The translations under genes were made by a program, and so were the position numbers. Below, one piece after another: positions 1 to 64,000 of a DNA stretch of 64,000 nt (within the stretch, counting starts at the first letter, position 1; each line of letters begins with the position of its first letter). The stretch comes from Truepera radiovictrix DSM 17093 (lineage in GTDB: Bacteria > Deinococcota > Deinococci > Deinococcales > Trueperaceae). The DNA lies in contig NC_014221.1 in NCBI RefSeq assembly GCF_000092425.1, positions 1,307,001-1,371,000 of the forward strand, read 5' to 3'. Under the pieces are notes generated by a model. It saw nothing but the letters and a program-made list of their open reading frames with translations. It had not been told where the DNA came from and ran no database searches.

Positions 1-537
1 CGCCATGATGCCGCCCAAGGGCAGCGGTAACCCCGTCTGGGCCTCCCACCACGCCCCGAGGTCGAGGTGCGCGTGCAGGCCGTAGTCGGGGTAGGTAAAG
101 CGCGACTCGTGGATGATAAGCCCCGCGTCGACCTCACCGGCGGCCACCGCCGGCATGATGCGGTCGTAGCGCAAGGCGACCTTGTCGACCTCGGGTTCGA
201 AGAGGCTGAGCAGCAAGTTCGCCGTCGTGAGCCCGCCGGGGATCGCCACGCGGAGCCCTTTGAGGCTTCCCTGCGGCCGCTTGGTGACGACCAGCGGGCC
301 GACCCCGTAGCCGAGCGCGCCGCCCGCGCGCAGCATGATGTAGCTCTCGGTCAGGTGAAAAAAGGCGTGGTAGCTGATCTTGGTGACCGCCAAAGCCCCC
401 GTGCGGGCGCGCTGGTTGAGCGCCTCGACGTCCTCGAGGGTCACCTGCACGGCGAGCTCCGGCGCGACGCGCTCGTGCGCCAGCGCGTAGAAGATAAAGC
501 AGTCGTTGGGGCAGGGGGAGAAGCCGAGGGTGAGCAT
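1..537 (-). CDS. mqnD: 1,4-dihydroxy-6-naphthoate synthase MqnD, 3' end cut by window edge
   Basis: MqnD converts cyclic dehypoxanthinyl futalosine to 1,4-dihydroxy-6-naphthoate in the futalosine route to menaquinone. Reading the minus strand from the ATG at 537 gives an open frame of 179 codons running off the left edge. It opens with LTLGFSPCPNDCFIFYAL, the family signature, followed by a VAIPG...TTANLLL block (near residues 92-105) and an IIHESRFTYPDYGLHAHLDL block, all typical of MqnD and its periplasmic-binding-like fold. Family members are about 270-280 residues, so roughly the last third lies outside. The start follows AAGGGG, and a TAGACT box lies only six bases upstream, so the transcript may be leaderless. 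It is transcribed away from infC. Confidence 0.88.
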   Translation of the reverse strand, partial: MLTLGFSPCPNDCFIFYALAHERVAPELAVQVTLEDVEALNQRARTGALAVTKISYHAFFHLTESYIMLRAGGALGYGVGPLVVTKRPQGSLKGLRVAIPGGLTTANLLLSLFEPEVDKVALRYDRIMPAVAAGEVDAGLIIHESRFTYPDYGLHAHLDLGAWWEAQTGLPLPLGGIMA

Positions 538-543
538 CCCCTT

Positions 544-549
544 AGTCTA
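544..549 (-). promoter_or_regulatory. Candidate -10 box of mqnD (leaderless type)
   Basis: TAGACT on the minus strand lies six bases before the mqnD ATG. No convincing -35 is seen. If used, transcription would begin at or next to the start codon. The AAGGGG between them could also act as a weak Shine-Dalgarno on a longer transcript. Confidence 0.35.
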
Positions 550-640
550 CGTTGTCGGTCTACCTCGCCCCTCGTCCACGCTGCCAAAAAGGGGGGGAGC
601 CTTCGGGTTGGGCGGCGTACGCCCCGTGTCTCGGCACGCG

Positions 641-669
641 TTGAAGCGCGCGCACATATTTGCTAAACT
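641..669 (+). promoter_or_regulatory. Sigma-70 type promoter of infC-rpmI-rplT
   Basis: TTGAAG (641-646), a 17-base spacer and TAAACT (664-669) form a good housekeeping promoter. The predicted start near 676 leaves a leader of about 45 bases before infC. Confidence 0.65.
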
Positions 670-720
670 TTAGCGCTGTGCGCTCCTCGTGAGCCACAAC
701 ACTTCTTGGAGGTGAAGTTC

Positions 721-1257
721 ATAGCCAGAGAGTTGAAGGTCAACGAGCAGATTCGGGTGCGGCAGGTGCGGCTTATCGGCGCCGACGGGCAGCAGCAGGG
801 CATCATGGAGACCCGCGACGCGCTGCGGCTCGCGCGCGAAGCCGAACTCGACCTCGCGCTCGTCGGTGAGGGCGCCCAGCCCCCAGTCGCCAAGCTGATG
901 GACTACGGCAAGTACCGCTACGAGCTGCAGCAGCAGGAGAAAGAGGCGCGCCGCAAGTCCCGTCAGCAGGAGATGAAGGCCATCAAGTTCCGCGTCAAGA
1001 TCGACGACCACGACTATGAGACCAAGGTCAACCACGTCAGGCGGTTTCTAAAAGGTGGGCACAAGGTCAAGCTGACTATCATGTTTCGTGGACGCGAGCG
1101 CACCCATCCCGAACTCGGCCAAGAGATCCTCAACCGCGTCGCCAGCGACGTCTCGGATATCGCGGTCGTGGAATCTGCTCCCAGCCTCGCCGGTATGGAT
1201 ATGAACATGGTGTTGGGGCCGATCAAGTCCCCAGCCAAGGAGTCACCTCAACGTTAA
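721..1257 (+). CDS. infC: Translation initiation factor IF-3, probable ATA start
   Basis: IF-3 binds the 30S subunit, blocks premature 50S joining and checks start codon/initiator tRNA pairing. The protein has the IF3-N domain (VNEQIRVRQVRLIG, about residues 5-70), a charged linker helix with MDYGKYRYE, and the IF3-C domain (IKFRVKIDDHDYETK and FRGRERTHPELG, about 80-170). From 721 it has 178 residues, a normal length. The start needs comment: a full-strength GGAGGTGA (708-715) ends five bases before ATA at 721, giving MARELKVNEQ. TTG at 706 and GTG at 712 are in frame but lie before or inside that ribosome-binding site. Unusual infC starts such as AUU, rejected by IF-3 itself, are the basis of IF-3 autoregulation in E. 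coli, so ATA is plausible. First gene of the infC-rpmI-rplT operon. Confidence 0.93.
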   Translation: MARELKVNEQIRVRQVRLIGADGQQQGIMETRDALRLAREAELDLALVGEGAQPPVAKLMDYGKYRYELQQQEKEARRKSRQQEMKAIKFRVKIDDHDYETKVNHVRRFLKGGHKVKLTIMFRGRERTHPELGQEILNRVASDVSDIAVVESAPSLAGMDMNMVLGPIKSPAKESPQR

Positions 1258-1286
1258 CGCCGCAGAGCGGCCGAGAAAGGTTTGAG

Positions 1287-1484
1287 ATGCCGAAGTTAAA
1301 GACCCATAAGGGCACCAAAGCCCGTGTCAAAGTCACTGGGCGAGGTAAGGTCAAGGCCATGAGGAGCGGCAAACGCCACCTCAACTACAAAAAGAGCGGC
1401 AAGCGCATCCGCCAGGGCCGCACCGACCTCGTGATCGCCGCACCGGACGCGAAGCGCATCAAAGCGCTCCTGCCTTACGAGTAA
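1287..1484 (+). CDS. rpmI: 50S ribosomal protein L35
   Basis: L35 is a small basic protein of the large subunit. The 65-residue sequence begins MPKLKTHKGTKARVKVTG and contains RSGKRHLNYKKSGKRIR, the family core; the length is the usual one. It follows infC after 29 bases, with GAAAGG as ribosome-binding site seven bases before the ATG, and rplT starts three bases after its stop codon. This is the standard infC-rpmI-rplT order. In other bacteria L20 represses this operon by binding mRNA ahead of rpmI; I see no obvious structure here that would decide that. Confidence 0.97.
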   Translation: MPKLKTHKGTKARVKVTGRGKVKAMRSGKRHLNYKKSGKRIRQGRTDLVIAAPDAKRIKALLPYE

Positions 1485-1487
1485 ACG

Positions 1488-1838
1488 ATGCCGAGAGCTA
1501 AAACGGGAACCGTCCGCCGTCAGAAGCACAAAAAGGTCCTAAAGCGCGCCAAGGGCTTTTGGGGGTTGCGTTCGCGCAGCTTCCGCATCGCGCAGCAGAC
1601 CCTGCTGAACGCCGCCGACTACGAGTACCGCGACCGCCGTGACAAAAAGGGTGATTTTCGCCGCCTGTGGATCGCCCGGATCAACGCCGCCGCGCGCCAA
1701 GAGGGGCTCTCGTACTCGGTCTTCGTGAGCGGGCTGCGCAAAGCCGGCGTCGAGATCAACCGCAAGATCCTAGCGGACCTCGCCGTTCAGCACCCTGACG
1801 CTTTTAAACGCCTTGTGGAGATCGCCAAAGCGGCCTAG
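1488..1838 (+). CDS. rplT: 50S ribosomal protein L20
   Basis: L20 binds 23S rRNA early in large-subunit assembly. The 116-residue protein starts [19 protein letters not shown] and holds [15 protein letters not shown] and [18 protein letters not shown], both highly conserved; the basic N-terminal extension and C-terminal globular domain are complete. The ATG lies three bases after the rpmI stop, so translation is probably coupled to rpmI. A strong intrinsic terminator follows 33 bases downstream and closes the operon. Confidence 0.97.
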
Positions 1839-1871
1839 GACGCCGGGTGCCCACAAGGCAAAGCAACCGCG

Positions 1872-1893
1872 GCCCGCTTCGGCGGGCTTTTTT
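1872..1893 (+). terminator. Intrinsic terminator after rplT
   Basis: GCCCGC (1872-1877) pairs with GCGGGC (1882-1887) around a stable TTCG loop closed by C-G, followed by six T. This is the only classical hairpin plus T-run I found in the window. Confidence 0.9.
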
Positions 1894-2099
1894 CGTGCGG
1901 TTGGGGCTCGTAGCGGTGCGCCCCCCGACGCGCGGCCCACGAGCCACAGGCCACGAACCCGTGTGGTCCATGCGAAGGCCGAAACAGAGGGGCGAGGCGG
2001 CCTACACCCCAGCCGTAGAGATGGGCTTTTGGTGAGAGCTGCGCGGTATAGTAAAGGGGTGACGAGGCAGCACGGTCGGCAGCGCGTGGGGGTGGGGTG

Positions 2100-3287
2100 A
2101 TGAGCGCACTTAAGCGCCTGCTCGCGCGTTTTTTCACCGAGCTCGAGAAAGACTTTTCCACCTTCCGCACCCAGCTCGGCCGGTTTCGGGCAGCGCGACC
2201 CTTTGAGGTCGTGCCCTACCTAACGTTTGGCACCCCCACGCACCTCTTCGTGCGGGGGCGGGTCATCGAGGAGAAGGGGTTGCAGCTCGCGACCCCCGAC
2301 GCCTCGCGCTGGCGCAACCTGAGCGACACCTACAAACGCTTCGTCAGCACCAAGGTACCCGACGCGCGCGTGCTCGTGAGCTACCCCGGGGGCGAGCGGG
2401 AGCTCGTGACCGACGCCAACGGCTACTTCACGGGGGAGCTTAAGCTCACCGAGGCGGCCCCTGCGGGTTGGTGCGAAGTGTCCTACACCCTGCTAAGCCC
2501 CCAGCGCCAACCGCGCGGGGACACCCCGCCGACGCCCCCGACCGCCAAGGGGTTTGTCCTCATCCCCGACGCGCGGGCGCGTTTCGGCGTCATCAGCGAC
2601 ATCGACGACACCGTGGTGCAGACCGACGTCGCGCGCTGGCTGCGGGTGCTCGGTACGGTGCTCTTCGGCAACGCCTACACGCGGCTGCCGTTTCGCGGCG
2701 TCTCGGCGTTTTATCGCGCGCTGCAGCGCGGCCGCGGTGCGGGGCGCAACCCGCTCTTTTACGTGTCGAGCAGCCCCTGGAACCTCTACGATCTGCTGCT
2801 CGAGTTTTTAGACCTCGAGCAGATCCCCTTGGGCCCTTTGATGTTGCGCGACTGGCGTGGCGGGGCCGGAGAGCTTTTCCCCGCCGGGCACGGCGACTTC
2901 AAGGGGGGCGAGATCCGCCGCATTTTAGACACCTATCCCGAGCTGCCCTTTATCCTCATCGGCGACTCCGGCGAGCAGGACCCCGAGATCTACGGCGAGA
3001 TCGTCAGTGCTTACCCCGGCCGCATCCTGGCGGTGTATATCCGCAACGTCAGCGGCGAAGCGCGCCGCGGGGCGGTCGCGCAGCTCGCCGAGCGGGTGCG
3101 GGAGATGGGGAGCAAGCTGATCCTCGCCGACGACACCTTGGCGGCGGCGCAGCACGCGGCGCAGGAGGGGTGGATCGACCCGCAGACGCTCGCCGAGATT
3201 CGCGTGCGGAAAGAGCGCGACACCTCGCTGTTCGACAACGCCGGCGAGACGGTCGCGACGGTGATTGAGCGCAACGTGCGCGCTTAG
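2100..3287 (+). CDS. APP1-type phosphatase-domain protein (DUF2183), copy 1
   Basis: The protein belongs to the DUF2183 family, whose yeast member App1 is a Mg-dependent phosphatidate phosphatase of the HAD fold. HAD motif I is GVISDIDDTV near residue 165 (DxDxT). Further conserved blocks are FYVSSSPWNLYD, PLGPLMLRDW and FILIGDSGEQDPEIY, the last matching the acidic HAD motif. About 160 N-terminal residues form a beta-rich region common to bacterial members. No signal peptide is seen. ATG at 2100 is preferred to the GTG directly before it. A TATAGT box at 2052-2057 is a possible promoter element. The real bacterial substrate is not known; phospholipid phosphatase is by family only. A paralogue follows 71 bases downstream. 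Confidence 0.82.
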   Translation: MSALKRLLARFFTELEKDFSTFRTQLGRFRAARPFEVVPYLTFGTPTHLFVRGRVIEEKGLQLATPDASRWRNLSDTYKRFVSTKVPDARVLVSYPGGERELVTDANGYFTGELKLTEAAPAGWCEVSYTLLSPQRQPRGDTPPTPPTAKGFVLIPDARARFGVISDIDDTVVQTDVARWLRVLGTVLFGNAYTRLPFRGVSAFYRALQRGRGAGRNPLFYVSSSPWNLYDLLLEFLDLEQIPLGPLMLRDWRGGAGELFPAGHGDFKGGEIRRILDTYPELPFILIGDSGEQDPEIYGEIVSAYPGRILAVYIRNVSGEARRGAVAQLAERVREMGSKLILADDTLAAAQHAAQEGWIDPQTLAEIRVRKERDTSLFDNAGETVATVIERNVRA

Positions 3288-3358
3288 GCCGCCGGCGCTC
3301 GGCTCGAGCCCTGGCCGCTCTGATGAGCCTGCCGGAGAGCGTTGCTAGAGAGGAACCG

Positions 3359-4477
3359 ATGGCGCGCTGGCGCAGACTGATTCAGCAGACCGAGACCCAA
3401 GTCGACCGTCTCCGCGGACGGCTCGACGCCCGCGTCGGGGACAAACCGCTGTTGATCCAGAGCTATTTGGGTTACGGCACCCCCGAGCGTGCCTTTCTCT
3501 TGGGGCGCGTGTTGGAAGACAAGGGCATCACGCCTTCGGAGGCCGACGCGTCGCTCTGGGAGAACTTTAGGGGGACCCTCAAGCGCTTTCGCAGCAACGA
3601 GGTGCCGCACGCGCGTATCGGCGTCGCGGTCGGGGGCGCCCTCCAAGAGATCATCGCCGACGACGAGGGGCACCTGAGTACGTGGTTGCCGCTCCCCCCA
3701 GGGGTAGCGCAAGCGGGCGAGCTGCTGAGTTTGCAGCTGACGCTGCTCGAGCCGCAGCGCGAGGGGACGCCGCTCGAGGCGACCGCTTCGGTGCTCATCC
3801 CGGGCCCGGGGGCGCGTTTTGGGGTGATCAGCGACATCGACGACACCGTGCTCCAGACGGGCGCCACGAGTCTGCGCAGCTTGGCGCGGCAGGTGCTCTT
3901 CGGCAACGCCCACACGCGCCTGCCGTTCGAGGGGGTGGCCGCCTTTTACGAGGCGCTCGGCCGCGGTCGGGGTGCGGAGGAGAACCCGCTCTTTTACGTG
4001 TCGAGCAGCCCCTGGAACCTCTACGACGTGCTGGTGCAGTTTATGGAGCTCAACGACATCCCGCTGGGCCCCCTGTTGCTGCGCGACTGGGGGATCGGCG
4101 CGACCGAACTGCTGCCCTTGTCGCACGGCGCGCACAAGCGCCACGCCATCGAGCAGATCCTCACGACCTACCCCGAGCTGCCCTTTATCCTCATCGGCGA
4201 CTCCGGTCAGGAGGACCCCGAGATCTACCACCAAGTGGTCCACGACTTTCCGGAGCGCATCCTGGCGCTCTACATCCGCGACGTGAGCGCGCGCGCGGGG
4301 CGCCGCGAGAGCGTCCTGGCGCTCGCGCGCGAGGTCGAGGCGGCGGGGAGCTTCCTGCTCCTTAGCGACGACACGCGAGCTGCCGCCGAGCACGCCGCCC
4401 TGCAGGGGTGGATCGCCGCCGAGGGGGTGGAGAGGGTCGCCGAGCGCCGCGCGGAGGACCTCGCGCAGCCGCGCTAG
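3359..4477 (+). CDS. APP1-type phosphatase-domain protein (DUF2183), copy 2
   Basis: Tandem paralogue of the preceding gene with the same architecture: N-terminal beta-rich region, GVISDIDDTVLQTG (DxDxT, near residue 155), FYVSSSPWNLYDVLVQF, PLGPLLLRDWG and FILIGDSGQEDPEIYH. Several nucleotide stretches, such as that around the SSSPWNLYD block, are nearly identical in the two genes, so the duplication may be fairly recent or homogenised. I place the start at ATG 3359, which has GAGAGGAA upstream; an in-frame ATG at 3323 lacks a ribosome-binding site. The C-terminal tail (about 45 residues) differs most between the copies. Probably cotranscribed with copy 1. Confidence 0.8.
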   Translation: MARWRRLIQQTETQVDRLRGRLDARVGDKPLLIQSYLGYGTPERAFLLGRVLEDKGITPSEADASLWENFRGTLKRFRSNEVPHARIGVAVGGALQEIIADDEGHLSTWLPLPPGVAQAGELLSLQLTLLEPQREGTPLEATASVLIPGPGARFGVISDIDDTVLQTGATSLRSLARQVLFGNAHTRLPFEGVAAFYEALGRGRGAEENPLFYVSSSPWNLYDVLVQFMELNDIPLGPLLLRDWGIGATELLPLSHGAHKRHAIEQILTTYPELPFILIGDSGQEDPEIYHQVVHDFPERILALYIRDVSARAGRRESVLALAREVEAAGSFLLLSDDTRAAAEHAALQGWIAAEGVERVAERRAEDLAQPR

Positions 4478-4512
4478 CGGCCCGCCCTACCTGGGCCGCT
4501 AGCGGGCGCCGG

Positions 4513-4518
4513 TATAGT
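4513..4518 (+). promoter_or_regulatory. Candidate -10 box of ispH (leaderless type)
   Basis: TATAGT lies five bases before the ispH ATG, with no Shine-Dalgarno in between except a short GGGG. The -35 region is not convincing. The spacing would give a transcript starting at the initiation codon. Confidence 0.45.
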
Positions 4519-4523
4519 GGGGT

Positions 4524-5558
4524 ATGGACAGGACGGGGATACAGGTCGACACGCTCTACCTCGCCAAACCGCGCGGCTTCTGCGCGGGCGTCGTGATGGC
4601 GATTCAGGCGGTCGAGGAGGCTGCCGCGGAGCGGCGCGCGCACGGCGAAGGGTTAGCCGTCTACCACGCCATCGTGCACAACAACACGGTGGTCGAGCGC
4701 CTGGAGGCGGAGCACGGTGTGCACTTCGTCGAGGACCTAGCGGAGCTGGCGCCCCTAAGGGAGAAGGCCGCGGCGGCGGGCCGCCCCCTAAGCGAGACGG
4801 TCGTCTTTTCGGCGCACGGCGTCTCTCCAGCGGTGCGGCAGGGCGCGCGCGAGCTCGGCCTCGCGACCATCGACGCGACCTGCCCGCTGGTGACCAAAGT
4901 CCACTCCGAGGCCAAAAAGTACGCCCGCGAGGGGTTTCACATCCTGCTCATCGGCGACTCGAGCCGCCACCAGGAGGTCATCGGCACCAAAGGGGAGGCC
5001 CCCGAGGTGACGACGGTGGTGAGCGTCATCGGCAACCGCAAACACGACCCGGATTTGGCCGACCCCGAGACCGTCACCGTACCCGACCCCGAGAAGGTGG
5101 TGGTGCTCACCCAGACGACGCTCTCGGTCGACGACGTGCAGAAGACCATCGCGGTGCTTAAGCGCCGCTTCCCGGCGCTCGTCATCCCCCCGTCGGACGA
5201 CCTCTGTTACGCCACCAAAAACCGCCAGGACGCGGTGAAGCGCATCGCGCCGCACGTGGACCTCTTCTTGGTCGTGACCAGCGACTACTCTTCGAACGGG
5301 ATGCGGCTTTTAGAGCTCGCGCACGACCTCACCGGCAACGCGCGGCGTATCGAGAGCGTTCGCGACCTCCGTCCCGAGTGGTTCGAGGGGGTGCGTTCGG
5401 TCGGCGTCACCTCGGCGGCCTCGACCCCGGACGATCTGGTGCAGGACCTCGTGGCCTACTTCAGGGGGCACAACGCGGCCTTGCGCGTCGTCGAAGAGGG
5501 GGAGTGGGAGAACATCGTCTTCCGCAAACCCAAACGGGTGCCTGCGCCGGTGGCGTAA
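4524..5558 (+). CDS. ispH: 4-hydroxy-3-methylbut-2-enyl diphosphate reductase
   Basis: IspH is the last enzyme of the methylerythritol phosphate pathway and reduces HMBPP to IPP and DMAPP with a 4Fe-4S cluster. The three cluster cysteines are visible at about C20 (PRGFCAGV), C120 (DATCPLV) and C228 ([11 protein letters not shown]). The conserved [15 protein letters not shown] and [11 protein letters not shown] blocks, which supply the substrate-binding histidines and the SxN motif, are present. The length of 344 residues is usual for Deinococcota-type IspH. It follows the two DUF2183 genes by 46 bases on the same strand, but its own -10 box right before the ATG suggests independent, perhaps leaderless, expression. 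Confidence 0.96.
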
Positions 5559-5859
5559 CGCGCCGTGGGGGGGCGCAGGGCCGGTTGCGTACGGAGCACC
5601 GCCAGCGGCTGGCGAGGTGGCGTGGTGGTGCGAACTCATCTGCGTCACCGCAGCGAGGTCCGGTAGCCGCGTCGTTCGCTCACGGGACGTAGCCGCAGCA
5701 CCGAGGCGGTGCGACGCCGCACGCCCGCCGGTTTGTCGCCGCAGGCTTGCGCTGCCAGCTCCTTTAGCTCTATGCTGCGCTCGGGGAGATGGGGTTTCGG
5801 GCCGCCCTTGGGGCATCGGCGCACGGGGCGGCGTCCTCGTATGCGGTAAGGAGCACCCT
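5559..5859. other. Gene-free spacer between ispH and the lipoprotein gene
   Basis: About 300 bases with no convincing coding frame on either strand. No perfect hairpin with a T-run or clear promoter is seen. It should hold the ispH terminator and the promoter of the next gene. Confidence 0.5.
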
Positions 5860-6528
5860 ATGCGTCGGCTGCCGGTCTTTCCCCTGTGGTTTTTGTTGCT
5901 TCTCGTGCTCGCGGCCTGCGGGGGAAACCCCCCACCGGAGCCCACCCCACCCCAACCGCCAACGCTCCCCGTCGTCCCCAACCCGCCCACGGCGCCTCCA
6001 GTCACGCCGCCAACCCCGCCGACCCTGCCCGAACCACCGACCGAACCGCCGACGACCCCTCAGCCCCCTGCAGCCGTTCCCTACAGCGGCATCTGGGCAT
6101 GGTTCGTGGTGTTTGACGAGACGAACTACGTCTTCGGTGGCCTCTCGGTGACCCAGCTCGAGAGCGCGCCGGTGCTCTTTACCGATTCGGGGGAGGGCCC
6201 TTACATCGAGTGTACGGAGACGGCCTGCGCCGACATCCCCAGCGGCATCGGCATCATCGGGACGTACGTCGAGGGCTCGAGCCGCAACCTCGCGACTGCG
6301 TTTTTCGACAGCCGACTCGGCGGCCTCCGCTTCGTCGCCTTCGACGCGGACAACCGCCTGGGCAACGAGATCGAGGGACAGGAGACGTTTTTGGGGTCCG
6401 GGATCTGGCTGGCGGATGACGGCAGCCAACTCGACGTCGCCGTCGCGCTCGTGCGCGTCCCCGAAGACGTTACCGGCGCGGCGCAGCGCCTAGCGCCCAG
6501 CGTCCTTCGTGCAGCTTTGTTCAAGTAA
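5860..6528 (+). CDS. Proline-rich lipoprotein of unknown function
   Basis: The 222-residue product begins MRRLPVFPLWFLLLLVLAAC, a lipoprotein signal peptide with lipobox and acceptor Cys20, so the mature protein should be anchored in a membrane facing outward. Residues 24-70 are a Pro/Thr-rich linker built of loose PPTPP and PEPPTEPP repeats, a typical wall- or envelope-spanning spacer. A globular domain of about 150 residues follows (GIWAWFVVFDETNYVF... to the C-terminus), which I do not recognise. The start is fixed by GGTAAGGAG seven bases before ATG 5860. It stands alone, with an 11-bp hairpin after the stop. Confidence 0.72.
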   Translation: MRRLPVFPLWFLLLLVLAACGGNPPPEPTPPQPPTLPVVPNPPTAPPVTPPTPPTLPEPPTEPPTTPQPPAAVPYSGIWAWFVVFDETNYVFGGLSVTQLESAPVLFTDSGEGPYIECTETACADIPSGIGIIGTYVEGSSRNLATAFFDSRLGGLRFVAFDADNRLGNEIEGQETFLGSGIWLADDGSQLDVAVALVRVPEDVTGAAQRLAPSVLRAALFK

Positions 6529-6549
6529 CGCGAAAACCGCCAACTCGCG

Positions 6550-6579
6550 CAGGGGCGCTGTAACATCGCAGCGCCCCTG
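6550..6579 (+). terminator. 11-bp hairpin after the lipoprotein gene
   Basis: CAGGGGCGCTG (6550-6560) and CAGCGCCCCTG (6569-6579) form a perfect stem with an 8-base loop. Only CCCTTT follows, so it is a terminator-like or 3'-end-protecting hairpin rather than a classical terminator. Confidence 0.6.
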
Positions 6580-7537
6580 CCGCCCTTTCGGAGCAGCTCT
6601 TCATCACCCGCACACCCTGCTGACGGTCGAATCAGAGCGCCGCTGGCTTCTGTTAGCTTTCGGCTACCGCCTTACGCCGTCAAACTGATAGCGTAGGGCG
6701 GCCTGCAGCTTACGCCTCATGACTGTAAGCGAGCTTTTGAACCCCATCAGGGCGCGCGCTGCGGAAAGGGGCATGATCAGCGGGATGTCGCTTCCCCTTA
6801 AATCCCCGCAGCAGCTCGAGCTAGGCCATCCCCGTCAAGGGCGCTTAAACGTGTGGGTGACGGCGGCCATTCACGTCAGAGCCCTACAAAGCCGTCACAG
6901 GCGACGGTTGTACGCAGTAGCGGTACGCGATCCGTCAGCATTGTAGGGCGTTCCCAATGGTCGCCGCTTCGGTGAGTGTGGGCGACGAAGCTGCGTGGTG
7001 TATGGGATGTGTGGGGCAGCGCCGAGCGTAAGCGCAATGGCTCCGTGCTCGTTCTCGGCAGTGCGACCCGCTCCAGCTCGACATTGACGCTTAGTCCATC
7101 TGGTCTAGCGACGCTCTCACATGAAAGCCCTGCATGCACCTCCCGAGGGGGTATCGGTAGCCTCTCGTGAAACGATCGGCTGTTGCCCCTATACGCTGCT
7201 GCGTTGACGTGGCTACCCGACCTTCCACCCAGTTGTTCGTACGTGTTGGCCCCCGTCGACGCGCGTTGCAGCCCTCGTGCGCCGACCCGCGGCGGCAAGG
7301 TGCTCGCTGGAAGCGCCGCTATTTTGTCAGCGAGGCTGCTTTCAAGACGCTTTTGTGGATAAAGGGTGTAAGGTGAGGCTTTGGTGGCGGCGCCCGTAGA
7401 GGAGCTGCGCAGAGCCCTCCGTGTGTAGGCGCGCCTTTTAGGGCGCAAGCTGTTACTGCCGCGGCGCTCTGGGTCGGGTGCCGCAACGGTTGTGGACTCG
7501 CGTCCCAAGCTAGATGTCCTAGCCCAAGGAGGTTGAG
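6580..7537. other. Gene-free region of about 1 kb with inverted repeats
   Basis: No frame here has a recognisable protein or a good ribosome-binding site, and base composition is lower in GC than the neighbours (35 of 60 in the line starting at 6601). I see an imperfect 11-bp inverted repeat with a 13-base loop (6667-6677 with 6691-6701, one mismatch). A second pair is GCCCTACAA (6881-6889) with TTGTAGGGC (6941-6949), flanked by partly matching bases. It may be decayed mobile DNA or an unrecognised RNA. The last bases hold AAGGAGGTTGAG, the ribosome-binding site of the next gene. Confidence 0.45.
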
Positions 7538-8635
7538 ATGATCACCACCACCATCTTCCCGAGCCGCTACGTCCAGGGTTTTCGGGCGACCGAGCGCCTC
7601 GGCGAGGCGCTTAAACGCTACGGACAGCGGGCGTTTTTGATCTGCGACCCCTTCGCCCTCGACGAGCTCGTCCCCCGCTTTCGCGAGGCGCTCGAGCGGG
7701 AGGTCACGGGGCACTTCGAGCGCTTTGGCGGCGAGAGTTCGGAGGGGGAGATCGGGCGCCTCGCTGACGCGGCGCGCGCGCAAGAGGCCGAGGTCATCGT
7801 CGGGATAGGGGGCGGGAAAACGCTCGATACCGCCAAGGCGGTCGCGCACGCCCTCGAGCGTCCCGTCGCGATCGTGCCGACGATCGCCTCGACGGACGCC
7901 CCCTGCAGCGCGCTAGCTGTGATCTACTCCCCCGAAGGCGCTTTTGAGCGCTACCTCTTTCTGCCCAAAAACCCCGAGTTGGTCCTTGTCGACACCGATA
8001 TCATCGTACGGGCCCCCGTTCGCTTTCTGGTCGCCGGTATGGGGGACGCGCTCTCGACGTACTTCGAAGCGGACGCGTGCCGGCAGCGCTACGCGCCCAA
8101 CATGACCGGCGACCCCGGGTCGGTGACGGCGTACGCCCTCGCCGAGCTGTGCTACCACACGCTTCTCGAGTACGGCCTCGCGGCCAAGACCGCCTGTGAG
8201 CGTCAGGCGGTGACGCCTGCATTTGAACGCGTCGTCGAGGCGAACACCCTGCTCAGCGGTCTGGGTTTTGAAAGCGGCGGTTTGGCGGCCTGTCACGCGA
8301 TTCATAACGGGCTTACCGTGCTACACGAGACGCACGGGGCGTGGCACGGTGAAAAGGTCACTATCGGCGTGCTCGCGCAGCTCTTCTTGTCGGACAAGAG
8401 CTGGGCGACCATCGACGAGGTCTACCGCTTCTGCGCCTCGGTCGGGTTGCCGACGACCCTCGAAGACATCGGCCTCAAAGGGGTCGACGATGCGGCGCTG
8501 CGGCAGGTGGCCGAGCGCGCGTGCGCCGAAGGGGAGACCATCTACCACGAACCGCGGCCGGTGACGCCGGAGGCGGTAGTCGACGCGCTCAAAGCGGCCG
8601 ACGCCGAGGGGCGGCGACGGCGCCAACAGGCGTAG
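7538..8635 (+). CDS. gldA: Glycerol dehydrogenase (iron-type alcohol dehydrogenase family)
   Basis: The NAD-dependent enzyme oxidises glycerol to dihydroxyacetone. The 365-residue protein has the GldA signatures VGIGGGKTLDTAKAVA (NAD-binding, about 86-101) and PTIASTDAPCSALAVIY. The metal ligands fall at D170 (GMGDALSTYFEA), H253 (CHAIHNGL) and H270 (AWHGEKV), one residue off the E. coli GldA numbering. AAGGAGGTTGAG directly before the ATG is a strong ribosome-binding site. It is monocistronic and next to, but divergent in direction from, the inositol operon. Dihydroxyacetone would need a kinase, which is not in the window. A closely related polyol dehydrogenase is the main alternative. Confidence 0.9.
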   Translation: MITTTIFPSRYVQGFRATERLGEALKRYGQRAFLICDPFALDELVPRFREALEREVTGHFERFGGESSEGEIGRLADAARAQEAEVIVGIGGGKTLDTAKAVAHALERPVAIVPTIASTDAPCSALAVIYSPEGAFERYLFLPKNPELVLVDTDIIVRAPVRFLVAGMGDALSTYFEADACRQRYAPNMTGDPGSVTAYALAELCYHTLLEYGLAAKTACERQAVTPAFERVVEANTLLSGLGFESGGLAACHAIHNGLTVLHETHGAWHGEKVTIGVLAQLFLSDKSWATIDEVYRFCASVGLPTTLEDIGLKGVDDAALRQVAERACAEGETIYHEPRPVTPEAVVDALKAADAEGRRRRQQA

Positions 8636-9007
8636 ACGCGGAAGAAGAGGTTTGTTGCCACGCCGAGCGCGACTGCGCGCTTACACGCTGCTTTGATTTG
8701 CTCTGACGACGGAGCGAAGGGGCTAAGGCAGGATAGCGCATGAATCAAGCGGTCTCCTGCGATGGGAGGCGGGCAGCCGCCCGCCTCCGGCTTCTGCCGT
8801 GGGGAGCGCGTATGAGAACCACACGCAGTTGACACGACGGTCGTAGGGAGTCTCGTGTCAGCAGAAGGGACCAAGGAGACGTTGTGCGCCCTCTCAGGGA
8901 TGGAGGCGGCGACGCTCCCAGAGTCTCGGCCCCTCGTGGGGGTTGATGCCCCCTCAGGAATGGGCGTAGCCGTATCGGTATCTCTAGAAGGTGGGTGCTA
9001 AACCCGA
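8636..9007. other. Intergenic region holding a degenerate repeat element
   Basis: No gene is seen. The middle (8751-8853) is a diverged copy of the MITE-like element at 28772-28884. Downstream, two similar stretches (about 8889-8905 and 8949-8965, both CTCAGGxATGG-like) form a loose direct repeat 60 bases apart. It separates gldA from the convergently transcribed end of the inositol operon. Confidence 0.5.
8751..8853 (+). repeat. Degenerate copy of MITE-like element
   Basis: Read on the plus strand this stretch aligns with the minus strand of 28772-28884. Shared in the same order are TCCTGCGA, TGGGAGGCGGGC, CTCCGGCTT, GAGCG-GTATGAG, CAGTTGA and a terminal AGGGAGTCT against AGGAAGTCT. It differs by small deletions and substitutions and lacks an intact left terminal repeat. 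It carries no coding capacity. Confidence 0.6.
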
Positions 9008-9835
9008 CTAGGGTGGCGGCGTGTCAAACGGGAGGCTGCTTTTAGGCTGCATCAGCTGCAGCTTGTCTCGTGCAACCCGGTAGAGCGCCGCGCGCGCCGC
9101 CGCGTACACCGCGCGGTGGTTGGGGAGCGTAGCCCCGCCCTCCCACGTCCCCCTAAGCGCGCGGTAGAGAGCCGAACCGACGTTGACCTTGACGACCCCC
9201 AAGGCCCGCGCGGCTGCCAAGTCCTGCGCCGGGATACCGCTCCCGCCGTGGAGCACCAGAGGCGAGCGGAGCAGGTGCGCGAGGGCCTCTAGGCGCGCGA
9301 TGTCGAGGCTCGAGACGCGCCCGTGCTCCGAGCCGACCGCGACGGCGACCATGTCGGCGCCGGAGCCGTCGCGGAGCGCGAGTGCCGCGTCGGGTTCGGT
9401 GAGCGCCCCCGCACCGCTGAAGCTCTCCGCCGCGACCTCCACGGCCGCCCCTTGCGCGTGTGCGACCTCGGTGAGGGTGCGACCGAGGCGGACCACCTCC
9501 GCTAGCTCCCTACCCGCGCCGTCGAACATGACCGACGAAAACCCCGCCCGCAAGCAGGCGTAGGCCAGCTCCAAACTCGGCCCGTGGTCGAGGTGGAGCA
9601 TCACGGGCACCGAGGCGTCCTCAGCAAGCGCTTTGACGAGCGCGGCCATGGGTTTGGGGGGGAGCTGCTCGAGGTCGCTCGGGTAGGTCTGCACGATGAC
9701 AGGGGCGCCGAGCGCTTCGGCGGCCTCGAGGCACGCCCGCACCATCTCGGCGCTACAGACGTTGAACGCGGGGAGCATGCGCCGCGCCCCGAACGCCTCC
9801 CTGATGAGCGTGCGCCCGTCGGCGACGAAGGGCAT
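9008..9835 (-). CDS. Class II fructose-bisphosphate-type aldolase, probably IolJ-like
   Basis: Class II aldolases use zinc to cleave ketose bisphosphates. In an inositol cluster the expected reaction is cleavage of 2-deoxy-5-keto-gluconate 6-phosphate to DHAP and malonate semialdehyde (IolJ). The 275-residue protein has MLHLDHGPS (zinc and catalytic acid region, near 80-88), MVAVAVGSEHG (second zinc histidine) and LVLHGGSGIP (third zinc histidine and phosphate loop). It is the last gene of the minus-strand iol block, 106 bases after iolC. The immediate partner of IolC makes IolJ the best guess; ordinary Fba or tagatose-bisphosphate aldolase cannot be ruled out from sequence alone. The ribosome-binding site is weak (GGGGCGACC). 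Confidence 0.78.
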   Translation of the reverse strand: MPFVADGRTLIREAFGARRMLPAFNVCSAEMVRACLEAAEALGAPVIVQTYPSDLEQLPPKPMAALVKALAEDASVPVMLHLDHGPSLELAYACLRAGFSSVMFDGAGRELAEVVRLGRTLTEVAHAQGAAVEVAAESFSGAGALTEPDAALALRDGSGADMVAVAVGSEHGRVSSLDIARLEALAHLLRSPLVLHGGSGIPAQDLAAARALGVVKVNVGSALYRALRGTWEGGATLPNHRAVYAAARAALYRVARDKLQLMQPKSSLPFDTPPP

Positions 9836-9941
9836 CAGGGTCGCCCCAACGCGAAGTGGTGCGACGAGGTGCGAAATCCCCCGAGTAGCACGGGGGAGCA
9901 GGTGCTTCTCTCGGTGTCGGTTGCGGCGAGCTTAGCCCGCA

Positions 9942-10979
9942 TCAAAAGCCCCCACGCGCCTCGACAAACGCCATCACCTCGTCGAAGTAGCCCATAAAGT
10001 TCGCGCAGCCGTGGCGGGTGACCACGATGGCGCCGCAGGCGTTGCCGAGTCGGGCGCTCTTGTAGGCGTCCCAACCCTTGAGCTGACCGTAGATAAACCC
10101 GCTCGCAAAGGCGTCGCCCGCCCCCAAGACGTTAAAGACCTCCACAGGGAAACCGGGCACGTCCTGGCGCTCGCCGCCGCGCCGGTAGAGGCTTGCGCCC
10201 TGCGCGCCGCGCTTGACGACGAGCAGCTCCGGGCCGCTCGGTGCGCCCAAAAGCTGCGCGATGTTGGCCCCCAAGTCCCCTTTGATGATAGGCGCCGAGA
10301 TCTGCTGGTGGCGGATCTCGAGGTCCTCGGGACGTGTGAGCATGGCGGCGTTGACCTCCTCCTCGGTGCCGATGGCGACGCTTACGAGCGGGAGGATCGC
10401 GCGCACGTTCACGCCGAAGGCCCTGGGGTCATGCCACTGGTCGGCGCGGAAGTCGAGGTCGAGAAACACGGGTTTGCCCGCCGTGCGCGCCCGTTCGGCG
10501 GCGAAGAAGGTGGCGCTGCGCCCCGGTTCTTTGGCTAGACCGGTGCCGGAGATCTCGAGCGCCCCCGCTGTTTCGACTCGCGCGGCGAGCACGTCGTCGA
10601 TGGTGAGCGCGGTGTCGGCGGCGCCCTCACGGTAGTAGACCAACGGGAAGGTGTCGGGCGGTTGGATGCCCAAGACCACCGCGCTGCTGCGCCGCCCCGG
10701 TTTGCGCGGGATAAAGCCGGTGTAGACGCCCTCGCGCGCCAAAAAGTGGAGGATGAAGTCACCCACCTTGTCGTCGCCGACGGCGCTCAGCAGCGCGGTG
10801 CGTAGGCCCAGTCGCCGGGCGCCGACAGCGATGTTCGTGGGGCTGCCGCCGACGTAGGCGGCAAAGCTCTCGATGCGTTCAAAGGGCGCGCCGATATCGT
10901 TGGCGTAGAGGTCGATGCTCGAGCGACCCATGGTGATGAGGTCGAAGGGTTCGGGTGGGGGGGGCGAGGGAGGTGCCAA
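9942..10979 (-). CDS. iolC: 5-dehydro-2-deoxygluconokinase
   Basis: IolC phosphorylates 5-dehydro-2-deoxygluconate before aldol cleavage. The 345-residue PfkB-family protein opens with FDLITMGRSSIDLYAND and YVGGSPTNIAVGARRLG, very close to IolC, and ends with the PfkB signature NVLGAGDAFASGFIYG holding the catalytic Asp. I accept a TTG start at 10979 because GGAG lies six bases upstream, and because the next in-frame ATG (10931) would delete the conserved FDLITMGR beta strand. It sits between an MBL hydrolase gene (22-base gap) and the aldolase. Confidence 0.9.
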   Translation of the reverse strand: MAPPSPPPPEPFDLITMGRSSIDLYANDIGAPFERIESFAAYVGGSPTNIAVGARRLGLRTALLSAVGDDKVGDFILHFLAREGVYTGFIPRKPGRRSSAVVLGIQPPDTFPLVYYREGAADTALTIDDVLAARVETAGALEISGTGLAKEPGRSATFFAAERARTAGKPVFLDLDFRADQWHDPRAFGVNVRAILPLVSVAIGTEEEVNAAMLTRPEDLEIRHQQISAPIIKGDLGANIAQLLGAPSGPELLVVKRGAQGASLYRRGGERQDVPGFPVEVFNVLGAGDAFASGFIYGQLKGWDAYKSARLGNACGAIVVTRHGCANFMGYFDEVMAFVEARGGF

Positions 10980-11000
10980 AGGGGTCTCCGCTTAGGTGGG

Positions 11001-11744
11001 TTAGAAGGTCACCTCAAGCCCGTCATGAGCGACCTCGAACTCGAGCGCCTCACCCGCCCCCAGCCGTTCGAGAAAGGCTCTGCCGAGGTGGGTCAGCACG
11101 AGGCGTTTGCAGCCGAGCTCGCCGTAGCGCGCTTTGAGCGTGGCGTAGTCGAGGTGTTGGGGGGTGCTCTGGTCGAAGGTGTAGGCGTCGCAGACGAAGA
11201 GATCGGCGTCGCGGGCGAGCCTGCTCAGCGCGGGGGTCCACACCGTGTCGCCCGAGTAGGCGAGCACCTTCCCCCCGAGCTCGAAGCGCAGACCCGTGCA
11301 GACGAGCGGTTTGGCGTGCTCGACTTGGTAGGGCGTCACCGTGACGCCCCCGACCTCGCCCCGCACGTCGGGGGGGAGCTCGAGCACCGAGAGCTCAAAG
11401 GGGAGCTGCAGCTCGGTGCCGGGAAAGAGCGCCTCTATGAGCTTGGGCAGGTGCGCTTTTAACCCGGGCGGGCCCGCGATCGTCAGGGGGGCGGTGCGCT
11501 TGTCGACCAAGCTGGCCTCGAGGAGCAGAAAGGGGAGCCCGCCCACGTGGTCGCCGTGGAGGTGGGTGATGAAGATGAGCGGAAGGTCGCGCACGCTCCG
11601 TCCCGCGCGTTTAAGCGCTGCCAAGGACGACGCCCCGAAGTCGATCAAAAAGTGCGCGGAGGGCGCCTCGACGAGAAAGCAGGTGTTAAAGCGTCCGCCG
11701 CTCGAAAAGGCGTCGCCGCAGCCGAGAAAGGTCAAAGAGGCCAT
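11001..11744 (-). CDS. MBL-fold metal-dependent hydrolase (RNase Z-like)
   Basis: The 247-residue protein has the metallo-beta-lactamase signature THLHGDHVGG (near 60-69), a later histidine in VTPYQVEHAKP, LAYSGDT (bridging Asp) and VLTHLG, so the dinuclear metal site looks complete. The overall pattern resembles RNase Z and related phosphodiesterases, but the long exosite arm of tRNase Z is not obvious. It lies inside the inositol operon between iolA and iolC, where standard iol clusters have no such gene. A role on an inositol-derived lactone or phosphodiester is possible but unproven. The ribosome-binding site is poor, and a large hairpin lies upstream at 11795-11862. Confidence 0.75.
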   Translation of the reverse strand: MASLTFLGCGDAFSSGGRFNTCFLVEAPSAHFLIDFGASSLAALKRAGRSVRDLPLIFITHLHGDHVGGLPFLLLEASLVDKRTAPLTIAGPPGLKAHLPKLIEALFPGTELQLPFELSVLELPPDVRGEVGGVTVTPYQVEHAKPLVCTGLRFELGGKVLAYSGDTVWTPALSRLARDADLFVCDAYTFDQSTPQHLDYATLKARYGELGCKRLVLTHLGRAFLERLGAGEALEFEVAHDGLEVTF

Positions 11745-11794
11745 GCTTTAGGTTACGTCCTGGGAGCGTCGGGAGTCGGGTCAAAGGTCCGAAG

Positions 11795-11862
11795 GGGGCA
11801 AGTGGCTTGTGGTATGTAGCGAGCGAAAGCACGTCCTCCACAAGCCACGAGCTACTTGCCCC
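11795..11862 (-). repeat. Intra-operon hairpin repeat between iolA and the MBL gene
   Basis: GGGGCAA plus GTGGCTTGTGG (11795-11812) pairs with CCACAAGCCAC (11838-11848) and TTGCCCC (11856-11862), giving 18 pairs interrupted by one 7-base bulge, with a 25-base loop. The GCCACGAGC core is shared with the hairpin at 21631-21670. It may protect the upstream mRNA or attenuate downstream expression. Confidence 0.6.
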
Positions 11863-11868
11863 TGGCCC

Positions 11869-13353
11869 CTAGAACGTCCTGCTCCACTCCTTCGGCCAGC
11901 GTTCGACGACCACCTTGGTTTCGGTGTAGAACTCCACGCCGTGCCGACCCTGCGCGTGCAGGTCGCCGAAGAACGACTCGCCCCACCCTGAGAAGGGGAA
12001 AAACGCCATCGGCGCGGCGACGCCCAAGTTGATCCCGACGTTGCCCGCGCGGACCGCGTAGCGAAACCTCCGCGCGGCCGCCCCCGACGAGGTAAAGAGG
12101 CACGCTTGGTTGCCGAACGCGCGCGCGTTGACGAGCTCGATGGCCTCCTCGACGGTGTTGGCGTGCATCATGCTGAGGACGGGGCCGAAGATCTCGGTGT
12201 GGGCGAACGTGCTGTTGGGGTCGACCTCGTCGACCACGGTCGGGTGCACGAAGTAGCCGTCGCGAAAACCGTCGACCTCTTTGCCGCGCCCGTCGACCAG
12301 CACTCGAGCCCCCCCCTGCACGCCCGCTTCGACGAGCCCTTCGATGCGCGCTTTGCTCTCGGCGCTGATCACCGGCCCCATCACCACGTCCTCGTCTAGG
12401 CCGAAGCCCACCTTGCGCGAGCGCGCGTCGGCGACGATGCGTTCGGTAAATTCCTCCCGCGCGTCGCCCACGGTGATCGCTACCGAGGTCGCCAGGCAGC
12501 GCTGCCCCGCGCAGCCAAACGCCGAGTCGGCGAGGATGCGCGTGGTCATCTCCATGTCGGCGTCGGGCAGCACGACCGCCGGGTTTTTCGCGCCCCCTTG
12601 GCACTGGGCGCGTTTGCCGCTCTTCGTCGCGCGGCTATAGATGTACTTAGCGACCGGCGTCGAACCGACGAAGGACACTGCCCGGACGTCCGGGTGGTCG
12701 AGGATGGCGTCGACGGTATCCTTGCCGCCGTTGACCAGGCCCAAGACCCCTTTGGGGAAGCCCGCCTCCTCCGCCAAGCCGTAGAGGCGCTGGGTGGTCA
12801 TGGGGACCTTTTCGGAGGGCTTGAGCAAAAAGCAGTTGCCCGCGGCGACCGCGTACGGCAAAAACCAGAGCGGGATCATGCCGGGGAAGTTAAAGGGGGT
12901 GATCGCCGCCACGACGCCCAGGGGTTGGCGGAACATGTGCTCGTCGATGCCGCGGGCGATGTCCTCGTTGTTGGTGCCCTGGATCAAGGTGGGCATGCCG
13001 CAGGCGACCTCGAGGTTCTCGACGCCGCGCTGCATCTCGGCGAGCGACTCCTTGTAGGTCTTGCCGCACTCGAGCGTGATCGTCCGGGCGAGCTCGTCGA
13101 GGTTGGCTTCGATGAGCGCTTTGAGCTTAAAGAGCGGCTGCACCCGCTCGGTCACGGGCGTCATGCGCCACGCCCCAAAAGCTTCTAGCGCGGCCTTGAC
13201 GGCGCTGTCCACCTCCTCTTTGGCGCTAAGAGGCGCTCTGGCGATGACCTCGGCGGTCGCGGGGTTGTGCACGTCCAGGTAGTCGCGCGTCTTGGAGCGC
13301 GTCCAGCTCCCGCCGATGTAGTTGAGTAGCTCCTTGCTTGCCGTTGTGGTCAT
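11869..13353 (-). CDS. iolA: Methylmalonate/malonate-semialdehyde dehydrogenase (acylating)
   Basis: IolA (MmsA) converts malonate semialdehyde to acetyl-CoA, the last step of inositol catabolism, and also methylmalonate semialdehyde to propionyl-CoA in valine breakdown. The 494-residue protein has NYIGGSW at the N-terminus, GVVAAITPFNFPGMIPLWF, FVGSTPVAKYI, KNPAVVLPDAD and the catalytic cysteine in CAGQRCLATS, all IolA/MmsA-type. The start is ATG 13353, with AGAGGG in front; an in-frame ATG at 13377 lies inside an inverted repeat and has no ribosome-binding site. The 161 bases between iolB and iolA contain a 13-bp inverted repeat that ends four bases before this ribosome-binding site. Confidence 0.93.
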   Translation of the reverse strand: MTTTASKELLNYIGGSWTRSKTRDYLDVHNPATAEVIARAPLSAKEEVDSAVKAALEAFGAWRMTPVTERVQPLFKLKALIEANLDELARTITLECGKTYKESLAEMQRGVENLEVACGMPTLIQGTNNEDIARGIDEHMFRQPLGVVAAITPFNFPGMIPLWFLPYAVAAGNCFLLKPSEKVPMTTQRLYGLAEEAGFPKGVLGLVNGGKDTVDAILDHPDVRAVSFVGSTPVAKYIYSRATKSGKRAQCQGGAKNPAVVLPDADMEMTTRILADSAFGCAGQRCLATSVAITVGDAREEFTERIVADARSRKVGFGLDEDVVMGPVISAESKARIEGLVEAGVQGGARVLVDGRGKEVDGFRDGYFVHPTVVDEVDPNSTFAHTEIFGPVLSMMHANTVEEAIELVNARAFGNQACLFTSSGAAARRFRYAVRAGNVGINLGVAAPMAFFPFSGWGESFFGDLHAQGRHGVEFYTETKVVVERWPKEWSRTF

Positions 13354-13365
13354 GGTGCCCTCTTT

Positions 13366-13444
13366 TGCAGGTATCATCTGGTTTCAGAAGCTCTCAAAAA
13401 CCTCTGTGCTGTCCAGCGCTCACACTCTGAGGATGATACCTGCA
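13366..13444 (-). promoter_or_regulatory. Candidate structured RNA leader of iolA
   Basis: On the minus strand TGCAGGTATCATC (13444-13432) pairs perfectly with GATGATACCTGCA (13378-13366), enclosing 53 bases. Inside, CCTC..TGTG can pair with CACA-GAGG, and GGTTT with AAACC, so a three-way-junction-like fold is possible, though the last two helices share two G. The closing stem ends just before AAAGAGGG, the iolA ribosome-binding site. It could be a cis-acting RNA, an mRNA-processing site or a DNA operator. I match it to no known riboswitch class. Confidence 0.45.
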
Positions 13445-13487
13445 GGCGTCTCAGAGATGCTTTCTGCCTTGACAGCCATGCCTCAAT

Positions 13488-13521
13488 ATCTTACGACCTA
13501 GCGCATCTTACGGCCTAACGC
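13488..13521. repeat. 17-base tandem direct repeat at the end of iolB
   Basis: Two adjacent 17-base units (13488-13504 and 13505-13521) read ATCTTACGRCCTARCGC on the plus strand, with two differences. The second unit covers the iolB stop codon. Confidence 0.6.
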
Positions 13522-14348
13522 CCCGTCCCCTGCAAAGGCAGCCGCATCCGGTCGGGGGCGCCCTCCCAGGCGTCGCGCACCCAGGCCAGATTGGGTTCGT
13601 CTTTGGCGGCCCACGAGGGGGTCTCACCCGCTAGGAAGTTGAGGTAGTAGAGGTCGTAGCCGGGCGTTGTCACGACGGGGTGATAGCCGCAGCGCACCAA
13701 CACCGTGTCGCCGTGACCGACCAGCAGCCGCTCGTCTAAGCTGCGGTCGTCCGTGTAGAGGCGCTGCACCGCCCAGCCGTCCTCGGGGTGCAGGCGGTAG
13801 TAGTACACCTCCTCTAGGTCGACCTCCTCGGGGGGGTTTTGCACGTCGTGTTTGTGCGGCGGGTAGCTCGACCAGTTCCCCGACGGGGTGTAGACCTCGA
13901 CGCAGAGGAGGTGCTCGGCGTCGCCGGGGTCCAGGATGTGCGAGATCTGCCGGGTGACGTTGTGGCCCCCCCGCATCTCGACCGTGACGTCGCCCGGGGT
14001 GATGAGGCGGGGGGGCAGCTTGCCGTCGGCCGGAGCGGCGCCGACGGCCACCTCTACCCGGCTCCGTGCGCGGACCTCGCAGCGCTCCCCCGGGGGCAGA
14101 TAGACGCTGTAGGGGAGCCCCGCGAAGACGCTCCGGCGCCCCTCGAGGCGCCACACGTCGCCGCCGACCGCGACCTCAGCGTCGCCCCCCAAAAAGACCA
14201 AGCAGCGCTCGTTGCCGTCGCGTGGCGTCGCGAAAGCTTCGCCCTTTGAGAGCGTGTGAACCCGAAACCCCAGCATGCGCCACCCCGCCCGCTCGGGGGT
14301 GATGTCGGTCTGCACGGGGGCGTTTTGTGCGTGAATGAGGTGTTCCAT
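13515..14348 (-). CDS. iolB: 5-deoxy-glucuronate isomerase
   Basis: IolB isomerises 5-deoxy-D-glucuronate to 5-dehydro-2-deoxy-D-gluconate. The 277-residue cupin-fold protein has YPPHKHD (metal-binding histidines), a following acidic stretch with EEVYYYRLHPEDGWA, and GYHPVVTTPGYDLYYLNFLAG, all IolB signatures. The start at ATG 14348 is supported by TTAGGAG six bases upstream; a longer in-frame reading adds an arginine-rich stretch unlike any IolB. It is third from the end of the enzymatic set and lies directly after the iolE-like gene. Confidence 0.93.
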   Translation of the reverse strand: MEHLIHAQNAPVQTDITPERAGWRMLGFRVHTLSKGEAFATPRDGNERCLVFLGGDAEVAVGGDVWRLEGRRSVFAGLPYSVYLPPGERCEVRARSRVEVAVGAAPADGKLPPRLITPGDVTVEMRGGHNVTRQISHILDPGDAEHLLCVEVYTPSGNWSSYPPHKHDVQNPPEEVDLEEVYYYRLHPEDGWAVQRLYTDDRSLDERLLVGHGDTVLVRCGYHPVVTTPGYDLYYLNFLAGETPSWAAKDEPNLAWVRDAWEGAPDRMRLPLQGTGR

Positions 14349-14465
14349 CCGGCTCCTAACTCGCCACGACGGGTACCATCGGATCGGCGACGCGCTCACC
14401 CGAAGAGGCGCCTCCTTGCACGCACCTTCCGAGGTAGTACCGGTCGCCATGTCTAGCCGCCATCT

Positions 14466-15401
14466 TCACAAGCCGAACCGCCGCAAAAAGGCGCGGTTGC
14501 GTTCGGCGCTCTCTCTAGGGGTGCCGAGCCCCGGCAGCACGTCCTGCTCGACGGTGACCCACCCCTCGTAACCGAGCGAGCGCAAGCGGCCCGTGACGTG
14601 GCCGAAGTCCACGCAGCCCCGGCCGAGTTCACAGAACACGCCCCTACCGACGGCGGTCTTGTAGTCCCACCCCTCCCGCCGCGCCCGCGCCGCGACGCTC
14701 GCGTCTACATCTTTGAAGTGCACGTAGCGAACCCGTTTGTGCAGGCGCTCCAGGGCTTTTGTGACCGCCTCGGGGTGGCAGCCGCCGGTGCCGTAGAGGT
14801 AGTGGCCGGTGTCGAACACCAACCCAATGAGCTCGGGGTCGGTGAGCGACAGAAAGCGGTCGATCTCGTCGGGGGTCTCGATGAAACCCGCGCAGTGGTG
14901 GTGGAAGAGGGTCTTGAGCCCCGTCTCGCGCTTTACTGAGCGCGCAACCGCCTCGGCGTTCGCGGCAAAGGTTCGCAGCTGCGCCTTATCCAGCGCCATC
15001 TCGGGGACGAGGCGGCCCGCATGGCGAAAGCGCTGCGGGTCGCGGCTGTGCGCGTCGGCGAGGATGAGGTACGGCGTCCACTGTGGGTCGCCCACATCGG
15101 CCACGCTCGCTAGAAGCCGCGCAACGGTCGTTGCCCGCGCCGTACCCTCCGCGAGCGCCGCCGGGTCGGCGAGCGCGACGTCCACATAGGCGCCCAGCAT
15201 GGTGAGGCCTCGAGACGCCAGTTCACGCCGGAGCGCCGCGGGGTCGGTCGGCAAAAAGCCGTAGTCGCCGAGTTCGGTGCCCGCGTAACCCGCCTCTACG
15301 AGCTCGTCGAGCATCCTCGTGTAGGAGATGCGCTCGTCCTCGCCAGTGAGCCCCTCGATGGTGCCCCACGAGCAGGGTGCGTTGCCGAGTTTGAGGCTCA
15401 T
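14466..15401 (-). CDS. IolE/IolI-like TIM-barrel dehydratase or isomerase
   Basis: This 311-residue protein has the xylose isomerase-like TIM-barrel fold used by inosose dehydratase (IolE) and inosose isomerase (IolI). Visible are the N-terminal NAPCSWGTIEG strand and TLFHHHCAGFIETPDEIDRF. GLVFDTGHYLYGTG and YVHFKDVD follow, providing the usual Glu/Asp/His metal site, and a late TVEQDV completes it. As the iol block has no other dehydratase, IolE function (scyllo-inosose to the diketone) is the best inference. It is translationally coupled to the DUF2513 gene by an ATGA overlap, with GGTGGGG as ribosome-binding site. Confidence 0.82.
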   Translation of the reverse strand: MSLKLGNAPCSWGTIEGLTGEDERISYTRMLDELVEAGYAGTELGDYGFLPTDPAALRRELASRGLTMLGAYVDVALADPAALAEGTARATTVARLLASVADVGDPQWTPYLILADAHSRDPQRFRHAGRLVPEMALDKAQLRTFAANAEAVARSVKRETGLKTLFHHHCAGFIETPDEIDRFLSLTDPELIGLVFDTGHYLYGTGGCHPEAVTKALERLHKRVRYVHFKDVDASVAARARREGWDYKTAVGRGVFCELGRGCVDFGHVTGRLRSLGYEGWVTVEQDVLPGLGTPRESAERNRAFLRRFGL

Positions 15402-15757
15402 AGCCCCACCGCCTGACGGGTGAGGTGCGTCAACACTGCTTTGAGGACGTCGAACGTCAGCGCTTCTCCTTTTTCCTGAACGTGTTTTTTAGCCTTTTGC
15501 CAAATGGTGTCATCCTCTGCTGCTTCTAGAAAGTCGTGCCCTTGCCAAGTAAGGTCGTTGGCTTTCCAATCGACATCAGAGCCCGTTTCTGTAGTGCCTT
15601 CGGCTTCTACAAGACCGGCTTTGGCAAGCTGCATAACGTGATAACTAATGTCTCGCTCGGTGCGCCCTTCGAGATGGATGTCTACCCAAGATACGGTGCA
15701 AGGCGCATTCTTAATCTCGAGCATAATCTGCCTTGCCAAGTCCATGTCCCGCCTCAC
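15398..15757 (-). CDS. DUF2513 protein of low GC inserted in the inositol operon
   Basis: The 119-residue product begins MRRDMDLARQIMLEIKN, continues with RDISYHVMQLAKAGLVEA and ends with GHDFLEAAEDDTIWQKAKK, the pattern of DUF2513. That family has a winged-helix-like small domain and is common in phages and mobile islands; its function is unknown. Composition stands out: three full lines inside the gene have 28, 31 and 31 G+C of 60, against about 80 percent in adjoining iolG sequence. Yet it fits the operon exactly, its GTG start overlapping the iolG stop (GTGA) and its TGA overlapping the iolE ATG (ATGA). It is clearly not an inositol enzyme. Confidence 0.8.
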   Translation of the reverse strand: MRRDMDLARQIMLEIKNAPCTVSWVDIHLEGRTERDISYHVMQLAKAGLVEAEGTTETGSDVDWKANDLTWQGHDFLEAAEDDTIWQKAKKHVQEKGEALTFDVLKAVLTHLTRQAVGL

Positions 15758-16755
15758 GAGCAGATCTCCGCGACCTCGACCGGTCGCCCCTCGCGCAGGC
15801 TTAGGGTGGCCGCGAGCGCGAGCTTGAGCGCGGCGACGGCGTCCTCTGCCCCCGGCGTCGGCGCGCGCCCCTCGCGCACGGCGTCCACGAACGCCTGCAG
15901 CTCGAGGCGGTAGGCGTCGCGGAAGCGCTCCAAAAAGTAGTGGATGTAGTCGCCCCGCACGCCACTCTCGCCGTAGCGCCAGACGGGGGTCGCGCGTTCG
16001 ACCTCGGTCACGAGTTTGCCTCGCTCCCCGTGGACTTCGACGCGGAGGTCGTAGCCGTGGACGGTGCGCCGCGAGTTCTGCACCACGCCGAGCGCGCCGC
16101 TCGCGAACTCGAGCGTGACGATGCTCGTGTCCACGTCGCCGTAGTCTCCGAGGTAGTCGGCCACCAGGACGCGCCCCAAGGCTGTGACGCGCGTCACCTC
16201 GCCCATGATGAAGCGGGCGGTGTCGAGGTCGTGGATCGCCGAGTCGAGGTAGAGGCCGCCGGAGACGGCGGCGTACGCCCTGGGTGGGGGGGCTGGGTCG
16301 GAGGACTGCGAGCGGAACATCTCGGGTCGTCCGAGCTCGAGCGCGTGCACGGCGCGCGCCACTTCGGCGTAACCGGGGTCGAAGCGGCGGTTGAAACCGA
16401 TCTGGAAGGGGACGCCCGCCGCCGAAACGGCCCGCAGGGCCTCCTGCGTCTCCCGCAGGCCGAGCGCCACGGGTTTTTCGCAGAAGATGGCCTTGCCGGC
16501 CGCCGCCGCGAGCCGGATCTGCTCGGCGTGCAGGTCGGTCGGCGAGGCGATGACGACCGCCTCCACGCCGGGGTGCCGCAAAAGCGCCTCGACGCTCGTC
16601 ACGGCGGCCGCGCCGGAGAACGCCGAGCGCCCCGCCGCCTCGGGGTTCGCGTCCATCACCGCGACCAAGCGCGCACCGTCGACCGCCCCCGCGAGGTGCC
16701 GCGCGTGCAGCGCGCCGATGCGGCCCGCGCCGATGACGCCGAAGCCGAGCGTCAC
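15754..16755 (-). CDS. iolG: myo-Inositol 2-dehydrogenase
   Basis: IolG oxidises myo-inositol to scyllo-inosose with NAD. The 333-residue Gfo/Idh/MocA protein has the Rossmann start GFGVIGAGRIGALHARHLAG and the CEKPVAL motif (lysine-proline). QIGFNRRFDPGYAEV and [16 protein letters not shown] follow, providing the catalytic Asp/His pair. It overlaps iolD by four bases (TGA/ATG) and the DUF2513 gene by four bases, so coupled translation runs through the unit. The second family member at 18664 shows less strict IolG character, so I assign iolG here. Confidence 0.9.
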   Translation of the reverse strand: MTLGFGVIGAGRIGALHARHLAGAVDGARLVAVMDANPEAAGRSAFSGAAAVTSVEALLRHPGVEAVVIASPTDLHAEQIRLAAAAGKAIFCEKPVALGLRETQEALRAVSAAGVPFQIGFNRRFDPGYAEVARAVHALELGRPEMFRSQSSDPAPPPRAYAAVSGGLYLDSAIHDLDTARFIMGEVTRVTALGRVLVADYLGDYGDVDTSIVTLEFASGALGVVQNSRRTVHGYDLRVEVHGERGKLVTEVERATPVWRYGESGVRGDYIHYFLERFRDAYRLELQAFVDAVREGRAPTPGAEDAVAALKLALAATLSLREGRPVEVAEICS

Positions 16756-18623
16756 CGCGCCCCCCGTTTGAAGACGACCTGCTTGGCCTTGTCCGCCTCG
16801 TACTGGGCGCGCTTTTCGCGCACGCTTTCCTGCACGGAGACCTCAGCGATGGGCACGTCCCACCAACCGCCGAAGGCGTAGCCGCCGACGCGCTTCTCGG
16901 GGTCGACCTCTACGACGACGACGTTGACGCCGCGCCGCTCTTTGGCCTCCGCGAGGGCGCGCCGGAAGGCGTCCGCGGTCTTCGCGAAGACCGCGCGCGC
17001 CCCCATCGCCTCGGCGTGGGCGCGGTAGTCGACGCGAACGTAGGGGCCGTCTAAGAGCCCGCGCGCGTCCCGGTGGCGCAGCTCGAGCCCGAAGTGCGGC
17101 GTGCCCGTGCTGCGCTGGAGCCCGTGGATGCTCCCGTAGCCGTGGTTGTCGACCACGACGACGGTGAGGTCCAGACCCTCGGCGACCGCCGTAACGATCT
17201 CGCTATTCATCATCAGGTACGAGCCGTCGCCGATCAGCACGACGACCGGCCGCGCCGGTTCGGCGAGCTTGACGCCCAGCCCCGCCGGGATCTCGTAACC
17301 CATACACGAGTAGCCGTACTCGACGTGGTAGGCGCGCGGGTCGGTGGGGCGCCAGAGCTTGTGCAGGTCGCCGGGCATGCTGCCGGCGGCGCAGATCACC
17401 GTGGCGTCCCCGCCCATGACCGCGTTCACCATGCCCAAAACGGCGCCCTGGGCGAGGTTTTCGGGGTCACCCACCTCGAGCAGGCGGTCGACGGTGGCGT
17501 CCCAGTCGCGTTTGAGCTTTTCGGCGCGCGCGCGGTAGGCGCCGTCGCCGCAGTGGGGCTCGAGCGCCGCCGCGAGCGCTTCCAACCCCCGTTTCGCGTC
17601 CCCAATCAAGGGCAGCGCGAAGAGCTTGTGCGCGTCCATGGGGGCGACGTTGAGGCCGAGAAAGGTCGCCTCGGGGTGAAAAGTCGTCTTGCTGCCGGTG
17701 GTGAAGTCGGCCAGGCGCGTACCGACGGCGAGCACGACGTCGGCTTCGGCCGCGAGCGCGTTCGCCGCGCTCCCCCCCGTCGCCCCGACTGCCCCGACGT
17801 TGAGGGGGTGGTTCCAGGGGATGCCCCCTTTGCCCGCCTGCGTCTCGCCCACGGGGATGCCGAAGCGCTCGGCAAAGGCAGCCAGGGCGTCCGAGGCGCC
17901 GCTATACTTGACGCCGCCGCCCATGACGATAAAGGGGCGCTCGGCGCCGCGGAGCAGCTCGGCGGCCCGCGCGACGAGTTCGGGTTCGACGGGGGGCCGC
18001 CGGACGCGCCACACCCGCTTTTCGAACATCACCGCGGGCCAACTGAAGGCTTCGGTCTGCACGTCCTCGGGCAGCGACAGCGTCACCGCGCCCGTCTCGG
18101 CGGGGTCGGTGAGCACGCGCATGGCTTCGGGCAGCGCGCTTAGGAGCTGCTCGGGGCGCGACACGCGGGTGTAAAAGCGCGACACGGGGCGGAAGCAGTC
18201 GTTGACCGACAGGTCGTGCTCCGTGGGGTGCTCGAGTCCCTGCAGCACGGGGTCGGGGAGCCGGTTGGCGAAGTGGTCTGAGGGCAAGAGCAGCACCGGC
18301 AGCCGGTTGATGGTCGCCAGGGCCGCGCCGGTGAGCATGTTCGTGCTGCCGGGCCCGACCGAGGCGGTGCAGGCGAACGTGGCGAGGCGGCTTTTGTGCC
18401 GCGCGAAGGCGGCGGCCACGTGTACCCCTCCCTGCTCGTTCTGCGGGCGGTAGAAGGGCATGACCTCGGGGCCAAGTTCTTGGAGCGCTTGGCCGAGCCC
18501 CGAGACGTTGCCGTGCCCGAAGATGCCCCACATCCCAGCGATGAGGCGCTGCTCGGCGCCGTCGCGTTCGGTGTACTGAGCGCTCAGGAACCTGACGAGG
18601 GCTTGGGCGACGGTCAGGCGCAC
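16752..18623 (-). CDS. iolD: 3D-(3,5/4)-trihydroxycyclohexane-1,2-dione hydrolase
   Basis: IolD is a thiamine diphosphate enzyme that opens the inositol-derived ring to 5-deoxy-glucuronate. The protein starts RLTVAQALVRFLSAQY as in characterised IolD. It has IFGHGNVSGLGQAL with NEQGGVHVAAAFAR (ThDP-activating glutamate region), FACTASVGPGSTNMLTGAA and the ThDP-binding GDGSYLMMNSEI block. GTG at 18623 (623 residues) agrees with family N-termini and follows a G-rich stretch. An in-frame TTG at 18674 would be only a few bases from AAGGAG. That AAGGAG is ideally placed for ATG 18667 of a 17-codon frame ending over the iolD start, suggesting coupled re-initiation. Confidence 0.93.
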   Translation of the reverse strand: MRLTVAQALVRFLSAQYTERDGAEQRLIAGMWGIFGHGNVSGLGQALQELGPEVMPFYRPQNEQGGVHVAAAFARHKSRLATFACTASVGPGSTNMLTGAALATINRLPVLLLPSDHFANRLPDPVLQGLEHPTEHDLSVNDCFRPVSRFYTRVSRPEQLLSALPEAMRVLTDPAETGAVTLSLPEDVQTEAFSWPAVMFEKRVWRVRRPPVEPELVARAAELLRGAERPFIVMGGGVKYSGASDALAAFAERFGIPVGETQAGKGGIPWNHPLNVGAVGATGGSAANALAAEADVVLAVGTRLADFTTGSKTTFHPEATFLGLNVAPMDAHKLFALPLIGDAKRGLEALAAALEPHCGDGAYRARAEKLKRDWDATVDRLLEVGDPENLAQGAVLGMVNAVMGGDATVICAAGSMPGDLHKLWRPTDPRAYHVEYGYSCMGYEIPAGLGVKLAEPARPVVVLIGDGSYLMMNSEIVTAVAEGLDLTVVVVDNHGYGSIHGLQRSTGTPHFGLELRHRDARGLLDGPYVRVDYRAHAEAMGARAVFAKTADAFRRALAEAKERRGVNVVVVEVDPEKRVGGYAFGGWWDVPIAEVSVQESVREKRAQYEADKAKQVVFKRGAR

Positions 18624-18663
18624 CGAGAGGAACCCCCCGTGGCGGGTGGATCGTAAGTAGGCG

Positions 18664-19686
18664 TCATGCTGCAACTCCTTCGCGAAAGGTGGCGACCGCG
18701 ACTGCGCTGCCGGTCTCGAGCGAGCGCTGCGCGGCGAGCGCGAGCTGGAGGCTCTTGGTGGCGTCGGCGGCGTCGGGGCTCACCGGCTGCCCGGCGCGAA
18801 GGCACGCGAAAAAGGTCAGCAGCTCCCCGCGGTAGGCGTCGAAAAAGCGCTCTTCAAACCCCCGTGGCCGGACGAACGAGCCCCCCGCGGCGTCGTAGCG
18901 CCGCAGGTGGAGGCGGCTGTCCATCTCCAGGTGGAGCCGCCCCCGCTCGCCCAGGATTTCCGCCCGGACGTCGTAGCCGTAAGCGGTGCGCAGCCCCAGC
19001 TCGAGCGTGCCCAAAGCGCCATTGTCAAAGCGCAAGGTGGCGACGGCGGTGTCGAAGAGCCCGTACTCTTTGAGCCTCGGTTCGACCTGCACGCTGCCGA
19101 CCGCGTAGACCTCGCGCACCTCGCCGACGAAAAAGCGCGCGGTGTCGAGGTCGTGGATGCCAAGGTCGACCATCAACCCGCCGCTCGAGCGCAAAAACGC
19201 CAGCGGCGGCGGTGCGGGGTCGCGCGAGACGCCGCGAAAGCCCTCGAGCGCGCCCAGCTCGCCCGCGTCCACGAGCCGCTTTGCCTCCACGTAGGCGGGG
19301 TCGAAGCGGCGCTGAAAACCGACCTGGCACGCCACTCCCGCGCGCGCGACGGCCGCCACGACCCGCTCGGCCTCCTCGAGGGTGGCGGCGACGGGTTTCT
19401 CGACGAAGACGTGTTTGCCGGCTTCGGCGGCGCGCGTCACGAGGGCCGCGTGGGTAGGGGTCGGGGTGGTGATGAGCACGGCGTCGACGTGCGGGTCGTC
19501 GAACACGCGCGCGGCCTCCGTTACGGCGGCTGCGCCGAGGGGCTCGGCGAGGGCGCGCGCCGCCGCCTCGCGGGGGTCGCACACGGCGCGCACGCGCACC
19601 CCGGGGAGCGTGGCGAGCACCGCGGCGTGCGTCTGGGCCATGCGGCCCGCGCCGATGAGGGCGACGTGCAGCCTAGTGGAGGGCAT
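18664..19686 (-). CDS. Second Gfo/Idh/MocA oxidoreductase of the inositol operon
   Basis: The 340-residue NAD(P)-dependent sugar or cyclitol dehydrogenase has [18 protein letters not shown] (Rossmann), [30 protein letters not shown] and [17 protein letters not shown]. It resembles the IolG at 15754 throughout and is probably a paralogue for another isomer such as scyllo- or chiro-inositol (IolX/IolW-type role), which is inference. ATG 19686 is chosen because GAGGAG lies five bases upstream; it overlaps the ABC ATPase gene by 14 bases. Its position between transporter and iolD suggests an early oxidation step. Confidence 0.85.
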
Positions 19687-20560
19687 CGCGCTCCTCGCGC
19701 ACCGCCGCCGCGAGCGCGACCACGCCCATGTCGCTCCCATGCGCGTCGCTCCGGGCGAACTCCTTGAGCTCGGCCTCCAAGGCGTCGAGTTCCTGCCCGC
19801 CCGCCATCATCTCCAGGACCTGCTCACGTGTGACGTCCGCCTTGCGAAACGTGCCGTAGCTTCTGCCGCGCTTGAGGATGGTAAAGGCGTCGGCAACCGG
19901 GTAGGCGTGGTGGACGTTGTGGGTGATAAACACCACGCCCAAGCCTCGAGCCTTGGCCTGCGCGATGTAGCGCAGCACCACCCCGGCCTGTTTGACCCCC
20001 AACGCTGAGGTCGGCTCGTCGAGGATCAGCACCTTGGCGCCGAAGTAGACCGCCCGCGCGATGGCGACGCACTGCCGCTCGCCCCCTGACATGGTGCCGA
20101 CCGCTTGCGACGGGTCGCGGATGTCGATCCCCATTTTGAGCATCTCCTCGCGCACCGTCCTCTCGGCGAAAGCGAGGTCGAAGCGGCGAAAGGGCCCCCA
20201 CCCCCTGGTGGGTTCGCGGCCCATGAAGAAGTTTCGCGCCACGCTCATGAGCGGTTGAATGGCGAGGTGCTGGTGCACGGTGGCGATCCCGGCGTCCAGG
20301 GCGTCCTTGGGGGAGGCGAAGGTGACGGCGCGCCCCTCGACCTTGAGCGTCCCCTCGCTAGGCCGGTGCACCCCCGAGAGGATCTTGATGAGGGTCGATT
20401 TGCCCGCGCCGTTGTCGCCGAGTAAGCACATGACCTCGCCCGCGCGCACGCGCATGGAGATGTCTTTGAGGGCGACCACTGAGCCGAAAAACTTGCTCAC
20501 GCCGCTCACTTCGATGAGGGGGGGGGTGACGGCGGCGCGGTCGGTTGAGGGCTGCGACAC
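19673..20560 (-). CDS. Sugar (inositol) ABC transporter, single-domain ATPase
   Basis: The 295-residue ATPase carries one nucleotide-binding domain: Walker [10 protein letters not shown] (near 49-57), Q-loop VHQHLAI, signature MSGGERQ, Walker [12 protein letters not shown] and the switch histidine in FITHN. Sugar importers of this family often have two fused ATPase domains of about 500 residues; this is the one-domain FrcA-like form, presumably a homodimer. GTG start with GAGGTGAGG ahead. It follows the permease after four bases. Together with the binding protein and permease it should import inositol. Confidence 0.9.
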
Positions 20561-20564
20561 GGCC

Positions 20565-21596
20565 TCACCTCGCTTCCGTGGCGCGTTTGCGGATCACGTT
20601 GTTCACCATCACCGCGACGAGGAGCATCGCGCCTAAAAAGACCTGGAACCAGTCGGTGTTGACGCCGGTAAAGAAGATGCCCTGCTGCACCATGCCGAAG
20701 ATCAACGCGCCAAAGACCGCGCCGATGGCCGAACCGTAGCCGCCCGTTAAGAGGCAGCCGCCGATGACGGCGGCGATGATCGCCTCGAACTCCTTTTGCA
20801 GACCGCGCGTGACGTCGGCGGAGCCAAACGACAGCACCTGCAGGGCGGCGAAGATGGTGGCGGCGGTAGCGGTCCCCATAAAGAGCAGGATGCGCACCCG
20901 CTCGACCGGTACGCCCGTGCTGCGCGCCGCCTCGGCGTCGCCGCCGACGCCGAAGATCCAGTTGCCGAAGCGGGTTTTGAGCAGGATCCAGGTCGCCAGC
21001 GCGGCGAGCGCGGCCCACCAGAAGACCGAGACGGGGATACCGAAGGGGCTACCCGTAAAGAGCGCCGCTAAAGGGTCGCCCGCGGCGGCGGCGCGCAGCC
21101 CCGAGACCTGGGTGCGGCCGGTGAGAAGGCGGGTAAAACCGATGGTGAGCCCCCGCAGGACAAAGAGCAGCGCCAAGGTGACGATAAACGAGGGCAAGCG
21201 GGTGCGGTTGACGATGGTGCCGTTAAGAAAGCCGACCAGCAGCGCCGCGCCGAAAGCGAGCAGGATGGCCGCCCAGGCGGGCCAACCGTAGAGCGCGATG
21301 GGGATCGCGATGACCATGCCCGCCGCGCCGATCATCGAGCCGATGGAGAGGTCGAACTCGCCGCCGATCATGAGGAGCGCGGCGGCGACCGCCAGGATGC
21401 CGAGCTGGGCGGAGACCTCGAGCCAGCTCACCACGCCGCGAAAACTCAAGAAGCCGGAGTCGCCCGCTACGAGCGCGAAAAAGGTGAAGACGAGCGCCGC
21501 CCCCGCGACGGCGCCGAGCTCGGGGCGGCTCAAAAGTTTGCGCCAGGGGCTCATCCGGCGAACGCGTTCGTCGTGGGCCTGGGTGGTTACGCTCAT
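20565..21596 (-). CDS. Sugar (inositol) ABC transporter permease
   Basis: The 343-residue membrane protein belongs to the RbsC/FrcC/XylH group. It has about eight to ten hydrophobic segments, the first at about residues 30-55. The [17 protein letters not shown] block near residue 80 is the family hallmark, and the EAA-like cytoplasmic loop is [19 protein letters not shown] near 230. Second gene of the operon, 86 bases after the binding protein; that gap holds a strong hairpin, often seen where binding protein is made in excess of permease. Confidence 0.9.
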
Positions 21597-21630
21597 AGCT
21601 CGCCTCGCTGCACTTGGGTGTGTGGTCTAT

Positions 21631-21670
21631 GGCTGGTGGCCCGTAGACACCCCTCTACCGGCCACGAGCC
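21631..21670 (-). repeat. Intra-operon hairpin between binding-protein and permease genes
   Basis: Two 17-base arms (21631-21647 and 21654-21670) pair with two mismatches around a 6-base loop; the GCCACGAGCC core also occurs near 11841 and 1940. Placement after the binding-protein gene suggests mRNA 3'-end protection or partial termination. Confidence 0.6.
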
Positions 21671-21682
21671 ACGCGCTACCTG

Positions 21683-22627
21683 CTACCGGATCCCCTGCTC
21701 GCTCAGCGCGATGACCTGCTCGGCGTTCTCGGGCGTCACGAAACCGGGGCCGGTCAGGATGATGGGGTTGGCGGGCAGCATGCCGTACTGGATGTAGGTC
21801 GTCAAAAAGACGATGGGTAAGTATCCCTGGAGGTACTGCTGCTGGTCGATGGCGAAGCTTATCTCCTCGTCGACGAGCGCCTGCAGGATCGTGGGGGAGA
21901 GGTCGAAGATGCCCACCTCGACCGCGCCGAGCTGCCCGCCCTGGCGCAGCGCCTCGATGGTCGGTTCGCCGCCCAAGGGGCCGACGGCGAGCACCCCCTC
22001 GATCTCGGGGTTTTGGGTAAACGCCGCCGAGACCGCGTTACGCACCTCGACGGGGTCGGCGCTCACCGCGAGCACCTCGACCGAGGCGCCCTCGCCGAGA
22101 CCGTCGCGAAAACCGTCGCAGCGCTCGTCGAGCCCGACGTTACCGACCTCGTGGTTGACGCAGATGGCCGCGCTCACGCCCGCTTCGGCCATGCGCTCGC
22201 CCGCGCCGAAGCCCGCTTCGTACTCGGTCTGCCCGACGTGGCGCAGCACCCCGAGCTCCTCGAACACCTCGCTGCCCGAGTTCATCGAGATGACCGGGAT
22301 ACCGGCGTCGACCGCGCGGCCGATGGCGTCGCCCAGGGCTTCGGCGTCGGGGATGGAGACGACCAGACCGTCGGGCTGCGACGCTACGGCAGCGTCGATA
22401 AGCTGCGACATCCGCGGCATGTCGAACGTCTCGGGGGCGCGGTACTCGACACTCACGCCCATGTCCCGCGCGGCTTGCTGCACGCCGTTGCTGGCGACCG
22501 ACCAGAAGGGGTCGGCGGCGGTGCCGTGCGTGACCACCACGATGCGGATGTCCTCGCGCGCGGGGGCCTCTTGTGCGGCGCAGAGGGCGGCACCCATGAG
22601 GAGGAGGGGGGCGGCGAAACGCTTCAT
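21683..22627 (-). CDS. Sugar (inositol) ABC transporter substrate-binding protein
   Basis: The 314-residue periplasmic-binding protein of the RbsB/type I fold starts [23 protein letters not shown], a cleavable signal peptide with AQE near the cut site. The mature part shows [30 protein letters not shown]-type and ISMNSGSE strands typical of sugar-binding proteins. ATG 22627 is chosen because AAAGGAG lies five bases before it, rather than a GTG two codons upstream inside that site. It is the first gene of the inositol operon, directly behind the promoter at 22699-22727. Myo-inositol as ligand is inferred from the neighbours. Confidence 0.9.
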
Positions 22628-22698
22628 AGCCACTCCTTTGCTGGCGAGCGCCTTTGGGGATGCCCGGAAGACGCTGCGCGCGCTGTTGAGATGGACAA

Positions 22699-22737
22699 AC
22701 TATAAAGGTTCGCTTTCGGTGTGTCAATACTCGAAAG
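22699..22737 (-). promoter_or_regulatory. Inositol operon promoter with overlapping inverted-repeat operator
   Basis: On the minus strand TTGACA (22727-22722), a 17-base spacer and TATAGT (22704-22699) form a near-consensus promoter. CGAAAG (22732-22737) and CTTTCG (22713-22718) make an inverted repeat, 13 bases apart, overlapping the -35 and spacer. AAAGCTTT (22741-22748) is a further palindrome. The DeoR-type regulator gene is divergent, so repression here and autoregulation are likely. Confidence 0.75.
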
Positions 22738-22799
22738 ATAAAAGCTTTCATTCGTAACTTTGTTGTAGGGTGTGTGCTATGCTGGTGGGGGAGGCAAGG

Positions 22800-23600
22800 A
22801 TGATTAGCGCGCATCCGGTGGGGCTGACCGAGCGGCAGCAGGCGATTCTAGAGCGCCTCGAGCGCAGCGGGCGCGTGAGCGTTGCCGAGCTGTCGCGCGA
22901 GCTCGGGGTCTCCGAGGTCACGACGCGCAAAGACCTGCAGGAGCTCGAGGAGCGCAGCCTCTTAAAGCGCGTGTATGGCGGCGCGGTCGCCGCGCACCGC
23001 TCGAAGTACAACCTGTCACTGGGCGACAAGGTCGGGCACTTGGCGCTCAACAAGCAGCGTATCGCCGAGGCGGCCCTGGCGCTTATCCACGACGGTGACA
23101 CCCTGATCCTGGACGCGGGTTCCACGACGCTCGCGCTCGCGCGGCTCCTGCCGGGGCGGCGGCGCGGTCTGACGATCATCACCAACGCGCTCCCCATCTT
23201 GGCCGAGCTCTCGTCGGCCGAGGGGTTCGAGCTCATCTCGCTGGGCGGGCTCGTGAGGTCGCACTCGCTCGCTATGATCGGCCCGCAGACGGTCGCTAAC
23301 TTGCGCGCGCTGCACGCCGATAGGGCGTTTTTGGGGGCGACCGGGGTGACGCTGCGCGGCGGGCTGTCGACCCCCAACCTCATCGAAGCGGAGACGAAAG
23401 CGGCGATGGTCGCGGCCGCCGAGAGCTGCGCCGCGCTCGTCGACCACTCCAAAGTAGGGAGCTCGAGCCTCGCCCCCTTCGCCCCCTGGGAGGCGCTCGA
23501 CGTTTTCGTCACCGACGCCCCCTTGCCGCGGGACTTGAGCGAGCACCTAAGAGCTTGTGGCGTGCGCGTGATCTGCGCGGAGCCCGCTGGAGCCCTCTAA
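22800..23600 (+). CDS. DeoR/GlpR-family regulator of the inositol operon
   Basis: The 266-residue protein has an N-terminal winged helix (LTERQQAILERLERSGRV, AELSRELGVSEVTTRKDLQELEERSLLKRVYGGAV; about residues 8-62). The C-terminal DeoR sensor domain has DGDTLILDAGSTT, ITNALPI and GATGV, the sites that bind sugar phosphates. ATG 22800 follows GGGAGG at good distance. It is divergent from the inositol operon, so it probably acts like IolR of Bacillus, which is also a DeoR-family repressor released by 2-deoxy-5-keto-gluconate 6-phosphate. The effector here is not shown. Confidence 0.9.
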   Translation: MISAHPVGLTERQQAILERLERSGRVSVAELSRELGVSEVTTRKDLQELEERSLLKRVYGGAVAAHRSKYNLSLGDKVGHLALNKQRIAEAALALIHDGDTLILDAGSTTLALARLLPGRRRGLTIITNALPILAELSSAEGFELISLGGLVRSHSLAMIGPQTVANLRALHADRAFLGATGVTLRGGLSTPNLIEAETKAAMVAAAESCAALVDHSKVGSSSLAPFAPWEALDVFVTDAPLPRDLSEHLRACGVRVICAEPAGAL

Positions 23601-23609
23601 AAGCCCGGG

Positions 23610-23638
23610 TTGACGCGGGGGTCTGGGTTTGCTAGGCT
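23610..23638 (+). promoter_or_regulatory. Sigma-70 type promoter of the DUF2243 gene
   Basis: TTGACG (23610-23615), 17 bases, TAGGCT (23633-23638). Predicted start near 23645, about 50 bases before the ATG. Confidence 0.6.
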
Positions 23639-23694
23639 AATGCGTCAAACAAACGGCCTAGACGTTAGCCTCAGCCGTGGTGACAGGGGGGAAC

Positions 23695-24219
23695 ATGACG
23701 ACGAAGCGAGCCGTTGGGGTCTTTTCCGAAGCTGCGCAGGGCGCCGTAGACGCAAAGACGCACAAGCGCGCCAACCGGCGCGTCTTCTGGCTCGCCTTCT
23801 GGACCGGTTTCGGGTTGATGGGGGCACTTGACGCCATCGCCTTTCACCACCTTCTGCGCTGGCACAACTTCTATATTCACGCCGGCGCCGACTGGCGCGC
23901 GATCAGCGACGGGCTGTTGCACGTGATGACGACCGCGCTCCTGTTTCTCGGCGTCGTGCTGCTCTGGCGTAACCGCCACTTCGTCGTGCAGGCGCGGGCG
24001 ACGGGGCTCGCGCTCGCGGCGGGGTTCTGGCTCGGCATGGGGGTGTTCCAGTTCATCGACGGGACGCTCTTTCACAAGGTGTTGCGTTTTCACCCGGTGC
24101 GCGAGGGGGTCGAGAACATCTTGCCCTATGACCTCGCCTGGATCGGTTCGGCGCTCCTCTTGATGCTCATCGGGGGCGTGCTGTGGGGGCGCGTCAGGGA
24201 GCACGAAAAGCGGTTCTGA
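23695..24219 (+). CDS. DUF2243 membrane protein
   Basis: The 174-residue product has four hydrophobic segments (about residues 30-50, 73-92, 103-122 and 148-168). It has the conserved FWTGFGLMGALDAIAFHHLLRWHNFY, LLHVMTTALLFLG, WLGMGVFQFIDGTLFHKVLRFH and DLAWIGSALLLMLIGG blocks of DUF2243. The conserved histidines within membrane helices hint at metal or haem binding, and relatives often sit near cytochrome oxidase assembly genes (CtaG-like), but no function is established. ATG 23695 follows AGGGGGG. It is monocistronic with its own promoter, and a large palindrome separates it from the convergent sulphur genes. Confidence 0.8.
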   Translation: MTTKRAVGVFSEAAQGAVDAKTHKRANRRVFWLAFWTGFGLMGALDAIAFHHLLRWHNFYIHAGADWRAISDGLLHVMTTALLFLGVVLLWRNRHFVVQARATGLALAAGFWLGMGVFQFIDGTLFHKVLRFHPVREGVENILPYDLAWIGSALLLMLIGGVLWGRVREHEKRF

Positions 24220-24281
24220 CGGGCCAGCGCGTCCGCGACCCGTATCGAGGCAAACGGCAACAGCCGCGCGCCACGGTAAGG

Positions 24282-24303
24282 GGGACCAGCTCGAGCTGGT
24301 CCC
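24282..24303. terminator. Bidirectional terminator-like palindrome
   Basis: A perfect 22-base palindrome with GGGACCAGCT as its left arm lies between the convergent DUF2243 and rhodanese genes. No T-run follows on either side, but the placement suits a shared termination hairpin. Confidence 0.6.
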
Positions 24304-24332
24304 TCCAAACGTTGCTTGGCGTTCGTGAGCCG

Positions 24333-24716
24333 CTAACGGACAGTGGGGAGCCCCGCCCGTTCCCACGCGATCATGCCACCGGCGACGTTGATCGCCCTGA
24401 AGCCCGCGCCTGAGAGCAGCGCGCTCGCTTGCGCCGAGCGGTTGCCGGAGCGGCAGATCACCCAGATGGTCTCGCCTTCGGGCAGCTCGTCCAAGCGTTC
24501 GGCGAGCTCACCGAGCGGGATGGGGGTCGCCTGCGCGACGCGCCCCTCTGCGACCTCCCACGGTTCGCGCACGTCGAGCACGAAGGTGTCGGGCGCGTCT
24601 CCCAGTTGCGCTGCGAGGGCGGCGACGTCGCGGGTCTCGAAGTTGGCCCCCCGCTGCGACAGGCCGAGCGAGGCGGCTATAAGGGGGATGGCAAGCAGGA
24701 TAAAGAGTCTTTTCAT
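24333..24716 (-). CDS. Exported single-domain rhodanese
   Basis: Rhodanese domains carry persulfide sulphur on an active cysteine. The 127-residue protein begins MKRLFILLAIPLIAASLGLS, a signal peptide, so it should act outside the cytoplasm. The rhodanese domain covers about residues 28-125 with FVLDVREPWEV and the active loop ICRSGNRS with Cys88. It is the third gene of a coupled unit SulP - carbonic anhydrase - rhodanese, overlapping the anhydrase stop by four bases (ATGA). The setting beside persulfide dioxygenase and SQR supports a role in sulphur oxidation or detoxification. Confidence 0.87.
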   Translation of the reverse strand: MKRLFILLAIPLIAASLGLSQRGANFETRDVAALAAQLGDAPDTFVLDVREPWEVAEGRVAQATPIPLGELAERLDELPEGETIWVICRSGNRSAQASALLSGAGFRAINVAGGMIAWERAGLPTVR

Positions 24717-25387
24717 AACCGTTCCAAAAGCGGGCCGTGAGCGGGCGCGCTGGGTAAAAGGGGTGTCGGCAGCAGCTCGAGCCCGCCCGTCTCGAGGTCG
24801 TACACGGCGCCGACGACGGCGAGCGTGCGCTGGGCGATGCGCGCCTTTAGGGGCGGGTGCGCGGCGATGAGGCGAACGGACGCCTCGACGTTCTCCCTCA
24901 CGGCCCCCTTGAGCGTACACCCCGTCCCCCCCTCAGCCGTGTCGCAGCGACGAGCGGCGCGCCGCAAAGCGGGCTCGAGCGCCCGCACGAGGGGCGTCAG
25001 CGAGGGGTCGGCGCCCCCCTCCTCGAGGGCTGCGGCGGCGGCCGCGACCGCGCCGCAGCCGGTGTGCCCCAGCACCACGATGAGCGGCACGCCGAGCACC
25101 GAGACGCCGTAGGTGAGGCTCGCCAAAATCGCGTCGTCGACGATGTTGCCGGCGACCCGGTTGGTAAAGAGGTCGCCCAAGCCCTGGTCGAAGATGATCT
25201 GCGGCGGCACGCGCGAGTCGGCGCAGCCGAGCACCGCCGCGAAGGGGTGCTGCTCGCGCGTCAAGGACGCGCGCCAGCGCGCGTCTTGGTGCGGGTGCGC
25301 CATGCGCCCCTCGAGGTAGCGCTGGTGCCCGGCCAACAGGCGCTCGAGCGCCCCTTGGGGGGTCAGGGGCGTCTGGGGGGCGGTCAT
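24713..25387 (-). CDS. Beta-class carbonic anhydrase
   Basis: It interconverts CO2 and bicarbonate with a zinc held by two Cys and one His: C55 (LGCADSR), H108 and C111 (VVLGHTGCGA); the Asp57-Arg59 dyad is also present. With 224 residues it is a usual beta-CA length, with no signal peptide. It overlaps the SulP gene by four bases (ATGA), and the rhodanese gene likewise. SulP-CA pairs are common and often mean bicarbonate uptake; here the third gene is a rhodanese, so linkage to sulphur oxyanion transport is an alternative. Confidence 0.9.
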   Translation of the reverse strand: MTAPQTPLTPQGALERLLAGHQRYLEGRMAHPHQDARWRASLTREQHPFAAVLGCADSRVPPQIIFDQGLGDLFTNRVAGNIVDDAILASLTYGVSVLGVPLIVVLGHTGCGAVAAAAAALEEGGADPSLTPLVRALEPALRRAARRCDTAEGGTGCTLKGAVRENVEASVRLIAAHPPLKARIAQRTLAVVGAVYDLETGGLELLPTPLLPSAPAHGPLLERL

Positions 25388-27129
25388 CGCCGCTCGAGCG
25401 CCGCGCGCGCGCCCGTCGGGGCGTCGGGGGCGGGGGAGAGGGTCTCGCCAAAAGCGCGCAGGGCGTGCTCGAGCGAGAGGTGCGCGGCGCGCGCGCGAAA
25501 GCGCTCCGGCCACGCCGCGCGCGCGACGAGGTCGCGCACGGGCCCTTTCATACCGGCGAGGTGCACCTCAATGCCGATCTCTTCAAGGGTCGCCATCAGC
25601 TCGCGCAGCGTGTCGAGCGCCACGGCGTCGACGTCGTTGACCCCCGAAAAGTCGAAGAGCAGGCGTTTGGCGTCGGGGTGCTCGCGCAGGGTCCGGTCGA
25701 CGAACGCCTCCAAAAAGCCCATGTTGGCGAAGTAGAGGGCGGCGTCCTCGCGGATGATGATCGTGCCGGGGAAGAGGCGCACCTGCGGAAAGCGTTTGAC
25801 GTTGCGAAACACCCCTTCGGACTCGAGGTAGCCCACCACCGCCGTGTGCGGGTAGGCGCTGCGCCACACGTAGACGAGGAGCGAAAAGGCGACGCCGATG
25901 AGGATGCCCTGCTCGATCCCGATGAGCAAGGTCGCGGCGAACGTCACCAGCAGCGTCCAACCGTCGATGGGGCGGACGCGAAAGAGGTGGCGCGGCTCCT
26001 TGAGGTCGACCAGTCCGACGACCGCGACCACCACGATGGCGGCGAGCGCGGCGTTCGGCAGGTAGTAAAAGAGCGGGGTGAAAAAGAGGAGCGTGAGGAG
26101 GACCAAGAGCGCCGTGAGGAGCGACGCGAGCCCCGTGCGGGCGCCCGCTTGGTAGTTCACCGCGGTGCGCGAAAAGCCGCCGGTCACTGGGTAGGCCGAG
26201 AACAGCCCGGCGACGAGGTTGGCGAGCCCGAGCGCGCGCAGCTCGGCGTTGGCGTCTAGCGGGTAGCGCTCGCGCGCGGCGATGGACTTGGCCACCGCGA
26301 ACGACTCCATGAAACCGACGAACGCGATGGTGAGCGCGGCCGGGAGCAGGTTCACGAGCGCCGCCCCGTCGAAGGGGGGGAGGGTCAGTTGCGGCAGCCC
26401 CGAGGGGACCTCGCCGACGATGCGCAGGCCGTAGTCCTCGAGCCCCAGAGCGTAGGTCGCCAGTGTGGCGAGCACCACCACCCCCAAGGGCACCGGCAGG
26501 CGCGGCGCGAAGCGGCGCCCCAAAAGGAGCAAAGCGATACTCACCGCGCCGAGCGTGAGCGAGGCGGGGTTGGTCTCACCGAGCCGCGTGGCCGCCTCCC
26601 ACAGCAAGAGCGGCACCGAGTGGGTGTTCTCAAGGCGGATACCCAGGAGGTCTTTAAGCTGACTTAAAGCGATCACCACGGCGGCGGCCGAGGTAAACCC
26701 GCTCACGACCGCGTGCGACAAGAAGTTGGTGATAAAGCCGCCGCGCAGCACGCCGAGCAGCAGCTGCGCGGCGCCGACCATGAGCGCCAAAAGCGCCGCG
26801 TAGAGGATGAAACCTGCAGTGCCCGCCTCGGCGACCGCCGAGACGCCGGTCAGCGTCAGCAGCGACACGATGGCGACCGGGCCGACGGCGAGCTGCCGCG
26901 ACGAGCCGAAAAGGGCGTAGACGATGAGCGGGAGCGTCGAGGCGTAGAGCCCGACGACGGGGGGGAGCCCCGCGAGGAGCGCGTAGGCCATCCCCTGCGG
27001 GATGAGCATCACGGCGACCGTCAGACCGGCGACGAGGTCGCCGCGCAGGTCGCTCGGGCGGTAGCGGCGCAGCCACGCCAGCGCGGGCAGCAGCTGCTCC
27101 GTTCGGGTGGGGGGATCGGAGAACGTCAT
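25384..27129 (-). CDS. SulP-family anion permease with STAS domain
   Basis: The 581-residue transporter has the SulP start LRGDLVAGLTVAVMLIPQGMAYALLAGLPPVVGLY-type region. About 12-14 membrane segments follow to residue 420 or so. FVGFMESFAVAKSIA and FSAYPVTGGFSRTAVNYQAGA are present as in the family, and then a C-terminal STAS domain (about 440-555) with LLFDFSGVNDVDAVALDTLREL. The substrate may be bicarbonate, sulfate or another oxyanion; the carbonic anhydrase partner favours bicarbonate. ATG 27129 has GAAGGAAG upstream. First gene of a three-gene coupled unit. Confidence 0.9.
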   Translation of the reverse strand: MTFSDPPTRTEQLLPALAWLRRYRPSDLRGDLVAGLTVAVMLIPQGMAYALLAGLPPVVGLYASTLPLIVYALFGSSRQLAVGPVAIVSLLTLTGVSAVAEAGTAGFILYAALLALMVGAAQLLLGVLRGGFITNFLSHAVVSGFTSAAAVVIALSQLKDLLGIRLENTHSVPLLLWEAATRLGETNPASLTLGAVSIALLLLGRRFAPRLPVPLGVVVLATLATYALGLEDYGLRIVGEVPSGLPQLTLPPFDGAALVNLLPAALTIAFVGFMESFAVAKSIAARERYPLDANAELRALGLANLVAGLFSAYPVTGGFSRTAVNYQAGARTGLASLLTALLVLLTLLFFTPLFYYLPNAALAAIVVVAVVGLVDLKEPRHLFRVRPIDGWTLLVTFAATLLIGIEQGILIGVAFSLLVYVWRSAYPHTAVVGYLESEGVFRNVKRFPQVRLFPGTIIIREDAALYFANMGFLEAFVDRTLREHPDAKRLLFDFSGVNDVDAVALDTLRELMATLEEIGIEVHLAGMKGPVRDLVARAAWPERFRARAAHLSLEHALRAFGETLSPAPDAPTGARAALERR

Positions 27130-27283
27130 GGCTTCCTTCGTGTAGTGCCGTGGAGTGCGGGTTGTGGTGCGAGGTGGTGAGGCTAGACGCAAGTCGCCCC
27201 GTGCGACCGGCGCGCGTGGCGCGGCGTCCACGGGGCGGCGTGACCTAGAGCCTGAGAGTTCTAAACCTTGAGGCCGGGGGCGC

Positions 27284-28681
<1,398 letters not shown>

Positions 28682-28701
28682 GGTGCCTCCTTCTTCCCTC
28701 T

Positions 28702-28731
28702 TTTATACCCCCAGGGGGTATAAGAGTGCAA
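28702..28731 (-). promoter_or_regulatory. Persulfide dioxygenase promoter with CsoR/CstR-like operator
   Basis: Minus-strand TTGCAC (28731-28726), 18 bases, TATAAA (28707-28702). A perfect inverted repeat with arms TTATACCCCC (28703-28712) and GGGGGTATAA (28714-28723) around one base covers the spacer and -10. This is the GC-core, ATAC-flanked operator type of CsoR-family repressors, including the persulfide sensor CstR. No such regulator gene lies in the window. Confidence 0.75.
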
Positions 28732-28771
28732 GCTCGATATGACGTCCGCTTATAAACGTTATGCAGGGATT

Positions 28772-28884
28772 AGACTTCCTGCAAAAGTGCTGTTTTTTCA
28801 ACTGAGCGCGTCTGCTCATACTCGCTCTACTCGGCGAAAGCCGGAGCCGGGCGTTCGCCCGCCTCCCACTTTCGCAGGAGGTCT
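28772..28884 (-). mobile_element. 113-bp MITE-like element with ATT target duplication
   Basis: The element begins AGACTTCCTGCAAAAGTG and ends with the near-complement CACTTTCGCAGGAGGTCT, 18-base terminal repeats with two mismatches. ATT flanks both ends (28769-28771, 28885-28887). Removing element plus one ATT restores GTTATGCA-GGGAT-TGCATAAC, an interrupted palindrome, so it seems to have inserted into a hairpin target. The 3-bp ANT duplication is typical of some IS5-group transposons. It is too short to code for a transposase; a diverged copy is at 8751-8853. Confidence 0.7.
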
Positions 28885-28906
28885 ATTGCATAACAAGATG
28901 ACGCGC

Positions 28907-28932
28907 GCCCGCCCAGCAGCCGCTGGGCGGGC
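28907..28932 (-). terminator. Hairpin after sulfide:quinone oxidoreductase gene
   Basis: GCCCGCCCAGC and GCTGGGCGGGC form an 11-bp perfect stem with a 4-base loop, 25 bases past the sqr stop. There is no T-run; it is a terminator or 3'-protecting hairpin. Confidence 0.6.
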
Positions 28933-28956
28933 AGCATGGTCGGCGCCGGGGGGGAC

Positions 28957-30144
28957 TTAGGCGCGGCCGCGCAGCATCCCGTGCCAGTAGAGGTTGGGCA
29001 GCCCGACCTTTTTGAGCAGGTACATGCTGTAGCGCTCCTTGCTCTGGTCGAAGGGGAAGCTCTCGGCGGGGTTTTTGTCGTAGTCGAATTCGGCCAGGAT
29101 GAGGCTGCCGTAACCGGTCACCAGCGGGCACGAGGTGTAGCCGTCGTAGCTCGCGCCTAAGGGCTCCTTGGCGCGCAGCTTGAGGAGGTTTTCGGCGACG
29201 ACGGGCGCCTGTTTGCGGATCGCCGCCCCCGTCTTCGAGGTCGGCAGGCTGCTGTTGTCGCCGAGCCCGAAGACGTTTTTGTACGTCGTGTGTTGCAGCG
29301 TGTGTTTGTCGACGTCGACCCACCCGTCGGCGTTCGCGAGCGGGCTCTTTTTGATCACGTCGGGGGCGCTCATCGGCGGGGTGACGTGGATCATGTCGTA
29401 GGGCATGGTGACCTCGCCCCCGGGGTAGGTGAACACCGCCTCTTTGCGCTCGGGGTGGAGCGCTTTAAGTTCGTGCTCCCAGCGGGGCTCGAGGCCTTTA
29501 CGCGCGATGACCTTGTCGAGCTCGTCGGCGTACTTTTTCACCGCGAAGATGGTCTTTTTGGGAGAGCAGTAGAGCAGGCGCGAGCGCTCGCGCACCCCTT
29601 GGCGCCGGAAGGCGTCGTCGGCAAGGTACATGATCTTCTGCGGCGCGCCGCCACACTTGATCATCGTCGAGGGCTCCGTAAAGATGGCCGTGCCCCCCTT
29701 GAAGTTGCGGATGTTGTCCCAGGTCGACGTGACGGTGTTGTAGTCGTAGTTGCTGCAGACGCCGGTGCCGGGTTTGCCGACCGACTCTTTGAGCCCGGGG
29801 ATCTTCTCCCAGTCGAGCTGCAACCCCGCGGCGACCACCAGAAAGTCGTAGCTGTAGGTCTTGCCCGCGCGCGTCGTGACGCGGTTGTTCTCGGGATCAA
29901 AGCTCTCGGCGGCGTCTTGCAGCCAGGTCGCGCCGGGGGGGATGAAGTCGGCCTCGTTGCGTTCAGACGCCTCTTTGGGGAAGACGCCCGCGCCCACGAG
30001 CGTCCAGAGCGGTTGGTAGTAGTGCTTGGTGTTGGGCTCTAAGATGGCGACCTCGGGGGGGTTGGGGTGGTTGCGCAGCCGCGCGGCGACGGTCAGGCCG
30101 GCGGAGCCTCCGCCGACGACGAGCACTTCGACGTGGTCTTTCAT
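28957..30144 (-). CDS. sqr: Sulfide:quinone oxidoreductase
   Basis: SQR is a monotopic membrane flavoprotein that oxidises sulfide to persulfide or polysulfide and passes electrons to the quinone pool. The 395-residue protein has the FAD-binding VLVVGGGSAGLTVAARL, the second dinucleotide block DFLVVAAGLQLDWEKIPGL, and the FGLGDNSSLPTSKTGAAIRKQ block. Cysteines at C130, C164 (MIKCGGAPQK) and C339 (YTSCPLVTGYG) fit the redox pair plus third cysteine of SQR. The C-terminal hydrophobic helices that anchor SQR are around 365-390. It lies 52 bases after the DUF1641 gene and near the persulfide dioxygenase, giving a two-step route from sulfide to sulfite. Confidence 0.92.
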   Translation of the reverse strand: MKDHVEVLVVGGGSAGLTVAARLRNHPNPPEVAILEPNTKHYYQPLWTLVGAGVFPKEASERNEADFIPPGATWLQDAAESFDPENNRVTTRAGKTYSYDFLVVAAGLQLDWEKIPGLKESVGKPGTGVCSNYDYNTVTSTWDNIRNFKGGTAIFTEPSTMIKCGGAPQKIMYLADDAFRRQGVRERSRLLYCSPKKTIFAVKKYADELDKVIARKGLEPRWEHELKALHPERKEAVFTYPGGEVTMPYDMIHVTPPMSAPDVIKKSPLANADGWVDVDKHTLQHTTYKNVFGLGDNSSLPTSKTGAAIRKQAPVVAENLLKLRAKEPLGASYDGYTSCPLVTGYGSLILAEFDYDKNPAESFPFDQSKERYSMYLLKKVGLPNLYWHGMLRGRA

Positions 30145-30196
30145 CGTCTCCTCCTCACAAGTAGCGACTCGGTGCGTGGTGGCTCGGGCGTGTGCG

Positions 30197-30877
30197 TCAC
30201 GGGCGCGGCGCGGTGGGGACGCGCTCTAGTGAGCGGCCGAGGTGTTTGGCGAGCACCAGGAAAAAGGTGAGCGCGCGCCGCACCTCGAGGTCGCTAAGCA
30301 GCCTCAGCACCCCGAAGGGGGTGGGGAGCGGTTTCGTACGGCTCTCGGCGAGGGCGTGGGTGGTCGCGCCGCGCAGGTCGCCGAGCAGGGTGGTGCCGCT
30401 CGCCAGCAGCTCCTCGGGGCCGAAGCCGGCGGCGCGGGCGCTCTGCGCGTAGCCGTCGAGGGTGTCGACGGCGGCGGCGAGGAGGCCGGGGGCCTCGTCG
30501 GCCAGCGCGAGCAGCTTTTCGAGCTCGCCGGCGCGCTCGAGGAGCGCACTCAGGACCCCCACCGTCTCGGGGCGGGTGAGCCGTTCGGCGAGCTCGAAAA
30601 GCGCCGGGAGCCTCGCTTCGAGGTCGAAACCGGCGCGCTGCGCGCCGCGCAGGGCGTCGTCGAGCGCGTCGACGGCGGTAGCGACCGTGGCGGGGGCCTG
30701 CTCGGTGAGCGTTTCAAGCGTGCTGCGCTCGCCGAGGGCGGCCTCGAGGCGCCCCAGCCGCGCCGAGAGGTCGCCTAGCGCCTCCAAAATGGCGTTCGCC
30801 GTGTCCGCGTCGTTGGTGCTGGCCCGCCCCGGGGGCGCGTCGCGCCGACCTCCGGCGGGTGCTGTAGCCCTCTGCAT
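30197..30877 (-). CDS. DUF1641 protein, partner of SQR
   Basis: The 226-residue protein is mostly alpha-helical, with leucine/alanine-rich repeats (LEALGDLSARLGRLEAALGE, LFELAERLTRPETVGVLSALLERAGELEKLLALADEAPGLLAAAVDTL). It has the DUF1641 C-terminal PFGVLRLLSDLEVRRALTFFLVLAKHLG. DUF1641 genes regularly accompany SQR or formate dehydrogenase genes; the biochemical role is unknown, and a scaffold or membrane-docking function has only been suggested. ATG 30877 has GGAGG eight bases upstream. It is the first gene of the DUF1641-sqr unit, behind a promoter overlapped by an inverted repeat. Confidence 0.82.
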   Translation of the reverse strand: MQRATAPAGGRRDAPPGRASTNDADTANAILEALGDLSARLGRLEAALGERSTLETLTEQAPATVATAVDALDDALRGAQRAGFDLEARLPALFELAERLTRPETVGVLSALLERAGELEKLLALADEAPGLLAAAVDTLDGYAQSARAAGFGPEELLASGTTLLGDLRGATTHALAESRTKPLPTPFGVLRLLSDLEVRRALTFFLVLAKHLGRSLERVPTAPRP

Positions 30878-30966
30878 GAGATAACCTCCTCCGGGCGCGG
30901 TGGTTCGCCGTCGCGGGCGCAGCGTACCCACCAGTCGCGCCGTGTCTCCGGTTGTCCTTTGGAGGT

Positions 30967-31021
30967 AGTTTAGCGGTCGGCCGCGCTATAAGCAAATATC
31001 ATCTTGCTATTACGCTTATAG
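30967..31021 (-). promoter_or_regulatory. DUF1641-sqr promoter with probable LysR-binding site
   Basis: Minus-strand TTGCTT (30995-30990), 17 bases, TAAACT (30972-30967). CTATAAGC (30986-30993) and GCTTATAG (31014-31021) form an inverted repeat with inner GCAA/TTGC arms, covering the -35. The adjacent LysR gene is the likely regulator. A related ATACGCTTAT lies at its own start codon. Confidence 0.65.
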
Positions 31022-31070
31022 AAAAACCAAATAACCGGTCGGCGGGCGTACGGGTACCCACACCCTGGGG

Positions 31071-31964
31071 TCACGGCACGAGGGTACTGAGCGCCGTCCA
31101 GGCGGCGCGGTCGTACGTGTCGGGTGCGCGCGTCACCAGCTGCACCCCGGCGATAAAGCCGTCCGCTTCGAAACCGACGGTGCGCAGCAGGGCCGCGTCG
31201 ACCTCAGCTTGGACAAAGCTCCGCACCGAAACGCCGATGCCCAGACCCTCGAGCACCGCGCAGCGCACGGCGAAGGGGCCGCTGACTTCGATCACCCGCC
31301 CCGGGGTGATAAGCGCCGAGGCGAGGTAGCGCTGCAAGCGCCCATGCAGCCAGCTGACCGAAGCGGGCAACACGAGCGTCTCACCGTGCAGCGCGCTGCT
31401 CGGGACGAGCGCTTGAGCGGCGAGGGGGTCGTCGGGTTTGACGAGCAAGCAGAGGGGCTCTTCGCTGATGCGCCTCGCGACGAGCGCGTCGGGGAGGTCT
31501 TGGGCGTCGCCCAACACGAGCGCCGCGTCGAGCGCGCGCTGCGCGACCGCGTCCAGGAGCTGCTGCGAATACCCCTCGCTCATGTGCACGCTCAGCTCGG
31601 CCCCCGCTGCACTAGCCGCGCGCAGGTTGCGCAGCAAGCGCACGGTGTAGGCCGTGACGAGGTGATGGCTGAGCCCGACGCGCAGCGTGACGCGCTCCGG
31701 GTGTTCGCCCTGCAAAAACCGCTGCGCCCGCTCGAGCGCCTCACTCACCGCCCGCGCGTGCGGCAGCAGCGCCTCGCCGAAGGGGGTGAGGTCGACCCCC
31801 GTCGCGGTGCGGCGGTAGAGGGGGCGGCCGAGCGCCTCCTGCAGCTGAGCGAGCTGACGGCTGAGCGCCGGTTGGCTGAGCCCCAAGGCGCGCGCCGCTT
31901 GGGTGACGCTGCGGTAACGGGCGACGGCGTCGAAGGCGCGCAGCTGTTCCGCTTTGGGTGGCAT
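31071..31964 (-). CDS. LysR-family transcriptional regulator
   Basis: The 297-residue protein has an N-terminal winged helix-turn-helix (LRAFDAVARYRSVTQAARALGLSQPALSRQLAQLQEALG; residues 8-46) and a co-inducer domain of periplasmic-binding type (about 90-290). It is on the same strand as DUF1641-sqr, whose promoter contains a LysR-like inverted repeat, so it probably controls that unit. The ligand, perhaps a sulphur species, cannot be read from sequence. The start codon has no clear ribosome-binding site and lies within an ATAAGCGT motif that also occurs at 31012-31019, so self-binding is possible. A direct repeat lies just upstream. Confidence 0.87.
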   Translation of the reverse strand: MPPKAEQLRAFDAVARYRSVTQAARALGLSQPALSRQLAQLQEALGRPLYRRTATGVDLTPFGEALLPHARAVSEALERAQRFLQGEHPERVTLRVGLSHHLVTAYTVRLLRNLRAASAAGAELSVHMSEGYSQQLLDAVAQRALDAALVLGDAQDLPDALVARRISEEPLCLLVKPDDPLAAQALVPSSALHGETLVLPASVSWLHGRLQRYLASALITPGRVIEVSGPFAVRCAVLEGLGIGVSVRSFVQAEVDAALLRTVGFEADGFIAGVQLVTRAPDTYDRAAWTALSTLVP

Positions 31965-31973
31965 ACGCTTATT

Positions 31974-32041
31974 GCATCACGTCTCGCGCCGCGTCACGCA
32001 CACATCGCATCACGTACCGCACCGTAGCGCCGCGTCACGCA
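31974..32041. repeat. Direct repeat upstream of the LysR gene
   Basis: GCATCACGT followed by GCGCCGCGTCACGCA occurs twice (31974-32000 and 32007-32041), the second copy with eight more bases between the two parts. It lies directly upstream of the LysR start, where activator or autoregulator sites would be. Confidence 0.55.
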
Positions 32042-32070
32042 GCGCGGCGGCCTGCGGGGCGCGCTGAAGG

Positions 32071-32469
32071 TTATGCAGAAGGGGCGAGGGGGGCGGTGAG
32101 GTCGCTCAAAAAGCGCTCCATAAGCGCGTCGAAGGGGCGCGGCAGCTCCGACCAGGAGCGCTGCCAGCGCCCGAGCAGCGCCGCGCGCTCCTCGGGCCCG
32201 AGTTCGTCCGGGCAGCAGGGGAGACCGAGCTGACGCAGGTGCGCCAGCAGCGCCGTCTCTTGCGTGGCGTGGTGGTCTCTAAGCACCTGCTCGGTGCCGT
32301 AGGCGCGGCGGTAGAGCCCGCGCAGCTCGTGCAGCAGCGCGAGCGCGACGGCGTGGTCGTCGCTTAAGCGCCCGAAGACGAGGGAGCGGAGGTGGATCGC
32401 CGCCTTGGAGACGCGCTGCTCTTCGGGGTCGGCCTCGAGGCTGCGCAAAAAGGTGTTCACGAGTCTCAT
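32071..32469 (-). CDS. Hypothetical alpha-helical protein, 132 residues
   Basis: I do not recognise this protein. It is soluble, helix-rich and holds HLRSLVFGRLSDDHAVALALLHELRGLYRRAYGTEQVLRDHHATQETALLAHLRQLGLPCC-like sequence with several histidines. These are suggestive of but not matching a helical-bundle metal site such as hemerythrin. The coding frame has strong codon bias and no competing frame. TAGCCT lies three bases before the ATG, and there is no good ribosome-binding site. It sits alone between the LysR gene and the xylose-type transporter. Confidence 0.55.
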   Translation of the reverse strand: MRLVNTFLRSLEADPEEQRVSKAAIHLRSLVFGRLSDDHAVALALLHELRGLYRRAYGTEQVLRDHHATQETALLAHLRQLGLPCCPDELGPEERAALLGRWQRSWSELPRPFDALMERFLSDLTAPLAPSA

Positions 32470-32616
32470 TCTAGGCTAACGCTACGTTCAGTGTCATGAG
32501 GAGCGTGCACCACCCGAGCGTTACGCGTCACACGCGTGCGGTGTGCATACCACGCACTGCGCGCTCGGCCCAGGGGAGTGAGGCGTCGGCCTACGCCGAG
32601 CACGTCGCCAAGGTCT

Positions 32617-33399
32617 TCAGGCGGCGCTCGCACTCCCCTTGAGGTCTCGGCCCAGGATGATCATGCTGAGCACGTCGTCTTGGGTCACGTCGGCGACCGC
32701 GTGGGTGCCGACCAGGCGCCCGTTATGCATCACGCTGATGCGGTCGGCCAAGCCGAAGACGTCGTGGATGTCGTGGCTGATCAGCACGATCCCCAACCCC
32801 TGGGTTTTGAGGCTGCGGATGAGGTCGCCGACCTTGCGCGTCTCCTGCGGCCCGAGGGCGGCCGTGGGCTCGTCCATGATGAGGACCTTGGCGTTAAAGA
32901 GGAGCGCGCGACCGATGGCGACCGCTTGGCGCTGCCCCCCCGAGAGGCTGCGCACGGGGACGCGCAGCGAGGTGATCTTGAGGTCGAGCCGGTCCAGCAC
33001 GCGCCGCGCCTCGCTCTCCATGGCGTCGTCGTCGAGGCCGCCGAAGGGCCCCGTGAGCTCGCGCCCCAGAAAGATGTTAGCGGGCGCGTTGAGGTTGTCC
33101 GCGAGCGCGAGCGCTTGGTAGATGGTCTCGATCCCGTAGGCTTTGGCGTCGCGCGGGGAGCGGATGCTCGCGCGCCGCCCCCCCACCCAGATCTCCCCCT
33201 CGTCGGGGACGAGGGCGCCGGAGAGGATCTTGATGAGCGTCGATTTGCCCGCGCCGTTATGGCCCAACAGGCCCAAGACCTCCCCCGGAAAGAGGTCGAT
33301 GGAGACCCCCTGCACCGCGTGCACCCCGCCGAAGGCTTTCGAGACGCCTCGCATCGCGACGAGGGGCGCGGGTTGAGGGGCCGTGCGCTGGGGGGTCAC
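32617..33399 (-). CDS. xylG: XylG-like sugar ABC transporter ATPase, single domain
   Basis: The 260-residue ATPase has Walker [11 protein letters not shown]-loop IYQALAL, signature SLSGGQRQ, Walker [12 protein letters not shown] and the switch histidine in [10 protein letters not shown]. coli XylG has two fused domains of about 510 residues; this is a one-domain form. GTG 33399 overlaps the permease stop (GTGA) and follows GGAGGGCCC, so longer readings are unlikely. Last gene of the xylF-xylH-xylG unit. It is similar to, but clearly distinct from, the ATPase of the inositol operon. Confidence 0.85.
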
Positions 33400-34643
33400 G
33401 GGCCCTCCAGCGCGCCGCTGCGGCGGCGGTAGAGGACGTCGAGCCAAACCGCGAGGATCAGCACGAGACCGATGACGACCTGCTGCAAAGGGCTCGAGAG
33501 CCCGAGCAGCACCATACCGCTCTGCAGGCTCTGCATCAGGAGCGCTCCCAAGAGCGCCCCCGAGATCGTGCCGTAGCCCCCGGCGAGCGAGGTGCCGCCG
33601 ATCACGACCGCGGCGATGACGTAGAGCTCGGTGAGCGTCCCCGTGGAGTTAGCGCCCGCATTCAGGCGCGCCGAAGCGACCGCCCCGGCGAGCGCGCAGA
33701 GGACGCCGGTGATGACGAAGACGAGCAGGCGCACGCGGCGCGTGTCGATGCCGGCGAGCTGCGCCGCTTCGGGGTTGCCGCCGATGGCGTAGACGTAGCG
33801 GCCGAAGCGGGTGCGCCGCGCCGTGAGGCTCATGGCGAGAGCCAGCGCGAGGGTCACTAGGACCGGTACGGGGATGCCGCGGGGGACGGTGCTGCGCGGC
33901 TGGGTGTAGGCGTTCATGACCATCACGAAGCCCACGATGAGCGCCACGAGCACCCCTTGGGTGACGACCTCGGCCCAGAGCGGTTTGACGTGAAAGCCCA
34001 AGCGGCGGCGTTTGGCGCGTGCGCGGGCGTTGCCGATCAGCAGCGCGGCCACCGCCACCCCGCCGACGACCCAGCTCCAGGTGCCGCCGATAGAGCCGCT
34101 GACACCGCCACCGAGAATCTGAAAGGTGGGGTCTAGGGGCGCCACGGTGCGCCCCTGCGTGACGAGCCAGGCGCCGCCGCGAAAGATGAGCAGCCCCGCT
34201 AAGGTCACGATAAACGACGGCACCCCCTGATAGGCGACCCAGTAGCCCTGAAAGGCGCCCAAAAGCGCCCCCAGCAGGAGCCCCACGAGGAGCGTGGCGA
34301 GCCAGTTCCAAGGGGCGCCCGCGGGGAAGAGGTCGACTTGCAAGACCGCCATGACCATCCCCAAAAAGCCCAGCAGCGAGCCCACGGAGAGGTCGATCTG
34401 CCGCGTGACGATGACGAACACCATACCGGTGGCGATGATGCCGACGACGCTCGTCTGCACGGCCAGGTTCCAGAGGTTGCGCGCGGTCAAAAAGGTGCCC
34501 CCCGTGAGCACGTGAAAGAGCAGCCAGATGGCCAGCAGCGCCCCTACCATGCCGAGCAAGCGGGTGTCGAGCTCGAGCGCCCGCAAAACCCCGCGCGCGC
34601 GGGCGGGCGCGCGGCGGGGTCGTTTGGTTGGGGTGGAGATCAT
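33396..34643 (-). CDS. xylH: XylH-like sugar ABC transporter permease
   Basis: The 415-residue membrane protein has ten or more hydrophobic segments. It shows the [18 protein letters not shown] block near residue 90 and the cytoplasmic [22 protein letters not shown] loop near 295, both diagnostic for XylH/RbsC-type permeases. A long charged loop around residues 205-240 ([19 protein letters not shown]) is characteristic of XylH. ATG 34643 is 24 bases after the binding-protein stop, with only a weak ribosome-binding site. It carries the sugar through the membrane with XylF and the ATPase. Confidence 0.88.
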
Positions 34644-34666
34644 GCGGTGAGACCGCCCGGCGCCCC

Positions 34667-35686
34667 TTACTGGCAGGCGCTCGGGGCGTTTTCGGGGTCG
34701 ACGCCGGCGCAGACGGTGTCGCGGTCGACCCAACCGGCGTCGATGACCACCTCGAGGTTGTCGCGGGTGATGGGGATGGGCTCGAGCAAGATCGCGTTCA
34801 TCTCGACGCCGCGCGGGCCGTCGCTCCAGGTGGTCGCCCCCTCGATCTCGTCGAGGGCGGCGCCTTGGGCGAGCGCCACGGCGATCTCGGCGGCGGCCCG
34901 CCCGAGTTCGCGGGCGTCTTTCCAGACGCTCACCGTCTGCGTACCCAGCGCGATGCGGTTAAGGGCCGCGTGGTCGCCGTCTTGGCCCGAGACCGGGATG
35001 CCCTCGAGCCCCTGCGCCGTGAGCGCCGCGACGACCCCGCCCGCCGTGCCGTCGTTCGAGGCGACGACCGCGTCGACCTCGTTGTTGTTGGCGGTAAGGA
35101 TCTGCTCGGTGTTGCGCTGCGCGTTCTCGGGAAGCCAGCCGTCGGTGTACTGCTCACCCACGACGGTGATGTCGCCGCTGTCGATGGCGCTCTGCAGCAC
35201 CTCGAGCTGCCCCTGGTGCAAAAAGTCGGCGTTCGGGTCGGTGGGGCTCCCCTTGATAAAGACGTAGTTGCCCGTGGGTTGCACGTCGTAGACCGCTTGC
35301 GCTTGCAGGCGCCCGACCTCGACGTTATCGAAGGTGAGGTAGAAGACCCCGGGGTCCTCGATCAGCCGGTCGTAGGCGACCACCGGGATCCCCTCCTGCG
35401 CGGCGCGCGAGACCGCCGGCAAGATGGCCTCGTTGTCCTGAGCGAGGATGATAAGCGCGTCCACGCCGCGCGTAATGAGGCTCTCGACGTCGGCGAGCTG
35501 CTTTTCGGGTGAGCTCTGGGCGTCGGCGCTCACGTACTGCGCGCCGAGCGCCTCCAGCGTTTCCCGGATCGCCGCCTCGTCGGTGCGCCAGCGCTCCTCC
35601 TGAAAGTTCGACCAGCTCACGCCGACAGTCTGTGCGGCGGCCACCGCACCGAAGACAAACACACCCAACACCCCGAGTCGCTTCAC
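34667..35686 (-). CDS. xylF: D-xylose-binding periplasmic protein
   Basis: The 339-residue protein has a signal peptide ([20 protein letters not shown]) and the type I periplasmic-binding fold. It shares long blocks with E. coli XylF, for example [20 protein letters not shown]-like, [38 protein letters not shown] and [11 protein letters not shown]. That similarity is much closer than to ribose or inositol binders, so xylose (or a near pentose) is the likely ligand. GTG start with AAAGGAG seven bases upstream; a near-consensus promoter lies at 35793-35821. Confidence 0.92.
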
Positions 35687-35792
35687 GACCTACTCCTTTC
35701 GCGCCCCTAGAGCGCCGTAGCGCCGGCTCGGGGCGGCAAGTATGCCCAACGCCTTAGAGCAGGGGATGCCCAGCTGTCGCCAAAGTAGCTCA

Positions 35793-35821
35793 ACTGTACG
35801 GGTCGGCGAAAAGCTTGTCAA
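35793..35821 (-). promoter_or_regulatory. Sigma-70 type promoter of xylFHG
   Basis: Minus-strand TTGACA (35821-35816), 17 bases, TACAGT (35798-35793). About 100 bases of leader precede xylF. No xylose regulator gene is nearby. Confidence 0.7.
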
Positions 35822-35870
35822 GACGCCTAAAAGCGCGCGTGCAGTGCTGACGCGCGCCAAAGCCCGCGGG

Positions 35871-36827
35871 CTAGAGCGACCACGCCCCCAGCGACAAGCC
35901 GGTCAGCGCGCGCAGCGCCTGAACGTCCTCCTGGAGCATGGCGGTGAGTTCGGCGCGCAGCGCCGGGGTGACCTGCGGCGTCTTGATAGGCGGGCCAAAG
36001 ACCCACGGGGCGTTGCGCTCGAGCCAGTAGACGCCGCGCAGTTTGCGCGCGACCATCCAGTTTTTGAGCGGGCTGCGGCGCCGGGTCGCGGCGGCGGGCA
36101 TCGTCGCGGAGGCTTTTGTAAAGCGCGAGTCCTCGTAGGTGGGGTCGACGCCTAAAAAGGCGAAGACCTCTTGCAGGGTGCCGAGCGGGTCGCGGTAGAG
36201 CTCTTCGAGCACGACGACCTTGATCTGGCTCGGGTCGTAAAAGCGCCGGTACTGCTCGAGCTGGAAGTGGTAGAGGCTCGAGACCAAGTAGCGGTTGTTC
36301 TTTCGCTCGAGCATCGCCTCGGCGAAGGGCCGGTGTTCGCGCCCCAGCGAGTAGGAGTGCACGTAGTGCGACACCATCCGTTTGATGGGGTCGCGCACGC
36401 AGTAGAGCAGCTTGGCGCCCGGCAAGACCCTGTGCATCCGCTCGGGCACCCCCGCGTAGAGGGGGAAGCGCGTGTAGTTGGGTGAGGACTCGCCGATGAC
36501 CCGCTTTTTCTCCGGAAAGTGTGACCGGTACCAGGCGAGCCCCTTTGCCCAGTTGTGCTCGGCGACGAAAAAGTTCGTCTCCTTGCGCCGCGACATAAAG
36601 ACCTCGGGGTGGCAGTCGAGGTACTCGTGCAGGCTCGTGGTGCCGCACTTCATCGCGCCGATGATGACGAGGTTGGGGAGCGTACCGACCGCTTCGGCGC
36701 TCGCCGCCTCGGGTCGGTAGGGACGCGCCGGGCGCGCGGGGCGAGGGCGGGTGACGATCGGGCGCACGGGTTGCGGGGGCGACGGAGGGGTCGAGGGACC
36801 GATGGGGTGCCGCGCGTTTTTGTCCAT
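35871..36827 (-). CDS. PAPS-dependent sulfotransferase
   Basis: It transfers sulfate from PAPS to an acceptor hydroxyl or amine. The 318-residue protein has the 5'-phosphosulfate loop NLVIIGAMKCGTTSLHEYL (K60) and the 3'-phosphate site LYCVRDPIKRMVSHY (R145, S153). RKETNFF and GESSPNYTRFP are present as in heparan- or lipid-type sulfotransferases. Residues 1-45 are a Pro/Arg-rich tail without a signal peptide. ATG 36827 has AAGGTAGGG upstream. The acceptor is unknown; two sulfatases elsewhere in the window make a sulfated glycan or lipid plausible. It is on the same strand as xylF but has a separate promoter between. Confidence 0.88.
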   Translation of the reverse strand: MDKNARHPIGPSTPPSPPQPVRPIVTRPRPARPARPYRPEAASAEAVGTLPNLVIIGAMKCGTTSLHEYLDCHPEVFMSRRKETNFFVAEHNWAKGLAWYRSHFPEKKRVIGESSPNYTRFPLYAGVPERMHRVLPGAKLLYCVRDPIKRMVSHYVHSYSLGREHRPFAEAMLERKNNRYLVSSLYHFQLEQYRRFYDPSQIKVVVLEELYRDPLGTLQEVFAFLGVDPTYEDSRFTKASATMPAAATRRRSPLKNWMVARKLRGVYWLERNAPWVFGPPIKTPQVTPALRAELTAMLQEDVQALRALTGLSLGAWSL

Positions 36828-37007
36828 GACCCTACCTTGCCGCTTGCAACTTGCGGTGCGCTTGCGGTAACCCCGGCCTCGGTTCGGGTGCACCGCCCGC
36901 GAACCGGTCGTGAGCGCCCCCTGAGGGCAGTTCCGCGCGGCGTAGCTACCAGCGGCCTCGCGGCGTGCAGGGGGGCGCTTTATGTCAAGGCGCGCCACAA
37001 AGCTGAA

Positions 37008-37030
37008 GCGCGGGGGGCAGGCCCCCGCGC
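37008..37030 (-). terminator. Hairpin after the kelch lipoprotein gene
   Basis: GCGCGGGGG and CCCCCGCGC form a 9-bp stem with a 5-base loop, followed on the minus strand by TTCAGCTTT, a poor T-run. Confidence 0.55.
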
Positions 37031-37058
37031 GGCGCGGTCTCGAGGTCTTAAGGGTGAG

Positions 37059-38408
37059 TTAGTCCTGCGGGGTCGCGCGGTACGTCTCGGCGCGCCAGCC
37101 GCCGCCCGAGCCGCCCGTCAGGAAGATCTCGCCGTTGATCTCGTCCGCCACGGCCGACTGCAGCGCGTGCGGCAGGTCGGTGAGCGAAGTCCAGGTGTCG
37201 GTCTCGGGGTCGTAGGCGAAGACGTCGGTGATCGGCTTGAGGTGCGCGATCTCGCCGCCGACGACGATGATGCGCCCGCCCATGGCGAAAGTCGAGTTCG
37301 AGATGTGCGACACGGCTTTGGGCAGCGGTGCGAGCGTCTCCCAGGTGTCGGTCTCGGGGTCGTAGGCGTGGACGTCGTTTTGCGTCACGAGGTTGTGGTC
37401 GTGGTCGTGCTGGCCCGCGACGGCGTAGATGCGGCCGCCGAGCACCGCAGAGCCCATGTGGTTGCGCGGGTTGGGTAGCGGCGCGGCCTCCGTCCAGCTC
37501 TGCGCTCCCCCCGCGAGGTCGAGCACGAAGTGCTCGGGGGTGTCTTGGGTGCGCGCGAGGTTGGAGCCGCCGAAGTAGTGCAGACGGCCGTCCAGGTACT
37601 CGAGCTGCCCCGCCGAGCGCTCGACCGGGAGGTCGGGGAGGCGCGTGTAGCTGTCTTCGGCGACGTTGTAGCGCCACACCTCTTTGGTGCCGAAGATCTG
37701 CCCCGTCCCGCTGTTATTCGCGGTGTAGCCGCCGGCGAAGAAGAAGTCGGTCCCGTCGGTCGCCATGCCCGCGTGGGTGACGCCGCCGTGACCGGTGTTG
37801 TTCATCGGCGGCAGCGGCGCGAGCGGCGTCCAGGTGTCGGTCTCGGGATCGTAGACCTGGGCGCGGTCGGTAGGGGTGCAGCAGCGCTTCTCTTTGTCGA
37901 AGCCGCCAAACACGTAGAGTTTGCCGTTAAGCGCGCGGCCCTGCGCTTCGGCGACGCCGATGGGTTGCGGCGCGGCGGGGCTCCAGGTGAGGGTGGTGAA
38001 GTTGCCGCTCGCCCCCGTGACCGTGACGCTCGGGCCGCTGCGCGAGGTGCTCTCGCCGCCGGCGGCGACGCGCAGGGTCGGGGAGAAGGTGCCCGGCGCC
38101 GCGTAGGTGTGTTCTTGGCTGCCGCTCAAACAGGCCTCGCCCTCGAAGGTGTAGTCGGGGGCGCCGTCGCCCGTGACGTCGAGGGTGCAGCGGAGCGCCG
38201 AGGCGTCAGCGCCGCGCACGCGCCAGCTAAAGGTGACGGGTTCGCCCGCCGTGGCCGAGAGCGGCGCCGCGTCGAGGGTCTCGATGGTGAGGCCCGCCGG
38301 TGGGTCGACGGGGGGGCGGGCGTCGCGCTCGCAGGCGCCGAGCACCCCGAGCAGCGTCAAGGCCGAGAGGGAAAAACCGAGCTTTTTAACATCCGTACGT
38401 CTCAACAT
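37059..38408 (-). CDS. Kelch-repeat lipoprotein with N-terminal PKD-like domain
   Basis: The 449-residue protein has a lipoprotein signal (KKLGFSLSALTLLGVLGAC, Cys26), an Ig/PKD-like domain (about 40-140, SATAGEPVTFSWRV...HTYAAPGTFSPTLRV) and then about five kelch repeats. These are marked by GKLYVFGGFD, DFFFAGGY, GRLHYFGGS, GRIYAVAGQ, GRIIVVGGE and the recurring YDPETDTW motif (three copies). Kelch repeats form a beta-propeller; some bacterial members are surface carbohydrate- or protein-binding. The enzyme activity, if any, is unknown. AGGAGGGC precedes ATG 38408. It heads a group of PKD and DUF1080 lipoproteins. Confidence 0.85.
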   Translation of the reverse strand: MLRRTDVKKLGFSLSALTLLGVLGACERDARPPVDPPAGLTIETLDAAPLSATAGEPVTFSWRVRGADASALRCTLDVTGDGAPDYTFEGEACLSGSQEHTYAAPGTFSPTLRVAAGGESTSRSGPSVTVTGASGNFTTLTWSPAAPQPIGVAEAQGRALNGKLYVFGGFDKEKRCCTPTDRAQVYDPETDTWTPLAPLPPMNNTGHGGVTHAGMATDGTDFFFAGGYTANNSGTGQIFGTKEVWRYNVAEDSYTRLPDLPVERSAGQLEYLDGRLHYFGGSNLARTQDTPEHFVLDLAGGAQSWTEAAPLPNPRNHMGSAVLGGRIYAVAGQHDHDHNLVTQNDVHAYDPETDTWETLAPLPKAVSHISNSTFAMGGRIIVVGGEIAHLKPITDVFAYDPETDTWTSLTDLPHALQSAVADEINGEIFLTGGSGGGWRAETYRATPQD

Positions 38409-38492
38409 AGCCCTCCTTAGGTGCATTGTGGCAAGAAACCGGATGAAACGACCGTAACACGTGTCGGCGCCGCTCCCGCGCTCCGGGGTAGG

Positions 38493-39722
38493 CTAGAGCG
38501 GCTCGAGCCACACGTTGCGGAAGCGGACGCGGCTGCCGTGGTCTTGCAGCACCACGGGGCCGTCCTCCGGACCCTCGGGGTCGCCCAGGAGCGTGTGGCG
38601 CGGGATCTCGACGTCGTCATGAACCAGCACGCCGTTCCAGCGGACGCTGACGCGGGCGTTTTCGACCTTGCGCCCCCCCGCAAAGCGCGCCGCGCGGAAG
38701 GTGATGTCAAAGCGCTGCCAGGTTTCGGGGGGGAGGCTCGCGTTGACGTCGGCGTCTTTAACCCCGTAGATCGCCCCCGCGTCGTCGGCGCCTGTGAGCG
38801 TTACCCCGTACGAATCGAGGATCTGCACCTCGTAACGCCCCTGCAGGTAGACCCCGCTGTTGCCCCGCGCTTGGGGGGGGGTGCCTTCGGGGGTCGCGGG
38901 GACCCAGAACTCGAGGTGCAGCCGAAAGTCGCCGAAGGTTTCTTTGGTGCGGAGGTTGTTCTCGCTGACGCGTGCTCCCGGCAGCACCTCGAAAGCGCCG
39001 TCCTCGACCGGCCAGTTGGCCTCGCCGCCGGCGACGCGCTCCCACGCCTCGAGGTCGCTGCCGTCAAAGAGCACGAGGCGCTCGCCGCGCGCGGCGAGGG
39101 GCTGCGAGGCGCTCGCGCTGCCGCCGGCGCCCTCGACGGTGAGCGTCACGGTGTAGTCGCCGGGGGCGGCGTAGCGGTGGGTGACGCGCGCGCCCTCCGC
39201 GGCGCTCCCATCGCCGAAGTCCCAGCGCAACGCGCGGCCGGTCGGCGCGTCGTCTGCCTCGAAGACGAAGCTCAAGGGGCCGTCGCCGGGGAGGACGCGG
39301 AAGCGCGCGGTCGGCGCCTCGAGGTCGCCGTCAGCGTCGCCGACGACCTCGAAGGTGAGGCTGCGCTCGGCGCGGCCCCCGGCGGCCCCGAGGGCGCTCA
39401 GCGTGGCCTCGAAGCGGCCCGCGTCGGTCGTGGGGTGGTCCAAGCTCCCCTGGGCGCAGTTGTCGGGCTCATAGGTCGTCCCTGCAGGGGCGCCCCCCGC
39501 TACGGGGGTGACCTCGAGGGTGCACGCGCTCGCCCCTTCGGTCCGCCACGTCAGCCTCAGCGTCTGGCCGACGTTGAGCGTTTCCGAAGCGGCTTCAAAG
39601 CTCTGAATGACGACGCCGGGGACGGGGGTAGCCCGCTCACACGCGCTCAAAAGCGCGCCCAGCGCGAGGGCGCCGAGCGCGAGCCGAGAGGGGCGTAAAG
39701 GAAAGAGGGTCAGCGGCCACAT
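38493..39722 (-). CDS. PKD plus DUF1080 (3-keto-disaccharide hydrolase-like) lipoprotein
   Basis: The 409-residue protein has a lipobox (LALGALLSAC, Cys28), an Ig-like region, a PKD domain (about 135-215, FVFEADD..WDFGDGS...HRYAAPGDYTVTLTV) and a C-terminal DUF1080 domain (about 220-409). The last starts LFDGSDLEAWE and includes ARGNSGVYLQGRYEVQILDSYG. DUF1080 is a concanavalin-like fold; some members hydrolyse 3-keto-disaccharides, others bind glycans. It is likely surface-exposed. It lies 84 bases upstream of the kelch gene on the same strand, and the acidic lectin-like sites suggest glycan handling, which remains inference. Confidence 0.85.
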   Translation of the reverse strand: MWPLTLFPLRPSRLALGALALGALLSACERATPVPGVVIQSFEAASETLNVGQTLRLTWRTEGASACTLEVTPVAGGAPAGTTYEPDNCAQGSLDHPTTDAGRFEATLSALGAAGGRAERSLTFEVVGDADGDLEAPTARFRVLPGDGPLSFVFEADDAPTGRALRWDFGDGSAAEGARVTHRYAAPGDYTVTLTVEGAGGSASASQPLAARGERLVLFDGSDLEAWERVAGGEANWPVEDGAFEVLPGARVSENNLRTKETFGDFRLHLEFWVPATPEGTPPQARGNSGVYLQGRYEVQILDSYGVTLTGADDAGAIYGVKDADVNASLPPETWQRFDITFRAARFAGGRKVENARVSVRWNGVLVHDDVEIPRHTLLGDPEGPEDGPVVLQDHGSRVRFRNVWLEPL

Positions 39723-39761
39723 AGCCTTACCTTAACCGCCGCTCTCTGTGCTGTGTGAGGG

Positions 39762-40268
39762 TCATTTTCCGACACGCGCGCACGCGCTCACAACCTGTTG
39801 CGTCAGGTAGCGCACCTCTCGCTCCATGAGCTGCGCCGCTACGAAGTCGCCCTTAAGGCGCAGGGTGTGGGCGAGCCGCGTGAGCGTCCCGACCTCCTCG
39901 TCGAGCCACGCGCGCAGCGCCTCGTCGAGAGCGTCCGCTGGCAGCGCTGTAGGAACGGACGGGTGGGGGGGAGCAGGGTGCTTGGGCCGCCGTGCGGGGC
40001 GCGTCGGTAGTGCGGGGGGGGGAGCGGGGGCGTGCCGTTCCCCGAGCGCCAAGCTGAGCGGGGCGCGCCGGTGCAGGTGTGCGCGCCTCGGTTGGGCGCG
40101 TTTGGGCCGGACGCCCTTTGAGCGCCTCCGTGCGGCGTCGAGGGGGGAGGCGGCGTGCAGCCCGCGACGCCGCTCGGTGAGAGCGTGCGGCGTCGCGGTG
40201 TCCACGCGGCCAAGGTCGGGGCGGCAGTCGGTCGTGGGGGCGTACTCGGACACGGCGTACTCGGACAT
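39762..40268 (-). CDS. Hypothetical protein with basic Pro/Arg-rich middle
   Basis: The 168-residue product is not recognised. It starts MSEYAVSEYAPTTDC, has an Arg/Pro/Ala-rich low-complexity stretch (about 30-110), and ends with a predicted helical module LPADALDEALRAWLDEEVGTLTRLAHTLRLKGDFVAAQLMEREVRYL. ATG 40268 has a good AGGAGAGGA site, which is the main argument for reality. No signal peptide or membrane segment is seen. It lies between the two DUF1080 lipoprotein genes on the same strand and may be cotranscribed with them. Confidence 0.5.
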   Translation of the reverse strand: MSEYAVSEYAPTTDCRPDLGRVDTATPHALTERRRGLHAASPLDAARRRSKGVRPKRAQPRRAHLHRRAPLSLALGERHAPAPPPALPTRPARRPKHPAPPHPSVPTALPADALDEALRAWLDEEVGTLTRLAHTLRLKGDFVAAQLMEREVRYLTQQVVSACARVGK

Positions 40269-40338
40269 GCTGTCCTCTCCTTTGGAGGGTGCGGGGCGAG
40301 GGCCGGCGCCTGGGTCGTCGGCGCGCCCGGACGCGCCG

Positions 40339-42084
40339 CTACGGCAGGTCGTCTCGGGCGGCTTGCAGCGGGCGGATCTCGATGTTGCGGAACATGATCT
40401 GTGCCCCTTCGGCCTGGAGCAGGATGCGGCCACGGGTCAGGGGCACCTTCTGGCCGTCGGGGCCGGGTTGAAAAAGGCCGTAGGCGCGGTTGTTGACCCG
40501 GCCGTTGATGAGGTGCACGGCGGTGTTGCCGCGGACGATCACCTCGGCGGTGTTCCACCCCTCGAGCCGTTCGTAGGTGCCGTCTTTGACGACGCGGACA
40601 AAGCGGCCGGGGCGGCTCGTGTAGGGTTCGCCGTGCTGTTTGTAGCGCGGCTCGGCGGCGCGCGTCGAGGCGACCGTGGTCGCGAGCGTGGTGCCGCCGA
40701 TCAGCCAGAAGTCGCCGGTGTCGCCCTCTTGGATCTGGTACTCGACGCCGCGCGGCCACACCCCGTCGGGGCCGGTGACGTGGTAGATAATGCCGCTGTC
40801 GCGTTTGGCGCGCTCGCGCGGGGGGAAGCGCTTCTCCCCCCAGCGGTACTCGAGCCGCAGGTGGTAGTTTTCAAATTCCGCGTGCGTGGCGATGTAACCG
40901 AACTCGCGGCGCCCCCGCTGCGGCACGTCGAGGATGTGCAGCACGCCGTCTTCGACCCTGAACACCCCTTCCGGGTCGTGGTCGACGCCGTGCGAGGGGA
41001 GGTAGGTGTACCACCCCGTGAGGTCGCGCCCGTTAAAGAGGGGTTGCCAGGGCGACTCGAGCTCGGTCGGCAGCAGCGCGCTCGAGGGTTGGGCGTTGTG
41101 GAGGACGAACACCGCGTCCTGGTAGTCGCCGTTGGTGGCCTCTTCAAAGGCGATGAGGTAGCTGTTGCGCAAGGGGCGGCCGACGCGGTCGCTAAGCGGG
41201 TAGACGCGGATGGCGCGCGCGAGCCCCGTGTTGAGCGCGCTGATTGTGCTCCCTTCGCGCGACCCCGAGCGGACGTACACGCCGAACGGGGTGTCACCCG
41301 GGTCAAAGCTCGTCTGACCGCTCTGCAGCGGCGGCAAGAGGCGCTGCGCGTCCTCGGGGGCGACGCGCCCGAGCTCGTGGCGCTCTGGCTGCTGGCCGTC
41401 AAAGGTGACGAAGCCAAAGCGCAGCAACGCTTCGGGGCCGTAGCGGGCGACGGGGGTGAGCGTCACGGGCGCTTCGGAGGCGCGCTCAAAGAGGGTGACG
41501 GTGATCTCGTCGCCGATGGGAGCGTCTTTGGTGCTCAGGATGAGTTCGGTGCCGCCGACGTCGATGGCGTACCCGAGGGTCTGGACGATCTCGTGGAGGC
41601 TGGGCTCGAGCGCCCCCCCCTCGCCGCGCGCGGCGAGGCCGTAGAGCGCGACGCGCGCGGTGCTCTGGGGGCTGGCGGTGGAGAGCTCCAGGGTCGCGTT
41701 CTGGCTGCCCGCGTGAGGTGGCGCAAAGCCGATGGTGAAGGTGTAGCTGCTCTGCGGGGCGATGCGTAGCGGCAGAGCCGGGGGCGACTCGAGGAAAAAG
41801 GCGTCGGCGTCGACCCCGCCTAGCGACACGTCGCTCACCTCGAGCGGTTGGTCGGTAGGGTTGCGCACGGTGACCTCTTGCAGGGGGGCGCGCGCCCCCT
41901 GCGGCGCCGAAAAGATCAGCGTGTGCGCGCTCGGGCTCGCGACCTCAAGCCCCGACACGCGCGGTCCGAGGTCGTTTTCGGTCGTCGCGCCGTTACACGC
42001 CGCGAGCGTCACGAGAAGGCCCAGAAGGGCCCAGAGGGGGTTTGGCGGGAGGCGGTGGGGGAGCGAAGGACGCGTCAGGTGCAT
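40339..42084 (-). CDS. Large DUF1080 lipoprotein
   Basis: The 581-residue protein has a lipobox (LLGLLVTLAAC, Cys30) and an Ig-like domain (about 45-150, VRNPTDQPLEVSDVSLGG...SSYTFTIGFAPPHAGSQNATLEL), which resembles ASPM/SPD-2/Hydin or choice-of-anchor domains. A poorly known middle region (150-340) follows. The C-terminal DUF1080 domain (about 345-570) has LFNGRDLTGWYTYLP, RDSGIIYHVTGPDGVWPRGVEYQIQEGDTGDFW and IMFRNIEIRPL. The last domain is closer to the classical 3-keto-disaccharide hydrolase-like family than that of the neighbour. A good AGGAGTCGCT site precedes the ATG. It is probably surface-anchored and active on glycans. Confidence 0.85.
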   Translation of the reverse strand: MHLTRPSLPHRLPPNPLWALLGLLVTLAACNGATTENDLGPRVSGLEVASPSAHTLIFSAPQGARAPLQEVTVRNPTDQPLEVSDVSLGGVDADAFFLESPPALPLRIAPQSSYTFTIGFAPPHAGSQNATLELSTASPQSTARVALYGLAARGEGGALEPSLHEIVQTLGYAIDVGGTELILSTKDAPIGDEITVTLFERASEAPVTLTPVARYGPEALLRFGFVTFDGQQPERHELGRVAPEDAQRLLPPLQSGQTSFDPGDTPFGVYVRSGSREGSTISALNTGLARAIRVYPLSDRVGRPLRNSYLIAFEEATNGDYQDAVFVLHNAQPSSALLPTELESPWQPLFNGRDLTGWYTYLPSHGVDHDPEGVFRVEDGVLHILDVPQRGRREFGYIATHAEFENYHLRLEYRWGEKRFPPRERAKRDSGIIYHVTGPDGVWPRGVEYQIQEGDTGDFWLIGGTTLATTVASTRAAEPRYKQHGEPYTSRPGRFVRVVKDGTYERLEGWNTAEVIVRGNTAVHLINGRVNNRAYGLFQPGPDGQKVPLTRGRILLQAEGAQIMFRNIEIRPLQAARDDLP

Positions 42085-42122
42085 AGCGACTCCTTTGACG
42101 GGGGGCTAGTGGGACGGGGGGG

Positions 42123-42329
42123 CTAGTGGTAGGTCTGGGCGTGAACGGTCTCGAGGGCCTGCGCGAGCTCGCGCAACGTCCGCGGGGCGAGGGCTTCGAG
42201 GAGCCGCAGCTCGTGCTCGGGGACGCCCTCGGCGCGGAGCGTCGCGCGCAGGTTGTCGAGCAGGCTCCGGCGGTACTCGAGGTCGATGAGCGCCCGGTTA
42301 AACACCCGGTTGAGCGCTCGGCTGCGCAC
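42123..42329 (-). CDS. Small protein resembling Os1348/NHLP-type peptides
   Basis: The 68-residue frame has RALIDLEYRRSLLDNLRATL and then EGVPEHELRLLEAL. This matches the pattern RAL-D-x-(F/Y)R-x-x-LL ... G(L/V)-x-E-E-L-x-x-L seen in Os1348-like small proteins, related to the NHLP leader clan of ribosomal peptide precursors. No ribosome-binding site is visible at GTG 42329, and an in-frame stop lies just upstream. There are no biosynthetic enzymes around it, so a stand-alone helical regulator is as likely as a peptide precursor. It lies 38 bases before the large DUF1080 gene and is divergent from the STAND regulator. Confidence 0.5.
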   Translation of the reverse strand: MRSRALNRVFNRALIDLEYRRSLLDNLRATLRAEGVPEHELRLLEALAPRTLRELAQALETVHAQTYH

Positions 42330-42896
42330 GGCTTAGGCGCCCGTATCGCCGGGGCGAGCGCGGCGGTAGCAAGGATGGAGCAGCCGAGGGGAGCGAAAGA
42401 GCCTACCGGGGCGCGGCTGCCGCCAAAAGAACCCTCGGGCGCGGAGCGCTTGGTGCGACGCCGTGGAGGCGGCGCGACGCGGACGGTGGGGGAGCGCATT
42501 TCGTGGTGTGTTCATGGCCCGCAGCTTGGCGCAAGGGGCTTGCGACCCCCTTGCGCAACCCTTGCGGCGGCCTTGGTCGCAAGCTTGCGGCCCTTTCGGG
42601 CTAGCGCTGCGACGGTCGCCTAAGCTCTCGTGACGCTCCGCTGACGCTCGCGTGCTAAGGTGCGGCGTTTTGCAAGGCGCTTCCCCGCGGCCCCCGCCGA
42701 CGGGGTTGTGTGAGGGGGATGAGCGGATGTGAACTTTTTTACTGTTTAGCGGTGTGTAAAACGCCACACTGCCGTGTATGGCTCTAAAATCCTCATGAGT
42801 TTGGGGTGAGTCGGGGGGGTAGCCTTCACATCCGGTGACGGATGCGGCCCAAAGGGTTGCGAACTGCGGGTCAAATAGAGGCGGAGGGCGACATTC
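42330..42896. other. Divergent intergenic region with distant inverted repeat
   Basis: The 567 bases lack a convincing gene. The half next to the regulator is unusually AT-rich for this window. CGGATGTGAA (42724-42733) and TTCACATCCG (42825-42834) form a perfect 10-bp inverted repeat 91 bases apart, and GTGTG/CACAC arms lie between. It is a good place for operator sites of the divergent regulator. GGAGGG at 42883-42888 is the ribosome-binding site of the regulator. Confidence 0.5.
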
Positions 42897-45800
42897 GTGA
42901 AATGGTTTTTGCCGCAAAAGGTCATCCGACCATACGCGCCAGCTGCGCTGATCGAACGACCTCGTCTGCACGAATGCGTGCTCGCCAACCTCGACCGCAA
43001 GCTCACCCTGATGGTGGCGCCCGCCGGCTACGGCAAATCCGTGCTGGCCCTCGAGGTCGCCAAGCGCGCCCCTTACCTCGACTGCTGGTACGAGCTCGAT
43101 GAGCACGACGCCCACTTAGAGACCTTCTACGCCTACCTCTGCGAGGCGGTCCGGCAGCGCATCCCGAACTTTTTAGACGAGCTCCCCGAAACCCCCAAGC
43201 CCTGCACCCCGTGGGAGCTCGCGGGCCTCTTTACGGCGACGCTCTACCGCTTCGGCGAACCGCTGCTTATTACCCTCAGCAACTTTCACCGCGTGGGCGA
43301 CGCCGAAGCGGTGACGCGCTTTGTCGACACCCTGATCACCTACTTGCCCCCAACGTGCCACCTGATGATCCTCTCGCGCAGCCCCACCCAGCTCAACTTG
43401 GCGCGGCTCGTGGCCAACCAAGAGGTGACGCTCCTGACGCAGGCGCAGCTCGCGCTCAGCGCCGAGGAGAGCGCCGCGATGGCGCAGCTTCTGGGGTGTG
43501 ATGACGCCGAGCGCGCAGAGGCGCTGCACGCGCAGCTAGGGGGGTGGGCGGCGGGGTTGTCGCTGCTGCTGGCGGGGGCGGGCTCGAGCCGCGTCGAGGG
43601 GGCGGGGGACGCCGAGGGGCTCATTCACGCCTACCTCGAGACCGAGGTGCTCGGCGAACTCAGCGACGAAGAGCGCCGCTTCGCCTTTTTGGCGGCGCTT
43701 CTGGCCCCCTTTAGCGAGCTCGAGCTCGCCCACTACTGCACCCCCGAAGAGCGGCTTCTGCTCCCCGCGCTCGTGAGGCGCCACGCCCTGCTCTTTGCGA
43801 CCGGCAAGGCGCGCGGCGCCGAGGCGCTCTACGACATGCAACCGCTCGTCAAGAGCTTTCTCAAAGAGACGCTCGAGCACACCCAGCCGGAGCTGTGGCG
43901 CGAACTCAACCTCAAAGTGGGGGTCGGCCGCTTCGACGCCGGCCACGTCGAGGCGCTGCAAAACCTCGTCGCCGCCGGGGCAGTCGGGGCGATCGTCGAG
44001 CGGCTCGAAGGGCTGCGCCGCGCGTTTCGTGAGTCGGGGGATTACAGCCGTTTCGCCCTCTGGCTTAAACGCCTCCCCGAAGCGGCGCTCCAAGACCACC
44101 CGGAGCTCCTCATCCTCATGGGGGAGGCGCTCGTGCAGAGCGACGCGGCCGCCGCGCGGGCGCTCTACAGCCGCGCCCTCGAGCTCGGCGTGCGCGACAA
44201 GCGGCTCCACGCCGCCGCGCTCAGCGGGCTGTTGCGCGCCGAGCACAACCTGCGCCACTACCGCGAGCTGCTAGCGCGCGCGCCGGAGGTGCTGACCGAG
44301 CTGCGGGAGCTGCGCGAGCTGCGCGAGCTCGCTTTCTCGTACAACTCGGTCGCGCGGGCGCACATGAGCCTGGGGCAGTTTAGCGCGGCGGCGCGCGCCT
44401 TTGAGATGGTGCAGCGCGTCGGCGACGAGCTCCGCGATCCCTACTTCAAAGCCCTAGCGACCCGCGGCCTAGCCGCTCACGCCGAATACACCGGCGACAC
44501 GCAACGCGCGCTGCTCCTCAACCAGCAGGCGCTCGGCTTCTGGGAGGCGTGCGGCAACTCCTACCAGATCACCGGGGCGCTCAACAGCTTGGCCGCTTGC
44601 TACTACGACCTCGGCGAGCTAGAGGCGGGGCTCTCGGCGGGGTTGCGGGCGCTCTCGCTATGGAACGACCTCGCGCTCGACGAGAGCCCCGTGCTGCTGC
44701 ACTGCACCCTGGGGGACTTGCTGCTCGCCCTAGGGCGTCCGGAGGAGGCGGCGCGCCACTTCGAGGCGGCGCTGCACGGCAGCCCGACCGACGCCTTTGC
44801 GCACGCCTACGCCCTCGTGGGGCGGGGGCGCCTTTTTAGCCTCGAGGGGGGGGAGGCGCGGGCGAAGACCTACGCCGAACGGGCCCTCGAGCTCGCCCTC
44901 GCGCACGGCTTCCGCTTCTGCGAGGGGCTCGCGCGCACGCTCCTGGCGCAGCTCGCCGCGCTCCAGGGGGCGCGCGCCGAGGCGGCCGAGCAGCTCGGGG
45001 CGGCCGAGCGCCTTTTCGCCGAGATCGGTGCTCGCCGCGAGTTGACGCGGGTGCTGTGGCTGTTAAGCAGCGTCACCGAGCAGCGCGACGCGGCGGCGCG
45101 GGCGCAGGCGCTCGAGGACGAGCTCGGCTGTCCGGCGCGCCCCCTGCGCTGCGGGCCGGCCGAGCCGGAGGCGGCCGCCGCGCCCGCACCGAAGTCGGCT
45201 TTCGGCCCCTCGGTGAGCGGCGCGGCGACCCCGCGGGCGGTGCTCGAGCTCTTTACCTGTGGCCACACCGACATCGTGTTAAACGGCGAACCGGTCGCCA
45301 TCAACGATTGGAACGGGCGTAAACCGCGCGACGTGGTGCTCTTTCTCGCTTCGGTCGGGGGCGGCGCCTCGCGCGACGAGTTTATCGAAGCCCTCTGGGA
45401 CGACGAGGGCCGCGACCCCGAACAGCAGTTTAGCGTCGCCTTAAGCCGCGCGCGGCGCACCCTGGGCTGGCGCGAAGCGATCGTCCGCGACGGCAACCTC
45501 TACCGCTTCTCGGCTGAGCTGCACGTGCGCGAAGACGCGGCCACCCTAGAGCGGCTCCGCCCCGGCGCCCCTATCGCGGCGCTCATGGAGGCGCTCGACG
45601 CCTACCGCGGCGACTACCTCCCGGGGTACTACGCCAACTGGGTGGAGCGCCGCCGCCAGAGCCTCCAAGAGCACGTGCTCTTGCTGCTCGCCGACCTCCT
45701 GCCGCGCCTTAGCGAGGAGGGGCAGCGCCACCTCATCCCGGCGTATGCGAAGCTCGCTTTTAAGCTCGACCCCTGCCATGAACCGAGCACCTTCGAGCTC

Positions 45801-45974
45801 ATCCGCTACCACCTCGAGAACCGCAACCTCGAACAGGCGCGGCGGCACTTTAGCCTCTACGAAGAGGCGATCACCGAGCTCGGGCTCGAGCCGAGCCCGG
45901 TCATCGTCAGCTTGCTGTCGCAAGGGATCCCCGCCGCTTCGCCGCGCCTCGGCGAGCGGTTTCTGGATCTTTAG
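42897..45974 (+). CDS. MalT-like STAND ATPase fused to SARP/BTAD output domain
   Basis: The 1025-residue regulator begins with VIRPYAPAALIERPRL, as in MalT/LuxR-large proteins, then Walker A VAPAGYGKS (41-48) and the LLITLSNFHRV Walker B-like strand, so it has a STAND ATPase core to about 280. A TPR-like helical array follows (about 290-740). At the end, instead of a LuxR helix-turn-helix, there is an OmpR-type winged helix (about 782-870, NDWNGRKPRDVVLFLA, DEFIEALWDD) and a BTAD domain (about 876-1015). GTG start with GGAGGG upstream. It is probably an inducer-dependent activator; the target may be the divergent lipoprotein/small-protein unit, which is inference. Confidence 0.85.
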   Translation: MKWFLPQKVIRPYAPAALIERPRLHECVLANLDRKLTLMVAPAGYGKSVLALEVAKRAPYLDCWYELDEHDAHLETFYAYLCEAVRQRIPNFLDELPETPKPCTPWELAGLFTATLYRFGEPLLITLSNFHRVGDAEAVTRFVDTLITYLPPTCHLMILSRSPTQLNLARLVANQEVTLLTQAQLALSAEESAAMAQLLGCDDAERAEALHAQLGGWAAGLSLLLAGAGSSRVEGAGDAEGLIHAYLETEVLGELSDEERRFAFLAALLAPFSELELAHYCTPEERLLLPALVRRHALLFATGKARGAEALYDMQPLVKSFLKETLEHTQPELWRELNLKVGVGRFDAGHVEALQNLVAAGAVGAIVERLEGLRRAFRESGDYSRFALWLKRLPEAALQDHPELLILMGEALVQSDAAAARALYSRALELGVRDKRLHAAALSGLLRAEHNLRHYRELLARAPEVLTELRELRELRELAFSYNSVARAHMSLGQFSAAARAFEMVQRVGDELRDPYFKALATRGLAAHAEYTGDTQRALLLNQQALGFWEACGNSYQITGALNSLAACYYDLGELEAGLSAGLRALSLWNDLALDESPVLLHCTLGDLLLALGRPEEAARHFEAALHGSPTDAFAHAYALVGRGRLFSLEGGEARAKTYAERALELALAHGFRFCEGLARTLLAQLAALQGARAEAAEQLGAAERLFAEIGARRELTRVLWLLSSVTEQRDAAARAQALEDELGCPARPLRCGPAEPEAAAAPAPKSAFGPSVSGAATPRAVLELFTCGHTDIVLNGEPVAINDWNGRKPRDVVLFLASVGGGASRDEFIEALWDDEGRDPEQQFSVALSRARRTLGWREAIVRDGNLYRFSAELHVREDAATLERLRPGAPIAALMEALDAYRGDYLPGYYANWVERRRQSLQEHVLLLLADLLPRLSEEGQRHLIPAYAKLAFKLDPCHEPSTFELIRYHLENRNLEQARRHFSLYEEAITELGLEPSPVIVSLLSQGIPAASPRLGERFLDL

Positions 45975-46135
45975 CGCGCAAAACCTCGAGGGTGTCTTAG
46001 CGTGTCTTTTTGCTCGGGGGTCAGCCGACCGGGCTGGTATTCATGTACGGCTTGGAGCGTGGTGGCGCCGAGCCGTCACGTCTTGCCGCCCCCGACAGAG
46101 CGCCAACCGAGCTCTTTGCGGATGCGTCGTATCTG

Positions 46136-46462
46136 CTAAGCGAAAGCGTCGTCTGGGCGCACGGACGCAATGTGGCTGTCGCTTTGGCCGGCCCAACGGA
46201 AGGTCTGTTCGATGCTCCCGTAACCACGTCTAAACGCTCTGGTGAGCTTGAGCGTGTTTTCGCGAGTAGGGGCTGTGGAGAGGATGACGCGCAGTTCGTC
46301 ATCGGTCCACGGTTTATGGTTGTTGTCTTCGGGGTGCTCGATGGAGCGCTCGTACTCAAACAGCGCTTTTCTGGCCAAAGCGCCCTTTTCACTCGGAGAC
46401 AGTCCCGCGACGTCTGAGTTCAGCAGCGCCAAGAGCCGCGCTCTAAACGCGTCTTTGTGCAT
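46136..46462 (-). CDS. Small SANT/Myb-like helical protein, low GC
   Basis: The 108-residue protein has an N-terminal helical part and a C-terminal KPWTDDELRVILSTAPTRENTLKLTRAFRRGYGSIEQTFRWA module. Its W-x-x-x-E-L-x-x-(I/V)-L ... PT-x-x-N pattern is like SANT/Myb-type DNA-binding modules often found near HNH or restriction genes. Composition is low for the region (31, 36 and 33 G+C of 60 in three lines), suggesting transfer. A G-rich site (GGGGGTC) precedes the ATG. There are no related genes around it. Function unknown. Confidence 0.6.
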   Translation of the reverse strand: MHKDAFRARLLALLNSDVAGLSPSEKGALARKALFEYERSIEHPEDNNHKPWTDDELRVILSTAPTRENTLKLTRAFRRGYGSIEQTFRWAGQSDSHIASVRPDDAFA

Positions 46463-46540
46463 TCAAGACCCCCCTAGCGTTTGTTCGGTAGCTTGCCAGG
46501 GCGGCGGAGCCCGAAGGCCCCGCCACAAGGCGCAGCACCC

Positions 46541-47475
46541 TTAGACCAACGCCGCTTTTTGCATCGCCGCCATCATCGCCGCGCCCATGTCGGTCGGGGT
46601 CGGTGCGATAACGACGCCGGCGGCCTCGAGGGCGGCGATCTTGTCGGCCGCGGTGCCCTTACCGCCGGAGATAATGGCGCCCGCGTGGCCCATGCGTTTG
46701 CCCTTCGGCGCGGTGGTCCCCGCGATAAAGCCCGCGACGGGTTTTTGCATGTTGCTCGCGATCCACGCCGCGGCGTCCTCCTCGGCGGTGCCGCCGATCT
46801 CGCCGATCATGATGACGCCTTCGGTCTGGGGGTCGTCGTTAAACATCTTGAGCACGTCGACGAAGTTCGTGCCGTTGACCGGGTCGCCGCCGATCCCGAC
46901 CGCCGTGGTCTGACCGAGGCCGTTTTGGGTGAGCTGGTGCACCGCTTCGTAGGTCAGCGTCCCCGAGCGCGAGACGACGCCGATACGGCCCGCGCGGTGG
47001 ATGTAGCCGGGCATGATGCCGATGCGGCACTCGTGCGGGGTGATGACGCCGGGGCAGTTGGGGCCGATGAGACGGGTTGGTTTGTCGGCGAGGTAGCGCT
47101 TGACGCGCACCATGTCCATGATGGGGATCCCTTCGGTGATGCAGATCACGAGGGGCAGCCCCGCTTCGGCAGCTTCCATGATGGCGTCGGCGGCAAACGG
47201 CGCGGGGACGAAGACGACCGAGGCGTTGGCGCCGGTCGCCTCCACGGCCTCTTTGACGCTAAAGAAGATGGGCACCTCGGCGCGGTAGGTGTCCCCGCGG
47301 CCCGGCACGCCAGAGTGGTCGGTCTCGCCCTCGAAGACCTCGGTCTGCCCGGCGCGGCTCGGGTGAACCGCCCCGACGACCTGGGTGCCGTAGGCGACCG
47401 AGCGGTCGGCGTGAAAGCGGCCGAAGTTGCCGATGCCCTGAACGAGTAGTTTGGTGTCTTTACCGACTAAGATGC

Positions 47476-47479
<4 letters not shown>
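46541..47479 (-). CDS. sucD: Succinyl-CoA synthetase alpha subunit
   Basis: SucD holds the CoA-binding Rossmann domain and the histidine phosphorylated during interconversion of succinyl-CoA and succinate with nucleotide formation (TCA cycle). The 312-residue protein starts [20 protein letters not shown] and has [21 protein letters not shown] and [32 protein letters not shown] and [17 protein letters not shown] follow, the last holding the active histidine. ATG 47479 overlaps the sucC stop (ATGA), so the subunits are translationally coupled. Confidence 0.96.
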
Positions 47480-48699
<1,220 letters not shown>

Positions 48700-48926
48700 G
48701 GCTCGCCTCCAGCGGAGGCCGCACGCTCCTCGCGGGATCAGCGTGCGGTCTCGGACTCCGGGGGCGCTGTCGGGTCAGGCCGAGCCGGCAGCGCCCCTCA
48801 CGGTGCTCTAAGCCTACCCCGTGAGGGCGCGGCGCGTGAGCGCGCCCCGGGGGGGGCGTACAACGCGCGCGGCGACAACGGGGGGCTGGCCTCTCGGCGC
48901 GGCTTTTGGCGGTCGGGCCGCCGGCC

Positions 48927-50495
48927 TCAAGGGACCGCTTGGTCCTCGAGCGCGCGGCAGGTGGCGCCCGCGCAGCCCTGCAGCGCCTCGGCGTGCGCGG
49001 CGAGCGCCGCTTTAAGCGCAACATCGGCGCCCGCGTAGAGGTTGGTGAGTTCGAAGGGGTCGTTTGTCAGGTCGTAGAGTTCGCCCTCGCGGGTGCCGTC
49101 GGCGTACCGGTACTCGACGTAGAGGCGCCCGAGCGTCCGCACGGCGCGGTACTGGGGGACGGGCACCTTGGGGTGGTGCTCGGTGGGGCGGTGCTCGGGG
49201 TCTTCGCCGAGGGCGCGGCGGGGCCAGAACTCGGTGAGGACGCTCTGGCGCCACCCCTCAAGGGGCACGGGGCGAGGCCGCAACACCGGCGCTAGCGAGC
49301 GCCCGTCGACCCACGCGGGGGGGGAGACCCCCGCCCAAGCGGCGATCGTCGGGGCGAGGTCGGTGTTTAAGACCAGGTGTTCGCGCACCTCCCCCTTGGG
49401 GATACCGGGGCCGCGGATGACGAGCGGGAGGCGCACCGAGGCGTCGTAGGGGGTGAGCTTGAGGTGAAAGAGCCGGTGCTCGCCCGAGTGCCAGCCGTGG
49501 TCGGAGGTAAAGACCAGGTAGGTGTTGTCAAGGGTGCCCGTCTCGCGCAGCGCGTCTAGGAGCGACCCGAGGAGCTCGTCGACCGCTAGGAGCATCTGGG
49601 CTTGCGCGCGGTAGGTGGCGTCGATCGCCGCGATGTCGGCGTCGCTCAACGGGGGCAGCTCTAGCCACCGCGCTTTGCCCTGCGGGTCGGCGTTAAAAGA
49701 GGGGGGGCGGGGCGCTTGAAGGTCCCTAAAAGCGTCCGCGTGGCGCGGCGCGGGGACGGCGGGGAGGTGCGGGGCGGTCGGGGCGAGCAGCAGAAAAAAG
49801 GGCCCGCGGCGGGCCGAGCGCCGCACGAAGTCCACGGCGAGGCCGGCGAGCACGTCCGTCTGGTAGTCCTGTGGGCGGCTGCCGTAGTGCCGGATGCGCC
49901 CGTTGGCGTTGATCTTGTAGTCGTACATCGCGTAGGGGCTGTTGCGCGGGTCGCGGGGCACGTCGATAAAGCCGTACCACTCGCTCCACCCCGGCGGCAC
50001 GTAGTTGACGCGGGGCCCCCTGTAGCCAGAGGGGTTCTCGCCCTCCGGGCCGTAGGGGTAGGCGTTGAGGTACTTGCCCATCAGTGCGGTGCGGTAGCCC
50101 GCCCCTTGAAGCCAGGTCGCGAGGCTCGAGGCTTCGGCGCCGGTGTCGTAGAGCTTGGGAAAGCCCCCCTCGGGACCCCCGTTCGAGCGCACGCGGTGGT
50201 TGTGCGCGTACTGGCCGCGCAGGAGGGAGACGCGCGCGGGGCAGCAGAGCGGGGTACTCGTAAAGGCGTTGGGGAGGTGCACGCCCTCGCCGACGAGCTC
50301 GCGTTGGAGCGTCGGCATGAGCGCCAGCGAGGCGGCGAGCTGGTCGTCGGTGAGGATCAAGATGACGTTGGGACGGCTTGGTTGGGTGCTGCAGGCGCTC
50401 AGCAGGGTGAGCGCGGCCCAGGCGAGCGCGACGGCGAGCCGCCGGACACGGGGGCGAGGGGGTGCGAAGGGGGGCACGACGCGCCACCATACCAC
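48927..50495 (-). CDS. Sulfatase (alkaline phosphatase superfamily), lipoprotein
   Basis: Sulfatases remove sulfate esters using formylglycine. The 522-residue protein has a lipoprotein-type signal (ALTLLSAC, Cys35), the metal motif ILILTDDQ (D50, D51) and the CxPxR site LCCPARVSLLRG with Cys84 as formylglycine precursor, followed by GQYAHNHRV. A later VFTSDHGWHSGEH gives further metal ligands. It most resembles arylsulfatases and glucosamine-6-sulfatases. GTG 50495 is the furthest start; another GTG at 50477 is possible, and neither has a strong site. A formylglycine-generating enzyme is required from elsewhere. Convergent with nothing; divergent from the DUF456 gene. Confidence 0.87.
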   Translation of the reverse strand: MVWWRVVPPFAPPRPRVRRLAVALAWAALTLLSACSTQPSRPNVILILTDDQLAASLALMPTLQRELVGEGVHLPNAFTSTPLCCPARVSLLRGQYAHNHRVRSNGGPEGGFPKLYDTGAEASSLATWLQGAGYRTALMGKYLNAYPYGPEGENPSGYRGPRVNYVPPGWSEWYGFIDVPRDPRNSPYAMYDYKINANGRIRHYGSRPQDYQTDVLAGLAVDFVRRSARRGPFFLLLAPTAPHLPAVPAPRHADAFRDLQAPRPPSFNADPQGKARWLELPPLSDADIAAIDATYRAQAQMLLAVDELLGSLLDALRETGTLDNTYLVFTSDHGWHSGEHRLFHLKLTPYDASVRLPLVIRGPGIPKGEVREHLVLNTDLAPTIAAWAGVSPPAWVDGRSLAPVLRPRPVPLEGWRQSVLTEFWPRRALGEDPEHRPTEHHPKVPVPQYRAVRTLGRLYVEYRYADGTREGELYDLTNDPFELTNLYAGADVALKAALAAHAEALQGCAGATCRALEDQAVP

Positions 50496-50630
50496 GGGGG
50501 CCGCGCCGCCGGACCTGAAAAAAGCCGCTCGCTGCGCGCCGCCCTCGAGCAGAGCCCGCGTCCGTTACGTCGTTCGCCGAGGGGGGCAGACCCGCACCTC
50601 TCACGCGCTTTTCTGCTACAACTGGCGCAT

Positions 50631-51113
50631 ATGACTGCGACCTTTTTAGCGGCCCTCGTCTTTACCCTTTTCTACCTCGTCGGCCTCGCGGGGGTCATCC
50701 TGCCCGCTCTCCCCGGCGTACCGATGGTGGCGCTCGGGGCGCTGCTGGCCGCCTGGATCACGGGGTTCGAGGTGCTCACCTGGACGACGGTGATCATCAC
50801 CGCGCTCCTGACGGTGCTCGCGCAGGGGCTCGACTACGTCGCGGCGGCGGTCGGCGCCAAGCGCTTCGGCGGCAGCCGCGCGGGGTTTTGGGGGAGCATC
50901 GTCGGGGCGCTCTTGGGGCTTTTCGTCCCGCCTTTCGGCTTTATCATCGGGGCGCTCGTCGGTGCGGTCGGGGCGGAGCTCCTCACGGGGCGGCCTTTGG
51001 ACGAGGCGTGGCGCGCGGGGATCGGCGCGTTTGTCGGCACCCTGGGGGGGATGCTCGTCAAATTCATCATCATCGTCACGATCGGCTTTCTCATCTACCC
51101 GCGCTTTTTCTAG
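50631..51113 (+). CDS. DUF456 membrane protein
   Basis: The 160-residue product is hydrophobic throughout, with four or five membrane segments. It has the glycine-rich repeats GLAGVILPALPGVPMVALGALLAAW and GSIVGALLGLFVPPFGFIIGALVGAVGAELLTGR typical of DUF456. Those glycine zipper-like motifs occur twice, as in the family. Function unknown. ATG 50631 was chosen as the start of the hydrophobic protein; the frame continues upstream, but that part is the antisense of the sulfatase gene. No ribosome-binding site is visible, consistent with a short or absent leader. Confidence 0.85.
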   Translation: MTATFLAALVFTLFYLVGLAGVILPALPGVPMVALGALLAAWITGFEVLTWTTVIITALLTVLAQGLDYVAAAVGAKRFGGSRAGFWGSIVGALLGLFVPPFGFIIGALVGAVGAELLTGRPLDEAWRAGIGAFVGTLGGMLVKFIIIVTIGFLIYPRFF

Positions 51114-51419
51114 GCTATTTCTGGGTTCGGCGCGCCCCTAGCGCGCGCTGCTAGAGGGCGGTGCCAAAGGTTTGTCGCCTCGTGGTCTGCAGGTCACCGG
51201 CGCTGCGCGCCCCGGCGACCGAGCGGGCCTGCCCGCCAGGGCTCGCCGCGTCTGCGGTGGGCTGACGTGGCGGGTTTATACTGAGGCGCTCGGGCGCCGC
51301 TAGCGGCGCCGCACCTATGGCGCGTCCTCTGGAGCTACCCGAAGCGGGCGGCGCGTGGCGACGAAGCGACGAACAGAGACGAACAGACACGAACAGAGAC
51401 GGACTGAAAAGAGGTTTTC
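51114..51419. other. Intergenic region with palindrome and 10-base tandem repeat
   Basis: There is no gene. It contains a perfect 18-base palindrome (51293-51310, GGCGCCGCT as left half) and three tandem 10-base units (51368-51397, GACGAACAGA with one change in the third) before lgt. AAAGAGG near 51408 is the lgt ribosome-binding site. Confidence 0.55.
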
Positions 51420-52340
51420 ATGGACCCCATCATGATTCAAATCGGGCCGCTGGCGATTCACTGGTACGGCTTTCTCATCGCCCTCGGGGTGCTCGTCGGG
51501 ACCTCCTGGGGGCTCCGCGAGGCCGAGCGGCGTGGGCTCGAGCCCGATCGCATCACCGATATGACGCTCTGGCTGGTGCTCGCGGGGCTTATTGGGGCGC
51601 GGCTCGTCTACGTCGTGACGAGCCCGGCGGCGTACTTCGGCCCTGGCGGTGACCCGCTCTCGGCGTTTGCCATCTGGGAGGGGGGGGCGAGCATCCACGG
51701 CGCGGTGTTGGGGATTGTCGTCGCGCTGTGGTTCTACGCCCGCCGCCACAACCTCAACATGTGGGCGTACCTCGACGTGCTCACGCCCATTGGGGCCTTG
51801 GGGGTGATCGGCGGCCGTATCGGCAACTTCATGAACGGGACCGACACCACCGGTCGCCTGACGGGGTGGCCGATCGGTTTTACCTGGCCCGAACCCGGCA
51901 CGCAGACTTTTGGCGCGCTCGGCCGCGTGATCTTCGGCGAGAACCTCTGGGCCAACGCCCCGCAGTTCGTCGTTAATGGCGAGCTGGTGCGGGGGCCCGT
52001 GCACCTCACGCAGCTCTACGGGGCGCTCATCGGGGTCGTCTTGGTCTTTATCCTCCTCTGGGCGTTTCGTAGAAGCCGCACCCCGGGGTTTGTCTGGTGG
52101 CAGTTCGTGCTCTGGTACTCGCTGCTGCGCTCGGTCTTCGAGGAGACCTTTCGCGACAACCCGCTCTTTTGGCCCGTCTACCTCTCCGAAGGCCCGGACG
52201 CGCCCGGCATCGGGCTCTTTACGCTGACCCAGCTCGTGAGCGTGCCGCTTATTCTCATCGCGCTCTACATGCTGCTCACCATGAACCCGGACCAGGCGAC
52301 GCGCCGCGAGACGCTCGCGCGCAAAGCGCGGGGGCGCTGA
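51420..52340 (+). CDS. lgt: Prolipoprotein diacylglyceryl transferase
   Basis: Lgt adds diacylglycerol to the lipobox cysteine of lipoproteins at the membrane, the first step of lipoprotein maturation. The 306-residue protein has seven membrane segments and begins with IGPLAIHWYGFLIALGVLVG. GGRIGNFMNG (with the essential arginine and asparagine) and the HLTQLYGALIG and ETFRDNP segments follow. The length is slightly above the usual 260-290 because of an inserted loop (GPGGDPLSAFA). The window encodes at least five lipoproteins that would need it. It is followed after one base by the GlmU-like gene. Confidence 0.95.
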   Translation: MDPIMIQIGPLAIHWYGFLIALGVLVGTSWGLREAERRGLEPDRITDMTLWLVLAGLIGARLVYVVTSPAAYFGPGGDPLSAFAIWEGGASIHGAVLGIVVALWFYARRHNLNMWAYLDVLTPIGALGVIGGRIGNFMNGTDTTGRLTGWPIGFTWPEPGTQTFGALGRVIFGENLWANAPQFVVNGELVRGPVHLTQLYGALIGVVLVFILLWAFRRSRTPGFVWWQFVLWYSLLRSVFEETFRDNPLFWPVYLSEGPDAPGIGLFTLTQLVSVPLILIALYMLLTMNPDQATRRETLARKARGR

Positions 52341-52341
52341 C

Positions 52342-53112
52342 GTGCTGGCGGCGGTGGTGCTCGCGGCGGGGCAGGGGACGCGGATGCGCTCGAGCCTGCC
52401 CAAGGTGCTCCACGAAGCGGCCGGCAGACCGCTTTTAGAGCACGTGCTCTTGGCGGTGACCCCGCTCGAGCCCGAGGTGACGGTCGTGGTGGTCGGCCAC
52501 AAGGCCGACGAGGTGCGCGCGCGCTTCCGGAACGTGCCGGTCGCCGCTGGGGTGACGTGGGTGTTGCAGCGCGAGCAGCTCGGCACCGGTCACGCGCTCG
52601 CGCAGGCGCGCGGGGTGCTCGAGGGGCCGCTCGGGGCGGGCGGCGCGGTGTTGGTTGTCAACGGCGACGGGCCGCTCTTGCGCACCGAGACGCTGCGCGC
52701 GCTCGCGGCCGAGCAGCTCGAGCAGGGCGAGGGGATGACGCTTCTTACCTGCGAGGTCGCCGACCCGACCGGTTTGGGGCGCATCGTCCGCCGCGCCGAC
52801 GGCAGCGTTCTGCGCATCGTCGAGGAGAAGGACGCTTCGCCCGAAGAGCGCGCCATCCGGGAGATCAACCCCGGCATCTACGCCTTCGACGCCCACGTGT
52901 TCTCGCTTTTAGAGCGCCTGAGTAGCGACAACGCCTCGGGGGAGTTTTACATCACCGACCTCGTCGGCCTCTACCTCGAGGCTGGCCTGCCCGTGCGGGC
53001 GGTGCTGGGGCGTGACGAGACCGAGGTCTTAGGGGTCAACACGCCGGAGCAGCTGGGGCGCGCCGACGCGCTGTTGCGGGCGCGGCTAGGGGCGGATGTA
53101 GAGCACCCCTAG
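52342..53112 (+). CDS. GlmU-like N-acetylglucosamine-1-phosphate uridylyltransferase, one domain
   Basis: The 256-residue protein is the nucleotidyltransferase half of GlmU: LAAGQGTRMRSSLPKVLH (7-24, with Lys21), QREQLGTGHAL, LVVNGDGPLL and GEFYITDL. GlmU is normally about 450-480 residues with a left-handed beta-helix acetyltransferase domain. Here translation stops soon after LGVNTPEQLGRADALLRARLG, so that domain is absent, and no repeat-rich continuation follows in other frames. It probably makes UDP-GlcNAc from GlcNAc-1-P supplied by another route. GTG start one base after the lgt stop. It overlaps the convergent sulfatase gene by 27 bases. Confidence 0.85.
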   Translation: MLAAVVLAAGQGTRMRSSLPKVLHEAAGRPLLEHVLLAVTPLEPEVTVVVVGHKADEVRARFRNVPVAAGVTWVLQREQLGTGHALAQARGVLEGPLGAGGAVLVVNGDGPLLRTETLRALAAEQLEQGEGMTLLTCEVADPTGLGRIVRRADGSVLRIVEEKDASPEERAIREINPGIYAFDAHVFSLLERLSSDNASGEFYITDLVGLYLEAGLPVRAVLGRDETEVLGVNTPEQLGRADALLRARLGADVEHP

Positions 53113-54573
53113 CTCGGCCCCCGGCGCGGCTTCGGTGGGGGCGCTGCGGGGTGCGAGGGCCGCTACCGGGGGGCCGCCCGACACGCCGTAGCGGCGCAGC
53201 AGGGGGTTGTCGAAGCGCTCGGAGCGCGCGACGAGCTTGTCGCGCAGCGCCTCCAAGACGTCCCGGTAGTCCGCTACGTGGGCGAGGTTGCGCTGTTCGA
53301 ACGGGTCGCTCTGAAGGTCGTAGAGCTGCTCGGGCGCGACGAGGCGCGGGGGCCAGCCCTCTTTGAGCCAGAGCGCTTTGGTGTGCGTCGCGTCGGTGTT
53401 GGCGGGGCGCGCGCGGTAGGGACCACTCAAGCGGCGGATGTAGCGGTAGCGTGCGGTGCGCACCGATGCCTGCGGCTCGGGGACGACGTGCGCTTCGTGC
53501 TCGGCGTAGACGGCGTCGTGCAGCTCGCGGACGTCGCCGCGCACGAGCGGCACGAGCGACGCCCCTTGCAACCAGGGGGGCGGCGGCAGCGCCAAAAGGT
53601 CGCAGAGGGTGGGGAAGAGGTCGAGGTGCGACACGAGCGCGTCGATGACCTTGCCGCCCGAGAACCCCTTGGGGCCGCGCATCATGAGCATCACCCCGAG
53701 CCCGCCGTCGGTGTGGTTGGCTTTAAAGCCGGGGAGCGGAACGCCGTGGTCGGTGGTGATGATGACCAGGGTGTTCTCAGCCAGCCCGCTACGTTCCAGC
53801 GCGTCGAGGACGCGGCCGATGGCGTTGTCTAAAGCGCCCGCCGAAACGGCGAAGTCGGCCATGTCGCGCCGCGTCTGGGGGGTGTCGCGGAGCGCCCCGG
53901 GGCGCTCCGCGCGCTCGGGGTCGCCGCTAGGGTAGCCGAAGTAGGACCCGTCGGGGGTGGGGTCGAGCGTGTGCGTCTCGACAAAGCCGACGTCGAGGAA
54001 AAAGGGTTTGGTGGGGGGGCGCTCGAGGTAGCCGACCGCCGCCCGGGCGACCGCGTGCGCGTAGTGGCTGCGTAGCGGCAGCAGGGTGTCGTAACCGATC
54101 TTTCGGGCGCACGTCCAGGGGTCGCCGGCGGCGATGTGCTGCACCCCGGCGAGCGCCGTCGTGTACCCCGCGCGTTTAAGGAGCGGTACGAACGTCTGAT
54201 TGTAGTCGCTTAGGGCGTAGCCGCGGTGGGCGAGCCCCCACATGCCGTTGCAACCGGGGGTTATCCCCGTAAAGAGGGCGGCGCGCGAGGGGGAGCAGGT
54301 AGGGGAGGCGCAGAACGCTTGGCGGAAGAGCACCCCTTGGGCGGCGAAGCGCTGCAGGTTGGGGGTGGGGACGTCGTAGCCGTAGGGGCCTACGTAGCGC
54401 CCCGTGTCGTGCGAGTGGAGGTAGAGGATGTTCGGCCGCCGAGGGTCCTGTTCGGGCGGGGGGGCGCTGCGGCACGCGGACGGCAGGACGCCGAGCAGCG
54501 AGGCCGCCCCGATCAGCTTGAGGGCGTCGCGCCGCGTCAGGGGGCGCTCGAGCGGGGCGTTTTCGGGTGCCAT
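53086..54573 (-). CDS. Sulfatase with twin-arginine lipoprotein signal
   Basis: The 495-residue protein has a Tat-type signal (LTRRDALKLIGAASLLGVLPSAC, twin Arg near 13-15, lipobox Cys34). The FGly site PTCSPSRAALFTG has Cys93 as modified residue, SHDTGR is the first metal site and ITTDHGVPLPG a later one. It resembles heparan N-sulfatase/sulfamidase-type sulfatases. Export through Tat would allow formylglycine formation in the cytoplasm. It differs clearly from the sulfatase at 48927, so substrates probably differ. AAAGGAC precedes the ATG. It overlaps the GlmU-like gene tail-to-tail. Confidence 0.87.
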   Translation of the reverse strand: MAPENAPLERPLTRRDALKLIGAASLLGVLPSACRSAPPPEQDPRRPNILYLHSHDTGRYVGPYGYDVPTPNLQRFAAQGVLFRQAFCASPTCSPSRAALFTGITPGCNGMWGLAHRGYALSDYNQTFVPLLKRAGYTTALAGVQHIAAGDPWTCARKIGYDTLLPLRSHYAHAVARAAVGYLERPPTKPFFLDVGFVETHTLDPTPDGSYFGYPSGDPERAERPGALRDTPQTRRDMADFAVSAGALDNAIGRVLDALERSGLAENTLVIITTDHGVPLPGFKANHTDGGLGVMLMMRGPKGFSGGKVIDALVSHLDLFPTLCDLLALPPPPWLQGASLVPLVRGDVRELHDAVYAEHEAHVVPEPQASVRTARYRYIRRLSGPYRARPANTDATHTKALWLKEGWPPRLVAPEQLYDLQSDPFEQRNLAHVADYRDVLEALRDKLVARSERFDNPLLRRYGVSGGPPVAALAPRSAPTEAAPGAELGVLYIRP

Positions 54574-54752
54574 AGGCGTCCTTTCGAAACGTCCAAAACG
54601 GCTTTACTTTATCATTTTGAGAGCGGCCCTTTGCACCTTTGCCGACACCTTCGCCGACGTCGCCGACGCTTTGAAGTGCGCCGCCAAGGGGTGTTACGGT
54701 GGAGCCAAATTGCGGCGCCGGGTGGCGCGCCGCGCCCCTGAGCGAGGTTAGG

Positions 54753-55904
54753 ATGGCGCTACTTAAAAAACCCCCAGCGGTACTCGCCCTCGAGGACGGC
54801 ACCGTCTACTACGGCTACGCTTTCGGCTATCACGGCGAGACGGTCGGCGAGATCGTCTTTAACACCTCCATGACGGGGTACCAGGAGATCCTGACCGACC
54901 CCTCGTACAACGGCCAGATCGTCACCATGACGTACCCGCACATCGGCAACTACGGTGTGTCGGTCTACGACATGGAGTCGAACAAACCCTTTGCGCGCGG
55001 CTTTATCGTCCGCGAGTTTTCGCGCGTGGCCTCGAACCACCGCGCCAACCAGGACCTGCAGAGCTTTATGGAGGAGCACAAAATCGTCGGGATCGAGGGG
55101 ATCGACACCCGCGCCCTGACGCGGCGGCTCCGGCAGGGCGGCGTGGTCAAGGGGGTGATCCGGCACGGCGAGCTCAGCAAGGAGGCCGAAGCGGAGCTCG
55201 TCGAGCGCGCGCGCCGCCATGAGGACATCGACGGGCGCGACATGACCCCGGAGGTCACCACCCCGCTGCCCTACGCGCGGCCGACCTTTAAGGACAACCC
55301 GCGGGTGGTGGTGATCGACTTCGGCATCAAGCACTCGATCGTCTACAAGCTCGAGCAAGCCGGCGCCGAGGTCATCGTGGTGCCCGCCCAGACGACGCCC
55401 GCGCAGATCATGGCCCTAAACCCCTACGGGCTGGTGATCTCCAACGGCCCCGGCGACCCCGACGGCCCCAAGTACGCCCACGACACGGTCTGGCAGATGC
55501 TGGGGCTCTTGCCCACCTACGGCATCTGCTTGGGCCATCAGCTCCTGGGCCTCGCGGTTGGCGGCAAGACCTATAAGCTCAAGCACGGCCACCACGGCGC
55601 CAACACCCCGGTGAAAAACCTCGTCACGGGCGAGGTCGAGATCACCAGCCAAAACCACAACTACGCGGTCGACATCGGCTCCATCCCGGGCGGGCAGTTT
55701 AGAGCGACGCACATCAACTTAAACGACGGCACCTTGGAGGGGATGGCGCACACCCGCTACCCGGTCTACAGCGTGCAGTACCACCCCGAGGCGAGCCCGG
55801 GGCCGCACGACGCCTCGTACTCGTTTCGCCGCTTTATCGAGGAGGTCAACGCCTTCGAGGGGGCGACGGCGCTCCCGGCGGCGCGGGCGCTGGGCGACCT
55901 CTAA
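54753..55904 (+). CDS. carA: Carbamoyl-phosphate synthase small subunit
   Basis: CarA hydrolyses glutamine and channels ammonia to CarB for carbamoyl phosphate (pyrimidines, arginine). The 383-residue protein has the CPSase small-chain domain ([32 protein letters not shown]; 1-150). A class I amidotransferase domain (180-375) has [15 protein letters not shown] (nucleophile Cys) and [13 protein letters not shown] (catalytic His-x-Glu). ATG 54753 with GAGGTTAGG upstream. carB is not in the window, which is unusual only if one expects carAB together; many genomes separate them. Confidence 0.96.
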
Positions 55905-56331
55905 CCAGAGCGCTCCGGCGCCGCAGCCCGCCAAAGCGCACCCGCGTCACCCGGTGGCGGTCGCCGGAGGGCGACCGCTGCCTCGTAGAGCGCAGCCTTA
56001 AAACGCAGCGCGAAGGACGCCCGCAGGGCGACCAACGTGAAAAAAGCGCCGAGCGCGCGCCGCCCGCCGCGTCGACCGTGGCGATCACCCGCTCCGCCCG
56101 CTCAGCGCTCGAAGCCCCCGTGACGGCGTCGACGCGCGGCAGGGGGCGCAGCCGCACCTCGAGAAGCCGCTGAAGCGGGGTATCGTCGCCGGGCACGCTC
56201 GTGGCGTACGGTACAGGGTGGTGCGCGGCGTGAACCGGGCGTGACGCTGGGGGTTTCCCAGGGGTATACGTAGTGTACGGGGGGCCTAACGAAAGCGTTG
56301 CGGTGCTCCCCTCGAGAAAGGCTTGTACTCT
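55905..56331. other. Intergenic region with hairpin and possible decayed FMN-binding fragment
   Basis: There is no intact gene. On the minus strand a short frame reads PRVDAVTGASSAERAERVI (about 56080-56140), like the DA(V/I)(S/T)GA(S/T) motif of FMN-binding or DUF2271-type proteins, but no complete domain surrounds it. A strong hairpin (55957-55978) lies close to the carA end. Confidence 0.4.
55957..55978 (+). terminator. 9-bp hairpin after carA
   Basis: GCGGTCGCC and GGCGACCGC pair around GGAG, extendable with wobble pairs. No T-run follows. Confidence 0.5.
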
Positions 56332-57534
56332 ATGGTCCACGCCACGTTGGCTGAGCTCTGGCGGAGCCCCTATGTGCGCCTCGCGTGTCTGCTGCTCCTC
56401 GCGAGCGGGGCGGTGTGGTTTTTCTACGAGACGCGGGGCGTCTGGCTGCTCTTTTTCTTGGCCTACACGATCGCCTACCTGACCAACCCCCTGACGCTCT
56501 GGTTTCAGCGCCGGCGTTTGCCGCGGTGGTTGGGGGTGGGGGTGGTCTTGCTGCTCCTAACGGCGCTGTTCGCGCTCGCTTCTTTCGTGATCGCGCAGTT
56601 TGTCCACCAAGCTTCGCTCTTTATGCAGGAGCTGCCGAACCTCAACGAACCGCTGCTGCGCTGGTACGAGGGGCTCCCCGAGGTGCTGCGCGGGCTCGTG
56701 CCGACGCCGGTGGTCGACTTTTTGGGGCAGCCGGGCGCGCAGGCGGGGGCGGAGTTGGGGGCTGAGCTGATCGCACCCTTTGAGGGGATGGTGGGCTACT
56801 TGGGCGGGGTGCTCACGCAGTTTAGCGCGAACGTCTTCGCGCTGCTCGTCAACTTCGTCGGCGGCCTTTTGCAGGCGGTCGTGCTGCTTTTTCTGACGCT
56901 CTTTTTGCTCTACGACTTTAACGGCATCAACCGCACCTTTTTGCGCCTTATCCCCGAGCGCTACCGCGAGGGGGGGCTCGAGACGCTCCAGCGGCTCGAC
57001 GTGAGCGTCGGCGGGTACATCCGCGGCCAGATCCTGATCGCTTTGGTGGTTGGGTTTAGCATCTGGTTGGGGCTGACGCTCCTGGGGGTGCCGCTCGCTT
57101 TCGGCGTGGGGTTCGTCGCCGCCGTCTTTAACGTCGTGCCCTTTCTGGGGCCGATCGTCGCCTTTATCCCGGCAGGGCTGCTGGCGCTTACCGTGGGGTG
57201 GCCCTACGTCTTGGCGACAGCCGCCCTTTTTATGGTGATCAACTTTCTCGACGGCAACGTGATCAGCCCGATTATCTTCTCCAAAACGGTCAAAGTTCAC
57301 CCGCTCACGGTGATTTTGTCGGTCGCCCTCGGCGCGAGCCTGCTCGGGCTCCTCGGCGCCGTGCTCGCCGTACCGACCGCGGCGTTCGTCAAGGTGCTCT
57401 ACCAGGAGTACTACTTAACGAGCCGCTGGTACCAGCGCGAGCGCTATAGCGCGCTGCGGGCGGACCCCCCGGCACCCCTCACCTTAGAAGCCCAAGCGCC
57501 TCGAGCGACGCCCGCGCCGGGCAAGCGAGCGTGA
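56332..57534 (+). CDS. AI-2E/PerM-family permease, copy 1
   Basis: The 400-residue membrane protein has about eight hydrophobic segments. GVWLLFFLAYTIAYLTNPLTLWFQRRRLPRWLG-type N-terminus, GGYIRGQILIALVVG and PFLGPIVAFIPAGLLALTVGW are present with FLDGNVISPIIFSKTVKVHPLTVI, the hallmarks of the family. Members export AI-2 or act as Na/H antiporters or of unknown use; the name should be read loosely. ATG 56332 has GAAAGG ten bases ahead. Its last 56 bases overlap the 3' end of the convergent protease gene. A close paralogue follows at 58956. Confidence 0.87.
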   Translation: MVHATLAELWRSPYVRLACLLLLASGAVWFFYETRGVWLLFFLAYTIAYLTNPLTLWFQRRRLPRWLGVGVVLLLLTALFALASFVIAQFVHQASLFMQELPNLNEPLLRWYEGLPEVLRGLVPTPVVDFLGQPGAQAGAELGAELIAPFEGMVGYLGGVLTQFSANVFALLVNFVGGLLQAVVLLFLTLFLLYDFNGINRTFLRLIPERYREGGLETLQRLDVSVGGYIRGQILIALVVGFSIWLGLTLLGVPLAFGVGFVAAVFNVVPFLGPIVAFIPAGLLALTVGWPYVLATAALFMVINFLDGNVISPIIFSKTVKVHPLTVILSVALGASLLGLLGAVLAVPTAAFVKVLYQEYYLTSRWYQRERYSALRADPPAPLTLEAQAPRATPAPGKRA

Positions 57535-58450
57535 TGGTGCCGTCGCCGGCGTAGAGAAACCCCACCAGACGCCCCTTGAGGTCGTAGATACCGCTGCCGC
57601 TGTCACCGGGGGCGCTAAAGGTGCTCCCGTTTAGCCCTTCGATGATCACGCTGCCCTCGAACGCTGCGCTGCCAAACCCGTACGCGACGCGCGGTACGCG
57701 GGCGCCGACCGCGCTGACGGTGCCGAAGGTGAGCCCGCTCGTACGACCAACCTTAAAGACCCGCTGGCCCACCCTCGGGGCGGCGAGTTGGGTGGCCCCC
57801 GGCGCGGGGCGGCCTCGGGGGGGCAGAAAGGCGTTTTCAAAAACCGTCTCCGGCAAGAGCGCGGCGCTCGCGATATCGGCGCGGTTCGGGGCGGTGGGGG
57901 AGAGCGGCACCCACGCGCTAAGGCGCGCGACGACGCGCCCCCGCCCGCGCTGCGCTTGGTAGATGGGGTCGCCGACCCGCGCGTGCTCCTCGTCGGGGGT
58001 GTTCTCCGCCGCGATGACGTGGTTGTTGCTTAACAGCAGCGTCCCCCCCTCCGGCGCCGGGTAGAACGCGCCGAGCGTGCCGACGCCGTAGCCGCCGGAG
58101 CGCTCGTCCGCGGCGCCGTTTTGGATCTGCGCGCCCAACACGACGGGGTCGAGCACCTCCTGCTCGGGGGTCAGCGCTTCGCCTTGGGCGCGCGGCAAGT
58201 AGCTGGCGGCGCGCAGCGGCCCGGGGGTCTCGCGCACGACCATGGGGACCTCGGGGAGCGCCGCGCGCAGGGGGGCTTCCGCGCTGCTGAGCGCGCTTAG
58301 CGCGCGGGAGCCCGCGTACGTCACGACGAAGAGGGCGGGGCGGCGCGCGCGCTGGGTGAGGCCGAGCGCTTTGACGTGCGGCGGCAGCGGGGCGTGGGCG
58401 ATCAGCGCCGCTAGGTCGGCTCGAGCGGGGTGCTCTCGGCCCCGGCTCAC
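57479..58450 (-). CDS. Trypsin-like serine protease domain protein
   Basis: The 323-residue protein has a chymotrypsin-fold protease domain from about residue 100: SNNHVIAA (His144), NRADIASAALL (Asp192) and PGDSGSGIYD (Ser284), the complete triad in the expected order. The N-terminal 95 residues are a separate alpha/beta region with FVVTYAGSR, unrecognised. There is no signal peptide, so it may act in the cytoplasm. GTG start overlaps the small upstream gene (GTGA). It overlaps the PerM gene tail-to-tail by 56 bases. Confidence 0.8.
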   Translation of the reverse strand: MSRGREHPARADLAALIAHAPLPPHVKALGLTQRARRPALFVVTYAGSRALSALSSAEAPLRAALPEVPMVVRETPGPLRAASYLPRAQGEALTPEQEVLDPVVLGAQIQNGAADERSGGYGVGTLGAFYPAPEGGTLLLSNNHVIAAENTPDEEHARVGDPIYQAQRGRGRVVARLSAWVPLSPTAPNRADIASAALLPETVFENAFLPPRGRPAPGATQLAAPRVGQRVFKVGRTSGLTFGTVSAVGARVPRVAYGFGSAAFEGSVIIEGLNGSTFSAPGDSGSGIYDLKGRLVGFLYAGDGTITLACPARASLEALGLLR

Positions 58451-58695
58451 CGCGCGTAGGCGAGGAGCCGCCCCCCCCGTTCCCGCGCGACGACCCGAAC
58501 GCGCTCACCGGCGACCGTCACCCACTGCGGGATGGGGCGGTCGAACTCGGGGGGGACGTAGAGCACGATGCAGCTGTGGCGCGCGTCCTCCGGATCGCGG
58601 CCGACGCCGACGACGACCTCCGCGGCGCGGTCGCCGGCGAGCTCGGTGAGCAGGTCGCGTTCTTGCAGGTGTTTAGCGAGGCGCGCGCTGCGCAT
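58447..58695 (-). CDS. Small hypothetical protein coupled to the protease
   Basis: The 82-residue protein starts MRSARLAKHLQERDLL and continues with a beta-rich part (AEVVVGVGRDPEDARHSCIVLYVPPEFDRPIPQWVTVAGERVRVVARERGG). I do not recognise it. The second half resembles part of the N-terminal region of bacterial trypsin-like proteins that act with small partners, but this is weak. GGGAGGAG lies nine bases before ATG 58695 and is the main evidence for the start. Its TGA overlaps the protease GTG, so the two are translated as a unit; it may be a chaperone, inhibitor or substrate. Confidence 0.6.
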   Translation of the reverse strand: MRSARLAKHLQERDLLTELAGDRAAEVVVGVGRDPEDARHSCIVLYVPPEFDRPIPQWVTVAGERVRVVARERGGRLLAYAR

Positions 58696-58942
58696 CGTGG
58701 AAGCTCCTCCCGTCATCTCAGCTCCGCCCCTGCGGGCGCCGGTGACGCCGTCTGGTGTGGTGCTGGCAGCGGCCTGACCTGATTGTAGCAAGTGTAGCAG
58801 CGGCCGCGTGGCGCGTGCGCTGCAGCGCCCCGGAGGGTCGTTCGGTGTGGCTTTAACGCGCAGCCTCCGTTGACGGCGCTTTGTCCTCGCCCCCGTGTTC
58901 CGTCGCCTGGTGCGTTCCGCGCTGCCCTTTACAAAGGGGTCA

Positions 58943-58948
58943 TATACT
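58943..58948 (+). promoter_or_regulatory. Candidate -10 box of second PerM gene (leaderless type)
   Basis: TATACT lies seven bases before the ATG at 58956. AAAGGGG just upstream of the box would be lost from the transcript. Confidence 0.45.
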
Positions 58949-58955
58949 ACCAGGC

Positions 58956-60086
58956 ATGACCACCTTCGCTTCTTGGCCTAGCCGCTACGCGCGCCCCGCC
59001 CTCATCGTCGCGGGCGCCGCCCTCGTGCTGCTCTTTTTGTACCGGTCGCGCGGCGCCTGGCTGCTGTTCTTCCTCGCCTACGGCATCGCTTACTTGCTGA
59101 ACGCGGTCGTCGGCGCGCTCGAGCGCCGCCGCGTCCCCCGTTGGGGGGGGATGGTGTTGGCGCTGCTGCTGCTGCTTGTGCTCTTTACCGCAGCGTCATT
59201 TGTCGTCGCGGGGTTTATCCAGCAGATGTCGGAGTTCGTCGCCCGCGTCCCCGACCTCGGCGCGCAGCTGAGCGCCTGGTACGCCGCGCTCAACGAGCTG
59301 CAGCGCTTCGTCCCCCCGCCGCTGTCGGCCTTTGCCGAGGGGCTGGGCCGCGGCGCCCAGTCGGGGGCCCTCGAGTCGGCCCTGAGCGCCCTCGGTGAGA
59401 GCGCCGTACGCCTCAGCACGGGCGCCTTTTTCGCCCTCACCGGCCTTGTCGGCGGGGTGGTGCAGGCGGTGGTGCTGCTCTTTTTGACCGCCTTTTTGCT
59501 CCTCGACTTTGACGGTTTCAACCGCGCGCTGCTGCGCGCGGTCCCCGAACGCTACCGCGCGCAGGTGCTCGAGCTCGCCGCCAAGGCCGACAGGAGCGTG
59601 GGCGGCTACTTCCAGGGGCGGCTCGTGGTGTCTTTTATCGTGGCGCTCTGCATCTGGGCGGGGATGGTGCTGCTAGGGGTGCCGCTCGCGTTGGGGATCG
59701 CCTTTTTGGCGGGTGTGTTTAACCTGGTCCCCTTTTTGGGGCCGATCATCGCCTTTATCCCGGCGGGGCTGCTGGCGCTGACCCTCGGCTGGGTGCACCT
59801 GCTCGCGACCGCGCTCATCTTTACGGCGGCCAACTTTTTAGACGGCAACGTGCTGAGTCCGGTTATCCTCTCGCGCACCGTGCAGGTGCACCCGCTCGTG
59901 GTGCTGCTTTCGGTGGTGGTGGGTGCGAGCGCGTTCGGCGTGCTCGGCGTGGTGCTCGGCGTCCCCGTGGCCGCGTTTTTAAAGCTGCTCTACGAGGACT
60001 ACTACCTGACGAGCCGCTGGTACAGGCTGCCGGCGTCTCAGACGGGCCGCTCGGAGCGCCAACCGCCGCGCCGCACCGCGCCGTGA
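58956..60086 (+). CDS. AI-2E/PerM-family permease, copy 2
   Basis: The 376-residue membrane protein is a paralogue of the 56332 gene with the same landmarks: GAWLLFFLAYGIAYLLNAVVG, GGYFQGRLVVSFIV, PFLGPIIAFIPAGLLALTLGW, FLDGNVLSPVILSRTVQVHPLVV and the YEDYYLTSRWYR end. Its N-terminus MTTFASWPSRYARPALIV is short and basic before the first helix. The two copies flank the protease pair. Its last 49 bases overlap the convergent sugar-transferase gene. Confidence 0.87.
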   Translation: MTTFASWPSRYARPALIVAGAALVLLFLYRSRGAWLLFFLAYGIAYLLNAVVGALERRRVPRWGGMVLALLLLLVLFTAASFVVAGFIQQMSEFVARVPDLGAQLSAWYAALNELQRFVPPPLSAFAEGLGRGAQSGALESALSALGESAVRLSTGAFFALTGLVGGVVQAVVLLFLTAFLLLDFDGFNRALLRAVPERYRAQVLELAAKADRSVGGYFQGRLVVSFIVALCIWAGMVLLGVPLALGIAFLAGVFNLVPFLGPIIAFIPAGLLALTLGWVHLLATALIFTAANFLDGNVLSPVILSRTVQVHPLVVLLSVVVGASAFGVLGVVLGVPVAAFLKLLYEDYYLTSRWYRLPASQTGRSERQPPRRTAP

Positions 60087-60736
60087 CCGAGGGCGCGCTC
60101 GTGCTCGAGCGCCCGCGCTAGCGCCCGCGTATTGAGCCGCTCCCCCCACAAGATGACGCCGACCGTCCGCACCAAGATCTCGAAGTCGAGCGCGAGCGAC
60201 CAGTTGTCGACGTACCAGACGTCGAGCGCGATGCGCTCCTCCCAGGGGAGGTAGATGCCCCCCGAGACCTGCGCCCAGCCGGTGACGCCGGGTTTGAGGC
60301 TCAAGCGCCGCGCCTCGAAGTCGTCGTACTCGGCGACCTGCTCCAAGAGGGTGGGGCGCGGCCCCACGAGGCTCAGCTCACCCGTAAGCACGTTGAGAAG
60401 CTGCGGCAACTCGTCGATCTTTAAGCGGCGGATCACGCGCCCGACCCGCGTGACGAGCGGGTGTTCACCCGTCACGGCGCCCATGGTGGCGACGGGGAGG
60501 TCGTTGACGCGCATGCTGCGGAACTTCAGGATGGAGAACGTCTTGCCCCCCTGACCCGCGCGGACCTGCCGGAAAAAGATCGGGCGGCCGTCCTCGAGCA
60601 CGATCAGCAGCGCCGTTATGAGCAGCAGCGGCGAGAGGATCAGCAGCGTGGCGAGCGCGACCGTGACGTCTAGAAGGCGTTTGACCGCGAGCGACAGGGG
60701 GCGCAGGGAGGGGGTAGAGGGTAGGGAACGGGTCAT
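60038..60736 (-). CDS. Polyprenyl-phosphate sugar-1-phosphate transferase
   Basis: The enzyme starts exopolysaccharide or glycan units by moving a sugar phosphate to undecaprenyl phosphate. The 232-residue protein has KRLLDVTVALATLLILSPLLL (membrane re-entrant segment), FRQVRAGQGGKTFSILKFRSM and KIDELPQLLNVLTGELSLVGPRP (catalytic Asp-Glu pair), followed by GVTGWAQVSGG. It is the short PglC/WbaP C-terminal type with no large N-terminal membrane domain. No glycan cluster lies beside it. A minus-strand TAGGGT box is eight bases before the ATG. Confidence 0.9.
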   Translation of the reverse strand: MTRSLPSTPSLRPLSLAVKRLLDVTVALATLLILSPLLLITALLIVLEDGRPIFFRQVRAGQGGKTFSILKFRSMRVNDLPVATMGAVTGEHPLVTRVGRVIRRLKIDELPQLLNVLTGELSLVGPRPTLLEQVAEYDDFEARRLSLKPGVTGWAQVSGGIYLPWEERIALDVWYVDNWSLALDFEILVRTVGVILWGERLNTRALARALEHERALGHGAVRRGGWRSERPV

Positions 60737-60882
60737 GCTGCCTCACCCTATCATCTTTGTCGGGGTCGCCGCTGTGCGGTTTTGGAGCGGCTGCCGGTTC
60801 GCCGCTAGCGTGACGCCCACTCACCCGTGACGGGCTGCTGGTTTTCGTCTTCGCCCAACGGCTGTCCTGGCGTCCAGCGAGC

Positions 60883-60914
60883 GCCCGTGGCTGGTGGCTT
60901 TGCGCTCCACGGGC
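60883..60914 (-). terminator. Hairpin after the ABA4-like gene
   Basis: GCCCGTGG (60883-60890) pairs with CCACGGGC (60907-60914) around a 16-base loop that contains CTGGTGGC, as in the intra-operon hairpins. It lies 13 bases past the ABA4-like stop. Confidence 0.5.
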
Positions 60915-60926
60915 CGCGGGCCCCGC

Positions 60927-61349
60927 TCAGTTGACCCGCAGCGGGTCGTGCCGGGCGCGGTGCTCGCGCGCCACGAGATACGCCCCCAACCCGAGGGGGC
61001 CAAAAAAAAGCGTGACGAAGAGAAACGCGCGCGGGTTGAGGCCCCAGTACTTGGCGTCGCGAAAGATCCACACGCCGGCGAACAGGTCGAGCGTCACGAG
61101 GTGCGCCCACACCGCCAAAAAGGGCCAGGGCAGGGTAAAGGTCGTGCGGAGCCCGCCAAACGACAGGTCGAGCGAGGCGCCCCCTAGGAGCGCGGCGAGC
61201 AGCAGCAGCGTGTACAGCGCGGCCAGAGCGATAAAGGGCCAGGCCGCGCGGACGAGGCGTTCGGTAAAGCGCGACCTGGGGAAGAGCAGCATCCCGAGCC
61301 ACACGGGCAAGGGCAGCAGGGTGGTGAGGTTGAAGAGAAACTCGGCCAT
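60927..61349 (-). CDS. ABA4-like (DUF4281) membrane protein
   Basis: The 140-residue protein has four membrane helices and the ABA4 pattern: LFNLTTLLPLPVWLGMLLFPRS, FLAVWAHLVTLDLFAGVWIFRDAKYWGLNPR and FLFVTLFFGPLGLGAYLVAR. Plant ABA4 is needed for neoxanthin synthesis; bacterial members are often near carotenoid genes but the activity here is unknown. A TATGGT box lies five bases upstream of the ATG with GAGG between, again a possible leaderless start. Confidence 0.85.
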   Translation of the reverse strand: MAEFLFNLTTLLPLPVWLGMLLFPRSRFTERLVRAAWPFIALAALYTLLLLAALLGGASLDLSFGGLRTTFTLPWPFLAVWAHLVTLDLFAGVWIFRDAKYWGLNPRAFLFVTLFFGPLGLGAYLVAREHRARHDPLRVN

Positions 61350-61498
61350 ACCTCACCATACCGTGCCCATACCGTGCGGCGTTTGCCCGAGAGCTAGCGC
61401 GGCCGTGGCCCCCACGCGCGGACAGTGGCGCGCCGGCACCGCTCGAGGCGCGCCTCGAGCGGTGCCTAGGGAGCTAGCGGGGTGAGCCCCGCGTGGGG

Positions 61499-62683
61499 TT
61501 ACCAGGTGCCTTTGAAGAGGAGGCGGTTGGGCGAACCCGTGCCGATGCTCGAGAGCACGCCCGTGGTGGCGTTGCGGATGAGTTGGTCGGCGACGGTGCT
61601 CGGCGAGGCGCTGCGGTTGTTTTGCAGGTAGAGCGCCGCGGCGCCCGCGACGTGGGGGCTCGCCATCGAGGTGCCGCTAATCGTGTTGAGCGCGCCCGTG
61701 CCGGTGTGCCAAGCGGCGGTGATGTCCTGCCCGGGGGCGAAGAGGTTGACGCACGAACCGAAGTTCGAGAAGGAGGCGCGGCTGTCGCTGCGCGTCGAGG
61801 CGCCGACGGTGAGCGCGGCGCTGACGCGCGCCGGGGAGGTGTTGCAGGCGTTGCGGTTTTCGTTGCCCGCGGCCACGACGTAGGTGACGCCGGCGCGGAT
61901 GGAGGCGCTCACCGCGTCGTCGAGCGCCCTCGAGGCGGCGCCGCCGAGGCTCATGTTGGCGACCGCAGGTTTGCGGTGGTTGTAGGTGACCCAGTCGACA
62001 CCGGCGATGACGCCCGAGTTGGCGCCGCTCCCGGCGCAGTCGAGCACCCGCACGGCGAAGAGCCTGACCCCTTTAGCTACCCCGTAGGTGCTGCCGCCGA
62101 CGGTGCCGGCGACGTGCGTGCCGTGGCCGTTGCAGTCGCTCGAGCCGCGCCCGTCGCTGATCGCCGTGACCCCACCGACGACGCGCCCGCCGAACTCCTG
62201 GTGGTCGGCGCGGATACCGGTGTCGATGACGTAGACGGTGACGTCGGGAGCGGTGGTGTTGTAGGTGTAGCGCCCGTCGAGGGGGAGGGTGCGTTGGTCG
62301 ATGCGGTCGAGCCCCCAGGTAGCGTTCGTTTGGGTCGCGCTCAAGCTCACCACCTGGTCCTGCTCGACGTACGCCACCCGCGGGTCGCTCTGGAGGCGCC
62401 TGAGCGCAGCCTCATCGACGTTTTCGGCGACGAAGCCGTTAATAACGCGCAGCGGGAGGGTCATCTGCACCCCCAAGTCGGCGGCCACGCGGCTGACGGA
62501 GAGCGCGAAGTCCTCGGCGCCCTGAGCCTGCGCCGCGAGCCCCCGGTCCTCCGCGCTTAACGCGACGATGTACTGCCCTTCAATGGGGGTGCCCGCCTGC
62601 GGCGCCGTTTCGGGGAGGGCGGTGTCGACGCGGCCGCAGGCGGCGAGGAGAAGCAGGATGAAAGGGACCCAAAAACGCTTCAT
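61499..62683 (-). CDS. Subtilisin-like serine protease with I9 propeptide, lipoprotein-type signal
   Basis: The 394-residue protease has a lipobox at LLLLAAC (Cys16), an inhibitor I9 propeptide (about 36-113, [14 protein letters not shown]) and the S8 domain from about 120. The triad is D154 (YVIDTGIR), H187 (NGHGTHVAG) and S339 (SGTSMASPH), with oxyanion N275 (AAGNEN). It is of the proteinase K/aqualysin group and probably secreted or tethered. The start [12 protein letters not shown] is typical; the leader in front has no other start. No relative in the window. Confidence 0.93.
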
Positions 62684-62957
62684 CGGCTACCTCTTGAGTC
62701 TGGTGTTCTCCCGACGCGGCGCGCGAGCCAAAAGCTCCTGGGGCGCGCTGGGTGCTGGCCCCCCGTGCGTCCAGTCGGCCCGGGTTCGAGAGACGTCCGC
62801 ACCCTATCACGTGTGGCGGAGCTCAAAAATGAGAGTGATATGAAACAGCGCCATCGTGAAAGTGGCAGCTAAAGCGTCTGGAACGGTAAAAACCCACCTA
62901 AAGATAACTTAAAGAAGGAGCGGCGTTAAAAATTTTACTTCTCGCATTTTAAAGGGT

Positions 62958-63395
62958 TCAGAGCTCGAGCATCAGGGTGACGGGGCCGTCGTTGGTGAGG
63001 CTCACCTGCATGTCGGCGCCGAAAACCCCCGTCGCGACCTCGAGCCCCTGCCCTTTAAGCGCCGTGACGAAGTGACCGTAGAGCTTCTCCGCGCGCTCCG
63101 GCGGGGCGGCGTCCGTGTAGCTCGGGCGGTTGCCCCGCCGCGCGTCGGCGTAGAGGGTAAACTGGCTGATCACCAGAGCCGCCCCCCCGACGTCGCGGAC
63201 GCTCCGGTTCATCTTGCCCGCTTCGTCGCCGAAGATGCGGAGCTTGGCGACCTTTGCCGCGAGCGCCTCCGCCCGCGCCGCGTCGTCGCCACTGCCTACC
63301 CCGAGCAGGACGAGCAGCCCCGCACCGATGGCGCCGACGACCTTCCCGCCCACCTCGACGCGGGCGCAGCTGACGCGTTGCACAAGCGACCGCAT
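62958..63395 (-). CDS. dtd: D-aminoacyl-tRNA deacylase
   Basis: Dtd removes D-amino acids from tRNA. The 145-residue protein begins [17 protein letters not shown], has [21 protein letters not shown] (the SQFTLY catalytic loop) and ends [15 protein letters not shown] with the family's NDGPVT motif; the length is standard. ATG 63395 overlaps the DUF1844 stop by one base. It is the last of three coupled genes (uracil-DNA glycosylase, DUF1844, dtd). Confidence 0.95.
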
Positions 63396-63679
63396 CAGCT
63401 TGGCGCGTCGGGCCTCTCGGGAGGCGTCCCGGGGGCGCTGAGCCGCGCCTGCAGGGTGCTGATCGCGTGGTGCAGGGCGCTCTGCTCGGTGTCGTCTAAG
63501 TTGCCGCGGGTCTTGTCCTGGAGCATGAGCAGCAGTCCCAAGCTCCGCTCGCCGGTGCGCCGCGCGAGCAGGCCGTCGCGGCTCAGGTGCCGCGCCATGG
63601 GGCTATGCTCTTCGCCGAGGGCCGCTTCGGCAGAGCTTAAAAGCGAGTGCACCAGGCCGATAAACCGCGGGTCGGCCAC
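63395..63679 (-). CDS. DUF1844 protein
   Basis: The 94-residue protein has [20 protein letters not shown] and [35 protein letters not shown], matching the DUF1844 pattern LASSAxxALGE ... LxMLQxKTKGNLxxxEExLL. It is helical and soluble; function unknown. GTG 63679 overlaps the glycosylase stop by one base (TAGTG), which fixes the start; a longer frame upstream is antisense to the glycosylase frame. It is translationally linked to dtd by a TGATG overlap. Confidence 0.85.
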
Positions 63680-64000
63680 TAGAAGAGCCCCTCTTGGCGC
63701 GCCGTGTCGACGACGAACACGGCGGGTTTCGGTCCGAGCTCGTCGATCGCCGCTTTGAGCGCCCGGATGTCTTGCCACATGAGCCACTTCGGGGAGCCGC
63801 GTTCGCGGCTCGGGTTGCGCAGCAAGTAGGCGGGGTGGAACATCGGAAACACCCGCACGCCGTGCCACGAAAACCACCTGCCGCGGGTTTTGGTGATGCC
63901 CTCTTTTGTCCCCGCAAAGTACTGCGTCGGAAAGTTGCCCAACGTCGCGATGATCTGCGGGCGGATCAGCCGCAGCTGCTCTAGGAGCAAAGGGGCGCTC
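63679..64000 (-). CDS. Uracil-DNA glycosylase family 4, C-terminal part
   Basis: The visible C-terminal 107 residues end the family-4 enzyme that removes uracil from DNA, common in thermophiles and Deinococcota. Seen are LRLIRPQIIATLGNFPTQYFAGTKEGITKTRGRW, typical of the loop before the catalytic end, and VFPMFHPAYLLRNPSRE with the catalytic histidine motif. The N-terminal 4Fe-4S and water-activating motifs lie outside the window. It is the first of the coupled unit with DUF1844 and dtd. Confidence 0.9.
   Translation of the reverse strand, partial: SAPLLLEQLRLIRPQIIATLGNFPTQYFAGTKEGITKTRGRWFSWHGVRVFPMFHPAYLLRNPSRERGSPKWLMWQDIRALKAAIDELGPKPAVFVVDTARQEGLF

Follow-up and report, generated by a model that had tools for sequence, protein, structure and literature searches.

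Target duplication at A-N-T triplets is characteristic of the ISL2 group of insertion sequences. The closest described systems are the miniature inverted-repeat elements (MITEs) of Porphyromonas gingivalis, BrickBuilt and MITEPgRS/MITE464, which are paired with the IS5-family elements ISPg1, ISPg4 and ISPg9 (PMC4596501), and ISCaa2 and ISCaa3 of Amoebophilus asiaticus, which belong to the ISL2 group of the IS5 family (PMC3196728). Here we describe a 113-bp MITE, copy E1, in a stretch of 64,000 nucleotides of Truepera radiovictrix DSM 17093 (the window). The MITEs of P. gingivalis resemble E1 in being non-coding, in having ends that match IS5-family elements and in starting with GAGAC..TTGCA, which is close to AGACCTCCTGC here; they differ from it in having full-length partners in the same genome, tandem-repeat interiors and irregular duplication lengths (PMC4596501). 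By their description, ISCaa2 and ISCaa3 are like the autonomous elements reported below (∼0.9 kb, two overlapping frames, a predicted −1 frameshift and 19–22 matching end bases), whereas no direct repeats were reported for them, unlike the elements here (PMC3196728). Our literature search found no paper joining Truepera with miniature inverted-repeat elements, and a search on the end sequences returned no transposon-themed title among the matches listed. The element is newly described and is an ordinary kind of mobile DNA, with an old, decaying family around it. Judged from its sequence, E1 is very probably a MITE that owes its movement to an IS5-family transposase acting in trans and duplicating an A-N-T target.

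A 113-bp element with inverted ends between ATT triplets

The first-pass annotation of the window had described an element of 113 bp whose 18-bp ends are inverted repeats differing at two positions and which has ATT on both sides. Such an element is indeed present at 28772–28884, and its end-to-end complementarity exceeds that of all 1000 local control stretches. Its parts are as follows:

28769..28771, no strand: left target duplication copy ATT; the same triplet stands beside the 99% identical copy E2, and related elements have 3-bp A-N-T duplications
28772..28884, plus strand: 113-bp non-autonomous element (MITE), copy E1; 118/119 identical to E2, flanks unrelated
28772..28789, plus strand: left terminal inverted repeat AGACTTCCTGCAAAAGTG; 16/18 identical to the right end
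28832..28843, no strand: interior hairpin CGGC-GAAA-GCCG
28848..28861, no strand: interior hairpin CGGGCG-TT-CGCCCG
28867..28884, minus strand: right terminal inverted repeat AGACCTCCTGCGAAAGTG (reverse complement); 18/18 identical to one end of the Deinococcus peraridilitoris IS5-family element
28885..28887, no strand: right target duplication copy ATT

E1 has what defines a MITE: at 113 bp it is too short to hold its own transposase, its terminal inverted repeats agree at 16 of 18 positions and the ATT duplication is found at both recent copies. Together with its flanks, E1 has a folding energy of −66.4 kcal/mol (z −6.3), and the covariance models of Rfam 15 gave no match up to E = 1 in 28500–29200. 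In view of its inverted ends and target duplication, E1 was not read as a REP/BIME (RAYT, Y1 transposase).

Intact and diverged copies in the genome

The window belongs to a single-contig genome of 3,260,398 bp, all of which was covered by the copy search. There is one further full-length copy, E2, which is identical to E1 at 118 of 119 positions, both ATT triplets included:

C1:1075619-1075737, minus strand: copy E2; 118/119 identical to E1, 260 kb from E1

E2 lies next to a PemK/MazF-like gene on one side; on the other is a very long gene whose end faces it. The identity between the two copies ends exactly at ATT on either side, and as the flanks of E2 are unrelated to those of E1, E2 moved as a unit. 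A decayed second copy had also been reported ∼20 kb from E1, at 8751–8853; we confirm it with slightly wider best bounds:

8747..8856, minus strand: old eroded family copy; 83/122 aligned columns identical; 95.9 bits with model R1, whose training set included this copy

The semi-global score of this copy was 106.3, compared to a maximum of 51.6 in ∼300 random stretches of the window, and pairwise alignment placed five diverged copies in all above this background (65.9 to 106.3 against the same maximum of 51.6). A covariance model made from these seven copies (two intact and five diverged) found four more with E < 0.001 (28.7–38 bits), and a second covariance model built on all eleven recovered the same eleven. 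Three weak matches of the second model in this genome (E 0.02 to 0.05), of which two are further places and one overlaps E2 on the opposite strand, were left out of the copy count. The genome thus holds at least 11 copies, two intact and nine diverged, which is the several-copy state of a MITE and bears out the genome-wide family proposed earlier; eleven is a lower bound because the model runs scored the best 150 of 4108 and the best 93 of 7376 first candidates. Ten of the 11 copies lie entirely outside predicted genes and the eleventh overlaps a gene end by ∼26 bp. A DNA search of 39 Trueperaceae genomes matched the element in this genome alone, and the covariance model gave a single weak match in each of five other genomes (loci L286–L290, E 0.008 to 0.03). 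Within the overall explanation that we favour, the nine diverged copies are very likely remnants of older rounds of movement.

Autonomous elements with matching ends in other genomes

Full-length insertion sequences with matching ends, which the first-pass annotation had suggested looking for, do exist, but in other genomes. BLAST against plasmids gave nine records with short matches; the ends were matched in two Deinococcus plasmids, one of which led to an insertion sequence, and phage records gave no match to the element. The insertion sequence, on plasmid pDEIPE01 of D. peraridilitoris, is an ATT-flanked IS5-family element of 886 bp whose ends are identical to the right end of E1 at 17/18 and 18/18 positions. 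It interrupts an IS3-family transposase gene, and when the flanks are joined with one ATT a single open frame results. Its two overlapping frames match HTH_Tnp_4 (PF13613), DDE_Tnp_4 (PF13359) and the IS5-family model NF033581, although the NCBIfam cut-off of 140 bits is reached by neither half of the split transposase alone; these matches on the split frames are those of an IS5-type DDE transposase, the type of enzyme expected of a mobiliser. The pDEIPE01 element is therefore like E1 in its ends and its ATT duplication, and unlike it in its length, in carrying a transposase and in its unrelated interior. Derivation of the E1 interior from the autonomous elements was rejected, as no match was longer than 9 bases.

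With the N-terminal half of the pDEIPE01 transposase as query, relatives were found in four of the 111 genomes searched in the class; the four include the sole other genome of the same genus that was searched, and the genome of E1 is absent from them. The element of the same-genus genome is 891 bp long and has AGT flanks, two other Deinococcota genomes have elements of 939 and 898 bp, both flanked by ATT, and an 883-bp element in a Chlorobiota metagenome-assembled genome (MAG) has unequal flanks, AAT and ATT. Four of the five autonomous elements therefore have identical A-N-T flanks (ATT, AGT, ATT and ATT), the 3-bp duplication of the ISL2 group of the IS5 family. The ends of E1 are thus shared with autonomous elements, as in other MITEs, with the partners residing in other genomes.

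Small elements with the same ends

An exact-end scan of a collection that represents 84,980 species by a single genome each returned 110 stretches (L068–L177), among which were many inward-facing pairs, 51 to 174 bp, in Arcicella aurantiaca and in a Cytophagales MAG. When two mismatches were allowed per end, we counted 62 pairs in the 110 stretches. The 3-bp flanks were identical in 46 of these 62 small elements (ATT 25, AAT 20, ATA 1) and unequal in the other 16; read as a 2-bp duplication, flank identity was seen in 3/62, and as a 4-bp duplication in 0/62. The elements of Arcicella aurantiaca and the Cytophagales MAG resemble E1 in their 18-bp ends, which are within one base of either of its ends, in the same 3-bp duplication and mostly in size (51–174 bp); they differ in belonging to another phylum, in their unrelated AT-rich interiors and in their many copies. 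Arcicella aurantiaca itself has many MITE-like elements with one 18-bp end in common, of 51, 95–105, 155–161 and 173–174 bp, and its 51-bp form is little beyond its two ends.

Small elements with such ends are also held by two of the Deinococcota genomes that have autonomous elements, and among the Deinococcota small candidates (best pair < 500 bp) the triplets agree in four of eight loci (ACT, AAT, AAT and ATG). Small A-N-T-duplicated elements of this kind lie at L301 (1206–1518) and L308 (1098–1518) in one Deinococcota genome, with the ends AGACCTCGGGCGAAAGTA / AGACCTCCGGCGAAAGTC. By eye, L301 seems to retain the end of a transposase gene frame, and it seems to represent the deletion route to a MITE, the classic one. 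One 18-bp end sequence, together with the A-N-T duplication, thus serves both IS5-family elements and MITEs, in Deinococcota as well as in Bacteroidota.

The mobilising enzyme

There is firm support for E1 as a MITE whose transposase was of the IS5 type and duplicated A-N-T triplets. An IS5-family DDE transposase of the HTH_Tnp_4 plus DDE_Tnp_4 type would bind and cut at the 18-bp ends, presumably recognising exactly these. Such an enzyme would be encoded by an element of ∼0.9 kb with two overlapping reading frames and would act in trans, cutting out or copying the small element and inserting it at an A-N-T triplet that is then duplicated. The interior, with two or three stable hairpins, appears to have a source other than the parent element.

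The first-pass annotation had suggested an IS5-group transposase as mobiliser. The family is supported by the matching ends and the duplication elsewhere; the mobiliser itself was not found in this genome, so that ‘mobilised by’ has to be read as meaning an earlier time or a different host. PF13359 had no match in this genome (as a control, it had a match in 1 of 14 well-known genomes), and the D. peraridilitoris transposase, used with its N-terminal half, had none either; a relative's C-terminal half likewise had no match here, in a search that had no positive control. A whole-genome search with the 20-base end (≤3 mismatches) found no ends beyond the four that E1 and E2 have, and a 16-base version gave 77 matches compared to 64 in the control, among which we saw by eye no inward-facing pair at a plausible distance. 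The orphan state of the MITE, that is, the lack of such a transposase in this genome, is well supported within these searches. The last jump may have used an enzyme since lost or one brought from outside. An orphan MITE is in this way tied to its enzyme type through its end sequence and target duplication across genomes.

Could resident elements have moved E1 instead? PF01609 has 15 matches in this genome, and 12 of the 13 that were examined have GGTTCTGTTGAC or GGGTCTGTCTGAC ends at CTAG, the remaining one being a relic without visible ends. Two IS5-family elements, both at CTAG sites, are multi-copy in the genome: one with GGTTCTGTTGAC ends (6 copies) and one with GGGTCTGTCTGAC ends (up to 8). 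Their presence in multiple identical copies is what recommends them as mobilisers, but their ends cannot be brought into register with AGACYTCCTGC, and CTAG, not A-N-T, is where they insert; we rejected them on account of their different ends and regard their involvement as highly improbable. Still more improbable is that segmental duplication or gene conversion, rather than transposition, gave rise to the E1/E2 pair: this would account for there being just two near-identical copies, but the identity halts at the ATT on both sides, the flanks beyond are unrelated, and related elements have the same 3-bp duplication.

A different reading sees the family as chiefly a structured intergenic element, a hairpin that serves some function as RNA or DNA (e.g. 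a transcript end or a protein-binding site), and E1 and E2 as a mobile offshoot with acquired transposon ends. In its favour, the interior has decayed less than the ends in the nine old copies, with a mean column identity of 0.68 in columns 47–61 and 0.67 in columns 62–80, compared to 0.44 and 0.46 at the ends. Moreover, 8 of 23 model pairs are changed on both sides (4.3 ± 1.3 in shuffles), as are 13 cells (5.5 ± 2.1 in shuffles), every copy is intergenic or nearly so, and E1 with its flanks folds strongly (−66.4 kcal/mol, z −6.3). However, it was the interior that led to the copies, and the alignment followed the structure, both of which favour better interior conservation, and intergenic places are where MITEs survive best anyway. 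There is also no Rfam match, the gene lists of the copies show no constant placement relative to genes, and the ends of the old copies resemble transposon ends. We consider this reading rather unlikely and prefer the MITE moved by an IS5-family transposase.

The nine old copies bear on this question through their ends, which are still like the intact ends (Fisher 3e-7 left, 5e-8 right, at bounds and positions that had been chosen by the model). Complementary arms with p below 0.1 were found in 0/9 of them and no matching triplet flanks were seen by eye; as arms and triplets are gone, they are assigned to the same kind of element by the similarity of their ends and interiors. Given the interior-based finding and the structure-fitted alignment, the interior conservation is just a hint, and an interior that outlasts the ends is a weak hint of retained function. 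It is quite unlikely, though conceivable, that the host kept the interior as a structured module at old sites after the transposon ends had decayed, in which case a MITE without a resident transposase would have seeded functional intergenic hairpins.

The target of E1

Excision of E1 had been said to leave an interrupted palindrome, and this is so: the flanks joined with one ATT give an 8-bp stem, GTTATGCA / TGCATAAC, with a 5-base loop.

28758..28765, no strand: left arm of split palindrome GTTATGCA; this copy only
28887..28894, no strand: right arm of split palindrome TGCATAAC; this copy only

A stem of that length is found at 1 of 709 A-N-T sites in the window. The further idea that the target is a hairpin was not borne out, as the joined flanks of E2 give a 2-bp stem. 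As a rule, a hairpin target was rejected, since stems of at least 7 bp occur at 1/62 small-element sites compared to 12/1240 control sites. The mean best stem at joined flanks was 3.58 for the 62 elements and 3.06 for the controls, a difference that we take as weak. The 322 fetched loci held no exact second example of the GTTATGCA/TGCATAAC palindrome.

The insertion locus

E1 sits in a 275-bp gap whose two flanking genes are both on the minus strand:

28957-30144, minus strand: upstream gene; Pyr_redox_2, with the sulfide:quinone reductase model below cut-off
27284-28681, minus strand: downstream gene; metallo-beta-lactamase and rhodanese domains

The names sqr and persulfide dioxygenase fit these domain matches, and the curated NCBIfam cut-off was reached for neither gene. 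The ‘sqr terminator’ and the persulfide dioxygenase ‘promoter’ that had been placed on the two sides of E1 found no support, as a consensus scan of 28600–29000 gave 0 of either; a GC-rich hairpin without a T run follows sqr.

We compared 16 loci around the downstream gene with that of E1. In three of them, from another genus of the family, the two genes of the pair are neighbours, 134, 70 and 80 bp apart, and in a fourth the reductase gene is farther off. In the genome of the same genus, where an empty site was sought, no reductase-like gene was found beside the downstream gene. The proposed comparison of empty sites was partly possible: in three related genomes the gene pair stands together with no sign of the element, but the gaps are not alignable base for base.

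The gap also contains a perfect palindrome, ATACCCCCAGGGGGTAT, at 28705–28721 before the metallo-beta-lactamase/rhodanese gene, which is the sole match in the window with ≤3 mismatches. The same three related genomes keep a looser ATACCC..GGGGGTAT-like palindrome before the downstream gene. We take the palindrome at 28705–28721 to resemble operators of CsoR/CstR-type regulators. In the direction of transcription E1 lies 50 bp upstream of it, and this position in the reductase/beta-lactamase gap, just upstream of a conserved palindrome, makes an effect of E1 on sulfide control a testable question.
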